Positions 1 to 64,000 of a DNA stretch of 64,000 nucleotides are shown here, piece after piece. How positions within the stretch are numbered: position 1 is the first letter of the stretch; each line of letters opens with the position of its first letter. The notes beneath the pieces are model-generated. The model was given only the letters and a program-made list of their open reading frames with translations. It was not told where the DNA came from and made no database searches. The DNA is from Caulobacterales bacterium. GTDB taxonomy: Bacteria > Pseudomonadota > Alphaproteobacteria > Caulobacterales > Caulobacteraceae. The DNA lies in assembly GCA_019510435.1 (NCBI GenBank), contig JAEKKJ010000015.1, positions 88,731 to 152,730 of the forward strand, read 5' to 3'. Position numbers and translations under genes: made by a program.

Positions 1-1238
1 AAAGGATGCGCCGTGTCGGAGAACCCGTCGGCGAAATCGTCGGCGGGCGTGGGCGCCTCGCTGACCGAGAGGTTGTAGGCGCCCGTGACGCTGTCTGCAT
101 ACGCCCGCGCATCGATATAATAGGTCCCGTCAGCGTGCGCATTGAACGCCACGACCAGGTGCGAAGCGTCCGCCGCGGTCACAAAGTAGTTCGCAAAATT
201 GTTGGAGGCGTCCTGCAGGGTCAGGTCGAGGTTGGCGAGCGGGTGGGCGCCCGGCTGACCGACGAGCGTGATCGTGTAGGTGAAGCCCGCGCGCAACTGG
301 AGGCGGAACCAGTCGCGATCGCCGACATAGTCAATCACGCCGCTGACGGTCTGCCCCGCCGCGATCTGCCCCATGGGGTGGGCGCCGTCCGCGATGACGT
401 CGGCATAATCGTCCGCGGGCATCACGATGGGCGCCGCCGGCGTCCAGCCCAGCACGTCAAGGATGCGCAGGTCGAGCGGTGTTGTCACCGCCCCGACGCC
501 GGGCGAGCCGGCCCCGAAGGCGTCGGTGTAGGTGTAACCCCAATCCGCGAGGTCGGCGCCCTCGTAACGGCCTGAGGGATCGAGCGAGGGGTTGTAGGCC
601 CGCGCCGAAACGTGCGTCGGATCGAAGCCAAAATAGGTGGCGGCGCCGTCGGCGCCTCCTGTGTAGTCGCGCAAGCCCGTCGCGGTGAACCGGAAGAGAT
701 CCATCGGGGCCCAGGCCCCCAACCGCAGGCCAACGCCCAGCGAACCCAGCCGGCCGAACACGCCCTCGGTGAGCTCGTGGACCATGGCGCCGACGACATC
801 CCCTCCGAACTGCCATGGGGCGTCGGAATTCAGCGCCACGACATCATCGAAGGTCGCGGCGATGCCGGTCGGCAGATTCAATGCGGCCGCCTGGGCCGTC
901 GGGATGAGGAAGAATGCGCCCTGGCTGGCATCCGCCGCCGGGAGGCCGGCCACGGCGAGCTGATCGTCGGCCGTCGTCGCATGGGTGCGCAGCGCACCGA
1001 CCAGCGCGTCGTAGCTTACCGCCGTCAGCGACGGGCGGTTACTGGCGAGGGTGTAAGGGCCGAGCGAGGCGTAGTCGAAATCAAGGCGAACTGTGACCGC
1101 ATTGGTGAACGCACCCGCGAGCAGTTGCTCGGCGTTGATGATCGCTGTTCGGTAGTCGGCGCCGACGCTGGGTTCGTAGGTGTTGATGAAGACCAGGCCG
1201 CTCCCCGGCGTGGTCACGGTCTCACTCGCGAATGGCAT
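1..1238 (-). CDS. Zinc metalloprotease-like protein with HELTE (HExxH) motif and C-terminal pre-peptidase-like domain; runs off the left edge
   Basis: Manual reverse translation from ATG at 1238: MPFASETVTTPGSGLVFINTYEPS...GAMVHELTEGVFGRLG...; open to base 1 and absent from the ORF track because it has no stop inside the window. Confidence 0.7.
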   Translation of the reverse strand, partial: MPFASETVTTPGSGLVFINTYEPSVGADYRTAIINAEQLLAGAFTNAVTVRLDFDYASLGPYTLASNRPSLTAVSYDALVGALRTHATTADDQLAVAGLPAADASQGAFFLIPTAQAAALNLPTGIAATFDDVVALNSDAPWQFGGDVVGAMVHELTEGVFGRLGSLGVGLRLGAWAPMDLFRFTATGLRDYTGGADGAATYFGFDPTHVSARAYNPSLDPSGRYEGADLADWGYTYTDAFGAGSPGVGAVTTPLDLRILDVLGWTPAAPIVMPADDYADVIADGAHPMGQIAAGQTVSGVIDYVGDRDWFRLQLRAGFTYTITLVGQPGAHPLANLDLTLQDASNNFANYFVTAADASHLVVAFNAHADGTYYIDARAYADSVTGAYNLSVSEAPTPADDFADGFSDTAHP

Positions 1239-1398
1239 TACGCGGCCGCCCCCAACAGCCAAGCTTATGGAGCCTGACGCCGTGCAGGGTTGTCAACCGC
1301 CGGCTGTAAACGCCAGCCGATCGCGTCGGGCCGTGCCTCCCCTTCGCATTAAGGGAGGGACAGGACGATCCCCTGCCCCTGATGCTCAGGGAGCGACG

Positions 1399-3573
<2,175 letters not shown>

Positions 3574-3689
3574 GCGCGGGCGCGCGGCGCCGGGAGGCGG
3601 CGCCGCAGGCTCGGAATTCGAAACGTCCTTGGGGAGGGCGGCGGTTGCGGGCGCCGCCTCTTGTGTCAGCGGGTCTGCGCCTTCTGGGC

Positions 3690-4049
3690 TCAGTACCGCT
3701 CCTCCTGGCCGCCGTCGCGGTCGCTCTGCAGGGCGCGGACCAGCTCCAGCTCGCTCATCTGCATGTGGGTCGGGTCGGCCAGCAGGGCGAGGGTTTCGGC
3801 CTCTTCCTCGGCTTCCGAACGCTCGTCGACGCGCTGCAGCGTGCCGATCAGGTTCTCCCGCAGCTCCTCGGCGTCGACCACGTCGTCGGCGATCTCGCGC
3901 AGGGCCACCACCGGGTTCTTGTCGTTGTCGCGGTCCACGGCGATCGCGGCGCCGGCCGAGATGGCGCGGGCGCGATGGGCGGAGAGCAGAACGAGCGAGA
4001 AGCGGTTGGGCACCTTCTCAATGCAGTCTTCGACGGTGACGCGAGCCAT
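3690..4049 (-). CDS. rpoZ: DNA-directed RNA polymerase subunit omega
   Basis: [31 protein letters not shown]; adjacent to spoT as is common. Confidence 0.96.
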
Positions 4050-4144
4050 GGAGTCTCTCAGGGAGGGGGATAGAACCCGCTAAAATAGAGCGTTGGACCT
4101 GATTGTGCAACGCCGCAAAGGCCGCAGCGCCCGATGGACGGCGC

Positions 4145-6628
4145 TCAGGCGGGCCCGCGCGGGACGAAGACGAAATCGCCGAAGACGTGGCCCCCGTTGT
4201 CGAGGGCCGAATAGGTAGGCTGCTGCGGGTCGGGAAGGTCCTGGTCGCCGAGCAGGACGCCGGTGGCCGCGGCGATGACCCGGGTCACCAGCCGGTTGTA
4301 GATCTCCTCGCTGGTGATGACGTCGCTGTTGGCCTTCAGCACGTCGATCAGGGCGGCGGCGAAGACCGAGTGGTGGCCCGGCCCGCCCCCGTCCAGCACC
4401 GGCTCCAGGCGGCCGGAGGTGAGCACGTTGCGGGACTGCTTGTGGGCCATGCCGATCAGGTAGTCGGCGGAGTTCTCGTCGGCCTCGGCCGGCCGCTGGG
4501 CCCGGCTCACCGTCTGGCTGAGGAGGCCGGAATAGCAGGAGTCCGCCACGATCAGCACCTTGCGGGCGGCCATGCGCGCCACCTGGTAGGTGATCTCCTG
4601 GTTGCTGATCTGGCTGGCGGAGCTGCCGAATTCGGCGTCCACCGGCAGCCAATAGCCGCGGTCGCCGCCGTTGCGGACCTTCTCCATCCCGCCGTGGCCG
4701 GCGTAGTAGATCAGCAGCGTGTCGTTTTCGTTCAGCTTCTGGCTGAGGATGTCCAGCTGCCGCAGGATCTCGGCGCGGGACTTGTCGAGCATCACCGTGA
4801 CGTTGAAGCCGTAGCGGCTCTGCAGGACGGTCCCCAGCTGCGTCACGTCATTGGTCGGGGTGTCCAGCTTCGGAAGCTTGGGATCCCGGTAGTTCGACTC
4901 CCCGATCAGGATCGCGTAGCTCTGGTTGAAGCCGAACTTCGAGGACGCCCACATCCGCGACGGCTGCGCCTGGGCGTGGACCGTGGTGGCCGGCACGTTG
5001 CGGTAGCCGGTGGCGACCTTGGCCTCCAGCGCCTTGACCCGCGCCTCGCGCGCCGCCAGCGCCGCTTCCCGCGCGGCCAGGTTCGGCGTCGACGTCGCGC
5101 CGTCCGCCTTCGCGCGCACGCTCTCCTGCTTCAGGTTGGCGACCTCGGCCGCCAGGCTGGCGCTCCGGGCCTGGGCGGCGTCGTAGTCGCGCTGCATCTG
5201 GGCGGTGCGGCCCTGGGCTTCCGAGAGCCGCGCTTCGCTCGCCTTCAGGCGGGCGTCGCGCGCGTCGAGGTCGGACTGCACCTTGGCGAGCTGGGCGGAA
5301 GCCGCGGCCGCTTCGGCCCGGGCCCGCGACAGCTCCGCGTCGCGAGCCTGGCCGGCCCGCTGCGCTGCGGCGATCTCGGCCTTGCGCGCCGCGGCGTCGG
5401 CCCGCACCTGGTCCAGTTCGCGAGCCTGGCGGTCGTAGTCGGCCTGGGTGGCGCGCAGCCGGGCCGCGGCGGCCGCGTCGTCGGCATGGGCGGCGGCGTG
5501 CGCCTGCTGGTCGGCCAGTCGCGCCTGGGCGGCGCCCAGATCGGCCTCACGCGCCTGGAGCCTGGCCAGGGTGTCGGTGAGGCGGGCGTTGGCGGCGTCG
5601 GCGAGCTTGCGCGCCTGGGCGGCGTCCGCCTCCAGGAAGGCCACCCGGCCCTGCTGGTCCGGAAGCTGGCTGCGCATGGCGGCGAGCTGCGCCTGCATGC
5701 GCTGGCGTTCGGCCAGCATCTGCGCGCGCTCGGCCTCCGCGGCCTTCAGCTGGGCCGTCAGCGGGGCGGCGGTCTTCGTGGCGGCGGCCTTCGCGTTGGC
5801 GAGGTCGGCGGCCAGCTGGGCGGCGCGGGCGTCCGCGGCCTTGAGCTGGGCGGTGACCTCGGCCAACTGGCGCTGGGTGGCCATGTCCGGCGTCGGGACC
5901 GGCGTCGCCGAGCTGGCCCGACCCAGCTGTCCCCGCGCCTTGTCCAGGGCCGCGCGCTCCTGGGCCAGCTCCGCGCGCGCCGCGAGAAGCTCGCGCGACA
6001 GGCTCTCGGAATCGGCGCGCGCCGCCTCGTACTTGGCGTTCACCTTCTGCAGCATCCCGGCATCGCCCGCGAACTCCGCCGGCGGCAGTCCCGTCGCCCG
6101 GCGATAGAGCGCCACCGCCTTCTGCGCATCCTTGGGCACGCCCAGGCCCCGCTCATACAGCTGGCCCAGGTCGATCATCGCCTGCGGATAGCCCTGGTCG
6201 GCGGCCTTCTGGTACCAGCCCGCGGCCTGGCCATAGTCCGGCTCGCGGCCGAAGCCGTCGGCGTAGATGCGTCCCACATAGGCCTGGGCCTTGGCATCGC
6301 CCCCCTGGGCGGTGGGCAGCCACACCCCCAGGGACGATTCAAACGTGGCCCGGTCTGCGGCGACATACTCACCGCCGCGGATCTCGCAATTGGTGGCCGA
6401 GGTCCGGACGGGCCGGCGCGGAGTCAGGAAGGTCGTCGCGCGCCCAAGCTTGCGGACCTGGCCGGGCAGCAGGCAGTCGACCACCATATAGGCCTCGGCC
6501 GACAGCACCCCGTCGGCCGCGCGGACTGGCGCGCCGACGCCGGACGCCAGCAGCCCGAACGTGGCCAGTCCCAACGCGGCCGGGGACGCGCCCCACAGCT
6601 GTCTTGCGCCTCGTCGCATGCCCCGCAC
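4145..6628 (-). CDS. Secreted caspase-family (peptidase C14-like) protein with N-terminal SEL1 repeats and central coiled coil
   Basis: Signal-like N-terminus; SEL1 repeats (AQAYVGRIYADGFGREPDYGQAAGWYQKAADQGYPQAMIDLGQLYERG); long Ala/Arg/Glu-rich coiled coil; caspase fold with YYAGHGG and ADSCYSG. Confidence 0.88.
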   Translation of the reverse strand: MRGMRRGARQLWGASPAALGLATFGLLASGVGAPVRAADGVLSAEAYMVVDCLLPGQVRKLGRATTFLTPRRPVRTSATNCEIRGGEYVAADRATFESSLGVWLPTAQGGDAKAQAYVGRIYADGFGREPDYGQAAGWYQKAADQGYPQAMIDLGQLYERGLGVPKDAQKAVALYRRATGLPPAEFAGDAGMLQKVNAKYEAARADSESLSRELLAARAELAQERAALDKARGQLGRASSATPVPTPDMATQRQLAEVTAQLKAADARAAQLAADLANAKAAATKTAAPLTAQLKAAEAERAQMLAERQRMQAQLAAMRSQLPDQQGRVAFLEADAAQARKLADAANARLTDTLARLQAREADLGAAQARLADQQAHAAAHADDAAAAARLRATQADYDRQARELDQVRADAAARKAEIAAAQRAGQARDAELSRARAEAAAASAQLAKVQSDLDARDARLKASEARLSEAQGRTAQMQRDYDAAQARSASLAAEVANLKQESVRAKADGATSTPNLAAREAALAAREARVKALEAKVATGYRNVPATTVHAQAQPSRMWASSKFGFNQSYAILIGESNYRDPKLPKLDTPTNDVTQLGTVLQSRYGFNVTVMLDKSRAEILRQLDILSQKLNENDTLLIYYAGHGGMEKVRNGGDRGYWLPVDAEFGSSASQISNQEITYQVARMAARKVLIVADSCYSGLLSQTVSRAQRPAEADENSADYLIGMAHKQSRNVLTSGRLEPVLDGGGPGHHSVFAAALIDVLKANSDVITSEEIYNRLVTRVIAAATGVLLGDQDLPDPQQPTYSALDNGGHVFGDFVFVPRGPA

Positions 6629-6828
6629 TCCCGACGGCGACTTCGGAGCCAGGCCGAAGAGCGAACGTCGTTCCCCGCAAGGTGCCGCAAATCGGGCGAT
6701 CTAGGAAGCAATCTCGCATATCCCCGCACAATGAATATCGTTCGTCGGATCGCGTTCGTTAAGGCTGGACGTGGTGGCTGACGGTGTCAGAGTGCCCCCC
6801 AACGACTGGGAATGGGGGTTCACCGGCC

Positions 6829-8160
6829 ATGGTTACGCTATCTGCGCGCCGCGGAGCGTTTGCGCTCCTCATCTGCGTCTCGATCGCCACCGCGACGGGC
6901 GCGTGGGCCCAGGTGGCCCCTTCGCCCAAGACCGGCGCGCTGATCACGGCGGCCCAGGGCAACCCGCAGTTCCAGAGCACCGCCGCCTACATCGGCGCGC
7001 TGTGCCCCAACCTGACGCCCGGCACCGACCTGCGGCTGCGCTGCGCCGGGGCGTTGAACGCCTCCACCGACGCGCCGCCCCTGGCCACGATCGCCCTGGG
7101 CTCGATCACCCCCGAGGAGCTGCTGTCCCAGAGCGGGGCTGTGGACGGGGCGATCGCGCCGGCCACCAACGCCGTGGCGGGGCGCCTGTCCGCCCTGGGC
7201 CGGGTCGGCTTCCGCGGCGGCGTCGCCGCGCTCTACCGCCCGGTCGCCCTGGCCAGCAACGGCGACACCGCCGGCGTGGGCGGCTTCAGCCCGTCTCGCC
7301 TGCAGGGCTTCTTCAACGTGAGCGGCGGGTCGGGCAATCGCGACCACGACACCTACGAAGCCGGCTACGACTTCGACCAGGGCTCGATCACCGGCGGCGG
7401 CGACTACCGGTTCTCGGATGCCTTCACGGCCGGCGTGTCGCTGAGCTACGGCAAGACCGACGTCAATTTCGACGCCAGCGGCGGCAAGATGCACGTCAAG
7501 ACCACCGCCGGGGCCGCCTACGGCCTCTGGAGCGTCAGCGACCGGCTGCAGATCAGCGGCCTGATCTCCTACGGCCACGTGCGCTACTCCAGCTACCGCA
7601 ACATCAGCTACGTCGAGAGCGCCACCTCGGTGATCAACCGGGTCGCGTACAGCAAGGCGCGCGGCCACCAGTGGGAAGGGACCGTCACGGCGACCTACGC
7701 CCTGCCCGCCTCCGACGGCTGGTCGTTCGGCCCCTCCCTGGCGCTCAGCGCCGCCACGCTGCACCTGAAGGCGTTCGACGAGACCGGGGCCGGGGGCCTC
7801 GACCTGTCGTTCCCCACCCAGACCACCAAGAGCCTGCAGGTCATCCTCGGGTTCGATGCGTCCAAGGCGATCAGCGCGCCCTGGGGCGTGGTCACGCCCT
7901 ATGGCCGCGCCCAGGCCATCTATGAGACCAAGGACGACCGCCGGACCGTTGCGGTCCGCTACACGGCCGACACCACCGGCTTCTTCCCAGGGATCCGCCT
8001 CAACACCAGCGCCCCCGACCGTACGCGCTTCCTGCTGGGCGGCGGCCTTGCCGGCCAGTTCGCCAGCGGCTGGTCCGCCTTCGCCGACGTCGAGACGGTC
8101 GTCGGGCTCCGCTATGTCAGCGGCTACGACGTGACCATCGGGGGCCGCAAGGAGTTCTGA
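6829..8160 (+). CDS. Autotransporter beta-barrel domain-containing outer membrane protein
   Basis: Signal peptide after MVTLSARRGAFALLICVSIATATGAWAQ; alternating beta-strand pattern in the C-terminal ~280 aa (YEAGYDFDQGSITGGGDYRFSDAFTAGVSLSYGKTD), ending in ...GGRKEF. Confidence 0.8.
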   Translation: MVTLSARRGAFALLICVSIATATGAWAQVAPSPKTGALITAAQGNPQFQSTAAYIGALCPNLTPGTDLRLRCAGALNASTDAPPLATIALGSITPEELLSQSGAVDGAIAPATNAVAGRLSALGRVGFRGGVAALYRPVALASNGDTAGVGGFSPSRLQGFFNVSGGSGNRDHDTYEAGYDFDQGSITGGGDYRFSDAFTAGVSLSYGKTDVNFDASGGKMHVKTTAGAAYGLWSVSDRLQISGLISYGHVRYSSYRNISYVESATSVINRVAYSKARGHQWEGTVTATYALPASDGWSFGPSLALSAATLHLKAFDETGAGGLDLSFPTQTTKSLQVILGFDASKAISAPWGVVTPYGRAQAIYETKDDRRTVAVRYTADTTGFFPGIRLNTSAPDRTRFLLGGGLAGQFASGWSAFADVETVVGLRYVSGYDVTIGGRKEF

Positions 8161-8173
8161 TCGGCGGCCCGGT

Positions 8174-8686
8174 TCAGCGGACTGGGGCAGCGTCCCGGCC
8201 GACCGGAGCCGCCGCCGCCAGCTCCGCCGCCGCCAGCCCCAGCACCGGATGCCGCCATCCAGGGGCGATCTCGGCCAGGGGACCCATGACGAACAGCCGC
8301 TCGTGGGCGCGCGGGTGCGGCAGGATCAGGTCGGGCGTCTCCAGGACCTCCCGCCCGTGGGCGATGAGGTCCAGGTCCAGGGTCCGCGGGGCGTTCCGGG
8401 CGCCTCGCTCGCGGCCAAGCTTCGCCTCCAGCGCCAGCAGCGCCGCCAGCACCACGCGTGGACCGGCGTTCGCCTCGACAACCGCGACGGCGTTGCGGTA
8501 CTCAGGACCCTTGGGGTCGGGCCAGGCGGCGGAGCGCCACTGGGTCGACCGTTTCAGGACCTTCAAGCCGACTTCAGGAAACCGCGCCAACGCCGCCTCC
8601 AGCAGGGCTTCCGACGTGCCGTAGCGGCCGGGAAGATTGCTGCCGAGGGCGATGACCACGACCCGCTCAAGGTCGTCGGGGCGCAT
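8174..8686 (-). CDS. folK: 2-amino-4-hydroxy-6-hydroxymethyldihydropteridine diphosphokinase
   Basis: VIALGSNLPGRYG...; RGARNAPRTLDLDLIAHG...LPHPRAHERLFVMGPLAEIAP. Confidence 0.93.
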   Translation of the reverse strand: MRPDDLERVVVIALGSNLPGRYGTSEALLEAALARFPEVGLKVLKRSTQWRSAAWPDPKGPEYRNAVAVVEANAGPRVVLAALLALEAKLGRERGARNAPRTLDLDLIAHGREVLETPDLILPHPRAHERLFVMGPLAEIAPGWRHPVLGLAAAELAAAAPVGRDAAPVR

Positions 8687-8702
8687 TGGGAACTCGCCAG
8701 AT

Positions 8703-9296
8703 ATGACCTTCTACCCCACGGACCGGCTGGCCTTGTTCATCGACGGGGCCAACCTCTATTCGGCCGCCAAGAACCTCGGCTTCGACATCGACTACCGCAA
8801 GCTGCTGGAGGAGTTCAAAAAGCGCAGCGTGCTGGTGCGGGCCTACTACTACACGGCCCTGGTGGAGAACGAGGAGTACTCCCCGATCCGCCCGCTGGTC
8901 GATTGGCTGGACTACAACGGCTACCGCCTTGTGACCAAGCCGGCGCGGGAGTTCGTCGACAGCAACGGCCGCAAGCGCTTCCGCGGCGACATGGACGTCG
9001 AGATCGCCGTCGACATGATGGAGATGGCCGAGCACGCCGACCACATGGTGCTGTTCTCCGGCGACGGGGACTTCCGCAAGCTGGTGGAGGCGGTGCAGCG
9101 GCGCGGCAGCCGGGTGACGGTGGTCTCCACGGTGAAGAGCCAGCCGCCAATGGTCAGCGACGACCTGCGCCGCCAGGCCGACAACTTCGTGGACCTGGCC
9201 GACCTCGCCGACATGATCGGCCGCCCGGCGCGGCTGCCCAAGTTCCTGTCCGAGGCCCGCGGCCTCGCCGACCGCGACGCCGATGCCGAAGCCTGA
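8703..9296 (+). CDS. NYN domain protein (LabA/DUF88 family, PIN-like ribonuclease fold)
   Basis: LALFIDGANLYSAAKNLGFDIDY...MDVEIAVDMMEMA...LFSGDGDFRKLVEAVQRRGSRVTVVST. Confidence 0.93.
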   Translation: MTFYPTDRLALFIDGANLYSAAKNLGFDIDYRKLLEEFKKRSVLVRAYYYTALVENEEYSPIRPLVDWLDYNGYRLVTKPAREFVDSNGRKRFRGDMDVEIAVDMMEMAEHADHMVLFSGDGDFRKLVEAVQRRGSRVTVVSTVKSQPPMVSDDLRRQADNFVDLADLADMIGRPARLPKFLSEARGLADRDADAEA

Positions 9297-9951
9297 GCTG
9301 GCGCCGCAGATGGCCCCGCCCGAGGCGCCGGCGGACTGCCCACTCTGTCCGCGGTTGGTGGCCTACCGCGAGGCGAACCGGGCCAGCGTGCCGGGGGGCT
9401 TCAATGGTGCAGTGCCCTCGTTCGGCGACCCCCAGGCGCGGCTATGCGTGGTGGGCCTCGCGCCGGGCCGCATGGGCGCGAACCGCACCGGCCGGCCCTT
9501 CACCGGCGATGGCGCGGGCTGGATGCTGTACGCGACCCTGTTGAAGACCGGTTTCGCGCGCGGGACCTATGAGGCGCGGCCCGACGACGGGCTGGAGCTG
9601 ACGGACTGCATGATCACCAACGCGGTGCGCTGCGCCCCGCCGGGCAACAAGCCGGAGACCGTGGAGGAAGCCACCTGCCGGCCGTTCCTGACCAGCCGCC
9701 TGGCCGCGCTGCCCCGGTTGAAGGTGATCGTGACCCTCGGCGACATCTCGCGGCGCAACGTGCTGCGGGCGCTGGGCCTCAAGGCCTCGGCGGGCATCGC
9801 CGGCCACGGCACGGAGTTCGCGGCGGGTCCCTACACGGTCCTGAACAGCTACCACTGCTCGCGGCTCAACACGAACACCGGCCGGCTTACGGGCGAGATG
9901 TTCGAGGCGGTGTTCCAGCGGGCGCGGGCGATCATCGGGAGCGGCGGCTGA
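9283..9951 (+). CDS. Uracil-DNA glycosylase family protein (family 5-like)
   Basis: CPLCPRLVAYR...VVGLAPGRMGANRTGRPFTGDGAGWMLYATL; NAVRCAPPGNKP; C-terminal NSYHCSRLNTNTGRLT. Confidence 0.88.
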   Translation: MPKPELAPQMAPPEAPADCPLCPRLVAYREANRASVPGGFNGAVPSFGDPQARLCVVGLAPGRMGANRTGRPFTGDGAGWMLYATLLKTGFARGTYEARPDDGLELTDCMITNAVRCAPPGNKPETVEEATCRPFLTSRLAALPRLKVIVTLGDISRRNVLRALGLKASAGIAGHGTEFAAGPYTVLNSYHCSRLNTNTGRLTGEMFEAVFQRARAIIGSGG

Positions 9952-9958
9952 TCGGGGG

Positions 9959-11416
9959 GTGGCGATTGACGCCGGCCGGAGGTCGCCGCACGGTCGGCGC
10001 TTTCCCAGGTATCGGATTCCCAGCTTGCGTCCTTCCGTTGTGCTCGTCGGCCTTGCTGCCGCCCTCCTCGCCACCTCCGCCCTCGCCGGTGCGCCGACGC
10101 CCTCCGACCCGGCGCTCACCGCCCAGGCGCTGGAGATCCTGAAACGCGGCGTGGCCTTCAATACCTCCGCCGGCGCTGGCAACACCGTGGCCTATGCGCA
10201 GTACCTGAAGGGCGTGCTGACCGCCGCCGGCTACGCCGAGAGCGACATCACCATCGAGCCGATGTTCGGCACGGCCCTGATGCTCGCCCGCTATCCGGGG
10301 GCGGACCCGAAGCAGAAGCCGCTGGTTATCTCAGGCCACATGGACGTGGTGGCGGCGAATCCGGCCGACTGGACCCGCGATCCCTTCACGCCGGTGGTGG
10401 AGAACGGCTGGATCTATGGCCGCGGCGCAGTCGACGACAAGTACGACGTCTCGGTGGTAATCGCCGAGCTGGCGCGGCTGCGGCGGGAGGGCTGGAAGCC
10501 CCGCCGCGATGTGGTGCTGGCGCTCTCCGGCGACGAGGAGACCACCATGCGCACCACCGAGGTGCTGGCCAAGCGGCTGAGCAACGCCGAGCTGGTGCTG
10601 AATACCGACGGCGGCGGCGGTGAGCTGAAGGCCGGCAAGCCCACGCCCTACGGCATCCAGGGCGCGGAGAAGACCTACGCCGACTTCACCGTCACCTTCA
10701 CCGATCCTGGCGGCCACTCCAGCCGGCCGACCCCCACCAACGCCATCTACCGCCTGGCCAAGGCCCTGGACCGGGTCGCGGCCTACCGCTTCCCGACCCT
10801 GAGCAACGAGATCACCCGCGCCCAGCTGGCGGCCGACGGCGCGCAGACGCCGGGGCCGATCGGCGCGGCGCTGAAAGCCTTCGCCGCGGACCCCACCAAC
10901 GCGGCCGCCATCGAGACCCTGTCGGCCGAGCCCGATGTGAACCCCAAGCTGCGGACCACCTGCGTCGCCACCATGATCTCCGGCGGCCACGCCACCAACG
11001 CCCTGCCGCAGAAGGCCAGCGCCACCGTCAACTGCCGGATCTTCCCCGGCACGCCGTCGGAGAGCGTGCGCCAGACCCTGGTCAAGGTGATCGACGATCC
11101 CACCGCCCAGGTGAAGCGGCTGGACGACGGCTCCATCGACAGCCCGCCCTCCCCGCTGCGGCCCGACGTGCTGGCCGCGGTCACCAAGGCCGTCCACGCC
11201 CGCTATCCGGGCCTCGCCATCGTGCCGTCGCAGGACTCCGGCGCCTCGGACAGCATGTACTTCCGCGCGCTGGGCATCCCCTCGTACGGGGTCAGCGGGC
11301 TCTTCATGGAGCAGGGCCAGTCGTTCATCCACGGCCTCAACGAGAAGGCCCCCGTAGCCGGCCTGGACGGGGACCTGGCCCACTGGGACTCCCTGCTGCG
11401 AGACCTGGGGAGGTAG
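9959..11416 (+). CDS. M20 family metallopeptidase, secreted
   Basis: ISGHMDVVAANP, GRGAVDDKYDV, SGDEETTM, DPGGHSSRPTPTN; N-terminal hydrophobic signal. Start codon uncertain. Confidence 0.92.
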   Translation: MAIDAGRRSPHGRRFPRYRIPSLRPSVVLVGLAAALLATSALAGAPTPSDPALTAQALEILKRGVAFNTSAGAGNTVAYAQYLKGVLTAAGYAESDITIEPMFGTALMLARYPGADPKQKPLVISGHMDVVAANPADWTRDPFTPVVENGWIYGRGAVDDKYDVSVVIAELARLRREGWKPRRDVVLALSGDEETTMRTTEVLAKRLSNAELVLNTDGGGGELKAGKPTPYGIQGAEKTYADFTVTFTDPGGHSSRPTPTNAIYRLAKALDRVAAYRFPTLSNEITRAQLAADGAQTPGPIGAALKAFAADPTNAAAIETLSAEPDVNPKLRTTCVATMISGGHATNALPQKASATVNCRIFPGTPSESVRQTLVKVIDDPTAQVKRLDDGSIDSPPSPLRPDVLAAVTKAVHARYPGLAIVPSQDSGASDSMYFRALGIPSYGVSGLFMEQGQSFIHGLNEKAPVAGLDGDLAHWDSLLRDLGR

Positions 11417-11424
11417 CTGTTAGA

Positions 11425-11502
11425 AACCGCCGAGATCGCAGAGACACGCGGAGCCACGGAGCGCGTTGAGGCTCTCTGCGCATCTCCGCGATCTTTGCGG
11501 TT
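11425..11502. repeat. Intergenic imperfect palindrome between convergent genes
   Basis: AACCGC(cga)GATCGC(a)GAGA ... TCTC(c)GCGATC(ttt)GCGGTT. Confidence 0.7.
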
Positions 11503-11528
11503 GAAATGGCGCGCCGCAGGCCCGCCGC

Positions 11529-12230
11529 CTACTCCTCGAACCCCACGAACACCGCCGCCTCGTCCACCGACTTGCGGCGCGAAACCACGGCATTGGCGGG
11601 GAAGCTGTCGTCGGGCCAGCCCAGGGCGACGCAGATCATGATCACCTGGTCGTCCGGGATGGCCGCGTGCTCGCGCACCACCGGCGACTGCATGATGCCC
11701 TGGCTGTTGATCACGCAGCCCAGCCCCCGCGACCAGGCGGCGTTGACCAGGGCGTTGGTGACCGCGCCGCAGTCGAAGGGCGCGATGTCGCCGCCGTGGA
11801 TGGTGCGGTCGTAGGTGACCACGATGGAGACCGGGGCGTCGAACTGGCGAAAGCCCCGCAGCACCCAGTCGCGGCGCTTGTCCTTGTCGTCGCGGGCGAT
11901 GTCCATGGCGCCGAATAGCTGCTTGGCGATCTCCACCTGGCGTTCGCGATGGGCGCCCTCATAGGCCCCGTGACTGCGGAACTCGCGGCTCTCCGGCACC
12001 CCGGCCAGGTTGCGCTCGGTGTTGCCGGCGCGGATGCGGTCCAGCGGCTCGCCGGCCACCACGTAGAAGTTCCACGGCTGGGTGTTCAGCGACGAGGGCG
12101 CGCGCATGGCCATCTCGATGACCTCGCGGATCAGCGCCTTGGGCACCGGGCGGCGCTGATAGCCGCGGATGCTGCGCCGGCCGAGGACGACGTCGTCGAA
12201 CGACTGGACGGAGGCTTCTAATGCTTTCAA
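11529..12230 (-). CDS. Nitroreductase family protein
   Basis: RRSIRGYQRRPVPKALIREVIEMAMRAPSSLNTQPWNFYVV...AWSRGLGCVINSQGI. Confidence 0.93.
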   Translation of the reverse strand: MKALEASVQSFDDVVLGRRSIRGYQRRPVPKALIREVIEMAMRAPSSLNTQPWNFYVVAGEPLDRIRAGNTERNLAGVPESREFRSHGAYEGAHRERQVEIAKQLFGAMDIARDDKDKRRDWVLRGFRQFDAPVSIVVTYDRTIHGGDIAPFDCGAVTNALVNAAWSRGLGCVINSQGIMQSPVVREHAAIPDDQVIMICVALGWPDDSFPANAVVSRRKSVDEAAVFVGFEE

Positions 12231-12383
12231 GGCGGCGTTTCCTGGCTGAGGCGCAGGGCGATATAGCCCGGCGCCGCTACGTCAGCGAAAGGGCCGTGGG
12301 AGCGCCTCGGGCCGAAACTTTCGCTGGCCCTTCCGTGACGTCGGCCCCCTATCCTCCGCAAAACACGTGATCTGGAGGACGCC

Positions 12384-14150
12384 ATGCACGACCTGATCAT
12401 CCGGGGCGGGACCATCGTCGACGGGACCGGCGGCGAGCCGTTCGTGGGCGACGTGGCTATCGACGGCGAGCGCATCGTGGCGGTGGGCGAGGTCAGCGGC
12501 CCGGCGCGGCGCGAGATCGACGCTACGGGCCTGGTCGTCACTCCGGGGTGGGTCGACATCCACACCCACTACGACGGTCAGGCCACCTGGGATCCGGTGA
12601 TGGCCCCCTCGTCCTGGCACGGCGTGACCACGGCGATCATGGGCAACTGCGGGGTCGGCTTCGCCCCGGTGCGCAGCGACCAGCACGGCTTCCTGATCGA
12701 GCTGATGGAGGGCGTGGAGGACATCCCCGGCGCCGCCCTGGCCGAGGGCATCGACTGGAAGTGGGAGAGCTTCCCGCAGTACCTCGACGCGCTCGAGGCC
12801 AAGCCACGGGCCATCGACGTCGGGACCCACGTGCCGCACGGCGCCGTCCGCGCCTATGTGCTGGGCGAGCGCTGCAACACCGACTACCAGCCCGACACCG
12901 AGGAGATCGCCGAGATGGCGCGCCTGGTGCGCGAGGGCGTGGAGGCCGGGGCCCTCGGCTTCTCTACCTCCCGGACCCTGCTGCACAAGGACGTCCACGG
13001 CGTCCACGTGCCCGGCACCTTCGCCGGATCCGACGAGATGCTGGCCATGGGCCTGTCCATGAAGGGCCTGCGCCACGGCGTCTTCGAGATGGTCTCCGAC
13101 CACCTGGGCGACGACGACGAGTGGATGTGGGTCAAGGGCTTCGCCCAGGAGACCGGCCTGCCGGTGACCCTGGTGGCCACCTCCGCCGGCGCCTACGAAG
13201 GCGACAAGATGTACAACATCGCCGAGGAGTCCCGCCGCCACGGCATGGACATCCGCCCGCAGATCGCCGGTCGGCCCACCGGCATCCTCCACGGCCTGAC
13301 CTCCAGCTTCCACATCTTCATCGCCAGCCCCACCTGGCGCGCCAAGCTGGAGCCGCTCTCGCTCGAGGCGCGGCTGACGGCGATGCAGGACCCGCAGGTC
13401 CGCGCCGCCCTGTTGACCGAGGACAGCCCGCTGATCCGTGCGGCCCTGGGGACCGGCGGCGAAGGCGCGGCCCTGGCCACCGCCTTCAGCACCGACGGCC
13501 TGCTCTGGCGGGTCTTCCCCCTGGGCGAGCGGCCCAACTACGAGCCCGACCGCGCTGAGAGCGTGGCGGGCCTGGCCGAGGCCGCGGGTGTCTCGCCGAT
13601 CGAGATGATGTACGACCTGCTGCTTCGCGAGGGCGGGCGCGAGCTGTTCTACCAGCCGCTGGGCGGCTACGCGACCTACAACTTCGACTTCTTCCGCAAG
13701 AACATGCAGCATCCCAATGTGTTGTTTGGACTTTCTGACGGCGGGGCCCACTGCGGCGTGATCGCCGACGCGGGCATGCCCACCTTCATCCTCAGCTACT
13801 GGGCGCGCGACCGGGTCAAGGGCGAGCAGTTCCCGCTGCCGTTCCTGGTCAAGAAACTGACCAGCGACACCGCCCGGGCCTATGGCCTGAACGACCGCGG
13901 CCGACTGGCGCCCGGCCTGCTGGCCGATCTCAACGTTATCGACTTCGCGGCGCTGCGGCTCTTCCGGCCGGAGGCGGTGAACGATCTGCCGGCCGGCGGG
14001 CGGCGGCTGGTGCAGCGGGCCGAGGGCTATCGCTACACCGTCAAGTCCGGCCAGGTGACCTTCGAGGACGGCCACCACACCGGCGCCCTGCCCGGCGGCC
14101 TGGTGCGCGGCGGCCGTGAGGCGGTGATCCTGCCGCTGGCGGCGGAGTAG
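12384..14150 (+). CDS. D-aminoacylase / N-acyl-D-amino-acid deacylase-like amidohydrolase
   Basis: [31 protein letters not shown]...[17 protein letters not shown]...GNCGVGFAP...[11 protein letters not shown]. Confidence 0.93.
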
Positions 14151-14163
14151 CGCCGGGAGCCGC

Positions 14164-14192
14164 ACATCGTGGCCCTCGCGGGCCCACGATGT
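14164..14192. terminator. Stem-loop after the amidohydrolase gene
   Basis: ACATCGTGG-ccctcgcgggc-CCACGATGT, 9-bp perfect arms, 14 nt after the stop codon; no long T-tract. Confidence 0.5.
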
Positions 14193-14294
14193 GTCGGCCT
14201 GGCGACAGACGGACACGGAACGCCCCGCCGCGGCCCAACTGTGGTCCCGGGGCCGCGGCATGAGGCGCTTCGCAGCTACTCGCGGAGACCGCCC

Positions 14295-14489
14295 ATGCCC
14301 GACCTGGCCCCCGGCTTCGAGACCGACCGCCGCATCGGCGGCCCCGCCGTCCTGCACTTCACGCCGTCGGAATGGCGCTCGATCATCGAGGATCCCGACT
14401 TCCTGCGCGACCGCGACAACGACTACCGCGCGCCGCGGCGGTGGCTGGGCGTGGCGGTGAAGATCGTGCCGGACCATCGGTTCGGCTAG
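14295..14489 (+). CDS. Small hypothetical protein
   Basis: 64-aa ORF MPDLAPGFETDRRIGGPAVLHFTPSEWRSIIEDPDFLRDRDNDYRAP..., in-frame ATG at 14295. Confidence 0.5.
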   Translation: MPDLAPGFETDRRIGGPAVLHFTPSEWRSIIEDPDFLRDRDNDYRAPRRWLGVAVKIVPDHRFG

Positions 14490-14499
14490 CGGCCCGGCG

Positions 14500-15222
14500 T
14501 CAGCGCCAGTAGCGATAGGTCCAGGCCGGCGTGAAGCCCGCCCGGCGGTAGATGCGGCGGGCGGGATTGGCCTCCTCGACCTGCAGGAACACGCGCGTCA
14601 CGCCGCGTGCGGCCAGGGCGCGGCCCAGCGCCCCGAGGATGGCGGCGGCGTGGCCCTGGCCGCGATGGGCCGGCGCCGTGCGCATGCCATGGATGCCGCC
14701 CCACGCCGCACCGACCGAGGCGACTCCAACGGCCTGCGTCGCTCCGTCGAGGCCGGCGGCCCCGTAGAGCGCGCCCGGTGAACGCGTCAGGGCGGCGATG
14801 CGGTGCGCCCCGTCGGCGGCGTCGAAACCCGCCCCCAGGAACACCGCCCCCCAGGCCTGGTCCGGCCTGTCCAACACCCGGGCCGGGGCATCGCTCAGCG
14901 CGGCCAGGCCCGCGGTGTTGCCCAGCTTCATGATGGTCGGCTGCTGACCGGTCAGGCCATGCCGCGCGACCTCGGCCCGGACCGCGTCGAGGCCGGGAAC
15001 CTCGGCCAGCCGGAACGCCGGCTTCAGGCCGCGGCTCCGATACGCCTCCACGATCGCCTCGATCGCTGCCGGACCGAGGTCGTGCCGGAGCGGCACGGCG
15101 CTCTTGGCCCGCCCGATCGACCCGTTGTCGAGCGGCGCCAGCCAGCCCTCGATCTCCAGGACCTCGGGCGGCGCAACGGCCGCCACCACGTCGCGCTCAA
15201 GCTGTTCGATGTCGAGGGGCAC
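14500..15222 (-). CDS. GNAT family N-acetyltransferase
   Basis: C-terminal GIHGMRTAPAHRGQGHAAAILGALGRALAARGVTRVFLQVEEANPARRIYRRAGF. GTG start at 15222 proposed because the longer ORF overlaps smpB. Confidence 0.85.
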   Translation of the reverse strand: MPLDIEQLERDVVAAVAPPEVLEIEGWLAPLDNGSIGRAKSAVPLRHDLGPAAIEAIVEAYRSRGLKPAFRLAEVPGLDAVRAEVARHGLTGQQPTIMKLGNTAGLAALSDAPARVLDRPDQAWGAVFLGAGFDAADGAHRIAALTRSPGALYGAAGLDGATQAVGVASVGAAWGGIHGMRTAPAHRGQGHAAAILGALGRALAARGVTRVFLQVEEANPARRIYRRAGFTPAWTYRYWR

Positions 15223-15247
15223 TGGGCTTCCGCCGAGAAGGTTGGAC

Positions 15248-15706
15248 TCAGCCCTTCTCCCGCATGAGCCGGGCCTTGTCGCGTTGCCAGTCGCGCTCGG
15301 CGGCCACTTCGCGCTTGTCATGAGCCTTCTTGCCCTTGGCCAGGGCGATCTCCAGCTTCGCAAGGCCCTTGTCGGACCAGTAGAGCTTGGTGGGGATCAG
15401 GGTGCGGCCTTCGCGCTGCACGGCGCCGATCAGCTTGCCGATCTCCTTGCGCTTCAGGAGCAGCTTCCGCGGCCGCCGCGGCTCGTGGTTGAAGTACGGC
15501 CCGGCCTGCGTATAGGGCGGGATATCGGCGTTCACGAGGACGATCTGGTCGCCCTCCACCGCCGCATAGCTCTCGGCGATGTTGGCCTTGCCGTTGCGCA
15601 GGGACTTCACCTCCGAGCCGGTCAGGGCGAGGCCCGCCTCGAACGTCTCGTCCAGGAAGTAGTCGAACCGCGCCCGGCGGTTCTCGGCGATCACCTTGCC
15701 TGCCAT
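15248..15706 (-). CDS. smpB: SsrA-binding protein
   Basis: [48 protein letters not shown]...[10 protein letters not shown]. Confidence 0.97.
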
Positions 15707-15707
15707 C

Positions 15708-16592
15708 TCAGATGACCCCGGCGTCCCGCATCGCGGCCAGCACCTCGGCGCGCGAGGCTTCCGAGGCCGGCGTAATCGGCAGGCGCGCGTCCTCCGCACA
15801 AAGGCCCAGGTGCGCGAGAGCGAACTTGGTCGGCGAGGGGCTGGCGTCGGTGAACAGCGCCTTGTGCAGCCGCACCAGCCGGTCCTGGCCCGCCAGGGCG
15901 TCCGGCCAGCGGCCCGCCAGGGCGTCGTCGTAGAACCGCGCGCAGGCCTCGGGCGCCACGTTGGCGGTGACCGAGATGCAGCCGTGACCGCCGTGGGCCA
16001 TGTAGCCGAGCGCCGTCGGGTCGTCGCCCGACAGCATCACCCAGTCCTCGCCGCATTCCAGCCGCTGGAAGCTGGCGCGCGTCAGGTCGCCGGTGGCGTC
16101 CTTGACCCCGACGATATTGGGCAGCTTGGCCAGCCGGGCCAGGACCTCGTTGGAGATGTCCACGCTGGTGCGGCCGGGCACGTTGTAGACCAGCACCGGC
16201 AGCTGCACCGCGTCGTTGATCGCCTTGTAGTGCGCGTAGAGCCCCTCCTGGCTGGGCCGGTTGTAGTAGGGCGTCACCACCAGGGCCGCGTCGGCGCCGA
16301 CCTCCTTGGCGTGGGCGACCAGTTCGATGGCCTCGGCCGTGGCGTTGGAGCCGGCGCCGGCGATCACCGGCACCCGGCCGCGCGCGGTCTGCACGCACAG
16401 CTCCACCACCCGCCTGTGCTCGGCGTGGCTGAGGGTGGCGGTTTCCCCGGTCGTGCCTACGGGAACCAACCCATGGACGTCGCCCGCGATCTGGCGCTCC
16501 ACAAGGGCCACGAAGGCTTTCTCATCCACCTCTCCGTTGCGGAAGGGCGTGACAAGAGCCGGCATGACGCCGCGGAAAAGAGGGTCGGACAT
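15708..16592 (-). CDS. dapA: 4-hydroxy-tetrahydrodipicolinate synthase
   Basis: [20 protein letters not shown]...[17 protein letters not shown]...[20 protein letters not shown]...GVKDATGDL. Confidence 0.97.
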
Positions 16593-16746
16593 GGGTGTCT
16601 AGATGGGGTCCAGGTGGGCCGTGCAAAAAGCCGTGAAGATGCCGCTTGTTGTCGCGACGTTCAGATTTGGCGCGACAATATGTTGGCGCGGGCTTAGCCC
16701 GCAACGGCGATTCCACGCATCCCCAAGTCGGGGGGAGATTGTAGGG

Positions 16747-18846
16747 TTGAACGTTCGAGTCCGTAATGCGCTCCTGGTGACCTGCTGCGCGCTGGTCGCG
16801 ACCACGGTCGCGCGCGCCCAGTCCGGCGATCCGATCGGCGACCTCCTGGCCCAGGGACCGCAGTCCAGCGCGGGCCCCAGCGCGCCCATGGCGCGCCAGA
16901 GCGTCGCCCATCCGATCGGGGCGCAGGACCAGGCCTCCCTCACCCAGGCGCTGAGCTCGGCGCGGCGCGGCGACGTCAACGGCGCCCGCTACGCCATCGG
17001 CGCCATCATCGATCCCGTGGCCAAGAAGCTGGCCACCTGGGCCCTGGTCGACCAGAACGCCGACTCGCTGAGCTTCTCCGAGGTGGACGCCGCCCGGCGC
17101 GATCTCGTGGGCTTCCCGCGCGCGGGCCGGCGGCAGGCGGCGGCCGAGAAGCTGCTCGACACCGCCGGCAAGTCGCCGACCGACGTCGTGGCGTGGTTCG
17201 GCGGCCAGGAGCCGCAGACCGCCCAGGGCGCCATGTCACTGGCCTCGGCCTACCGCATGCTGGGCCGCCAGGCCGAGGCGGCCGACCTGGTCCGCCGCTG
17301 GTGGCGCACCAAGACCTTCGAATCCGATCCGCAGCGCCAGATGCTGGCGCGGTTCGGCGACCTCCTGACCGTCGACGACCACGTCAAGCGCGCCGACATG
17401 CTGCTCTACGGCAGCCAGGGGCCCGCCGCGCGCGACATGATCCCCCTCTTGCCCGCCGATCAGCAGCCGGCGGCCCTGGCGCGGATCTCCCTGCGCAGCG
17501 ACAGCCGCGCCGCCGCCGAGGCCTATGCCAGCCTGCCCCCGGCGCTGCAGAGCCAACCGGGCGTGGCGTTCGAACGCGCCGCCTACCTGCGCCGCAAGGG
17601 CGACGACGGCCAGGCCCTCAGCCTGATCTCGGCCCTGCCCAAGGAAGCCGTGTCCCCGGAAGCCGCCGAGCGGGTCTGGGACGAACGCCACCGCCTGGCC
17701 CTCAGCGCCATGCGCGACGGCGACTGGCGCGCCGCCTACCAGGCCGCCGCCGACTGCGGCCTCGGGAACACCAGCCAGGCCACCGACGCCGAGTTCGTCG
17801 CCGGCTGGATCGCGCTCAACAAGCTGAAGGACCCGGAAGCGGCCGGCCGTCACTTCGCTGCCGTGGAGCGGATCGGGGCCTCCCCGATCACCCGCGGCCG
17901 CGCCTTCTACTGGGAAGGCCGCGCCGCCGAGGCCCACGGGGACCACGCCGCGGCCCGGGCCTTCTACGAGCACGGCGCGGAGTACGTGACCACCTTCTAC
18001 GGCCAGTTGGCCGCCGAGAAGCTGGGCCGCAAGCTGGTGCTGCCGCCCGACCCCACGCCGACGAGCGAGGACATCGCCCGCTTCGAGGGCCGCGACGCGG
18101 TCCAGGCGCTGCGGATGCTCGCCGACCTCGGCCAGCGCGACCTCTTCCGCGTCTTCGCCCTGTCGCTGGACGACACCCTGCCGACCACAGTGGAGCAGGC
18201 GCTGCTGGTGGACACCATCCGCAGCTACGGCGACCAAGACACCTCGATGCGCGCGGCCCGCGGCGCGGCGCAGCGCGGCTTCATCCTGGCCGACCGGGCC
18301 TATCCCTACCGCACTCCGCCCCAGGTGGACGGCGGCGCCGAGCCGGCCTTCGTCCTGGCCATCACCCGCCAGGAGAGCAACTTCGATCCCGGCGTGCGCT
18401 CCGGCGCCGATGCGCGGGGGCTGATGCAGCTCTTGCCCTCCACCGCCTCGATCATCGCCCGGCGCATGGGCGTCGGCTATTCCGCCTCGATGCTGTACGA
18501 GCCGGACTACAACATGAAGATCGGCTCGGCCTATCTGGGCCAGCTGGTGGACCGGTTCTCCGGCTCCTATGTGATGGCCGCGGCGGGCTACAACGCCGGG
18601 CCGGGGCGCCCGGCGCAGTGGACCTCGTTCTGCGGCGACCCGCGCGGCGGCTCCTCCGACCCGCTGGACTTCATCGAGTGCATCCCGTTCTCCGAGACGC
18701 GGAACTATGTGATGCGCGTGCTTGAGAACATGCAGGTCTACCGCGCCAAGCTGGCCGGCGGGCAGGCGCCGATCACCCTCTCCTTCGACCTGCACCGCGG
18801 CGGCTACACGCCGTCTCAGCCGATCATCACCGCCAGCGCCCCTTAG
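16747..18846 (+). CDS. slt: Soluble lytic murein transglycosylase family protein
   Basis: LAITRQESNFDPGVRSGADARGLMQLLPSTAS...YNMKIGSAYLGQLVDRFSGSYVMAAAGYNAGPGRPAQW. TTG start at 16747 is tentative. Confidence 0.92.
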   Translation: MNVRVRNALLVTCCALVATTVARAQSGDPIGDLLAQGPQSSAGPSAPMARQSVAHPIGAQDQASLTQALSSARRGDVNGARYAIGAIIDPVAKKLATWALVDQNADSLSFSEVDAARRDLVGFPRAGRRQAAAEKLLDTAGKSPTDVVAWFGGQEPQTAQGAMSLASAYRMLGRQAEAADLVRRWWRTKTFESDPQRQMLARFGDLLTVDDHVKRADMLLYGSQGPAARDMIPLLPADQQPAALARISLRSDSRAAAEAYASLPPALQSQPGVAFERAAYLRRKGDDGQALSLISALPKEAVSPEAAERVWDERHRLALSAMRDGDWRAAYQAAADCGLGNTSQATDAEFVAGWIALNKLKDPEAAGRHFAAVERIGASPITRGRAFYWEGRAAEAHGDHAAARAFYEHGAEYVTTFYGQLAAEKLGRKLVLPPDPTPTSEDIARFEGRDAVQALRMLADLGQRDLFRVFALSLDDTLPTTVEQALLVDTIRSYGDQDTSMRAARGAAQRGFILADRAYPYRTPPQVDGGAEPAFVLAITRQESNFDPGVRSGADARGLMQLLPSTASIIARRMGVGYSASMLYEPDYNMKIGSAYLGQLVDRFSGSYVMAAAGYNAGPGRPAQWTSFCGDPRGGSSDPLDFIECIPFSETRNYVMRVLENMQVYRAKLAGGQAPITLSFDLHRGGYTPSQPIITASAP

Positions 18847-19211
18847 GCCGCCGGGGTCAGCCGGTAGGCCACGAGGAAGGCGCCCGCCCACAGCATGTCC
18901 GGTGTCGCCGCCAGCCCGAGCAGCGGTTGCGTGCGGCCGAGGCCGACCAGGGTCCACATGGTGGCCCCGAAGGCGAACTTGCAGACGGCGCAGACCGGCA
19001 TCAGCGGCCGGTAGCGCACGGGATCGCGGCCGATCATCAGGTAGAGCACCTGGAAGCCCAGGGCGACCTCAGCGAAGGCGTAGTACCACTGCGGCTGGGT
19101 CAGGGTGTGATGCAGCAGCCGGGCGACCAGGCTCTCGGCCACCAGCAACGGCGCCACCATCACGAAGCCGAAGATCGCGGCCCAGGTGAAGACGCGTTTC
19201 GCGAAGACCAC
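18843..19211 (-). CDS. Small multi-pass membrane protein, unknown function
   Basis: 122 aa, predominantly hydrophobic with 3-4 predicted helices. Confidence 0.6.
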   Translation of the reverse strand: MVFAKRVFTWAAIFGFVMVAPLLVAESLVARLLHHTLTQPQWYYAFAEVALGFQVLYLMIGRDPVRYRPLMPVCAVCKFAFGATMWTLVGLGRTQPLLGLAATPDMLWAGAFLVAYRLTPAA

Positions 19212-19226
19212 TGCCTCTCCTTTCGC

Positions 19227-19985
19227 CTAGCTGCGCTGTCGCCGCGACACCAGAACGGGCCCGGCCGCGGTTTCGTGCCATGAGCCGTCGAGGTCGAAGG
19301 CCTGGGCCAGGATGGCGGACGAGAGCGCTTCGACGGGCGGGCCGTCCGCGGCCACTGAGCCGTGCGCCAGGACCACGACCCGATCGCAGGTCCGCGCCGC
19401 CAGGGCCAGGTCGTGCAGGGTCAGCACCACGGCCGCGCCGCGGGCAGCCTCCTCGCGCAGGAGGTCGAGAGCCAGCAACTGGGCGTCGGGGTCCAGGCCA
19501 GCCGCCGGCTCATCGGCCACCAGCAGCGGCGCCTCGGCCACCAGCAGCCGGGCCAGCAGCACCCGCGCCCGCTCGCCGCCCGACATCTCCAGCACGCCGC
19601 GGTCGGCGAGATCCGCCAGCCCCACGCGGGCCAGGGCGGCCAAGGCGCGTTCTCGGGCCAGCGCTGGCGGCTTGTCGAAGGCGCCCAGGCTGGCGATGCG
19701 CCAAGCGGTCATGTTCCAGCCCAGGTGGCGTTCCTGGGGCAGGTAGGCGGCCAGGCGCGCGCGCTCCGGGTCGGAGAGGCCAGACACCTCGCGGCCGGCC
19801 AGCTCGGCCCGGCCCTCGGAGAGATGGGCCAGGCCCAGGGCCGCGCGCAGCAGGGTGGTCTTGCCGGCGCCGTTGGGGCCGACGACGCCCACCACCTGGC
19901 CCGGTTCGACGGCCAGGCTGACACGCGTCAGCACCGCCCGCGCGCCGCGGCGCACTGTGGCGCCGACCAGGGCCAGGGCGCTCAT
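19227..19985 (-). CDS. ABC transporter ATP-binding protein (iron/heme/cobalamin type)
   Basis: Walker A GPNGAGKTTLL, signature MSGGERARVLLARLL, Walker B LLVADEPAAGLD. Confidence 0.93.
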   Translation of the reverse strand: MSALALVGATVRRGARAVLTRVSLAVEPGQVVGVVGPNGAGKTTLLRAALGLAHLSEGRAELAGREVSGLSDPERARLAAYLPQERHLGWNMTAWRIASLGAFDKPPALARERALAALARVGLADLADRGVLEMSGGERARVLLARLLVAEAPLLVADEPAAGLDPDAQLLALDLLREEAARGAAVVLTLHDLALAARTCDRVVVLAHGSVAADGPPVEALSSAILAQAFDLDGSWHETAAGPVLVSRRQRS

Positions 19986-20968
19986 CCGCGCCAGCTCCGC
20001 GCCGCGCGCCAGGCGATGAGGGCGAAGAGCGGCGCGCCGAAGAGGGCCGTGACCACGCCCAGCTTCAGCTCCTGGTCGGTGGGGATCAGCCGCGCGGCGA
20101 TGTCGGCGGCGGCCAGCAGCACCGCGCCCGCGAGGGCCGAGGGCACGAGGATCCGCCCAGGGTCGCCCCCTGCCCCCGCCCGCACCAGGTGCGGGGCGGC
20201 AAGGCCCACGAAGCCGACGATCCCCGCCATGGCCACCGAGGCTCCGGTCAGCAGCGAGGCCCCCGCCACCGCCGCGGCCCGCAGGCGCGTCATGGGCAGG
20301 CCCGAGAGCGCCGCGGCCTCCTCGCCCAGGGTCAGCATCACCAGGCCTCTGGCCGCATAGGCGCAGAGCCCGCCGCCGATGATCAGCGCCGGCAGCTCGC
20401 GGCCGATGTCCGCCCAGTCGCGGTTGGCGACGGAGCCCAGCAGCCAGGCGAACACCTCCGCCAGGGTGACGGGTGAGGCGGAGAAGTTGAACACCAGCGA
20501 GGTCAGGGCGCCCAGGAAGGCGGAGAACGCCACGCCGAACAGGATCAGGGTCTCCGGCTCGCGGAACCGCGCCGCCAGCCAGGTCAACAGCGCGCCCACC
20601 GCCAGGGCCGCCGCCAGCGCCGCGCCCTCAATCGCTCCCGCCGAGCCGACCAGGCCCAGCGAGATCGCCAGCGCCGCGCCGAGCCCCGCCCCGCCCGAGA
20701 CGCCGAGCACGCCGGGATCGGCCAGCGGGTTGCGCAGCAGCCCCTGCATCACCGCCCCGGCCAACCCCAGGGCCGCCCCGACCACCAGCGCCGCCGCCGT
20801 GCGCGGCAGGCGGATGGCGAACAGCACCTCGTGAGCGCCGGAGGCCGGATCGGCGAAGGCCTGCGCGAGCTGGGCGTGGCTGAGCGGCGTTTCCCCCAGC
20901 AGCAGGCCCGCCGCCGCCAAGGCCACGACCGCGAGGCTCAGGAGGAGGTTCAGCGCCCAGGGCCTCAT
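19982..20968 (-). CDS. FecCD/BtuC-family ABC transporter permease
   Basis: From ATG at 20968: MRPWALNLLLSLAVVALAAAGLLLGETPLS...RLPRTAAALVVGAALGLAGAVMQGLLRNPLADPGVLGVSGGAGLGA; 4-bp overlap with both neighbours. Confidence 0.93.
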   Translation of the reverse strand: MRPWALNLLLSLAVVALAAAGLLLGETPLSHAQLAQAFADPASGAHEVLFAIRLPRTAAALVVGAALGLAGAVMQGLLRNPLADPGVLGVSGGAGLGAALAISLGLVGSAGAIEGAALAAALAVGALLTWLAARFREPETLILFGVAFSAFLGALTSLVFNFSASPVTLAEVFAWLLGSVANRDWADIGRELPALIIGGGLCAYAARGLVMLTLGEEAAALSGLPMTRLRAAAVAGASLLTGASVAMAGIVGFVGLAAPHLVRAGAGGDPGRILVPSALAGAVLLAAADIAARLIPTDQELKLGVVTALFGAPLFALIAWRAARSWRG

Positions 20969-21786
20969 CGCGGCGCCCGGGCGGCGAGCAGCTCCACCGC
21001 CTCGGCGGCGCTCCAGTCCGGGCAGCCCAGGGTGGAGCCCGGCAGGCTGGCCACGGCCCGCTGGCGGACCACCCTCTGCAGGATGCGGTGGCGACCGATC
21101 CCCCAGCTGTCGCCGGAGAGCTGGAAGGTGTCGAAGAAGCCCAGCACCACCGCGCCGGGAGGTTCCAGCGCCAGCTGCTCCAAGGACACCGTCTGGTAGC
21201 CCGGCCGCCGCTCGGCGTTCGCCATCCCCGCGCCACGCAGCACCGCGTCCACCAGGGTGCCTGGCCCGGCGGTGACCCCGCCGGGCGTGAGGTAGAGGGC
21301 GCGCGCGCCATTCCAGGCGCCGGCCGCCTGGGCCAGGCGGGCGTCCATGCGTGCGATCAGAGCCTCGCCCGCCGGCCGGGCGTCGAGGGCCGTCGCCACC
21401 GCCCGAATATCGGCGCGGACGCCCGCGAAGTCCCGGGCTTCGGCGATGGTGACCACGCGCACGCCCCGCGCCTGCAACGCCTCCACCAGCCGCGGCTCGC
21501 CACCCCAGTAGCGCACCACCACCTGCGGGCGCACGGCCAGGGCCGACTCCAGGTCCACGCGGCGCAGGGGCAGGCCGTGGGCGAGGTCGCGCAGGCGCGA
21601 ATCGGCATCGTCGGCGCGGGTGGAGAGGCCGACGATGGCCGCCCGCGGGCTCAGCGCCAGCACATACTGGTCGGCGCACTGGTCGAGCGAGAGCGCGCGA
21701 GGGGCCGCCTGCGCTACCGATCCGGCCAAGGCGCACGCCAGGGCGAGAAGCGCCGGCCAGGCGGGCCCGCGCCCGAGCGCGGTCAG
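20965..21786 (-). CDS. ABC transporter substrate-binding protein (iron/B12 type)
   Basis: ALLALACALAGSVAQAAPRALSLDQCADQYVLALSPRAAIVGLSTRADDADSRLRDLAHGLP...ALAVRPQVVVRYWGGEPRLVEALQARGV. Start uncertain (no ATG between tetR stop and the signal peptide). Confidence 0.8.
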   Translation of the reverse strand: MTALGRGPAWPALLALACALAGSVAQAAPRALSLDQCADQYVLALSPRAAIVGLSTRADDADSRLRDLAHGLPLRRVDLESALAVRPQVVVRYWGGEPRLVEALQARGVRVVTIAEARDFAGVRADIRAVATALDARPAGEALIARMDARLAQAAGAWNGARALYLTPGGVTAGPGTLVDAVLRGAGMANAERRPGYQTVSLEQLALEPPGAVVLGFFDTFQLSGDSWGIGRHRILQRVVRQRAVASLPGSTLGCPDWSAAEAVELLAARAPR

Positions 21787-22415
21787 TCCACCACCAGCCC
21801 GTGGAGCACGCCGTCCAGGGCGATGCGCATCAGCTCGTCGTGGTCTTGCCACTCGAAGGTCGGGCGCGCGATCAGCAACGCCACCACGCCGTGGCAGGCC
21901 ATCCACAGCGCCTGGGCCGCGGAATCGGCATTGCCCGTGCGCAGCCGTCCGCTGGCGGCCACCTCGCGCACCACGCCGGAAAAGGCTTCGTAGCATTGTC
22001 GGCTCAGTTCCGCCGTCCGTTCCGGCGCCGGCGTGGTTACCGGACCGCGGGCGCTGTAGACAAGCTCGTAGGCGTTCGGATGCGCCAGCCCCCAGTGCAT
22101 GTAGGCGTCCAGCATCATCCGCGTACGCACCACCGGGTCCAGCGGCCGCGCCGCGATCTCGGTGTTCTGAGCCAGCAATTGGCCCAGCGTGCCCTCGACG
22201 ATCTCGTGGAGGATGCAGCCCTTGTCGGGGAAGTGCATGTAGAGCGCGGTGGAGGAGACCCCGACCTCGTCGGCGATCTTGCGGATGGTGGCGCCTTCAT
22301 AGCCTTCGGCCACGAAGATGCGCTCCGCCGCCTCAAGGATTTCGGCACGGCGCAGGTGGCCGTCCCCCTTGGCCTTACGCGCGGTCTTGCGGGCCGCAGT
22401 CGCAACGGCGCTCAT
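21783..22415 (-). CDS. TetR/AcrR family transcriptional regulator
   Basis: RRAEILEAAERIFVAEGYEGATIRKIADEVGVSSTALYMHFPDKGCILHEIVE. Confidence 0.95.
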   Translation of the reverse strand: MSAVATAARKTARKAKGDGHLRRAEILEAAERIFVAEGYEGATIRKIADEVGVSSTALYMHFPDKGCILHEIVEGTLGQLLAQNTEIAARPLDPVVRTRMMLDAYMHWGLAHPNAYELVYSARGPVTTPAPERTAELSRQCYEAFSGVVREVAASGRLRTGNADSAAQALWMACHGVVALLIARPTFEWQDHDELMRIALDGVLHGLVVD

Positions 22416-22527
22416 GTACTCTCCCCAACTCAAATACCCTCGGCTAGCGGAACCCCAAATCCTGCGGTGTGACAAGTCTTTGTCGGCAAGCTGGACGGCC
22501 GGCGCTCACTCCGCGTAAGGGGCGGCC

Positions 22528-23448
22528 ATGAGCGCTCCGCACATGGCAGAGGCCCCCGACCTGATGCGCACCACCGGCTGGGGCGACTACGCCCTGCTGG
22601 ATTCCGGCGGCGGGCGCAAGCTCGAGCGCTACGGCCCCTATCGGGTCGTGCGGCCCGAGCCGCAGTGCCTGTGGACGCCCCGCCTGGACGCCGGGGCCTG
22701 GGACGCCGCCGATGCGGTGTTCGACCCCACCGACGAGGAGGACGCCGGCCGCTGGCGCTTCAAGGGCCAGCCACGCCAGACCTGGCCGCTGGGCTGGGGC
22801 CAGGTCAAATTCCACGGGCGCTTCACCGCCTTCCGCCACCTGGCCTTCTTCCCGGAGCAGGCGGCGAACTGGACGTGGCTGGATGCGGCGGTGCGCGAGG
22901 CGGCGGCCAGCGGTCCGGCGCCGCGGGTGCTGAACCTCTTCGGCTACACGGGCGTGGCCAGCCTGGTGATGGCGGCCGCTGGCGCGGCGGTCACCCACGT
23001 GGATGCGTCGAAGAAGGCGGTGGCCTGGGCCCGGGAGAACGCCGAGCTCTCCGGCCTCGCCGACCGTCCGATCCGCTGGATCACCGAGGACGCGCGCAAA
23101 TATGTGCAGCGCGAGGCGCGGCGCGGCTCGACCTACGAAGGCATCATCCTGGATCCCCCGAAATATGGCCGTGGTCCGGGTGGCGAGGTCTGGCGGCTGT
23201 TCGAGGATCTGCCTGAGCTTGCGCGCCTATGCGCCCAACTTCTTTCGGAAAACGCGCGCTTCCTGGTGCTCAACGCCTATGCGGAACGGATCTCCGGCGC
23301 GGCTTTGGCCGGGCTGCTGGCCGAGACTCTCGCCGATCGCGGCGGGCGGATCGAGTGGGGCGAGCTGGCCCTCGTCGAAGACGGTCCCAGGAGCCATGGG
23401 GGCGACCGCGCCATCGGCATGAGCCTCTACGCCCGGTGGCGCGCGTGA
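22528..23448 (+). CDS. Class I SAM-dependent methyltransferase (RlmI/RlmK-like)
   Basis: VLNLFGYTGVASLVMAAAGAAVTHVDASKKAVAWARENAELSGL...YEGIILDPPKYGRGPGGEVW. Confidence 0.9.
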   Translation: MSAPHMAEAPDLMRTTGWGDYALLDSGGGRKLERYGPYRVVRPEPQCLWTPRLDAGAWDAADAVFDPTDEEDAGRWRFKGQPRQTWPLGWGQVKFHGRFTAFRHLAFFPEQAANWTWLDAAVREAAASGPAPRVLNLFGYTGVASLVMAAAGAAVTHVDASKKAVAWARENAELSGLADRPIRWITEDARKYVQREARRGSTYEGIILDPPKYGRGPGGEVWRLFEDLPELARLCAQLLSENARFLVLNAYAERISGAALAGLLAETLADRGGRIEWGELALVEDGPRSHGGDRAIGMSLYARWRA

Positions 23449-24236
23449 GCGGGCGCACGGTCACCTCGCTCTCCAACCCCACGGTCAAGGCCGTTCGCGC
23501 CCTGCACATGCGCAAGGCGCGCGACGAGACGGGGCTCTTCGTCGCCGAGGGTCTGAAGAACGTCACCGAGGGCGTGGAGACCGGCCACGCGCCGAAGATC
23601 CTGATGTACGGGCCGGAGGCGGCCAAGCACCCGCTGCTGCAGCGCGCGATCCAGGCCACGACCCAGGCCCGCGGCGAGGTGATCGAGGTCAACCAGGACA
23701 TTCTGGCCAAGGTCTCGCGCAGGGACAATCCACAGGCGGTGGTGGGCGTCTTCCCGCAGGTGTTCCGGCCGCTGGCCGAGGTGGCGCCCGGGCCGGCGCA
23801 GTGCGTGGTGGCCCTGCACCGGGTGCGCGACCCCGGCAACCTCGGGACCATCGTGCGCACGGCCGACGCGGCCGGCTGCGGCGGGGTCATCCTGGTGGGC
23901 GAGTGCTGCGATCCCTATTCGGTGGAGGCGGTGCGCGCGACCATGGGCTCGATCTTCGCCGTGCCGCTGACCCAGGCCAGCGAGGCCGAATTCACCGCCT
24001 GGCGGGCGGCCTGGCCGGGGTCAGTGGTCGGCACCCTGCTCAGCGCCACGGTGGATCATCGGGCGGCGACCTACGCCAAGCCGGCCCTGGTGCTGATGGG
24101 CAACGAGCAGCAGGGCCTGACACCGGAGCTGGCGGCGCTCTGCGACGTCAACGTGAAGATCCCCATGCGCGGGCGGGCCGACAGCCTGAACCTCTCTGTC
24201 GCCACCGGGATCATGATCTACGCGGCGACGGGATAG
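23445..24236 (+). CDS. TrmH/SpoU family RNA methyltransferase
   Basis: HRVRDPGNLGTIVRTADAAGCGGVILVGECCDPYSVEAVRATMGSIFAVPL...LVLMGNEQQGLTPEL...VKIPMRGRADSLNLSVATGIMIY; GTG start overlapping the preceding stop. Confidence 0.92.
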   Translation: MSGRTVTSLSNPTVKAVRALHMRKARDETGLFVAEGLKNVTEGVETGHAPKILMYGPEAAKHPLLQRAIQATTQARGEVIEVNQDILAKVSRRDNPQAVVGVFPQVFRPLAEVAPGPAQCVVALHRVRDPGNLGTIVRTADAAGCGGVILVGECCDPYSVEAVRATMGSIFAVPLTQASEAEFTAWRAAWPGSVVGTLLSATVDHRAATYAKPALVLMGNEQQGLTPELAALCDVNVKIPMRGRADSLNLSVATGIMIYAATG

Positions 24237-24243
24237 GCCGCGC

Positions 24244-25005
24244 CTACCCTTCCCCGATCCAGCCCGCCGCCCGCAGAGGTGCGACCGCCGAGCGGGCCAC
24301 CGGGGCGCTGAGGCCATTGACCAGGCGCAGGCGCAGGTTGCGGCCATGGCGCTCGACGCCGGCCACCGCCTTCTTCGCGACCCACCAGGAGCGGTGCACC
24401 TGCTGGCCCTCGGCGCCGCCGAGCGCCGCCGTGGCCTGCTTCAGGGTGGCGAGCACCAGGCGAGAGCCGCCGGCGGTGTGGACCCGCACATAGTGGTCCT
24501 CCATCTGCAGGCACAGCACCTCGGCCGGCGCCGCGCCCAGGAGGCCGCCGGCGTTGGGGACGGCGGCGCGGGCCTCCTGACGCAGCGCCCGCTGGCGCGC
24601 GCGGTGGCGGATCAGGGCGGCGAACGCCAGGCCCACCGGCACGGCCGTCACCAGCCCCTCCAGGTACCAGTCCAGCCAGGTCAGCCGGAAGACCGGCCGC
24701 AGCGGCCAGATGGCCCGGGCCAGGACCTCGATCACAGCGGTGAGCGGCGCCGTCAGAACCAGGATCATCGCCAGGGCCGCCAGCCAGTAGCGCGGCCCGT
24801 CCAGCCGCAGGCGGAGCAGCCCCCGAGCCGCCAGGCCGAAGGCGCCGACGCCCATCCAGAAGCACGCCACCTGGAACGGCGCGCGCTGCCAGACCGGGCC
24901 GTTGAGGTAGCTGCCGAACGGTCCCATGACGCCCAGCAGCACGCCGCCGGCCGTGGCGATGGCCAGGTCGACAGCCCAGTCCCGAAGCGACTCCCGCCAG
25001 TTCAT
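24244..25005 (-). CDS. Membrane-anchored LytTR-type DNA-binding regulator
   Basis: Four hydrophobic segments followed by the LytTR-like region VLCLQMEDHYVRVHTAGGSRLVLATLKQATAALGGAEGQQVHRSWWVAKKAVAGVERHGRNLRLRLVNG. Confidence 0.85.
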   Translation of the reverse strand: MNWRESLRDWAVDLAIATAGGVLLGVMGPFGSYLNGPVWQRAPFQVACFWMGVGAFGLAARGLLRLRLDGPRYWLAALAMILVLTAPLTAVIEVLARAIWPLRPVFRLTWLDWYLEGLVTAVPVGLAFAALIRHRARQRALRQEARAAVPNAGGLLGAAPAEVLCLQMEDHYVRVHTAGGSRLVLATLKQATAALGGAEGQQVHRSWWVAKKAVAGVERHGRNLRLRLVNGLSAPVARSAVAPLRAAGWIGEG

Positions 25006-25127
25006 CGCCGACCTATAGCGACCGTTCGCCCGGCGGCGAACCCATTCGCCCATTCGCGAAACCCGGCTGGCGACAGGCGCCGTTCGACCGGATCAACAGC
25101 GCATCGATCCCGTCACAGGACCCCTGC

Positions 25128-26093
25128 ATGCGCCTCTTTGCCGCCCTCGCCTTCGCCGCCGCCATGATCGCCCTGCCCGCCCAGGCGGCGGTCGGCTTCC
25201 AGCACTTCACGATTCCCGATCCGCAGGGCCAGCCCCTGGAGGTCGGCGTCTGGTACCCCACCGACGCCCAGCCGCGCGCCGAACGCCTGGAACTCGGAAC
25301 CCAGACCGTGGCCGATGACGCGCCGGTCAGGGGCGACCACCTGCCGCTGATCCTGATGTCGCATGGCCACGGCGGCTCCTACGCCGGCCACGCCGACACC
25401 GCGATCGCGCTCGCTGAGGCCGGCTTCGTCGCGGCGGCTGTCACCCACAACGGCGACAACTGGCAGGACACCACCCGCGCCACCGAGATCTGGGAGCGGC
25501 CGCGGCAGCTGAAGGTGCTGACCGACTACATGCTGGGGGGCTGGGCCGCGCGCGACCGCATCGATCCGCACCGCATCGGGGCGTTCGGCTTCTCCGCCGG
25601 CGGCTTCACGGTCCTGATGACCGCTGGCGCCGAGCCGGACCTGAAGAGCATGGTCCAGCACTGCCGCGAACGGCCGGCCTTCGAGGACTGCCGCGTCGTG
25701 GCCAGCCAGCCGCTCGACGTGAACCGCAAGGTGACCTGGACCCACGATCCGCGCGTGCGGGCCATCGTGTCGGCCGCCCCCGGCCTGGGCTTCGCCTTCG
25801 GCAAGGCGGGCCTCGCCAACGTCCGCGTCCCGGTGCAGCTCTGGCGGGGCCAGGACGATCCGGTGCTGCCGCATCCCTTCTACGCCGAGGCGGTCCGCCA
25901 GGCCCTGCCGCACGCGCCGGAAATGCACGTCGTGCCGCACGCCGGCCACTACGACTTCATCAGCCCCTGCCCGCCCGCGATGGCCCAGCGACTGCCGGAA
26001 ATCTGCGTCAGCGAGCCGGGCTTCGATCGCGCCGCTTTCCACGTCCGGTTCAACGCCGCGGTGGTGAATTTCTTCCGCCGCACCTTGCGGTGA
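25128..26093 (+). CDS. Alpha/beta hydrolase (dienelactone hydrolase / PAF-acetylhydrolase-like), secreted
   Basis: Signal peptide; LILMSHGHGGSYAGHADTAIALAEAGF; GAFGFSAGGFTVL nucleophile elbow. Confidence 0.88.
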   Translation: MRLFAALAFAAAMIALPAQAAVGFQHFTIPDPQGQPLEVGVWYPTDAQPRAERLELGTQTVADDAPVRGDHLPLILMSHGHGGSYAGHADTAIALAEAGFVAAAVTHNGDNWQDTTRATEIWERPRQLKVLTDYMLGGWAARDRIDPHRIGAFGFSAGGFTVLMTAGAEPDLKSMVQHCRERPAFEDCRVVASQPLDVNRKVTWTHDPRVRAIVSAAPGLGFAFGKAGLANVRVPVQLWRGQDDPVLPHPFYAEAVRQALPHAPEMHVVPHAGHYDFISPCPPAMAQRLPEICVSEPGFDRAAFHVRFNAAVVNFFRRTLR

Positions 26094-26152
26094 TGTCACA
26101 GCGGCGAGCGGGCAGCCGTCCTAGGGGCGAAACGAGCAAAGGAGTCCTCCCC

Positions 26153-26623
26153 ATGACGCAACGCCTGAAGTACACCGGCGCCAACTTCAAGCCGATCGAG
26201 CCCCTGCTGGGCGTCGCGAAGCTGGAAGACCTGACAGCTGCGGGCCTCGAGCATGCGCTGATCGAGCTTGTGAAGATCCGCGCGTCACAGATCAACGGCT
26301 GCGCCAACTGCCTGCACATGCACACGGCCGACGCGCGCAAAGCGGGCGAGCGCGAGGAGCGGATCTATCTGCTGAACGCTTGGCGCGAGTCGAAGATGTA
26401 CAGCCCTCGGGAGCGGGCCGCGCTGGCCTGGACCGAGGCCCTCACCCGTCTGCCCGACACCGGCGCTCCGGACGAGGACTTCGCGGCGATGAAGGCGGTG
26501 TTCAGCGAGACGGAGATCATCTGGCTGACTGTGCTCATCACCGCCATCAACAGCTGGAACCGCATTGCGGTGGGTTTCCGCATCGAAAACCCGAATGACG
26601 TGCAGCTCGCGGAAGCGGCCTGA
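26153..26623 (+). CDS. Carboxymuconolactone decarboxylase / AhpD-like protein
   Basis: ALIELVKIRASQINGCANCLHMHTADARKAGE (CxxC...H motif). Confidence 0.93.
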   Translation: MTQRLKYTGANFKPIEPLLGVAKLEDLTAAGLEHALIELVKIRASQINGCANCLHMHTADARKAGEREERIYLLNAWRESKMYSPRERAALAWTEALTRLPDTGAPDEDFAAMKAVFSETEIIWLTVLITAINSWNRIAVGFRIENPNDVQLAEAA

Positions 26624-29056
26624 CTAGGTTCCCCGCGGCTTCGCGCGCGTGGTCGGCGCCGCGGCCGCGGGGTCCTCTGGCCAGACGTGCCGCGGATAGC
26701 GGCCGCGCATGTCGGTGCGCACGTCCTTCCAGCTGCCCTTCCAGAAGCCCGGCAGGTCCTGGGTGGTCTGGATCGGCCGGTGCGCGGGCGAGAGCAGCGC
26801 CAGGGTGAGCGGGACGCCGCCTACGGTCGGGTGCTGGGCCAGGCCGTAGACCTCCTGCACCCGCACCTCCACACGCGGACCGCCCTCGGCGGCGTAGTCG
26901 ATGGCGAAGCTGTTGCCGGTGGGGGCCGTCCAGCGGGCGGGAGCTTCAGCGTCCAGGCGGCGCTGCAGGTCCCACGGGACCAGACTGCGCAAAGCGCCGT
27001 CCAGGACGTCAGGGCGCAGGGCCGACAGCGACCGCACGCCCGTAAGCAGCGGCGTGAGCCACTCGTCCAACCGCTCGAGCAGGGCGCTGTCGGAGAGGTC
27101 GGGCCAGTCCGCGGACTGCGCGCGAAGGAAGGCCGCCCGCTCGCGCAAGGACCGGGCCGCCTCGCCCCAGGGCAAGGCGCCGAGCCCCTCGCGCCGCACC
27201 CGCGCCGCCAGGGCGTGGGCGATCAGGGCCGGGTCCGGATTGTCGTCGACGCTTTCGCGGATGGTCAGTCGCCCCAGGCGCACGATCCGCTTGGCGCGCA
27301 GCCGCCCGCCGCCGCTTTCCTCCAGCCGCTCTTCGGTCTCGAACTGGTCCGCGAAGGCCTCCAGGTCCGAGGGCTCCAGCGGCGCCGCAAGGAGGATGCG
27401 GTCGCGGCGCTCGCCGCCGCCCAGCTCGGCGATGGCCAGCCACGGCGCGCGCGCCAGGGCGTCGGTGGGCTCGACGAAGGCCCCGCGACCCGTGACCAGC
27501 TGGAACTCGCCCTGCCCGCCCCGCGCCTTGGCGACGCGCTCCGGATAGGCGAAGGCGAGCAGCAGGCCGTCCGAGAGCGGCTCTCCCCTCCCGGCCTTGC
27601 CTGCGGCGCCCGCCCAGCGGTCGGCCAGCGCCTGGGCGTCGCGGGCCCGGGGGCTGCGGTCGCGCTCGAAAGCCTCCAGCCGGTGGCGCAGGTCGGCGTC
27701 ACGGCCGCCCAGGCCCCGCTCGGTCACCAGGGCGGCGATGCCGGCCGCCCGGCGGGCCTGGCCCGTCTCCGCCGCCTTCAGCACCATGTGCGCGAGCCGC
27801 GGCGGCAGCGGCATGTCGGCCAGCGCCCGACCGTGCGCGGTGAGCACGCCGGCTTCGTCCAGGGCCTCAAGCCGCCGCAGCAGGGCGCGGGCTTCGGCGA
27901 AGGCGGCGGCCGGCGGCGGGTCGAGGAAAGCGAGCTCCGCGACGTCCTTTGCGCCCCACCGCGCGAGGTCCAGGGCCAGGCCCGAGAGGTCCGCGTCCAG
28001 GATCTCCGGGTCGCCATAGGACGGCAGCGCCCGGGTCTCGGCCTCGTCCCACAGGCGGTAGCAGGCGCCCGGTTCTGTGCGCCCTGCGCGGCCCCGGCGC
28101 TGGTCGGCGGCGGCGCGCGAGACCCGCACGGTGGCCAGGCGGGTCAGCCCGCTCGCCGGATCGTAGCGGGGCACGCGGGCCAGGCCGCAGTCGATCACCA
28201 CCCGCACGCCCTCGATGGTCAGGCTGGTCTCGGCGATGGAGGTGGCCAGCACCACCTTGCGGCGTCCGGCCGGCGCGGGCTCGATGGCCCGGTCCTGGTC
28301 CCTGGGATCGAGCGCGCCGTAGAGCGGCGCGATGTCCACGTCTGGACGGCGCAACCGCTCGCCCAGCCGCTCCGCCGTGCGCAGGATCTCGCCCTGGCCC
28401 GGCAGGAACACCAGGAGGCTGCCCGGCTCCTCCGCCAGCGCCCGCTCGACGGCGCGCACCACCTGGTCCTCCAGGCGCAACCGATCGTCACGGCCGAGGT
28501 AGCGCGTCTCCACCGGGAACATCCGCCCCAGGCTCTCCACCAACGGGGCGTCGCCCAGCAGGCGCCCGACAGCGGCGCCGTCCAGGGTGGCGGACATCAC
28601 CAGCAGCCGCAGGTCCTCGCGCAACAGGCGTTGGGCGTCGCGCGCCAGGGCCAGGCCCAGGTCGGCGTCCAGGCTGCGCTCGTGGAACTCGTCGAAGACC
28701 ACGCAGGCGACGCCCGCCAGTTCGGGGTCGGCCAGGATCATCCGGGTGAAGACACCCTCGGTGACCACCTCGATGCGCGTCGCCGCCGAGACCCGCGACT
28801 GCATCCGCACCCGAAAGCCCACCGTCTGGCCGACGGCGTCACCCAGGGTCGAGGCCATGCGGGCGGCCGCGGCGCGAGCGGCCAGGCGGCGCGGCTCCAG
28901 CACGATGATCTTGCCGCCGTCCACCCACGGCTCGGCCAGCAGCTCCAGCGGCACGACCGTGGTCTTGCCGGCCCCGGGCGGCGCCACCAGGACAGCGGCG
29001 TTGCGCTGGACGAGCGCGGCCTTCAGCGCGGGCAGGGCCTCGTGGACGGGAAGCAT
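26624..29056 (-). CDS. hrpB: ATP-dependent helicase HrpB
   Basis: VLVAPPGAGKTTVVPLELL, DEFHERSLDADLGLALARD, ATSIAETSLTIEGVRVVIDCG, QRRGRAGRTEPGACYRLW; internal ATG at 29056 chosen. Confidence 0.94.
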   Translation of the reverse strand: MLPVHEALPALKAALVQRNAAVLVAPPGAGKTTVVPLELLAEPWVDGGKIIVLEPRRLAARAAAARMASTLGDAVGQTVGFRVRMQSRVSAATRIEVVTEGVFTRMILADPELAGVACVVFDEFHERSLDADLGLALARDAQRLLREDLRLLVMSATLDGAAVGRLLGDAPLVESLGRMFPVETRYLGRDDRLRLEDQVVRAVERALAEEPGSLLVFLPGQGEILRTAERLGERLRRPDVDIAPLYGALDPRDQDRAIEPAPAGRRKVVLATSIAETSLTIEGVRVVIDCGLARVPRYDPASGLTRLATVRVSRAAADQRRGRAGRTEPGACYRLWDEAETRALPSYGDPEILDADLSGLALDLARWGAKDVAELAFLDPPPAAAFAEARALLRRLEALDEAGVLTAHGRALADMPLPPRLAHMVLKAAETGQARRAAGIAALVTERGLGGRDADLRHRLEAFERDRSPRARDAQALADRWAGAAGKAGRGEPLSDGLLLAFAYPERVAKARGGQGEFQLVTGRGAFVEPTDALARAPWLAIAELGGGERRDRILLAAPLEPSDLEAFADQFETEERLEESGGGRLRAKRIVRLGRLTIRESVDDNPDPALIAHALAARVRREGLGALPWGEAARSLRERAAFLRAQSADWPDLSDSALLERLDEWLTPLLTGVRSLSALRPDVLDGALRSLVPWDLQRRLDAEAPARWTAPTGNSFAIDYAAEGGPRVEVRVQEVYGLAQHPTVGGVPLTLALLSPAHRPIQTTQDLPGFWKGSWKDVRTDMRGRYPRHVWPEDPAAAAPTTRAKPRGT

Positions 29057-29183
29057 CGCGCGCCCTGTAGCGCGCCGTTCGCAGATGCGCCAACCCGCGG
29101 CGCTTGACCGTTGGGCCGCAAGCAAGCCACGGTCCGCGCAACATTAATTCCAGGCGGCCGGGGGGCCGCCATTCGGAGGAACT

Positions 29184-30791
29184 ATGTGGCGCACCAAGCC
29201 GCTCGACGCGATACTCGCGACGGCTGAGAAGAAATCGCTGAAACGATCGCTGGGGCCCTTCCAACTGACCATGTTGGGCATCGGCGCGGTCATCGGCACC
29301 GGGATCTTCGTCCTCACCGCCACGGCGGCGCAGAAGGCCGGTCCAGGCATGATGATCTCCTTCATCATCGCGGGGTCGGTCTGCGCGGTCGCGGCGCTTT
29401 GCTACTCCGAACTGGCCTCGATGGTGCCCGTCGCGGGCTCGGCCTACACCTACTCCTATGCGGTGCTGGGCGAGCTGATGGCCTGGCTGGTGGGCTGGGC
29501 CCTGATCCTGGAATACGCCCTGGGCGCAAGCGCCGTGGCGGTCGGCTGGTCCGGGCACATCGTAGGCCTGCTGGATTCCCTTGGAATGCACTTGCCGCAC
29601 GCCTTGACCGTCGGGCCAAAGATGTCGTTCGGCAACTTCCTGGAGGGCGGAGAGCCCGGCGGGATCTTGAACCTGCCGGCGGTGATCATCACCGTGGCCG
29701 TAACGGCGCTACTGATCATCGGCACCAATGAAAGCGCGACCGTGAACGCGATCCTGGTGGCGGTGAAGGTCGCCGCCCTGACGCTGTTCATCGTGCTCAC
29801 CCTGCCGATGATCACGGGGCACCCGGAGCACTTCAAGCCCTTCGCGCCGCGCGGCTGGGGCAATCCGCTCGACGGCAAGGGCGTGGGGGTGTTGGGCGCA
29901 GCCGCCTCGATCTTCTTCGCCTACGTGGGCTTCGACGCGGTCTCCACCGCGGCCGAGGAGACCAAGAATCCGCAGCGCAACGTGCCGATCGGCCTGATCG
30001 GATCGCTGCTGATCTGCACCCTGTTCTACCTGCTGGCCGCCGGCGGAGCGATCGGCGCCTTTGGCGCCCAGCCCCTCGCCGACGCCAACGGCGTGGCCTA
30101 TGCCGCCGGCTCGCCCGAGCTCGCGCAACGCTGCCTCGAGATCGGGGCGCACGCGCCGCTGGTCTGCTCCAAGGAGGCCCTGGCCTACGTGCTGCGCGAA
30201 GTCAGCCACCCGGTGTTCGGCAACCTGGTCGCCCTGGCGGCCACCATCGCCCTGCCCTCCGTGGTGCTGCTGATGATGTTCGGCCAGACGCGCGTCTTCT
30301 TCGTGATGGCGCGCGACGGCCTGCTGCCCACGGCGCTGTCGGCGGTGCACCCGAAGTTCCGGACCCCGTGGGCGATCACCCTGGTCACCGGCGTCGTCGT
30401 GGCCATCGCCGCGGCCTTTCTGCCGGTGGGCACGCTGGCCGACTACTCCAATTCCGGCACCCTGTTTGCCTTCGCGGCGGTGTCGTTGGGCGTGATGGTG
30501 TTGCGCTTCACCGATCCCAAGCGGCACCGGCCGTTCCGGACGCCGTTCGTCTTTGTCGTGGCGCCGCTCTCGATCCTGGGCTGCGTCGTGCTGTTCGTGA
30601 GCCTCGACGACAAATCGCGGATCCTCTTCTACAGCTGGACCGCGATCGGCCTGGTCTTCTACTTCGCCTACGGGTTCTGGAACTCGCACGTCCGTCGGGG
30701 CGTGGTGGACGTCCACGAGCTCGACGACGATGCGCCGCCCGGCTCGGTGGCGCCGATGCCGGGGGCGCCCTCGCCCACGGATAGGACCTGA
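29184..30791 (+). CDS. APC-superfamily amino acid permease
   Basis: LGPFQLTMLGIGAVIGTGIFVLTATAAQKAGPG...; ~12 hydrophobic segments; cationic amino acid transporter-like. Confidence 0.93.
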   Translation: MWRTKPLDAILATAEKKSLKRSLGPFQLTMLGIGAVIGTGIFVLTATAAQKAGPGMMISFIIAGSVCAVAALCYSELASMVPVAGSAYTYSYAVLGELMAWLVGWALILEYALGASAVAVGWSGHIVGLLDSLGMHLPHALTVGPKMSFGNFLEGGEPGGILNLPAVIITVAVTALLIIGTNESATVNAILVAVKVAALTLFIVLTLPMITGHPEHFKPFAPRGWGNPLDGKGVGVLGAAASIFFAYVGFDAVSTAAEETKNPQRNVPIGLIGSLLICTLFYLLAAGGAIGAFGAQPLADANGVAYAAGSPELAQRCLEIGAHAPLVCSKEALAYVLREVSHPVFGNLVALAATIALPSVVLLMMFGQTRVFFVMARDGLLPTALSAVHPKFRTPWAITLVTGVVVAIAAAFLPVGTLADYSNSGTLFAFAAVSLGVMVLRFTDPKRHRPFRTPFVFVVAPLSILGCVVLFVSLDDKSRILFYSWTAIGLVFYFAYGFWNSHVRRGVVDVHELDDDAPPGSVAPMPGAPSPTDRT

Positions 30792-30802
30792 GCGACGCCC
30801 AG

Positions 30803-30936
30803 CCCTCCTCTTCAGGGCAGGGTGGACGGCGCGCAGCGCCGGACGGGTGGGGGTTTCGCGACCGGGCGCCGCGCCTGATCGATTGACCCCCACCCCGCTC
30901 CGCCTGGCGGAGTCGTCCCTCCCCTGAAGAGGAGGG
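30803..30936. repeat. Large intergenic palindromic element (family B)
   Basis: 15-bp perfect terminal arms CCCTCCTCTTCAGGG / CCCTGAAGAGGAGGG; core shares CGCGACCGGGCG with the 54974-55106 element. Confidence 0.75.
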
Positions 30937-30975
30937 ATGGAAATTTACGCCCCGAACCCCGATCATAGGGGCGAC

Positions 30976-31653
30976 ATGAACGCTCCCCAGCCGCCGCTGC
31001 CGATCCGCGCCCTCGTCGCCCCGGTGACGCCCCTTCAGCAGAACTGCACCATCGTCTGGTGCGCCCGCACCAAGAAGGCGGCCGTCATCGATCCCGGCGG
31101 CGAGGTCCCGCGGCTGCTCGCGGCGCTGAAGGAACAGGACCTGACGCTGGAGAAGATCTGGATCACCCACGGCCACCTGGACCACGCCGGCGGCACGGCG
31201 GCGCTGAAAGAGGCGACCGCCGTCCCGATCGAGGGCCCGCATCCCGACGACCAGTTCTGGATCGACGACATCGGCGCGTCCGGCGCCAAGTGGGGCATGC
31301 CCGACGCGCGCGGCTTCACGCCCGACCGCTGGCTGGGCGATGGCGACACGGTGACGCTGGGCGAGACCGAGTTCGAGGTCATCCACTGCCCCGGCCACAC
31401 CCCGGGCCATGTGGTGTTCTTCCACCGCCAGGCGCGCTTCGCCCAGGTCGGCGACGTACTGTTCCAGGGCTCCATCGGCCGGACCGATTTCCCGAGGGGG
31501 AACCACCAGCAGCTGATCGACTCGATCACCCGCAAGCTCTGGCCGCTAGGCGACGACGTGCGCTTCGTGCCGGGCCACGGGCCGATGTCCACCTTCGGCC
31601 AGGAGCGGCGCACCAACCCGTTCGTGGCCGACGAGGTGCTGGCCGATCAATGA
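30976..31653 (+). CDS. MBL-fold metallohydrolase (glyoxalase II-like)
   Basis: THGHLDHAGG; HCPGHTPGHVVFFH; GDVLFQGSIGRTDFPRGN. Confidence 0.94.
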   Translation: MNAPQPPLPIRALVAPVTPLQQNCTIVWCARTKKAAVIDPGGEVPRLLAALKEQDLTLEKIWITHGHLDHAGGTAALKEATAVPIEGPHPDDQFWIDDIGASGAKWGMPDARGFTPDRWLGDGDTVTLGETEFEVIHCPGHTPGHVVFFHRQARFAQVGDVLFQGSIGRTDFPRGNHQQLIDSITRKLWPLGDDVRFVPGHGPMSTFGQERRTNPFVADEVLADQ

Positions 31654-31719
31654 ACGTGGTGAAACCTCGGTTTCAATTGAGACATTCCGAGGTTACGGCG
31701 GCCGGCCAAGGTCGCGGCC

Positions 31720-32457
31720 ATGGAGCTTGCAACTGACATGGCCGGGGCCGGCGCCCGCATCCTGATGGTCGACGACGACCCGGGGATCCGCGACGTGGTC
31801 TCCGACTTCCTGGGCCGCCACGGCTACAAGGTCGAGACCGCGGCCGATTCCAACGAGATGGAGCGCGTGCTGGAGCGCGGGCCCGTCGACCTGATCGTGC
31901 TCGACGTGATGCTGCCGGGCGAGGACGGCCTGGCGATCTGCCGCCGCCTCACCAGCGCCGAGTCCGGCCCGCCGATCATCATGCTGTCGGCCATGGGCGA
32001 AGACACCGACCGGATCGTGGGCCTGGAGCTTGGCGCCGACGACTACCTGGCCAAGCCCTGCAATCCGCGCGAACTGCTGGCGCGGGTGCGCGCGGTGCTG
32101 CGACGGGCCGAGCAGCGCAGCACTGGCGGCGCCCTGGGCGCGGGCTGTGAGTTCGCTGGCTGGCGGCTGGACCTGGTGCGGCGCGAGCTGCGCTCGCCGC
32201 AGGGGGTGGTGGTGAACCTCTCCTCCGGCGAGTTCTCCCTGCTGCGCGCCTTCGTCGAGCGGCCGCAGCGGGTGCTGACCCGCGACCAGCTGCTGGAATT
32301 CGCCCGCGGGCCGGACTCCGACGCCTTCGACCGCGCCATCGATGTCCAGATCAGCCGGCTGCGGCGCAAGCTGGACGACGGCGGCGGCGGCCACGACCTG
32401 ATCCGCACGATCCGCAACGAGGGCTATATGTTCACCGCCAAGGTGAAGCGCACGTGA
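31720..32457 (+). CDS. OmpR/PhoB-family response regulator
   Basis: Receiver domain ILMVDDDPGIRD...LIVLDVMLPGEDGL and winged-helix C-terminus. Confidence 0.95.
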   Translation: MELATDMAGAGARILMVDDDPGIRDVVSDFLGRHGYKVETAADSNEMERVLERGPVDLIVLDVMLPGEDGLAICRRLTSAESGPPIIMLSAMGEDTDRIVGLELGADDYLAKPCNPRELLARVRAVLRRAEQRSTGGALGAGCEFAGWRLDLVRRELRSPQGVVVNLSSGEFSLLRAFVERPQRVLTRDQLLEFARGPDSDAFDRAIDVQISRLRRKLDDGGGGHDLIRTIRNEGYMFTAKVKRT

Positions 32458-32470
32458 GGACGCCCCGCCG

Positions 32471-33811
32471 ATGAAGCGACTGGGCCGCCCCACCGCTCCG
32501 CTGCTGGTGCAGCTCCTGACGCTCACCGGCCTGACCCTGGTGGCCGCCTGGGCGATGAGCACGGCCCTGCTCTTCCTGCTGCCGCCGCCGGCGCCGGACT
32601 TCTATCGGCTGAGCGAGATCGAGCGCACCTTCCACGGCGCCACCCTGGTGTTCACCGAGCGCCGGCCGCTGGAGCTGGCGCGCGCCGACAAGCCGCCGAC
32701 GCCCGCGCTGGAGGGACGCCTGATCCCGGCCATCCGCGATCGCATCGCCCAGGATCTGGGCGTCGCCCCAAGCGATGTGGTCCTGGCCGGCAAGCGAGGG
32801 CTGCTGGCCGACCGCCGGGTCGGGCGCATCATCCGCGACCGCGCCGCACGCGTGGGCCTGCATGACGAGGAGCACTTCCTGATCGGCCCGTTCGAGGTGG
32901 GCGTGCGCCAGCCGGACGGGACCTGGGCGGTGGTGCGCACCCAGCCGGCCTTCGGCCTCGGCGACTGGCAGCAGCGGGTGGCGCTGTGGTTCTCGCTGTC
33001 CGCCCTGGCCATGTCGCCGATCGCCTGGATCTACGCCCGGCGGCTGTCCAAGCCGATCCAGGTATTCGCCGAGGCCGCCGAGCGCCTGGGCCGCGACCCC
33101 GGCGCGCCGCCGCTGGAGGTCAAGGGGCCCGCCGAGATCGGCGTGGCGGCCCGGGCCTTCAACGAGATGCAGCAGCGCCTGCAGCGCTATGTGGAGGACC
33201 GCACGGCCATGGTGGGCGCCATCGCCCACGACCTGCGCACGCCGCTGACCCGCCTGCGCTTCCGTATCGAGCAGCTGCCCGAGGACCAGCGGGCCAAGTA
33301 CGCCTCCGACCTGGACCAGATGGAGGAGATGATCGCCGCCACCCTGGCCTTCGTGCGTGACGCCACGCGGCCGGGCGAGCGCACGCCCCTGGAGCTGTCG
33401 TCGCTGGTGGAAAGCCTGTGCGACGAGATGGCCGAGACCGGGGCGGCCACCGAGGCCGAGGCCGGCGAGAAGGTGGTGCTGGAGGGCGACCCCATGGCGC
33501 TGCGCCGGCTGGTGGCCAACCTGTTGGAGAACGCGGTGAAGTTCGGCGGACGGGCGCGGGCGCGGGTGTTCGCCGACGCCGGCCACGCGGTGGTGGAGAT
33601 CGACGACGACGGGCCGGGCATCCCGCCGCAGGACACCGAGCGGGTGTTCGAGCCCTTCTACCGGCGCGAGCCGTCGCGCAGCCGCCAGACCGGCGGGATC
33701 GGCCTGGGCCTGGCCGTCGTGCGCTCCATCGCCCGCGGCCACGGCGGCGACGTGAGCCTGATCAACCGCACCGGCGGCGGCCTCACCGCCCGGGTGGAAC
33801 TGCCGCTTTAA
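32471..33811 (+). CDS. HAMP-containing sensor histidine kinase
   Basis: Two TM segments; AIAHDLRTPLTRLRFRIE; N-box NLLENAVKFGG; DDGPGIPP; GGIGLGLAVVRSIARGHGG. Confidence 0.95.
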   Translation: MKRLGRPTAPLLVQLLTLTGLTLVAAWAMSTALLFLLPPPAPDFYRLSEIERTFHGATLVFTERRPLELARADKPPTPALEGRLIPAIRDRIAQDLGVAPSDVVLAGKRGLLADRRVGRIIRDRAARVGLHDEEHFLIGPFEVGVRQPDGTWAVVRTQPAFGLGDWQQRVALWFSLSALAMSPIAWIYARRLSKPIQVFAEAAERLGRDPGAPPLEVKGPAEIGVAARAFNEMQQRLQRYVEDRTAMVGAIAHDLRTPLTRLRFRIEQLPEDQRAKYASDLDQMEEMIAATLAFVRDATRPGERTPLELSSLVESLCDEMAETGAATEAEAGEKVVLEGDPMALRRLVANLLENAVKFGGRARARVFADAGHAVVEIDDDGPGIPPQDTERVFEPFYRREPSRSRQTGGIGLGLAVVRSIARGHGGDVSLINRTGGGLTARVELPL

Positions 33812-33920
33812 CTGGCGGATCAGGCGGTTCCGGCGCTCGGCCGGGAATAACTACGGCCCCTTCACGCAACCTCTACCTGCCCTCGGGGGTTAGCCTCACC
33901 GCAAGCCCCTGCGAGACGCC

Positions 33921-34052
33921 ATGTCCGAGCCGGAGAACCGACACGACAAGGACCCCACTCCCCAGAGCGCGCCGCCCCGCGCTCACGGCAGCCGACCGAT
34001 GGCGAACGGTCGGCCGCTGAACGCCTCGCGAGTCCCCTTCGCCGACCGATGA
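33921..34052 (+). CDS. Possible short basic/disordered ORF (43 aa)
   Basis: MSEPENRHDKDPTPQSAPPRAHGSRPMANGRPLNASRVPFADR-stop, 13 nt upstream of the KGG gene; below the ORF-track cutoff. Confidence 0.3.
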   Translation: MSEPENRHDKDPTPQSAPPRAHGSRPMANGRPLNASRVPFADR

Positions 34053-34065
34053 GGAGAGCCTCTCC

Positions 34066-34278
34066 ATGCCAAGCGTCGACACCGGCAAGCCCCGCGCCCG
34101 GCGCGGATTTGCCGCCATGAATCCCGAACGCCGCCGTGAGATCGCCCGCAAGGGCGGCGCCAGCGTGCCGGGTGAAAAGCGCAGCTTCGCCAAGGACCGC
34201 GACCTCGCGGCCTCGGCGGGCCGCAAGGGCGGCGAAGCCTCCCGCGGCGGCGGCCGTACGCGCGGCCGCGAAAGCTAG
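34066..34278 (+). CDS. KGG-repeat small stress-type protein
   Basis: RRGFAAMNPERRREIARKGGASVPGEKRSFAKDRDLAASAGRKGGEASRGGGRTRGRES; two KGG motifs. Confidence 0.88.
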   Translation: MPSVDTGKPRARRGFAAMNPERRREIARKGGASVPGEKRSFAKDRDLAASAGRKGGEASRGGGRTRGRES

Positions 34279-34305
34279 ACCCGCCACCTGATCCGCCGGA
34301 CCGCC

Positions 34306-34335
34306 AGCCCTTCTCCCCCGCGGGAGGAGGGCTTT
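34306..34335 (+). terminator. Intrinsic-type terminator after the KGG gene
   Basis: AGCCCTTCTCCC-CCGC-GGGAGGAGGGCT-TT, 28 nt after the KGG stop codon. Confidence 0.6.
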
Positions 34336-34364
34336 GGCGCGTGGGGAATTGCGCGGCGGTGGCC

Positions 34365-36587
<2,223 letters not shown>

Positions 36588-36710
36588 CAGAACTCCCTCG
36601 GCCGGCCCGGATCGGGGGGCCCCTGCTCCCATCCGCGGATGTGGGGACGATCGCGGCTCGCCACAACGCATGGCGCCCAAGCGAAATGGGGCGCCGACGC
36701 GAAATGGGGC

Positions 36711-36735
36711 AACGCGGTCTCCGCGGCCAAGTTCC
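36711..36735 (-). promoter_or_regulatory. Predicted EcfG-type promoter facing egtBD
   Basis: Minus-strand GGAAC-TTGGCCGCGGAGACCG(N16)-CGTT, exact match to the alphaproteobacterial EcfG consensus. Confidence 0.75.
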
Positions 36736-36757
36736 GCAATTCCGCCACCGTTCCCAC

Positions 36758-36782
36758 GGAACGGATGGGCGGGCGCTGCGTT
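36758..36782 (+). promoter_or_regulatory. Predicted EcfG-type promoter facing the sigma factor gene
   Basis: GGAAC-GGATGGGCGGGCGCTG(N16)-CGTT, exact consensus, ~62 nt upstream of the ATG at 36845. Confidence 0.78.
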
Positions 36783-36844
36783 CAACCGGCGCTGGTGGCA
36801 GGCGTGTTCCGGTCGGGCGGCCGGGTTAGTTCCTAGGGGTCTGT

Positions 36845-37384
36845 ATGAGCACCACGACGAGTTGGCGCGATGAGGTCGTGGGCCTGATTCCGGCGCTTCG
36901 CGCCTTCGCGTGGTCGTTGAGCCACAATGGCTCTGACGCCGACGACCTGGTGCAGGACACCCTGATCAAGGCCTGGACCAACCGCGACAAGTTCGAGCCG
37001 GGCACCAACCTGCGCGCGTGGCTGTTCACGATCCTGCGCAACACCTACTACACCAGCGTCCTGCGCCGGCGGCGCGAGGTGCGCGACGAGACCGGCGAAT
37101 ACGCCGACACCCTGAAGACCCCGCCGACCCAGGACTGGAGCGTGGCGATGCACTCGCTGCAGGCGGCGCTGCAGCAGCTGCCGGCCGAGCACCGCGAGGC
37201 GCTGATCCTGGTGGGCGCGGCGGGCCTCTCCTACGAGGAGGCCGCCGAGATCTGCGGCTGCGCCCTGGGCACCATCAAGAGCCGGGTCAACCGCGCGCGC
37301 GCCCGCCTGCTCAAGCTGATGGACGCCGAGCACGCGAACGACGTGATGGCCCTGGAGACGATGACGGCGATGGGGACGGCCTAG
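36845..37384 (+). CDS. ECF sigma factor, EcfG (ECF15)-like
   Basis: VVGLIPALRAFAWSLSHNGSDADDLVQDTLIKAWTNRDKFEPGTNLRAWLFTILRNTYYT...AEHREALILVGAAGLSYEEAAEICGCALGTIKSRVNRAR. Confidence 0.88.
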   Translation: MSTTTSWRDEVVGLIPALRAFAWSLSHNGSDADDLVQDTLIKAWTNRDKFEPGTNLRAWLFTILRNTYYTSVLRRRREVRDETGEYADTLKTPPTQDWSVAMHSLQAALQQLPAEHREALILVGAAGLSYEEAAEICGCALGTIKSRVNRARARLLKLMDAEHANDVMALETMTAMGTA

Positions 37385-37505
37385 GCGGCGCAGGATTGGC
37401 CGCCTCCAGCTGGTCGACCACGCGCAGCAGGTGCTCCGGCGCGCCCCGGTCCTCCAGCGCCTGGAACATCCGTCGCAGCGCCATGTCCGGTTTGCGTTTG
37501 GTCAT
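37311..37505 (-). CDS. NepR-like small anti-sigma factor candidate
   Basis: MTKRKPDMALRRMFQALEDRGAPEHLLRVVDQLEAANPAP...; resembles NepR helices (LxxMYDxVxxExVPDRxxxLLxQL). Convergent with and overlapping the sigma gene by 74 bp. Confidence 0.5.
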   Translation of the reverse strand: MTKRKPDMALRRMFQALEDRGAPEHLLRVVDQLEAANPAPPRPSPSPSSSPGPSRRSRARRPSA

Positions 37506-37619
37506 GGGCCCCGTTCCCCCCGCCGCGCATTCTACTGAAGTCCGCCGACGCCGATACAGCAAAGCCGGCTCTGGGCCGCGGACACAGTGATGCAGCCGGA
37601 TTGGCCCGGATGGAGGGCA

Positions 37620-37841
37620 ATGACTGACATGGCCGACCCCAAGGCGCCCCCTGGCGGGCACGGCGAAGGCGAGTTCGAGCCCTGGGACCGCGCCCGCTAC
37701 GGCTCCCGGGAGGACGAGGACCAGGAGGACTACGGCTCCGGCTGGGACCGCCAGGGCCACGAGTACGGCGCCGGCCAGGACGAAGAGCCCGCCGCCTCCG
37801 ACACCGAGGTCCCGGGCAAGCCCCGCGCGCCGGACGAGTAG
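37620..37841 (+). CDS. Small acidic, disordered hypothetical protein
   Basis: MTDMADPKAPPGGHGEGEFEPWDRARYGSREDEDQEDYGSGWDRQGHEYGAGQDEEPAASDTEVPGKPRAPDE. Confidence 0.55.
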   Translation: MTDMADPKAPPGGHGEGEFEPWDRARYGSREDEDQEDYGSGWDRQGHEYGAGQDEEPAASDTEVPGKPRAPDE

Positions 37842-37845
37842 CCCG

Positions 37846-39585
37846 CTACTTCGCCTCCGCCGGATAGACCACGGGCAGGACCAGCGCCGTGGGGTGGGCA
37901 GCGTCCATGTAGATGGTGTTGCTGGCCACCCGTGGAGCGCCGTCGCCCAGCGCCCGGCCGGTGTTGGGGTTCACCTCGAAGCGCGGGGCGTTGGACGAGG
38001 TGATGTGCAGGGCGATCCGGTGGCCCTTCTCGAAGGTGATCGCCGTGGGCCAGAGGTCGATGACCATCTTCTCCGGAGCGCCCGGCGTCATCATGCGGAC
38101 ATCCTGCGGCAGGCGGCCGTTGCGGAAGCGGGCCCGGACCGGCGCGTCCAGCACCAGGGCCTCGTAGCCATCCGGATAGACGTCCACCAGCTTGGCCATG
38201 AAGTCGGTGTCGGGCCCGTCGGTGGCGGCATAGAGCTCCACCTTCACCGGCCCGGAGATCACCACGTCCTTGTCGAGCGGCGGGGTCGCGAAGCGCAGGT
38301 AGTCGGCCCGCTCGCCGACCTGTCGCTGGTCCTCGGGGCCGCGCTCGAAGGTGAGGTTGGCGCCGCCGAACGTCGGGACCGGATTGGCCGGGTCGAACCT
38401 GTATTTGACCGAGCTGACCTCGACGCTGGGAGCCTTTGCCGAGAGCGTCTTGGCCGCGTCTGGATAGTACCGCACCTCGCGATAGGCCGGCGGCCAGTTG
38501 GCGGAGGTCAGGATCCGGTTCTTCGGCGAGGCGTGGTCCTTCTCCGCCGCGGCCATCATGAAGTACGTGACCGGCGGCTCGTCCATGATCCCGTTGTCGA
38601 TCCCCTTCAGCCAGTAGTCGAACCAGCGGATCTCCTGGTCGCCGGCCAGCTGCAGGCGGTCGAAGCCGGGATAGGCCAGCCCCCCCGACAGCGGCCCGTG
38701 GCCGAACGGGCCCATGAGCAGCTTCTGGTTGCCCCGCGCCCCCGGCGCGCCCTCGTTCTGCAGGACCTGGAAGTTGTCGACCGTGCCGCCGTTGAAGATG
38801 TCGTACCAGCCGCCGACGTGGAAGATCGGGATGCGGATGTACTTGCGGTTGGCGCTGACCGACACCCGGTTCCAGCTGACGTCGTCCAGCGCACGGCGGC
38901 GCGTCTGCTCCAGCACCGCCTCGGAGGTCCCCTGCTGGCGCAGCCAGCCGACGGTGTCCTTCTCCTTCAGCACCCCGCCGGGATAGCTGTAGGCCAGCCG
39001 GTCTGCAGGGTTGACCACCACATAGGCCGCCTTCAGGTGCGGCGGGTCCGCGAGCGCCGCGGAGGTGGCGGTGATGCCCAGGGCCGAGCCGCCGGTCATG
39101 CCCACCTTGCCGTTGCTCCACGGCTGGGCCGCGGCCCATTCCACCGCGTCGTAGCCATCCTCGATGTCGTTCTCGAAGGCGGCGTAGAAGCCCTGGGAGC
39201 GGCCCTTGCCGCGCACGTCCTGCAGCACGAAGACGTAGCCGGCGTCGGTGTAGTGCTTGGCCAGCTGGACCAGCCGCTTGCGGTTCTCCTCGCCCTTGGG
39301 GTCCTTCTCCGGGTCGATGCGGCCGTCCTTGAGGTAGGGCGTGCGCGACAGGATCACCGGCCAAGGCCCCTGGCCTGCCGGCTTGTAGACATTGGCCGCC
39401 AGCTTCACGCCGTCGCGCAGGGTCATCGTCTCTTCAGACGCCCCCGGGGGCAGCCCGGGCCAGGCGTCCTTCTTTGCGGCCGCCGCGGCCTTGGGCTTGG
39501 CCTCGGCCAGCGCGGGCGCCGCCAGCGCCGAACTCATCATGAGCGCCGCCGCCGAGGCGAGCGCGAGCGTCCGGAGACGGAACAT
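37846..39585 (-). CDS. CocE/NonD family hydrolase (peptidase S15-like)
   Basis: MTLRDGVKLAANVYKP; QDVRGKGRSQGFY; VGMTGGSALGITA; S15 C-terminal jelly roll; signal peptide from 39585. Confidence 0.92.
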   Translation of the reverse strand: MFRLRTLALASAAALMMSSALAAPALAEAKPKAAAAAKKDAWPGLPPGASEETMTLRDGVKLAANVYKPAGQGPWPVILSRTPYLKDGRIDPEKDPKGEENRKRLVQLAKHYTDAGYVFVLQDVRGKGRSQGFYAAFENDIEDGYDAVEWAAAQPWSNGKVGMTGGSALGITATSAALADPPHLKAAYVVVNPADRLAYSYPGGVLKEKDTVGWLRQQGTSEAVLEQTRRRALDDVSWNRVSVSANRKYIRIPIFHVGGWYDIFNGGTVDNFQVLQNEGAPGARGNQKLLMGPFGHGPLSGGLAYPGFDRLQLAGDQEIRWFDYWLKGIDNGIMDEPPVTYFMMAAAEKDHASPKNRILTSANWPPAYREVRYYPDAAKTLSAKAPSVEVSSVKYRFDPANPVPTFGGANLTFERGPEDQRQVGERADYLRFATPPLDKDVVISGPVKVELYAATDGPDTDFMAKLVDVYPDGYEALVLDAPVRARFRNGRLPQDVRMMTPGAPEKMVIDLWPTAITFEKGHRIALHITSSNAPRFEVNPNTGRALGDGAPRVASNTIYMDAAHPTALVLPVVYPAEAK

Positions 39586-39710
39586 CGGAAAGCCTCCCAC
39601 ACGCGGAGGCTGCGCCCCGCGACTCCATACCGCACAATCTAAGCATGTGCCGCCGGGCCTGTCTTGCCGCCGGCTTCCCGACCGCAGACCCAGCCGCTAA
39701 GACCGCAGGT

Positions 39711-40937
39711 ATGGATCGCGCCCACGCCCTGGCCCTCGACGCCGCCGACCCGCTCGCCCGCTTCCGCGAGCGTTTCGAGCTGCCAGAGGGGTTGATCTAC
39801 CTGGATGGCAATTCGCTGGGCGCCCTGCCGAAGACGACCGCGCCGGCGCTGGAGGACCTAGTCCGCCGGGAATGGGGCCGCGACCTGATCACCAGCTGGA
39901 ACAAGGCCGGCTGGATTGACGCGCCCGCGCGCATCGGCGGCAAGATCGCCCGGCTGGTCGGCGCGGCCGCCCACGAGGTGGCGGTGGCCGACTCCACCTC
40001 GGTGAACCTCTACAAGCTGGCGGCAGGCGCCCTTTCCCTGCGGCCCGGCCGGCGCAAGATCGTCACCGAGCGCGGCAACTTCCACACCGACGTCTACATC
40101 CTGGAGGGCCTGGCGGCGCTGACCGGGGCGGTGCTGGAGGTGGTCCCCACCGAGGCGGTGCTGGACGCCATCGACGAGACCACCGCCCTCGTGGTGCTGA
40201 CCCACGTGCACTACGCCTCGGCGCGGATGTGGGACATGGCGGCCGTCACCGCCGCCGCCCACGCCAGGGGCGCCCTGATGCTGTGGGACCTGTCGCACAC
40301 CGCCGGGGCCCTCGCCTGCGACCTGACCGGCGCCGGGGCCGACCTGGCCGTCGGCTGCGGCTACAAGCACCTGAACGGCGGGCCTGGCGCGCCGGCCTTC
40401 CTCTATGTGGCCGAGCGCCACCAGGCCGCGATCCGCTCGCCCCTGCAGGGCTGGATGGGCCATGCTGAGCCCTTCGCCTTCGAACCCTCGTTCCGTCCCG
40501 CGCCGGACCTGCGCGCCCAGCTCTGCGGCACGCCACCGATTCTCGGCATGGCGGCGCTGGAGTGCGGGGTCGACGTGCTGCTGGAGGCGGACCGGGCGGA
40601 GGCGCAGGCCAAGGGCCGCGCCCTCTGCGCCCAGTTCATCGCGCTGGTGGAGAGCCGCTGCGCCGCCCACGGCCTGCGCCTGCTGGGCCCCCGGCCCATG
40701 GACCAGCGCGGCCTGCACGTCTCGTTCGCCCACCCCGAGGCCTATGCGGTGGTCCAGGCCCTGATCGCCCGCGGCGTCATCGGCGACTTCCGCGCCCCCG
40801 ACATCGCCCGCTTCGGCTTCCCGCCCCTCTACCTGCGCCACGTCGACGTCTGGGACGCGGTGGAGATCCTGCGCCAGGTGCTGGACGAGCGCGCCTGGGA
40901 CCGGCCGGAGTTCAAGGCCCGCGCGGCCGTGACCTGA
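39711..40937 (+). CDS. kynU: Kynureninase
   Basis: FELPEGLIYLDGNSLGALPKTTAPALEDLVRREWG...; LWDLSHTAGALACDLTGAGADLAVGCGYKHLNGGPGAPAFLYV. Confidence 0.95.
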   Translation: MDRAHALALDAADPLARFRERFELPEGLIYLDGNSLGALPKTTAPALEDLVRREWGRDLITSWNKAGWIDAPARIGGKIARLVGAAAHEVAVADSTSVNLYKLAAGALSLRPGRRKIVTERGNFHTDVYILEGLAALTGAVLEVVPTEAVLDAIDETTALVVLTHVHYASARMWDMAAVTAAAHARGALMLWDLSHTAGALACDLTGAGADLAVGCGYKHLNGGPGAPAFLYVAERHQAAIRSPLQGWMGHAEPFAFEPSFRPAPDLRAQLCGTPPILGMAALECGVDVLLEADRAEAQAKGRALCAQFIALVESRCAAHGLRLLGPRPMDQRGLHVSFAHPEAYAVVQALIARGVIGDFRAPDIARFGFPPLYLRHVDVWDAVEILRQVLDERAWDRPEFKARAAVT

Positions 40938-41005
40938 GCGCACGCTTCCGCTAGCAGTTCCGTAGAGACGGGCGCCATACGCCGCATGAGGAAGCGCTGA
41001 CCGCA

Positions 41006-42562
41006 ATGACCGACGACATCCTGCTGCTGACCGACATCCCGCGCGTCCACGGCGCCCGACGCGGCGAGCGCGTGGCGGTGCGGTTCGAGGACCGCGACCT
41101 CACCTATGCCGAGCTGGACCGGCGGTCCGACCAGGTGGCGGGGCTGCTGCAGGAATTGGGCGTCCAGCCGGGCGACCGAGTCGCCTGGCTGGGGCGGCCG
41201 TCGGAGGCCTGGTACGAGATCTTCTTCGGGACCGCCAAGGCGCGGGCCTGTTTCGCGCCGATCAACTCGCGGCTGGCCGTGCCGGAGATCGCCTTCATCC
41301 TGAAGGACTCGGGGGCGAACGTCTTCTTCGTCACGCCCGAGTTCTACGCCTGCGCCCAGACGGTGGCCGACCATGCCGGACGGCCGGTGCAGGTGATCGG
41401 CGTCGGCGAGGCGCAGCCGAACTTCGGCCACTACGCCAGCCTGCGCGACGCCGCCCCTGCCCCGCAGCTTTCAAGGCCGCAGCCAGACGACGACGTCCTG
41501 CAGCTCTACACCTCCGGCACCACGGGCCTGCCCAAGGGCGTGCGGCTCTCCAACGCCAACTACGCCGCCTTCCTGGCGCTGCGGGACAAGGTGGACGGCT
41601 TCGACTACGGGCCGGACGACACGGTGCTGATCCTGATGCCCATGTTCCACGTGGCCGGGACCAACATCAGCTTCTCCGGCCTGGCCGCGGGCGGGCGGCT
41701 GGTGCTGCAGGCCGAGTTCAACCCGCCGACGGTGCTGAAGGCCATGGAGGCCGAAAAGGTCGCCCACGTCTTCCTGGCCCCGGTGATGATCAACGCCCTG
41801 CTGCAGACCGAGGGCGTGGAGCGGACCGACTTCTCGTCCCTGCGCACGGTCTCCTACGGCGCCTCGCCGATCTCCGAGGCGGTGCTGGCCAGGGCCACGG
41901 AGACCTTCGGCTGCGGCTTCATCCAGTTCTACGGCATGACCGAGACCACCGGCGCAGGGACGACGCTGGCGCCCGGCGATCACCGTGGCGACCTCATGCG
42001 CGCCTGCGGGCGCTCGTGGCCGACGCTGCAGACCCGCATCGCCGACGAGCACGGCCGCGAGCTGCCGCCCGGCGAGATCGGCGAGATCGAGATCCGCGGG
42101 CCGATCGTCATGGCCGGCTACTGGAACCGCCCGGAGGCCACGGCGGAGACCATCCGCCCCGACGGCTGGCTGCGCACGGGTGACGCCGGCTACCGCGACG
42201 CGGACGGTTTCTTCTTCGTCCACGACCGGGTGAAGGACATGATCGTCTCCGGCGGCGAGAACGTCTATCCGGCCGAGGTGGAGAACGCGATCCTGGGCTG
42301 CCCCGGGGTGGCCGACGCCGCGGTCATCGGCGTGCCGGACGAGCGCTGGGGCGAGGCGGTGAAGGCGATCGTGGTCAAGGCGCCCGGCGCGGATCCCAAG
42401 CCGGCCGACATCATCGCCTGGGCCCGCCAGCGCATCGCCGGCTTCAAGGCGCCCAAGAGCGTGGACTTCGTGGACGCCCTGCCCCGCAACCCGTCGGGCA
42501 AGGTCCTGCGCCGCGAGCTGCGCAAGCCCTACTGGGAAGGCCGCGACCGGAAGGTCGGGTAG
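41006..42562 (+). CDS. AMP-binding acyl-CoA synthetase
   Basis: LYTSGTTGLPKGVRLSNANY; YGMTET; GYWNRPEATAETIRPDGWLRTGDAGYRDADGFFFVHDRVKDMIVSGGENVYPAEVE; PRNPSGKVLRREL. Confidence 0.95.
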   Translation: MTDDILLLTDIPRVHGARRGERVAVRFEDRDLTYAELDRRSDQVAGLLQELGVQPGDRVAWLGRPSEAWYEIFFGTAKARACFAPINSRLAVPEIAFILKDSGANVFFVTPEFYACAQTVADHAGRPVQVIGVGEAQPNFGHYASLRDAAPAPQLSRPQPDDDVLQLYTSGTTGLPKGVRLSNANYAAFLALRDKVDGFDYGPDDTVLILMPMFHVAGTNISFSGLAAGGRLVLQAEFNPPTVLKAMEAEKVAHVFLAPVMINALLQTEGVERTDFSSLRTVSYGASPISEAVLARATETFGCGFIQFYGMTETTGAGTTLAPGDHRGDLMRACGRSWPTLQTRIADEHGRELPPGEIGEIEIRGPIVMAGYWNRPEATAETIRPDGWLRTGDAGYRDADGFFFVHDRVKDMIVSGGENVYPAEVENAILGCPGVADAAVIGVPDERWGEAVKAIVVKAPGADPKPADIIAWARQRIAGFKAPKSVDFVDALPRNPSGKVLRRELRKPYWEGRDRKVG

Positions 42563-42572
42563 GCGGCGCCTA

Positions 42573-42681
42573 GAGCCTGTCCGGCTTTGATGGAACATCA
42601 AAACGGGAGGAACAGGCTCGTCACTTCAGTCGACGAGCACGATTCAGACTCTTGTCGATTCCGACAAAAGTCATCGTGCTC
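42573..42681. repeat. Tandem pair of nested palindromes (REP/BIME-like) between convergent genes
   Basis: Hairpin 1: GAGCCTGT...TTTGATG-gaa-CATCAAA...ACAGGCTC (42573-42619). Hairpin 2: GAGCACGAT...CTTGTCG-attc-CGACAAAAG...ATCGTGCTC (42635-42681). Confidence 0.75.
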
Positions 42682-44147
42682 TACGGCCCGGCCGCCACGG
42701 AGCCTTCGCGGTCCAGCGGCTCGGGTCGCGGGCGCGGGGCCAGCTTCAGGCGCGACAGGCTGACGATGGCCGCCAGGCCCGCCAGCACCGCGGCGCTGCC
42801 CAGGGCGTCGGGCGCGCCCCGCGTGCCGTAGAGGTGGAAATAGACGGCGGTCGCCACCGCTCCGGCGGTCTGGCCCAGCAGCCTGGCCGTCGCCAGCGCC
42901 CCGCCGGCCGCGCCGCTGCGCTGGAGCGGCGCTGCGGTCACCATGGCGCGGTTGTTGGGCGACTGGAAGAAGCCGAAGCCCAGGCCGCACAGGGCCATGC
43001 GCCAGGCGATGTCCATGTCGGTGCTGTGGCGGTCCAGCAGCGCGAGGGCCGCGAGGCCGGCGGCGAACACGATCAGGCCTGCGCCTCCCAGCGTCCCCGC
43101 CCGATGCCGGTCGGCCAGCCGCCCGGCCAGGGGCGCGGCGATCCCCACCGCCAGCGGCCAGGGCGTCATCAGGAAGCCGGTCTCCACCGCGCTGCGCCCC
43201 AGCGGGCCCTGGAAGTAGAAGGGCAAGGCCACATAGGCCATCATCTGGGCCGCGAACGAGACCACCGAGGTGGCGATCGACAGGCCGAAGATCGGGATCC
43301 GCAACAGGTCGAACGGCACCAGCGGCGCCTCGCGGCGCGCCTCGCGCCAGACCAGCAGCCCGCCGGCCGCCGCGCCGATCGCCAGCTTGGACAGCCCCGA
43401 GGCCAGGCCCTCGCGCGCCACGCTCTCGGCCCCCGTGATCAGGAACCCGAAGGCCAGGGCGTTCAGCAGGGCCGAGACCCAGTCGAACGCGCGCGTCGAC
43501 CCCACCGTCACCGGCAGCGCCCGGGCGCCCATGGCGATGGCGACGAGGCCGATCGGGACATTGATGGCGAACAGCCACTCCCACGAGGCCCGCGCCAGGA
43601 TCGCCGAGGCCACTGTCGGCCCGATGGCGGCCGAGACCGAGATCACCAGGGCGTTGAGGCCGATGCCGCGGCCCAACAGCCGCTTCGGGTAGGTGAAGCG
43701 CACCAGGGCGGCGTTGATGCTCATGATCCCGCCTGCGCCCAGGCCCTGGAGCACCCGCGCGGCGGTCAGTTCCGGCAGGGTGTGGGACAGCGCGCAGCCC
43801 AGCGACCCCAGGGTGAACACCGCCAGCCCTGCCAGATAGACCCGCCTGTAGCCCAGCCGGTCGCCCAGGGCCGCCAGTGGCAGCAGGGTGACGGTGATAG
43901 CCAGCTGGTAGGCGTTGACGATCCAGATCGAGGACGCGGCGCTGGCGTTGAGCTCGCGCGCGATGGTGGGCAGGGCGACGTTGGCGATCGCCCCGTCCAG
44001 CACCGACATGGTCATGGCCAGCCAGATGGCCGTGATGGACCAATAGCGGCGCGGGACCGGCAGGCCGTCGGGTGCGCCGGCCGGCCGGTGGGCGTCGGTG
44101 TCAGCTTGCGGGTCGGCGTCGGCCTCGGCGGCGAGCGGCTTCTGCAT
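42681..44147 (-). CDS. MFS transporter (DHA2-like)
   Basis: MSVLDGAIANVALPTIARELNASAASSIWIVNAYQLAITVTLLPLAALGDRLGYRRVYL...; 12-14 TM segments. Confidence 0.93.
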   Translation of the reverse strand: MQKPLAAEADADPQADTDAHRPAGAPDGLPVPRRYWSITAIWLAMTMSVLDGAIANVALPTIARELNASAASSIWIVNAYQLAITVTLLPLAALGDRLGYRRVYLAGLAVFTLGSLGCALSHTLPELTAARVLQGLGAGGIMSINAALVRFTYPKRLLGRGIGLNALVISVSAAIGPTVASAILARASWEWLFAINVPIGLVAIAMGARALPVTVGSTRAFDWVSALLNALAFGFLITGAESVAREGLASGLSKLAIGAAAGGLLVWREARREAPLVPFDLLRIPIFGLSIATSVVSFAAQMMAYVALPFYFQGPLGRSAVETGFLMTPWPLAVGIAAPLAGRLADRHRAGTLGGAGLIVFAAGLAALALLDRHSTDMDIAWRMALCGLGFGFFQSPNNRAMVTAAPLQRSGAAGGALATARLLGQTAGAVATAVYFHLYGTRGAPDALGSAAVLAGLAAIVSLSRLKLAPRPRPEPLDREGSVAAGP

Positions 44148-44185
44148 CGGGGCTCAAACCCCTCAACCGCCGATTGGTGTCAAGC

Positions 44186-44800
44186 TCAGGCGCTGGCGGC
44201 CGCGCTGGGACGCGCCTTCACCCGCTCGAACCAGGCGCCGACCTTGGCGTGCTTGGGATCCAGCGGCTGGCCGACGGTGATCCCGAAATCCAGGAACACG
44301 TAGAGATGGATGTCCGCCAGGGTGAAGCGCTCGCCGCAGATCCAGGGCCCCTGCATATGGGCGTCGAACCAGGCGACGCCGTCCTGCGCCACCGCCTTCA
44401 GGCCTGGCGCGGCCTCGGGCAGGCAGCGCAGGCGGCTCTCGAACAGCGCCAGGCCCTCGGCGTAGCGGAAGCCGTTGGTCAGGGGCTCGCAGACCTTGAT
44501 GTCCGCGCGGCGCGTCCACATCCGCGTCTCGGCCCGCTCTTCCGGCGTCGAGCCGATCAGCACCGGGCGCGACTGGACCTCCTCGAGGTATTCGCAGATC
44601 GCCAGGATCTCGGTCACGCACTGGCCGCTGTCCAGCTCCAGGGCGGGAGTCTGGCCGGCCGGATTGACGCCCAGATACGGCTCGCGCCGGTTCTCGCCGC
44701 CCCTCAGGTCGACCGTCACCCGCTCCATATCCAGGCCCTTCTCGGCCATGAACATCTTCACCACCCGGGGGTTCGGGCCGATCGAGGTGTAGAGCTTCAC
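44186..44800 (-). CDS. Glutathione S-transferase family protein
   Basis: MKLYTSIGPNPRVVKMFMAEKGLDMERVTVDLRGGENRREPYLGVNPAGQTPALEL. Confidence 0.92.
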   Translation of the reverse strand: MKLYTSIGPNPRVVKMFMAEKGLDMERVTVDLRGGENRREPYLGVNPAGQTPALELDSGQCVTEILAICEYLEEVQSRPVLIGSTPEERAETRMWTRRADIKVCEPLTNGFRYAEGLALFESRLRCLPEAAPGLKAVAQDGVAWFDAHMQGPWICGERFTLADIHLYVFLDFGITVGQPLDPKHAKVGAWFERVKARPSAAASA

Positions 44801-44899
44801 GGTGTTTCCTTCCCTGTTCTCGGAATCGTGAGCCCTGCTAGCAGCTTGACGTCACGGCGGGCTAGAATCACTCGCCCGAAAGGCGTATAACTCCCCGCC

Positions 44900-45127
44900 A
44901 TGCAAGAGCGCAGTTTCCGCAAGGATCTGACGGGTTCAGACGAGAGCCTCGACGATCTCCTCGCGCGCCTGAGGGCTCAGCTTACGCGGCCCAAGGCGTG
45001 GACCAGCCGCAACCCGCCCTCCGACTTCGGCGAGTTCGTCACCTCGCGTCGCCCGCACGGCGGCGCCGGCGGGGCCGAAGCCCCGGTGCCGGTGGAAAAA
45101 CCGCGCGTCGACTGCCACGCCTGGTAG
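44900..45127 (+). CDS. Small hypothetical protein
   Basis: 75-aa ORF MQERSFRKDLTGSDESLDDLLARLRAQL.... Confidence 0.5.
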   Translation: MQERSFRKDLTGSDESLDDLLARLRAQLTRPKAWTSRNPPSDFGEFVTSRRPHGGAGGAEAPVPVEKPRVDCHAW

Positions 45128-45131
45128 GCGG

Positions 45132-45644
45132 CTACTTCGGCGCCTCTCCCGCGAGGATCGACTTCATCGTGAACTTCGAGGCCATCACGCAGTGCGGCTG
45201 GCCGCCCTGCATGGAGATGGTGGCCGGCTGGCCTGGCCCCGGCGCGAAGGCCCATTCCTGGCCCTTCGCGTCCCGGATCAGCAGCTCGCCCGGCCCGGTG
45301 AACTGGCAGACGGCGTAGAAGCGACTGCCCCGCCCGCCATCCTCGTAGATCGGCGCGCAGCTGATGTGCCCGAACCGCCGGAAGAAGGTCACGTCCTCGT
45401 AGTCGACCCGCTTGGGCCCCTTCTTGTGCGGCAGCAGGAACACGTCCTTGCCCTCGGCCGGACAGGGCGGGCCGGTGATCGTCCAGGCCTTGGCGTCGTC
45501 CATCCGGCCGCGCTTGAGCGAAAGCAGGCTGTGGCCCTGCCAGATGGCCACCGTCCCCACCGCCATCCCGATCAGCGTCCACAGCACCAGCGGCGGGATG
45601 CGGTTGAAAGCATGCGACTTGCGGAGGACGAAATCCCTGGCCAC
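45132..45644 (-). CDS. Single-TM membrane-anchored hypothetical protein
   Basis: GTG start; PPLVLWTLIGMAVGTVAIW TM helix; Cys-containing extracytoplasmic domain; strong operator-like palindrome upstream. Confidence 0.65.
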   Translation of the reverse strand: MARDFVLRKSHAFNRIPPLVLWTLIGMAVGTVAIWQGHSLLSLKRGRMDDAKAWTITGPPCPAEGKDVFLLPHKKGPKRVDYEDVTFFRRFGHISCAPIYEDGGRGSRFYAVCQFTGPGELLIRDAKGQEWAFAPGPGQPATISMQGGQPHCVMASKFTMKSILAGEAPK

Positions 45645-45659
45645 GGCGAAACTCCAACA

Positions 45660-45675
45660 GACTACAGGTGTAGTC
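45660..45675. promoter_or_regulatory. BlaI/MecI/CopY-type operator candidate
   Basis: GACTACA-GG-TGTAGTC (contains TACANNTGTA), with a half site CTGTAGTCC at 45690-45698; ends 16 nt upstream of the GTG start of the 45132-45644 gene. Confidence 0.6.
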
Positions 45676-45709
45676 TAAGGAAATTACCGCTGTAGTCCAG
45701 TGATGATGG

Positions 45710-45839
45710 CAGCGCCCCCTCCCCCCCTTCGGGGTCCCCCTCCCCCGCAAGCGGGGGAGGAACTGGAGAGGCTGACACAGCAAGTTCCTCCCCCGTGCCG
45801 ACGGGGGAGGGGGACCGCGAAGCGGTGGTGGGGGCGCTG
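45710..45839. repeat. Large C/G-tract intergenic palindrome
   Basis: CAGCGCCCCC...GGTCCCCCTCCCCC...GGGGGAGGAACT / AGTTCCTCCCCC...GGGGGAGGGGGACC...GGGGGCGCTG. Confidence 0.75.
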
Positions 45840-45852
45840 GGGCCCCAGTGCG

Positions 45853-47343
45853 CTATGCCGCGATCTTCTCCGCCACCTGCTGCGCCGCACCCGCACGATT
45901 GGAAAACCGCAGCACGCCGTCCTCGAGCTTGGCGTAGCGCAGGCTCATCAGGTCCATGGCGTAGTTCTGGTGCAGCTTCCACGGCGTCTTGTTCCCCTGC
46001 TTGGGGAACTTCGCCATGGCGCGCTGGACGTAGCCGGACGAGAAGTCCAGCCACGGCTCGAACGTGACGCTGGGATCGTCATTGACCGGCGTCGCCTGCC
46101 GCTGACTGGTCTTCTTCAGGTGGTTCAGCACCCGGCAGACGTATTCGCACGTCAGGTCGCACTTCAGCGTCCAGGAGGCGTTGGTGTAGCCGAAGGCGGA
46201 GGCCATGTTCGGCACGCCCTCGTACATCATGCCCTTGTAGCTGAGCGTGGTCGCAGGCTCGACGTGGCAGCCGTCGACCGAGATCTCGATGCCATTCCAC
46301 ACCTCCAGCACCAGGCCGGTGGCGGTGACGATGACGTCGGCCTCCAGCGTCTGGCCGGACGTCAGGCGGATGCCGCCCGCGGTGAAGCTCTCGATGTGGT
46401 CGGTCACCACCGAGGCGCGGCCGGACTTGATCATCTGGAACATGTCGGCGTCCGGCACCAGGCACAGGCGCTGATCCCAGGGGTTGTAGCTGGGCGTGAA
46501 GTGGCGATCGACGTCGTAGTCGGGGCCCAGCTGCTCGCGCACCATCTTGATAATGTTGGCCTTCACCTGCGCCGGCTTCTTGCGCGCCATGCGGAAGAAC
46601 CACATGCCGAACAGCACATTGCGCCAGCGCACGATGTCGTAGGCCAGCTTCCCGGGCAGCTTGGTGCGCAGCCAGTTGGCCATGGCGTCCTCGGCCGGGC
46701 GGCTGACCACATAGGTGGGCGAGCGCTGCAGCATGGTGACGTGGGCCGCCGTCTTGGCCATCTCCGGGACCAGGGTCACCGCCGTGGCGCCGGAGCCGAT
46801 CACCACCACCTTCTTGCCGGCATAGTCCAGGTCGGACGGCCACTGCTGCGGATGGACGATGCGGCCCTTGAAGTCGGCGGCGCCGGGGAACTCGGGCGAA
46901 TAGCCACCGTCGTAGGAATAGTAGCCGCCGCAGAGGAAGAGGAAGCTCGCCGTGATGCGCCGCAGCTTGCCGTCGACCTCGGCCTCGACGGTCCAGGCCG
47001 CCGCTTCCGTCGACCAGGCGGCGCGCTTGACCTTGTGGCCGAAGCGGATCGCCGGCTCGATCCCGTTCTCGCGGGCGGTCTGGCGCACATAGTTCAGGAT
47101 CGAGGGGCCGTCGGCGATGGCCTTGGCCTCGGTCCACGGCTTGAAGGCGTAGCCAAGCGTGTACATGTCGCTGTCCGAGCGGATGCCCGGATAGCGGAAC
47201 AGGTCCCAGGTGCCGCCGATGGCCTCGCGGCCCTCCAGGATCACGAACGAGCGGTCGGGACAGGCGGTCTTCAGGTGGTAGCCCGCGCCGATGCCCGACA
47301 GGCCCGCGCCCACGATCACCACGTCGAAGTGCTCAACAGCCAT
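45853..47343 (-). CDS. Flavin-containing (Baeyer-Villiger-type) monooxygenase
   Basis: VVIVGAGLSGIGAGYHLKTACPDRSFVILEGREAIGGTWDLFRYPGIRSDSDMYTLGYAFKPW; second Rossmann VVVIGSGATAVTLVPEMA. Confidence 0.95.
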   Translation of the reverse strand: MAVEHFDVVIVGAGLSGIGAGYHLKTACPDRSFVILEGREAIGGTWDLFRYPGIRSDSDMYTLGYAFKPWTEAKAIADGPSILNYVRQTARENGIEPAIRFGHKVKRAAWSTEAAAWTVEAEVDGKLRRITASFLFLCGGYYSYDGGYSPEFPGAADFKGRIVHPQQWPSDLDYAGKKVVVIGSGATAVTLVPEMAKTAAHVTMLQRSPTYVVSRPAEDAMANWLRTKLPGKLAYDIVRWRNVLFGMWFFRMARKKPAQVKANIIKMVREQLGPDYDVDRHFTPSYNPWDQRLCLVPDADMFQMIKSGRASVVTDHIESFTAGGIRLTSGQTLEADVIVTATGLVLEVWNGIEISVDGCHVEPATTLSYKGMMYEGVPNMASAFGYTNASWTLKCDLTCEYVCRVLNHLKKTSQRQATPVNDDPSVTFEPWLDFSSGYVQRAMAKFPKQGNKTPWKLHQNYAMDLMSLRYAKLEDGVLRFSNRAGAAQQVAEKIAA

Positions 47344-47491
47344 GAATGTCCCACCCTGATCCGGAGCCCGGGAAGATAACTGAACGCCGATAACTTACCA
47401 GTCACAAAATCCACGGCGCGGCTCCACCGTGGCGCCGCACCCTTGAGAAAGGCTGTAGAGAGATCGCACCCGCCGCTTCGTCGGAGTTGCC

Positions 47492-48550
47492 ATGACCGCC
47501 CCGCCTGTCCATCCCGTCCTGGCCCCTGGCGAGGCGCAGCTGGGGTGCGAGGACCTGCCGGCGGCGCTGGCGTTCTTCGTGGGCGAACTCGGCTTCCGGA
47601 TCGAGGCGATCTTCCCGGCCGACGAGCCGCAGGTCGCGACCTTGTCCGGGCACGGCTTGCGCCTGAGGCTGGCGCCGGGCGGCGATCCGGGCGCGCTGCG
47701 CCTGCCCTCCCCCGACGCCGGCCGCGTCCTCGTCGCGCCCAACGGCACGCGGATCGAGTTGGTGGACCCTGACCCGCCGCTGGCGGTTCCGGCGCTGGCC
47801 CCGCAGTTCGTCCTGACCCGCGTCGCGGATGGGCCCGCCGCCGGCGAGGGCCGCGCCGGCATGCTGTACCGCGACCTCATTCCCGGCCGGCTGGGCGGGC
47901 GGTTCATCGCCTCGCACATCTCGATCCCCGAGGGCGGGCCGGTGGCGGACTGGGTGCATTTCCACAAGGTCCGCTTCCAGATGATCTTCTGCCGCCGCGG
48001 CTGGGTGCGGCTGGTCTACGAGGACCAGGGCGAGCCCTTCGTGCTGGCGGCGGGCGACTTCGTGCTGCAGCCGCCGCGCATCCGCCATCGGGTGCTGGAA
48101 AGCTCGCCGGGCCTGGAGGTGGTGGAGATCGGCTGCCCGGCGCTGCACGAGACCCTGGCCGACCATGACATGGCCCTGCCGACCGGGCGCGCCCTGCCCG
48201 ACCGCGACTTCGGCGGCCAGACCTTCATCCGCCACGTGGCCGAGGCTGCGCCCTGGACGCCTTGGGCCGACGGCTTCGAGGCGCAGGCGAGCGGCATGGC
48301 CGCCGCCACCCGAGGCCTGGCGGGCGTGCGCGTCCTGCGGCCGGCCGGCGGGCGGGGGTTCGACGCCGTCGCCGATCCGGCGGGCGAGCTGATGTTCGGC
48401 TTCGTGCTGGAGGGCTCGGGGGTGCTGCAGCACGCCGGCGCGCATCCGCTCGCCGCCTGCGACGCCTTCGTCATCCCGCCCGGCGGCGCGTGGGGCCTGG
48501 CCGAGTCTTCGCCCGACCTGCGGCTGCTGCAGGTGGTCCTGCCGGCCTGA
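47492..48550 (+). CDS. VOC-like domain fused to two cupin domains
   Basis: N-terminal LGCEDLPAALAFFVGELGFRIEAIFPADEPQVATLSGHGLRLRL; cupin HFHKVRFQMIFCRRGWVRLVYEDQGEPFVLAAGDFVLQPPRIRHRVLES; second FGFVLEGSGVLQHAGAHPLAACDAFVIPPGGAW. Confidence 0.8.
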   Translation: MTAPPVHPVLAPGEAQLGCEDLPAALAFFVGELGFRIEAIFPADEPQVATLSGHGLRLRLAPGGDPGALRLPSPDAGRVLVAPNGTRIELVDPDPPLAVPALAPQFVLTRVADGPAAGEGRAGMLYRDLIPGRLGGRFIASHISIPEGGPVADWVHFHKVRFQMIFCRRGWVRLVYEDQGEPFVLAAGDFVLQPPRIRHRVLESSPGLEVVEIGCPALHETLADHDMALPTGRALPDRDFGGQTFIRHVAEAAPWTPWADGFEAQASGMAAATRGLAGVRVLRPAGGRGFDAVADPAGELMFGFVLEGSGVLQHAGAHPLAACDAFVIPPGGAWGLAESSPDLRLLQVVLPA

Positions 48551-48610
48551 GCGCCTTGTGCGGCGGCGCGAAACGCCGTTCATGAGGGCGGGGCCTCAAG
48601 GGGGACGCGC

Positions 48611-49975
48611 GTGGACGAGACGGAAATCATCGCGCGCGAATCCGGGCTGCGGCAGGCTCTCACCAAGGCCCAGGTTGTGATGATCGGCCTGGGCGGCGCC
48701 ATCGGCACCGGCCTCTTCATGGGCAGCGGCATCGCCATCGGCTACGCGGGCCCGGCCGTGATCATCAGCTACGCCATCGCCGCGGCGATCGCCGTGGTCA
48801 TGGTGCTGAGCCTGTCGGAAATGGCGGTGATGCACCCCGCGGCGGGCTCGTTCGGGGTCTATGCCGAGACCTATCTCAGCCCCTGGATCGGCTTTCTGGT
48901 GCGCTACACCTATTGGGCGGCCCAGGTGATCGCCGTCGGCGGCGAGGCGGTGGCGGCCGGCCAGTACATGACGTTCTGGATGCCGGGGATACCGGTCTGG
49001 ACCTGGTCGCTGGCCTTCGCCCTGATCCTGCTCTTCGTGAACAGCCGCTCGGTGAAGAACTTCGGGACCTTTGAGTACTGGTTCGCCTTCATCAAGGTCA
49101 CCGCCATCGTCGGCTTCATCGTTCTGGGCGGAGCGGCGGTGCTGGGCATCGGCCAGCCGGCGATCGGCACGCACAACCTCACCGGCCTGCCGGGCGGGTT
49201 CATGCCGCATGGTTTCAAGGGCGTCTGGATGGGCGTGATCATGGCCATCTTCTCGTTCGTGGGCATCGAGCTGATCGCGGTGACCTCGGCGGAGACCCAG
49301 GACCCCGGGCGGGCGATCCCGGCCGCCCTGCGCTCCATGGCGCTGCGCCTGGCGCTGTTCTACCTCCTGGCCCTGACCGTGCTGCTGAGCTTCGTGCCCT
49401 GGACCCAGACCGGCGCCCGGGTCGTGGCCGAGAGCCCCTTCGTGCGCGTCTTCGCGCACACGGGCATCCCGGACGCGGCCGGGATCATGAACTTCGTGGT
49501 GCTGAGCGCGGCCCTGTCGGCCATGAACACCAACATCTACCTGGCCACCCGGATGCTGTTCTCCCTGTCGCGCGGCGGCTATGCGCCGGCGTTCCTGGGC
49601 CGCCTCAACCCGGCCGGCGCGCCGATCGGGGCGATCCTCATCTCGGGCGCGGGCGTGATCACCGCCGCGGGGCTCTCGTTCTTCACGCCGCTGGCCTACA
49701 ACTACCTCTTCGGCGTGGCGCTGTTCGGGGCGATCTTCGTCTGGATGGTGGTGCTGGCCTGCCACCTTCGGTTCCGCCGGCGGCATCAGGCGGAGAGCCT
49801 GCCTGTGCGCACGCCGTTCTTCCCGGTCCCCCAGGTCGCGGGCCTGGCGGCCCTGGCCGCCATCCTGGTGACCATGGGCCTCGACACCGACTTCTGGAAC
49901 GTCTCGTGGATCGTCGGCGTCCCCTGGCTTGCCGCCCTGTCGCTCGCCTATCTGATCGCCCGCCGCCGGGCTTAG
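48611..49975 (+). CDS. Amino acid permease (APC superfamily)
   Basis: LTKAQVVMIGLGGAIGTGLFMGSGIAIGYAGPAVIISYAIAAAIAVVMVLSLSEMAV; FSFVGIELIAVTSAETQDPGRAIPAAL. Confidence 0.95.
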   Translation: MDETEIIARESGLRQALTKAQVVMIGLGGAIGTGLFMGSGIAIGYAGPAVIISYAIAAAIAVVMVLSLSEMAVMHPAAGSFGVYAETYLSPWIGFLVRYTYWAAQVIAVGGEAVAAGQYMTFWMPGIPVWTWSLAFALILLFVNSRSVKNFGTFEYWFAFIKVTAIVGFIVLGGAAVLGIGQPAIGTHNLTGLPGGFMPHGFKGVWMGVIMAIFSFVGIELIAVTSAETQDPGRAIPAALRSMALRLALFYLLALTVLLSFVPWTQTGARVVAESPFVRVFAHTGIPDAAGIMNFVVLSAALSAMNTNIYLATRMLFSLSRGGYAPAFLGRLNPAGAPIGAILISGAGVITAAGLSFFTPLAYNYLFGVALFGAIFVWMVVLACHLRFRRRHQAESLPVRTPFFPVPQVAGLAALAAILVTMGLDTDFWNVSWIVGVPWLAALSLAYLIARRRA

Positions 49976-50018
49976 CGACGAAAGGAATCTCCCACGACGA
50001 AGCCGCGTCGCCGGCGAT

Positions 50019-50032
50019 TTGATCCAGATCAA
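50019..50032. promoter_or_regulatory. FNR/FixK-type binding site
   Basis: TTGAT-CCAG-ATCAA, perfect match to TTGATN4ATCAA, 83 nt upstream of the Rieske dioxygenase start. Confidence 0.65.
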
Positions 50033-50114
50033 TTATGATCATGATCATCAGCATCAGCATGCCACCCAACGATAGCCGCCGCGGCTGAGGCCGGGCGCCC
50101 AGGGAGGACCATGG

Positions 50115-51350
50115 ATGTCGGTGATCGAGGGCAAGCACCCGCAGACCAGCCAGGCGGATCGGGGACGCCAGCGGGCGACGATGCTGGAGATCCAGCGCCG
50201 CCTCATCGCTCACCTCGAGGCCGGGCGGACCACGGACTTCGCGCCGGCGCCGTATCAGGTGGCGGCCCGCGTCTTCACCGATCCCGCCCGCCTGGACGCC
50301 GAGCGGCGCGAGCTTTTCCTCAAGCTGCCGATGCTGGCCGCTTTCACCAGCGACATGCCCAACCCCGGCGACGTGGTGGTCTTCGAGGCGGCCGGTCCCT
50401 CCATCCTGCTCGCGCGCGGCCGGGACGGCCAGGTTCGCGCCTTCCTGAACCGATGCCGTCACCGCGCCGCCAAGCTCACCAAGGGCTGTTCGACGGCGCG
50501 GGTTCTCACCTGCCCCTTCCACGGCTGGAGCTACGACCTCGAAGGTCGCCTGGTCGGACTGCCCGGCGAGGCCGCCTTTGCGGACCTGGACCGCGCGACC
50601 CTGGGTCTGACGTCCGTGCCCGTGGCCGAGTGGTGCGGGTTGATCTTCGTCAAGGCCCACCCGGGCGATGAGGAGATCGACGTGGAGGGCTATCTGGGCC
50701 CGCTCGCGGCGGAACTCAGGCAGCTGGACATCGCCCACACCACGCCGGTCCGCAAGCATCGCATCGACCTGAAGGCCAACTGGAAATTCGCCCAGGACAC
50801 CTTCTTCGAGGGCTACCACTTCGCCACCGTCCACCCGCAGACCATCGCCCAGACGGCGATCAGCAACGTCATGGTCCACGACCAGTTCGGACCGCACCAG
50901 CGCGTCATGATGGCCAGCCAGGGTTGGCTGGATTACGTGGGCCACCCCGAGCAGGAATGGCGGACGCCGCCCTATGAGGGCATCCACCTGATCTTTCCCA
51001 ACACCATCTTCTATTCCGGCCACGCCGACCGCTTCGCAGGCTCCGACGCCGACCGGCAGATCTTCGGCTGCTGGCGCAGCTTCCCCGGGGCGACACCGGG
51101 CGAATCCTTCACCCTGATGGCCACCTATCGGCCCAAGGACGCCGACGAGCCCGAGGACATCGCCTTCTACGAGCAGGTCTCGGACTTCATCATGAAGGTG
51201 GTCGAGACCGAGGACTACAGCCTCTGTGCGGAGGCGCAGGCCAACCTCGAGTCCGGGCCGCCGGACGCGCCCATCGTCTTCGGCCGCAACGAGTGCGCCA
51301 ACCAGGCGATCCACCAACGCATCGCCGAAGCCGTCGGCGACGACAGCTGA
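50115..51350 (+). CDS. Aromatic ring-hydroxylating dioxygenase, Rieske alpha subunit
   Basis: Rieske ligands CRHRAAKLTKGCSTARVLTCPFHGWSYDLEGRLVG; mononuclear iron region FEGYHFATVHPQT. Confidence 0.93.
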   Translation: MSVIEGKHPQTSQADRGRQRATMLEIQRRLIAHLEAGRTTDFAPAPYQVAARVFTDPARLDAERRELFLKLPMLAAFTSDMPNPGDVVVFEAAGPSILLARGRDGQVRAFLNRCRHRAAKLTKGCSTARVLTCPFHGWSYDLEGRLVGLPGEAAFADLDRATLGLTSVPVAEWCGLIFVKAHPGDEEIDVEGYLGPLAAELRQLDIAHTTPVRKHRIDLKANWKFAQDTFFEGYHFATVHPQTIAQTAISNVMVHDQFGPHQRVMMASQGWLDYVGHPEQEWRTPPYEGIHLIFPNTIFYSGHADRFAGSDADRQIFGCWRSFPGATPGESFTLMATYRPKDADEPEDIAFYEQVSDFIMKVVETEDYSLCAEAQANLESGPPDAPIVFGRNECANQAIHQRIAEAVGDDS

Positions 51351-51378
51351 GACGATCCCCTTAGCCGCAGCCGCGGGC

Positions 51379-53298
51379 TCAGGGGCGCTTGGCCTTGGTC
51401 GTCTTGACCGGCTCGGCCGGCGGCAGGGGCTGGTCCACCCGCGCCATGGCCGCGCGAGGTGGGTTCGACGCCGCGATGGTTCCCGCCTTGGCCTTCTCCT
51501 CGCCCGGATCGGCGGCCGCGGCGCGCTGGCAGGCCATGGTCAGGGCCATGTCGTTCAGGGCGGCGCAGTCGTGGAGGACGGCGGCCACGCCCTCGAAATC
51601 ACCCCTCGCCTTGAAGATCGAGATCCGGTCGGCGATGAACGGCTTCACGTCGCCGACCGCCGTCGCCCCGTCCGAGAGCGCCACCAGCGCGCTGTTGTCG
51701 TCGCCGGCCATGCGCCAGGCCACCGCCAGCTTCTGATAGACCAGCGGTCCCTTGAAGCCCGAGGCCAGGACGGTCTTGAGCTGCCGGATCGCAATTTCGG
51801 GGCGGCCCTCGGCGATGGCCACGGCCGAGGCGATCTGCAGCACGTCGGGGCTGGTTCCCACCGGCGACTTCAGGGAAGGGTCGATCTCGGCCCGCGCGCC
51901 TACGACATCGCCGCGGGCCAGGGCGTCCTCGGCCCGCTCGGCGGCCTGGTGGCCCTCCACCTCGGGCCGAAGGCGCACAAAGTCGAACTCTGGCAGCGGC
52001 TTGCGGCCCGCGTCGGTCTGCGCCACCGCCGCGGCGCGGTCGGGATAGAAGGCACCCAGATAGGCCTCGACCGCATCGATCCGCGCCTCGGCGTCCTCGT
52101 GCAGGTGCACTGAGACCATCTCGCGCCGCTCTTCCAGCTTGTTCATCGCCAAGTGGGCGACGTAGCCGGCGGCCATCATCTGCGCCTTCTGCATCAGGAA
52201 CGGCGCGTTCTTCACCTGCAGCAGGCTGGTCCTGAGGCTGGCGAGGTCCTGGGCCGCCAGGGCCTGGGCCTTGGCCGCCTGGTCCCGCCGCGCCGCCGAC
52301 GCCTGCTGGTGCGCGCGATTGGCGTCCCAGGCGGCCTTCAGCACCTGCACGCCGACGCCCGGATCGGCGCCCTTTCGCACCAGGATGTCGGCCGCCAGCA
52401 GGTCCGCCTCGCGATCGGCGCCGCCACCCAGGGTGGGAAAGCGGAAGCGGCTGGGCTCGGCGGCCTCCAGGTCGCTGACGAAGCCCGCGGCGAGGATCAC
52501 CGAGGCCGAGCTGCGCGCCTTGGCCCCGTCGCCGCCCGCGTCACCGCCGAAGTTCTGCACCACGCTGATGCCGAGGCTGGCCAACTGCAGCGCCTGGGCC
52601 ATCTGGTCGTAGGTGGAGGTCGCCTTGGGCAGCTGCTGCGGCTGTTTGAGCACCAGGTGCGCGTACTGGTGGGCCAGGATGAAGCGCAGCGCCTCCTGGG
52701 TCGCCACGCCTGCCCCGGCCTGGCCATAGAGGCGCTCCAGCAGTCCGGTGGTCAGCACGATGACCCCGTCGGCGCCGGCGGGGCCCTGGAAGAACGCTCG
52801 CGCATCCTCCATGCGGTCGGCCACAATCACTACGCGGGCGCGCATGTCCGGGCGAGGTCCAGCCAGGGCGATCTGGTTGGCCAGCTCCTGCAGGGCCGGC
52901 TGGGCGGCAGGCCAGGCGGCCGGGACCGGTCCGGCGCCGCCGAGCAGGGCCGCAATCGGCTGACCGGGGCTTGCCGCGTCGCCTGCGGGGAACGCCGGGT
53001 CCTGGAACCGTGCGAGAACACAGGCGTCCGGCAGCTTCACACCGGCCTTCTGCCCCTTGGCCGCGCCTTTCAGCTTGTCGCCCAGGCCCTTCTTCTCCGG
53101 CGTGGGCGCGGCAGCCACGGCCGCTCCACAGGTGATCGGCAGCGGTATCAGCGGCGCGGCGGCGACGACTCGAGCCGCAGGCGCCCGGCTCTTCGGCGCG
53201 GCGTGCGCCGGCGCCACGGCCAGCCCCACGAGCCCCAGAGCCGCGAAGGCCGCGGCCGCGCGGCCAAACCCCTGCCATTCCGCCATGGGCGCCCCCAT
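51379..53298 (-). CDS. M48-like metallopeptidase homologue with HQxxH motif and C-terminal TPR-like region
   Basis: Signal peptide; GVIVLTTGLLERL; LRFILAHQYAHLVL (normally HExxH); ADREADLLAADIL. Start may be ATG at 53286. Confidence 0.75.
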   Translation of the reverse strand: MGAPMAEWQGFGRAAAAFAALGLVGLAVAPAHAAPKSRAPAARVVAAAPLIPLPITCGAAVAAAPTPEKKGLGDKLKGAAKGQKAGVKLPDACVLARFQDPAFPAGDAASPGQPIAALLGGAGPVPAAWPAAQPALQELANQIALAGPRPDMRARVVIVADRMEDARAFFQGPAGADGVIVLTTGLLERLYGQAGAGVATQEALRFILAHQYAHLVLKQPQQLPKATSTYDQMAQALQLASLGISVVQNFGGDAGGDGAKARSSASVILAAGFVSDLEAAEPSRFRFPTLGGGADREADLLAADILVRKGADPGVGVQVLKAAWDANRAHQQASAARRDQAAKAQALAAQDLASLRTSLLQVKNAPFLMQKAQMMAAGYVAHLAMNKLEERREMVSVHLHEDAEARIDAVEAYLGAFYPDRAAAVAQTDAGRKPLPEFDFVRLRPEVEGHQAAERAEDALARGDVVGARAEIDPSLKSPVGTSPDVLQIASAVAIAEGRPEIAIRQLKTVLASGFKGPLVYQKLAVAWRMAGDDNSALVALSDGATAVGDVKPFIADRISIFKARGDFEGVAAVLHDCAALNDMALTMACQRAAAADPGEEKAKAGTIAASNPPRAAMARVDQPLPPAEPVKTTKAKRP

Positions 53299-53464
53299 CC
53301 CGTCGGCGCCGCGGCCGCGGGATTCCCCAGCGGCACTTTGAGATCAAGGGTTTGCGAACGCAATCAGGTTCGCCCAGTCGGGGCAGGCCACGCGTATGAC
53401 TGCGACCTCAGGGCGAGTCGCCAGGAGCGGGTCGCCAAGGGGGCGGGTTGATGGAGGAGGAAAG

Positions 53465-53554
53465 TGGCGGTGACGGAGGGATTCGAACCCTCGATACGCT
53501 TTCACGTATGACGATTTAGCAAACCGTTGCCTTCAGCCACTCGGCCACGTCACC
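53465..53554 (-). tRNA. tRNA-Ser (anticodon GCT)
   Basis: Reverse complement GGTGACGTGGCCGAGTGGCTGAAGGCAACGGTTTGCTAAATCGTCATACGTGAAAGCGTATCGAGGGTTCGAATCCCTCCGTCACCGCCA; cloverleaf arms, long variable arm, encoded CCA. Confidence 0.95.
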
Positions 53555-53734
53555 AGGTCCGCGGCGCCGAAGCGCGTGCGGGAGCGGGGTTCTAGCGGAC
53601 GGCGGGCCGTCTGCCTAGACGGTCGAAGGGGCCATTGCAGGCTTCGCCGCGTCGAACGGCGACGTCGCGTCGGGGACCATCGCCCCGAGCGGCCACGGCC
53701 AACCCCGTGCGGGCGCGGCCGGGTCAGATCGATC

Positions 53735-53774
53735 GATGCGAGGGCCGCTCCACCGGGGCGGCCCTTTTCGCATC
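53735..53774 (+). terminator. Strong hairpin, possible rho-independent terminator (+ orientation)
   Basis: AGGGCCGC-tccaccggg-GCGGCCCTTTT flanked by GATGCG/CGCATC. Confidence 0.4.
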
Positions 53775-53785
53775 TGCGTCTCAGG

Positions 53786-54058
53786 TCAACCCTGGGCCAG
53801 CCACTGGCGGGCCTGGCGCTGGGCTTCGGCGACCTCGTCGGACGCCATCTCGCCGGCCAGTTCCTTGCGGTAGACCTTGGCCTCCATCGAGCCGCGCATG
53901 GCCGCCAGGTTGAACAGCATATGCGCCGAGACGTAGTCCAGCGGCGCGCCGCCCTGACCCGTCGAATAGAGCAAACCTAAGCGGAACAACTCGTCGCCCG
54001 TCGCGTCCGGAGTCGGCAGCGGCAGGCCATCGCACTTGGTGTCGATGCTCGCCAGCAT
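53786..54058 (-). CDS. Small SEL1-like repeat protein
   Basis: GDELFRLGLLYSTGQGGAPLDYVSAHMLFNLAAMRGSMEAKVYRKELAGEMASDEVAEAQRQARQWL. Confidence 0.8.
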   Translation of the reverse strand: MLASIDTKCDGLPLPTPDATGDELFRLGLLYSTGQGGAPLDYVSAHMLFNLAAMRGSMEAKVYRKELAGEMASDEVAEAQRQARQWLAQG

Positions 54059-54360
54059 GGTTTCAGTCCCTTTTTCGCCGGCGGCCCCGCTTCTGCGAAC
54101 CCTTCACCGGCCTACGAGCGCAGAAAACCAAGCTTGCGCTGAACACATGGTTAAGGCGGCCGTTGTCCAATTGTCAGGAATCCCAGCCGGGACAATCGAC
54201 CGCACCCTTAACGGGCCGATTCGGGAACGGCAGCCCCTGCGAGCAGTTGCGGTTAACAGCCCGCTTTCGAGGCCCGCCTTTGTGCTGCGGCCAAGCTTGG
54301 CCTAGATCAGCGAGCGTCGTTCAGGGAGAGTTCAGCCGCGCCCGTCATGATGCCCGAAGA

Positions 54361-54954
54361 ATGAAGCGCCTGTTCCTCATCCTGGCGGCGGCGGCCAGCC
54401 TCGCAACCGGCCTCTCCGGCGCCGGCCTCGCCCTCGCCGGCGAAGGCGGCGGCCATGGCCGCTGGGCTGATCGGGGTGGTGAACGAGGTGGTGACCGCGG
54501 TGGCGGCGAACGCGGTGGCGACCGCGGCGGTGAGCGCGGTGGGCCGCCGGGCCAGATGCGGCGCTACGACCAGGGCCGCGCGCCGATGGACTATCCGGGC
54601 GGCGGCCGCGGCCGCTGGGCTGACGCGCCCCGGGGCCGGTATGACGAGGGTCCGCGCGGTCGCTACGAGGAGGCGCCCCGTGGCCGGTACGAGGAGGCGC
54701 CTCGGCGCTACGAAGAGGCGCCGCGCGGCCGCTATGAGGGGCGCTACGAAGACTCGCCGCCCAGCTACGCCCCCCGGCGAGGCTACTCGCCGCGGCCCGG
54801 CGGCTACCTGCCGCCCGACTACCGCGGCGCGCCGGTCGGCGACTACCAGCGCTACCGCCTGCGTCCCCCGCCGCGCGGCTATTCCTGGATCCACGTCGGC
54901 GCCGGCTTCGCCCTCGTCGGCCCCGACGGCCAGGTCTTCGACGTCATCCAGTAG
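54361..54954 (+). CDS. Secreted Gly/Arg-rich RcnB-family protein
   Basis: Signal peptide MKRLFLILAAAASLATGLSGAGLALA; C-terminal RcnB-like DYQRYRLRPPPRGYSWIHVGAGFALVGPDGQVFDVI; internal GGERGGDRGG and PRGRYEEA repeats. Confidence 0.78.
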   Translation: MKRLFLILAAAASLATGLSGAGLALAGEGGGHGRWADRGGERGGDRGGGERGGDRGGERGGPPGQMRRYDQGRAPMDYPGGGRGRWADAPRGRYDEGPRGRYEEAPRGRYEEAPRRYEEAPRGRYEGRYEDSPPSYAPRRGYSPRPGGYLPPDYRGAPVGDYQRYRLRPPPRGYSWIHVGAGFALVGPDGQVFDVIQ

Positions 54955-54973
54955 CGCTCCCTCCCGTGAGGAA

Positions 54974-55106
54974 GTCCCTCCCTCAATGGGGAGGGACAAA
55001 TCGCGAAGCGATCAGGGTGGGGTGGCCGCGACCGGGCGTGGCGCTCGATCGAGCGAGCCCCACCCTGGCGGCTGCGCCGCCTGTCCCTCCCCATCAAGGG
55101 AGGGAC
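54974..55106. repeat. Large intergenic palindromic element (family B)
   Basis: GTCCCTCCCTCAATGGGGAGGGAC / GTCCCTCCCCATCAAGGGAGGGAC near-perfect 24-bp outer arms; inner CAGGGTGGGG / CCCCACCCTG; central CGCGACCGGGCG...CGATCGA. Confidence 0.8.
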
Positions 55107-55109
55107 GGG

Positions 55110-56606
55110 TCACAGCCCCAGCTTGGCGCGCAGCAGCCCGTTGATGACGCCGGGGTTCGCCTTGCCGGCGGTTTCCTTCATCACCTGGCCCACGAACCAG
55201 CCAATGGCCTGGGGCTTTTCCTTCACCGCGCCGGCCTGGCCGGGATTGGCGGCGATCAGCTTGTCGATGATGGCTTCCAGCGCGCCGGTGTCGCTGACCT
55301 GCTTCAGGCCCTGCTTCTCGACGATCTCGCCGGCGCTGCCCTCGCCGGCCCACATGCGCTCGAAGACGTCCTTGGCGATCTTGGACGAGATCACCCCCTC
55401 CTCGATCAGCTGCACCAGCTCGGCGATGGCGGCCGGGAAGATCGGGCTGTTCTCGATCTCGATCCCGCCGGCGGTGAGGCGCGCAGCCAGGTCGTTGGTG
55501 ACCCAGTTGGCTGTCAGCTTGGCGTCGCGCCCCTTGGCGGCGGCCTCGTAGAAGTCGGCCTTGGCCTGTTCGGCGATCAGCACCCCGGCGTCATAGGCCG
55601 AGAGGCCGTACTGCGCCTGGAACCGCACCTTCTTGGCGTCGGGCAGTTCCGGCAGCCCGGCTTCGATGCGCTTGATCCACGCCGGGTCCAGCTCCAGCGG
55701 CAACAGGTCCGGGTCCGGGAAGTAGCGGTACTCGTGCGCGTCTTCCTTGGAGCGCATGGAGCGCGTCTCGCCCTTCACGGTGTCGAACAGGCGGGTCTCC
55801 TGATCGATCTTGCCGCCGTCCTCCAGGATCTCGATCTGCCGGCGCGCCTCGTACTCGATCGCCTGCTGGATGAAGCGGAACGAGTTGACGTTCTTGATCT
55901 CGCAGCGCGTGCCCAGGACGCCGAAGTCGCCGCTCTCGCGGAACTTCTCGTAGTCCCCAGGCCTGCAGACCGAGACGTTCACGTCGGCGCGCAGGTTGCC
56001 CTTCTCCATGTCGCCGTCGCAGGTGCCGAGATAGACCAGGATGGTCCGCAGCTTCTTGACGTAGGCCGCCGCGTCCTCCGGCGAGCGCATGTCGGGCTTC
56101 GACACGATCTCCATCAGCGCCGTACCGGCGCGGTTGAGGTCGACGAAGCTGGCGTTCGGGTCCTGGTCGTGCAGCATCTTGCCGGCGTCCTGCTCCAGGT
56201 GCAGCCGCTCGATGCGCACGGTGAACGCCGAGCCGTCGTCACGCTCGACGATCACCTCGCCCTCGCCGACGATCGGGTCCTTGAACTGGCTGATCTGGTA
56301 GCCCTGCGGCAGGTCCGGGAAGAAGTAGTTCTTCCGGTCGAAGCGCGACCAGGCGTTGATCTGGGCCTTCAGCCCAAGGCCGGTCTTCACCGCCTGCTCC
56401 ACGCAGTGGCGGTTGATCACCGGCAGCATGCCCGGCATGGCCGCGTCCACCAGGCTGACCTGGGTGTTGGGCGCCGCGCCCGCGCCCACGGCGGCGCCGG
56501 AGAACAGCTTGGCGTTGGAGGCCACCTGGGCGTGGACCTCGAGGCCGAGGACGATCTCCCAGGGGCCTGTGCGGCCCTGGATCAGCTTTGGGTTCGCTTC
56601 GCTCAT
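55110..56606 (-). CDS. gatB: Asp-tRNA(Asn)/Glu-tRNA(Gln) amidotransferase subunit B
   Basis: [23 protein letters not shown]...[21 protein letters not shown]...[11 protein letters not shown]. Confidence 0.97.
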
Positions 56607-56736
56607 GGGCGGTTAGTTAGCGAAGGCCGTCGCCAAGCGGAAGCCGCGCGTCGATGCCCTCTTGCTTTTCGGCCACGAAATCGCCTCAAGCTGGGGCAGT
56701 CTTAACGACGCCTAGATCCGGGGGAAAGGAACACCC

Positions 56737-57030
56737 ATGAAGTCCATCGCTATCGCCGCCGCGCTTGCGGTTTCGGCCCTTGCCGCGCCCGCCTTCGCCG
56801 CCGATCCGACGCCGGCGCCCGCCGCCGCGGCGCCTGACGCCAAGCTGTCGGTCGAGAATTCCACCATCGAGCAGATCATCGCCAACCCGGCCGCCAAGGC
56901 CGCGCTGGAGAAGGAACTGCCGCAGATCCCGGCCTACTACGACCAGATCAAGACCATGACGCTGTCGCAGGTCGCTCCGATGAGCCAAGGCGCCATCGAC
57001 GCCCCGCTGGGGAGCTGTCAGCGAAGCTGA
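56737..57030 (+). CDS. Small secreted hypothetical protein
   Basis: Signal peptide MKSIAIAAALAVSALAAPAFAADPTP; 97 aa. Confidence 0.65.
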   Translation: MKSIAIAAALAVSALAAPAFAADPTPAPAAAAPDAKLSVENSTIEQIIANPAAKAALEKELPQIPAYYDQIKTMTLSQVAPMSQGAIDAPLGSCQRS

Positions 57031-57031
57031 C

Positions 57032-57074
57032 TGAGGGGGCTTCTTCCACAACCGTTGGAGCGGAAGCCCCCTCA
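57032..57074 (+). terminator. Stem-loop after the small secreted protein gene
   Basis: 12-bp perfect arms TGAGGGGGCTTC / GAAGCCCCCTCA directly after the stop codon. Confidence 0.55.
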
Positions 57075-57118
57075 ACCACTTCATGGTCCCTCCCCCAATA
57101 GAGGGAGGAATTATCGCC

Positions 57119-58591
57119 TCACCACCACCGCTGCGGCTTGGCGCGGAAGTCGGCGGCCTTCTCGATGGCGCTGCCCAGCGAGAACAGCGTCCCCTCGTCC
57201 AGGTTGCGTCCGATCAGCTGCAGGCCCAGCGGCAGGCCCTGGGCGTCGAGGCCCGCCGGCACGCTCATGCCCGGCAGGCCGGCCAGGTTCACGGTCACCG
57301 TGAAGATGTCGTTCAGGTACATGGCCACCGGGTCGTCCGACCGCTCGCCCAGGGCGAAGGCGGCCGAGGGCGCGGTCGGCGTCAGCAGCGCGTCGCAGGT
57401 CTTCCAGGCCTGGTCGAAGTCGTCGGCGATGCGCCGGCGCACCTTCAGCGCCTTCAGGTAATAGGCGTCGTAGTAGCCGGCCGAGAGCACATAGGTGCCG
57501 ATCAGGATCCGCCGCTTCACCTCCGCCCCGAAGCCCTCGGCGCGGGTCCGCTCATAGGTTTCGAGGAGCGAGCCGCCCTCGACGCGCAGGCCGTAGCGCA
57601 TGCCGTCGTAGCGGGCGAGGTTGGACGACGCCTCGGCGGGCGCCACGATGTAATAGGCCGGCAGCGCATATTTGGTGTGCGGCAGGCTGACCTCGACAAT
57701 CTCGCAGCCGGCGTCCTTCAGCCAGGCGATGCCCTGTTCCCAGAGCGCGTCGATCTCGGCCGGCATGCCGTCGACCCGGTATTCCTTCGGCACCCCGATC
57801 CGCAGGCCCTTGACCGACTTGCCGCAGAAGCTGGCGAAATCGGGGGTCTCGACCGGCAGGCTGGTGGAGTCCTTGGGGTCATGCCCGGCCATGGAGGTCA
57901 GCAGGATTGCCGCGTCCTCCACCGTGCGGGCCATCGGGCCGGCCTGGTCCAGGGACGAGGCGAAGGCCACCACGCCCCAGCGCGAGCAGCGGCCGTAGGT
58001 GGGCTTGATCCCGACCGTGCCGGTGAAGGCGGCCGGCTGGCGGATGGAACCGCCGGTGTCGGTGGCGGTGGCGCCCAGGCACAGCTGCGCCGCCACGGCC
58101 GCGGCCGAGCCCCCGGACGAGCCGCCCGGCGTCAGGTCGGCGTTGCCGCCGCGGGCGCGCCACGGGTTGACCACCGGGCCCCAGGCCGAGGTCTCGTTGG
58201 ACGAGCCCATGGCGAACTCGTCCATGTTGAGCTTGCCCAGCATGACCGCGCCATCGCGCCACAGGTTGGACGTGACCGTGCTCTCGTAGGCGGGCCGGAA
58301 GCCCTCAAGGATCTTCGAGCCGGCGGTCGAGGCCACGCCCTCGGTGCAGAACAGGTCCTTGATGCCGAGCGGCGCGCCTTCCAGCGGCCCCGCGGCGCCC
58401 TTGGCCCGGCGTTCGTCGGAGGCTCGCGCCATCTCGATCGCCCGCTCCGGCGTCTCGACCACATAGGCGTTCAGCGCCCGCGCGGCCTCCACGGCCGTCA
58501 CGTGCGCCTGGGTGATCTCTTCGGAGGAGAACGACTTGGCCGCCAGCCCGTCGAGGGCGGCCTTGAGCGTGAGCCCGGTGAGGTCCGACAT
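57119..58591 (-). CDS. gatA: Asp-tRNA(Asn)/Glu-tRNA(Gln) amidotransferase subunit A
   Basis: [61 protein letters not shown] amidase signature. Confidence 0.97.
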
Positions 58592-58879
58592 CTATTCCAC
58601 CACCTTCGGCACCACGAAGAAGCCCTTCTCGGAACGCGGGGCGTTGCCGAGCACCTTGGCCGGATCGCCGCCGTCGGTGACCACGTCCTCGCGCATCGGC
58701 AGGTGCGTGTGCACCGAGGTGGTCATCGGCTCGACCCCGTCGGTGTCGACCTCGTTCAGCTGCTCGATCCAGTCGAGGATGCCCGAGAGCTCCCGGGCCA
58801 GGGGCTCCAGCTTGTCTTCCGGCTCGGCGATGCGCGCCAGCCTGGCGACCTTCTTCACGGTCGCGGCGTCGATGGCCAT
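58592..58879 (-). CDS. gatC: Asp-tRNA(Asn)/Glu-tRNA(Gln) amidotransferase subunit C
   Basis: MAIDAATVKKVARLARIAEPEDKLEPLARELSGILDWIEQLNEVDTDGVEPM. Confidence 0.95.
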   Translation of the reverse strand: MAIDAATVKKVARLARIAEPEDKLEPLARELSGILDWIEQLNEVDTDGVEPMTTSVHTHLPMREDVVTDGGDPAKVLGNAPRSEKGFFVVPKVVE

Positions 58880-58896
58880 GACCATCCCTCCTGAAT

Positions 58897-59865
58897 TCAG
58901 GCGCGTGGGCTAGCGGTGGCCGGCGGGCTTGGCAAGCCGGTGGCGAGCCATTGGGCGCATTCGGAGCCCAGTTCGGCCCGGGCGCGGGCCTCGTAGGTCG
59001 CCGCGTCCGCCTCGCTCAGCACCGCCCGCCAGCGGCCGTTCTCGCCATGATGCAGGAAGCTCTGCGCGCCGCCCTCGAAGATCCGCCCGCCCAACGGCGC
59101 GACGTCCTCGGCGTGGGCCCGCATGTAGCCGAAAGAGGCATGGTCCAGCACCCGGGCCAGCAGGGCCTCGTCCAGCGCCAGGTCGAGGAAGGCCGCGATG
59201 CGGCGCACCTGCCCCAGCAGGTCGGCCTTTAGGGCGTTGAAGTGCAGGAACAGCACATTGGGCAGGCCCTGCGCCGGCCACCAGGTGCGGATGTTCTCGA
59301 AATAGGGCCAGAACGGCGCGCCGTCGCCCCCCAGCCAGGCGCGGAAATAGGCCGCGGGATCGCCCAGCGGCGGGGTCATTGGCGGGCCCAGCTCGGCCGG
59401 GCCAGCGTTCAGCCGCTCGTACCAGAGGGCGTTGCCGCAACCGTGGTGGTGATGCAGGCTCATGGCCACGTCGCGGCCGTCGCGGGCCACATAGAGGTAG
59501 CGGGCCCGCGGCGAGATCCCCAGGGCGTCCAGCGGCAGGTGGGTCTTCACCACGCGCCGGTGGACCTGGGCCGCCAGCCGCTCCAGAACCTCGGGCGGTG
59601 TCAGGCGGTAGTCCAGCCACGGCGAGAGCGTCGCCACCGGCGCATCCTCCGCGCCGTGGTGGATCAGCTGGGTCACGATCTGCTGGACCCAGGTGGTGCC
59701 CGACTTGGCGTAGCTGGCCACCACCACGTCGCCGTCGCGCAGGGCGAAGCGGTTCCAGACGCGCGAATCCATGTGCCGGTTGACCAGCTCACGCGTCTTC
59801 GCAGGCCAAGGCGTCACGCCGCACTCCCCCTCCACCGTGGGGCGGAATAGCGGCGCGGCGCGCAC
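58897..59865 (-). CDS. Sulfotransferase domain-containing protein
   Basis: VVASYAKSGTTWVQQIVTQLIHHG (PAPS 5'-loop); KTHLPLDALGISPRARYLYVARDGRDVAMSLHHH. Confidence 0.93.
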   Translation of the reverse strand: MRAAPLFRPTVEGECGVTPWPAKTRELVNRHMDSRVWNRFALRDGDVVVASYAKSGTTWVQQIVTQLIHHGAEDAPVATLSPWLDYRLTPPEVLERLAAQVHRRVVKTHLPLDALGISPRARYLYVARDGRDVAMSLHHHHGCGNALWYERLNAGPAELGPPMTPPLGDPAAYFRAWLGGDGAPFWPYFENIRTWWPAQGLPNVLFLHFNALKADLLGQVRRIAAFLDLALDEALLARVLDHASFGYMRAHAEDVAPLGGRIFEGGAQSFLHHGENGRWRAVLSEADAATYEARARAELGSECAQWLATGLPSPPATASPRA

Positions 59866-59878
59866 CTCACAACTGCGG

Positions 59879-60436
59879 CTACTTGTCGGCCTTTTCCGCG
59901 CCGTCGGTCTTGTCGGCGGAACCCTTCAGGTCGGTGGCCTTCTTGGTCGAGAGCTTCAGCCCGTGCTGCTCGTCGAAGGTGGCCTTGTCAGATGGCGTCA
60001 GGTGCGGTCGCGCCGCCACGACACCCATGCCGATCGTCTCCTGAACGTAGTAGGTCTCGCCAGCCTCGACCTCCATGTGGAGCGTGTCCTTGGCTTCCAT
60101 CTGGATGGAGTAGTCGTGCGCGCCGGGGTCGGCGGCCAACACGAAGTACGATCCATTGCCCAGCTTTCCGACGCCCTTGTCGCCTTCGTGGACCGAGAAG
60201 CTCACGGCAGCTCCGACGAACCGCGAGGGTCGGAAGAACACGACCTGCCCCTTGCCGTCCGTCGGCGCGCCGATGACACCGTTGGCTGCGGTCGCCGGCG
60301 CGGTCTGGTCTGCAGCCTTGTCTGGCGTCTTGTCTTCGGTGGCCTGAGCGGCGGCGGGCAAGGCGACCGCCGTCATGGCGAGAGCGGCCAGGGCGGCCAG
60401 GCCGCAGCTGCGAATCGAGGTCATTTCGGGTCTCAC
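59879..60436 (-). CDS. Secreted DUF2846-like protein
   Basis: Signal peptide; GKGQVVFFRPSRFVGAAVSFSVHEGDKGVGKLGNGSYFVLAADPGAHDYSI. Confidence 0.7.
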   Translation of the reverse strand: MRPEMTSIRSCGLAALAALAMTAVALPAAAQATEDKTPDKAADQTAPATAANGVIGAPTDGKGQVVFFRPSRFVGAAVSFSVHEGDKGVGKLGNGSYFVLAADPGAHDYSIQMEAKDTLHMEVEAGETYYVQETIGMGVVAARPHLTPSDKATFDEQHGLKLSTKKATDLKGSADKTDGAEKADK

Positions 60437-61023
60437 GGGTTGGTTTCGGAAGGTGTGATGGGTGCGGTGGCCGGGGCAGCCGGCGGCGCGGCGGCAAGGT
60501 CCGCGGCGAGCTTGGCCACGCCGCGCGTTCCGGCCGGGATTTCGATCTCACCCCCGTGAATGAAGCCTGCAAAGAGGCCCCCGATCGGGACCACGGCGGC
60601 GGCGGCGATCAGGTTGGTGTTGTCGGAGCCCGACGCTCCGATCTGAAGCCCCTTCAGCCGCACCTGGCGTCCGTCCGCCTCCACGTAGCGTACGGCCAGG
60701 AGCAGCTTCGCCGGACGGCCGAGGGGACCCGAGGGCGCCGCATCGATCACCTCGCCGACGCCGCTCGCGCCCTCCGCCACAAGCACCTGTCCGTCCAGGC
60801 GGATTGGGGACGAAAGCTTCAGGGTGAACTTGTCGCCGCGCTTCATCGTCCGGCTGGAGACGGCCTGGGTGAGCTCGATCTCAACGAGCGCGCCGGCAGG
60901 GACATGCGACACCGCCAGCGGCGGCTCGACCGCCGTTGCCGGCGCCGCCGTCTGGGCGGCGGCTGGTGGTGCGACAGCCGTCAACGCAGCCAACGCCGCT
61001 GTCGCCGCGATTGCGAATTTCAT
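60433..61023 (-). CDS. Secreted hypothetical protein
   Basis: MKFAIAATAALAALTAVAPPAAAQ signal; VPAGALVEIELTQAVSSRTMKRGDKFTLKLSSPI; ends with a 4-nt overlap into the DUF2846-like gene. Confidence 0.65.
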   Translation of the reverse strand: MKFAIAATAALAALTAVAPPAAAQTAAPATAVEPPLAVSHVPAGALVEIELTQAVSSRTMKRGDKFTLKLSSPIRLDGQVLVAEGASGVGEVIDAAPSGPLGRPAKLLLAVRYVEADGRQVRLKGLQIGASGSDNTNLIAAAAVVPIGGLFAGFIHGGEIEIPAGTRGVAKLAADLAAAPPAAPATAPITPSETNP

Positions 61024-61131
61024 GAGACTCAACCCCCGAACACACACGTAATACGAGCGGCCCGGAGCTGGCAATGCGCGCCTTGGACGCTGGCGGCTGT
61101 CCCCCCGCGCGCGGGCCAGCTATGGAGGGCC

Positions 61132-61602
61132 ATGGCCGTCCTCGACCTTCTCGACCTGCCGGGCGCCCTGCCCGCCTACGCGCCGGTGGCGGGCCTGGAC
61201 CTGGGGGAGAAGACCATCGGTGTCGCGGTCTCCGACGCCACCCGCTCGATAGCCAGCCCGCTGCAGACCCTGCGCAAGGTGAAGTTCACCGACGATGCAG
61301 CCGCCCTGTTCCGCCTGATGGAAAGCCGCGGCGCGGCGGGCCTGGTCATCGGCCTGCCGGTGAACATGGACGGGACCGAGGGTGTGCGGTGCCAGTCCAA
61401 CCGCGCCTTCGCCCGCAACCTGCTGCGCCTGCGCCCCGAGCTGCCGATCGCCTTCTGGGACGAGCGGATGTCGACCATGGCCGTCAACCGGATGCTGATC
61501 GACGAGCACGACATGACCCGCGCCCGCCGCGCCGAGGTGGTCGACAAGGCCGCCGCCGCCTGGATCCTGCAGGGGGCGCTCGACCGGTTGCGGAACGGCT
61601 GA
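61132..61602 (+). CDS. ruvX: Holliday junction resolvase-like protein RuvX/YqgF
   Basis: VAGLDLGEKTIGVAVSDATRSIASPLQTLRK; LVIGLPVNMDGTEG; FWDERMSTMAVNRMLIDE. Confidence 0.95.
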   Translation: MAVLDLLDLPGALPAYAPVAGLDLGEKTIGVAVSDATRSIASPLQTLRKVKFTDDAAALFRLMESRGAAGLVIGLPVNMDGTEGVRCQSNRAFARNLLRLRPELPIAFWDERMSTMAVNRMLIDEHDMTRARRAEVVDKAAAAWILQGALDRLRNG

Positions 61603-61626
61603 TCGCCGCGCCGCAACCGCTAGGGC

Positions 61627-62133
61627 CTAGAGCCCGCCGGCGAACAGGTCGCGCTTGCCGATCTGGACGCCCTTGGCGCGCAGGATGGCGTAGGCGGTGG
61701 ACAGGTGGAAATAGAAGTTGGTGGTGGCGAAGCCGGTCAGCCACTGGCCCAGCGGCAGCTCGGGCTCCATCACGCCGAGGTTCGCCTTGTGCAGGACGGC
61801 GTCGCGGCCGGCAAACTGCTCCGCCTTCAGCGTCTTGAGGAACGACTGCGCCTCGGCGACGGCGGCCTTCACGCCCGCGAAGTTCAGGTCGGACGGGATG
61901 TCGGCGGGGACCTCGACGCCGGCGGCGCGCGCGCTCCACTGCTTGGAGAAGTTGATCACCACGAAGGCCTGGAAGCGCAGGGGGTTCATGTCGTCGACCA
62001 GTCGCCACTCCAGGATGTCGTCGGCGGAAGCGCCCTTGGCGGCGGCGAAGGCGGCGCCCTGGTCCAGGATGTGGGCGAGGGTCGAAAGGCCCTTGGAATA
62101 GAGATCGACGAAGGTGAAGAGGCAGACGTTCAC
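61627..62133 (-). CDS. DUF1993 family protein
   Basis: GTG start; FTFVDLYSKGLSTLAHILDQGAAFAAAKGASADDILEWRLVDDMNPLRFQ...TTNFYFHLSTAYAILRAKGVQIGKRDLFAG. Confidence 0.8.
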   Translation of the reverse strand: MNVCLFTFVDLYSKGLSTLAHILDQGAAFAAAKGASADDILEWRLVDDMNPLRFQAFVVINFSKQWSARAAGVEVPADIPSDLNFAGVKAAVAEAQSFLKTLKAEQFAGRDAVLHKANLGVMEPELPLGQWLTGFATTNFYFHLSTAYAILRAKGVQIGKRDLFAGGL

Positions 62134-62305
62134 AGGTTTCCCCCGACAGGCTTGATTGCTTGATTGATTGCGGCCCGGCGTCGCCGGCCCCGCCTGGATA
62201 TGGGACAATGGCCAGGCTTCGCAACGCCGCCCGGTGCAGGAAGTTGGGGATCAGCCGTCGCGGTCGCTTCCCTTGAGGGTCGGGCCTCTCTAAGAGGGCG
62301 CTTTA

Positions 62306-63286
62306 ATGAGCGGCGCCCCCCCTGGTCTGAACGAGGTCCTCAGCCGGACCTTTTCCTTCCCGCGGCGCCATTTCCTCTCCGCGACCGACCTGAACGAGGT
62401 GGAAGCCGCGACGCTCCTCGACCTGGCCGATGGGTTCGTGAGCCTGAACCGCCAGACCGCCAAGAAGCTGGACCTGCTCAAGGGCAGGACCCTGATGAAC
62501 CTGTTCTTCGAGAACTCCACGCGGACCCAGAGCTCGTTCGAGCTGGCCGGCAAGCGGCTGGGCGCGGATGTGGTCAACATGAGCCCCCGCTCCTCCTCGA
62601 TCTCCAAGGGCGAGACCCTGATCGACACGGCGGTGACCCTGAACGCCATGCAGCCGGACCTCCTGGTCGTGCGCCACGCCTCCTCCGGCGCGGCCAGCCT
62701 GCTCTCGCAGAAGGTGGGCTGTTCGGTGATCAACGCCGGCGACGGCCAGCACGAGCACCCCACCCAGGCGCTGCTCGACGCCCTCTCCATGCGCCGCGCC
62801 TTCGGCCACATCGCCGGGCTCAAGGTGGCGATCTGCGGCGACGTGCTGCACAGCCGCGTGGCGCGGTCGAACATCTCGATGCTGCAGATGCTGGGCGCCC
62901 ATGTGCGGCTGGTGGGCCCGCCCACCCTGATGCCGGCCGCGGCCGACCGCTGGAACGTCGAGGTGTTCCACGACCTGCGCAAAGGCATCGCCGGCTGCGA
63001 TGTGGTGATGATGCTGCGCCTGCAGCTGGAGCGCATGGACGGGGTGATGGCGCCCTCGCAGCGGGAATATTTCCGCTTCTTCGGCCTGGACCGCGAGAAG
63101 CTGGCCCACGCCGCGCCGCACGTGCGGGTGATGCACCCGGGCCCCATGAACCGCGGGGTCGAGATCGACTCCGACGTGGCCGACGACCTCTCGGTCAGCC
63201 TGATCCAGGACCAGGTGGAGATGGGCGTCGCGGCCCGCATGGCGGTGCTGACCTCGCTCGCCGCGCGGCTGGAGAATGCGCGTTGA
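62306..63286 (+). CDS. pyrB: Aspartate carbamoyltransferase catalytic subunit
   Basis: [53 protein letters not shown]. Confidence 0.97.
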
Positions 63287-64000
63287 GCCGTCCCCTCGCC
63301 TTCGTCAACGCGCGGCTCGTCGATCCCGCCAGCGGCTACGACGGCCCCGGCGCCGTGATCGTCACCGAGGGCGTCATCGCCGACGTGGCGCGCGGCCAGG
63401 GGCTGGGCTCGCTCTCGGCCGACGTGGAGGTGGTGGACGCCGGCGGCGCCCTGCTGATCCCGGGCCTGGTGGACATCCGGGTCAAGACCGGCGAGCCGGG
63501 CGCCGAGCCCAAGGAGACGCTGAAGTCCGCGGCCCAGGCCGCCGCGGCCGGCGGCGTCACCACCATGGTCGTGCAGCCCGACACCCATCCGGTGATGGAC
63601 GAGCCGGCGGTGGTGGACTTCATCCTGCGCCGCACGCGCGACATCGAGCTGGTCAATGTCTATCCCGCCGGCGCCGCCACCAAGGGCTGCGAGGGCCAGC
63701 GGATGGCCGAGATCGGGCTGATGCACGAGGCCGGCTGCCTCTACGTGACCGACGCTGACCGGCCGATCGTGGACTCCAAGGTGTTCCGCCGGGTGCTGGC
63801 CTACGCCAAGGCTTTCGACACCCCGGTGGCGCACCGGCCGGCCGATCCGTGGCTGTCGGCCGGGGCCGCGGCCAGCGAGGGCGAGTTCGCCGCGCGCATG
63901 GGCCTGCCGTCCGCGCCGGCCATCGCCGAGAAGATCATGCTGGAGCGCGACCTGGCGCTGGTGGAGCTGACCGGCGCGCGGCTGATCGTCGACCAGCTGA
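63283..64000 (+). CDS. Dihydroorotase-like protein (PyrC' type, lacks HxH metal motif), truncated by window edge
   Basis: TTG start overlapping the pyrB stop; [27 protein letters not shown]...[50 protein letters not shown]. Confidence 0.9.

Follow-up and report, generated by a model that had tools for sequence, protein, structure and literature searches.

The 64,000-nucleotide stretch of Caulobacterales DNA analyzed here, referred to below as the window, very probably contains a divergent general-stress control region in which EcfG would drive both the ergothioneine biosynthesis gene egtBD and the gene of an additional EcfG-family sigma factor, with feedback by that sigma factor and restraint by a NepR-like protein. 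As judged from the DNA and its relatives, ergothioneine synthesis and stress signaling appear to be switched on together.

Both genes are preceded by a perfect match to the EcfG-type promoter motif GGAAC-N16/17-CGTT. The predicted promoter facing egtBD (36711-36735, minus strand) consists of a -35 box GGAAC at 36735-36731, a spacer of 16 nucleotides, and a -10 box CGTT at 36714-36711; transcription would start near 36703, leaving a leader of about 115 nt before the ATG at 36587. The predicted promoter facing the sigma factor gene (36758-36782, plus strand) has GGAAC at 36758-36762 and, again after 16 nucleotides, CGTT at 36779-36782, with a predicted start near 36790 and a leader of about 55 nt before the ATG at 36845. 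The original prediction had located this GGAAC-N16-CGTT pair at exactly these positions and on these strands and had correctly counted 22 bp between the two -35 boxes. It had also reported near matches only elsewhere in the window, and a window scan indeed returned the pair as the sole perfect matches to GGAAC-N16/17-CGTT.

No more than nine bases of the pattern are fixed, and the genome comprises 5.1 Mb. Against the two perfect matches found in the window, 0.52 were expected by chance, and at least two were reached in 12 of 100 shuffles. A whole-genome motif count, which had been suggested as a check, yielded 40 perfect matches and, with the pattern reversed, 35, i.e. no enrichment. Because the genomic count is about that of the reversed pattern, one perfect match alone is no evidence, and the significance of a single motif was dropped as an argument. 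These counts are what speaks for the explanation that both motifs arose by chance in a genome rich in GC. The clustering of the matches was the informative part of the count. Nine of the 40 lay within 9 kb of contig C35, the core general-stress locus, and the genome contained four divergent pairs whose -35 boxes were less than 150 bp apart, compared with about 0.01 expected. These four include the egtBD/sigma factor pair and the nepR/phyR pair. The island on C35 (G000, C35:465.7-474.5 kb; L047, 3600-12600) carries genes for a phyK-like histidine kinase, ecfG1, nepR, and phyR; a divergent motif pair with just 4 bp between the -35 boxes (C35:471318-471371) has small membrane or glycine-zipper genes nearby. 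Another divergent perfect pair, with 87 bp between the boxes, was seen near the end of contig C45 (G000, C45:294044-294180; L050).

Conservation in related genomes had been named as a further check of the original prediction, and here the motif pair fared strongly. Related loci were fetched with the sigma factor protein as the query, and 45 non-redundant loci remained after removal of near-identical copies; in 38 of them, all from Caulobacteraceae, egtB was divergent from and adjoined the sigma factor gene. The sigma factor-facing motif was perfect in 37 of these 38 divergent loci and the egt-facing motif in 26 (imperfect or absent in 12), with both perfect in 25 and the reversed control at 0/38 for each orientation, although the 38 loci are related by descent and the counts are non-independent. 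When close relatives were aligned, the -35 and -10 boxes stood out as conserved columns, whereas the spacers had diverged, which argues for selection on the boxes. Across the family, the motif was found upstream of 29 of 30 nepR-ecfG1 operons and of all 30 phyR genes, which served as positive controls, and upstream of none of the 11 other ECF sigma factor genes of the window genome. With both motifs in one divergent intergenic region, and with conservation at orthologous positions well beyond that of the controls, we regard a chance origin as very improbable. Reading both sites as EcfG-type general-stress promoters, as first proposed, is supported by this conservation across relatives. The sigma factor locus has its nearest named kin in Phenylobacterium, and the window genome likely belongs to this genus.

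Depending on the locus, the two -35 boxes were 22 to about 60 bp apart; the two promoters thus look independent, and a shared operator read from a fixed -35 to -35 spacing was discarded. Two repeats in the intergenic region were likewise rejected as regulatory sites. The inverted repeat CCGTTCC-cac-GGAACGG (36748-36764), to which the original prediction had drawn attention, is present with the sequence and coordinates given there, and its left arm adds a -35-like box that has no -10 box; it is unique to the window genome, so that support from relatives is absent and a role as a regulator site was not retained. The tandem GCGAAATGGGGC (plus strand, 36681-36710; copies at 36681-36692 and 36699-36710, with an 18-bp period) lies over the predicted egtBD start and leader. 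Its two copies are the only ones in the genome, and it is absent from relatives. It was set aside as an operator and is probably a local duplication.

The gene downstream of the minus strand promoter, egtBD (34365-36587), encodes a fused EgtB and EgtD protein of 740 amino acids. The product matched TIGR03440 with 566.8 bits and TIGR03438 with 393.1 bits, both exceeding the curated cut-offs, as well as PF10017, PF03781, and PF12867. In contrast to the fused gene of the window, the relative G013 has two divergent genes, egtB and egtD (contig C13:18804-21144). Overall, egtB was present in 92 of 120 Caulobacteraceae genomes. In 56 genomes with usable upstream DNA, egtB had no adjacent sigma factor gene; a perfect egtB-facing motif within 400 bp was nevertheless found in 20 of these 56, versus about 0.1 expected. 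In genus g14, from which 13 egtBD genomes were sampled and which gave no match to EcfG1, the egtB-facing motif was found in 0 of 13. The association between the egtB motif and the presence of EcfG1 had a Fisher p of 0.002, computed without phylogenetic correction. In Sphingopyxis granuli, putative egtB and egtD genes were reported to belong to the EcfG general-stress regulon, which that study calls the first finding of this kind (PMC7083833). Taken together, the conserved motifs, the unlinked egtB genes, and the Sphingopyxis precedent support the tie of ergothioneine synthesis to the general stress response that the original prediction had drawn. Strain TFA resembles the window in that egtB/egtD are transcribed under EcfG control and that two EcfG paralogues operate, there in a hierarchy; it differs in that ecfG1 and ecfG2 lie in the nepR2/phyR2 locus and, as far as the available text shows, in that egtBD is not placed beside an EcfG gene (PMC7083833).

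The gene behind the plus strand promoter (36845-37384) encodes a sigma factor of 179 amino acids that matched the Sigma70_r2, Sigma70_r4_2, and PhyR_sigma2 models. It is 50% identical to the primary EcfG of the genome over 157 residues and keeps an EcfG-like region 4. Its best match in the PDB was 5uxx_A, the partner chain of which, 5uxx_B, is a NepR protein. Regions 2 and 4 are thus both present, and its closest kin are EcfG proteins. In a quick tree, which did not include SigU and in which the basal supports were modest and the base of the clade weakly supported, the sigma factor of the window grouped neither with the family's primary EcfG nor with most SigT-like paralogues; its separate clade was closer to EcfG proteins of Azospirillaceae and rhizobia. 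The primary EcfG of the genome is encoded on contig C35 together with nepR and phyR, and a third EcfG-like gene is present on contig C5. The sigma factor gene of the window does not lie beside nepR and phyR, and no strong phyR was found near it in the genome. By domain content and gene neighborhood, the window protein is an EcfG paralogue encoded outside the phyR-nepR locus and not the primary EcfG. A minority of the family's SigT-like EcfG paralogues (L263, L275, and L276) have an adjacent NepR-like gene of their own.

Autoregulation of the sigma factor gene, as the original prediction had it, is a plausible inference. The EcfG on C35 or the EcfG-like protein on C5 might also read the motif, so that autoregulation and control by EcfG1 are inseparable by sequence. 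It is conceivable, if somewhat doubtful in our estimation, that the primary EcfG alone reads both promoters. The window sigma factor would then act purely downstream of it, without autoregulation, and would serve another regulon or a minor one. The precedent for such an arrangement is the secondary factor SigU of Caulobacter crescentus, which SigT transcribes from a SigT motif and which contributes little on its own (PMC3073932, PMC4814048); as in the window, the gene of a secondary EcfG factor stands behind a general-stress promoter and outside the phyR-nepR locus. The unlinked egtB genes point the same way, as they carry the motif in genomes that have no window-type sigma factor. Against this explanation, the window sigma factor keeps its EcfG-like region 4, does not group with the SigT-like paralogues in the quick tree, and is accompanied by a NepR-like gene of its own. 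SigU is described as a mild amplifier without NepR binding (PMC3073932, PMC4814048); the window factor differs from it in its position in the tree, its convergent NepR-like gene, and its linkage to egtBD.

That NepR-like gene, which the original prediction had omitted, is convergent to the sigma factor gene (37311-37505, minus strand; ATG at 37505), and the 3' ends of the two genes overlap by 74 bp. The frame of 64 codons reads MTKRKPDMALRRMFQALEDRGAPEHLLRVVDQLEAANP... and encodes a divergent NepR-family protein of 64 amino acids. With PF18557 the window protein scored 15.3 bits, under the curated cut-off of 25.7, and only one other place in the genome ranked higher for NepR; 6 of 10 tested orthologues at the same place passed the Pfam cut-off with 26.5-32.1 bits. 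A regular-expression search gave no match, whereas iterative profiles detected a NepR-like homologue in the corresponding position of 35 of the 56 loci, the window included. All of these matches were opposite to the sigma factor strand, and two more loci had one slightly further off. Among the 38 non-redundant divergent loci, the gene was present in 25 and undetected in 13, mainly in one Phenylobacterium subclade. The family profile matched the NepR chains 3t0y_B (E value of 4.8e-5), 5uxx_B, and 4qic_B in the PDB, aligned with the canonical NepR profile with an hhalign probability of 94.6, and recovered the canonical NepR encoded upstream of ecfG in rhizobia; the similarity to known NepR proteins is thus evident at the profile level. 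In the core outside the sigma factor overlap, substitutions were concentrated at the third codon position (280, 237, and 456 at positions 1, 2, and 3), and the median dN was 0.34 versus a dS of 0.89; this codon bias supports the frame as a gene. No perfect EcfG motif was found upstream of the NepR-like gene in any locus, and there was one near match. A second candidate, the open reading frame at 37587-37841, was rejected as an anti-sigma factor, as it matched no family. At rhizobial nepR-ecfG/phyR loci, as in the window, the EcfG gene has a NepR-family neighbor, and rhizobial EcfG proteins share 49-63% identity with the window sigma factor; there, however, nepR immediately precedes ecfG in the same orientation, whereas in the window the NepR-like gene converges on the 3' end of the sigma factor gene, which has egtBD as its divergent neighbor.

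Classical NepR binds EcfG, and the NepR-like protein of the window could act in this way on the neighboring sigma factor. We also give some credence, falling short of preference, to the opposite assignment, namely that it is a PhyR antagonist exerting negative feedback. Extra NepR-family proteins of the EcfG system, comparable in this respect to that of the window, are known from Methylobacterium extorquens and Sphingomonas melonis; the M. extorquens NepR paralogue and S. melonis NepR2 bind PhyR rather than EcfG, for which binding was undetected, and dampen the response (PMC6599016, PMC4814048). The Leu and Phe/Tyr positions that these paralogues need appear to match a conserved L and F in the window family. 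Secondary EcfG factors of C. crescentus and Sphingomonas do not bind NepR (PMC4814048, PMC6599016), a finding that, like the PhyR-binding paralogues, counts against the reading that we prefer. The NepR-like gene is, on the other hand, kept in three loci that lack egtBD (L073, L140, and L157) and thus tracks the sigma factor gene, not egtBD, which argues against PhyR as the target; so does the position of PhyR, the single strong copy of which in the window genome is located elsewhere than at the egtBD/sigma factor locus. In two relatives, egtB is flanked by a second phyR (L063, 1-690; L067, 995-2254), and Pfam assigns PhyR sigma-like and receiver domains to its product. With phyR adjoining egtB(D), these two would represent a nearly complete second stress-switch locus.

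On the reading that we prefer, two independent EcfG-type promoters would fire in opposite directions from the divergent control region, one into egtBD and the other into the secondary sigma factor gene. Upon stress, PhyR would be phosphorylated and EcfG freed from NepR, and EcfG-holoenzyme would then transcribe both genes. Both promoters are probably recognized by the secondary sigma factor as well, so that the response would be amplified or prolonged by coherent feed-forward or positive feedback. The NepR-family protein probably restrains this loop, either as an anti-sigma factor to the window sigma factor or as a competitor for PhyR.

Membership of egtB/egtD in a general-stress regulon had already been reported for Sphingopyxis (PMC7083833), and the window locus is a variant of a known system. 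Its conservation and the convergent NepR-like gene make it more interesting, and a search of the open-access literature found no earlier report of an egtBD-sigma factor-NepR-like locus. Little is understood of what the numerous additional EcfG paralogues of alphaproteobacteria do; one EcfG lineage here has a clear linked target, ergothioneine synthesis, and a candidate cognate NepR-family partner, the window copy of which is too divergent for the Pfam cut-off. The locus represents a concrete, testable two-sided circuit and suggests that other apparently orphan EcfG genes merit a search for hidden NepR partners. More tentatively, a further EcfG lineage of Caulobacteraceae might constitute a secondary stress switch complete in itself, equipped with a fast-evolving convergent NepR and, in some of the species, also a PhyR of its own. 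The ancestral linked output of this switch would be ergothioneine synthesis, and a dedicated sigma/anti-sigma factor pair would have been inherited together with a redox-buffer pathway as one module. The results support ergothioneine as a recurrent output of the general stress response in alphaproteobacteria, beyond the sole report, that from Sphingopyxis, found in the literature searched.
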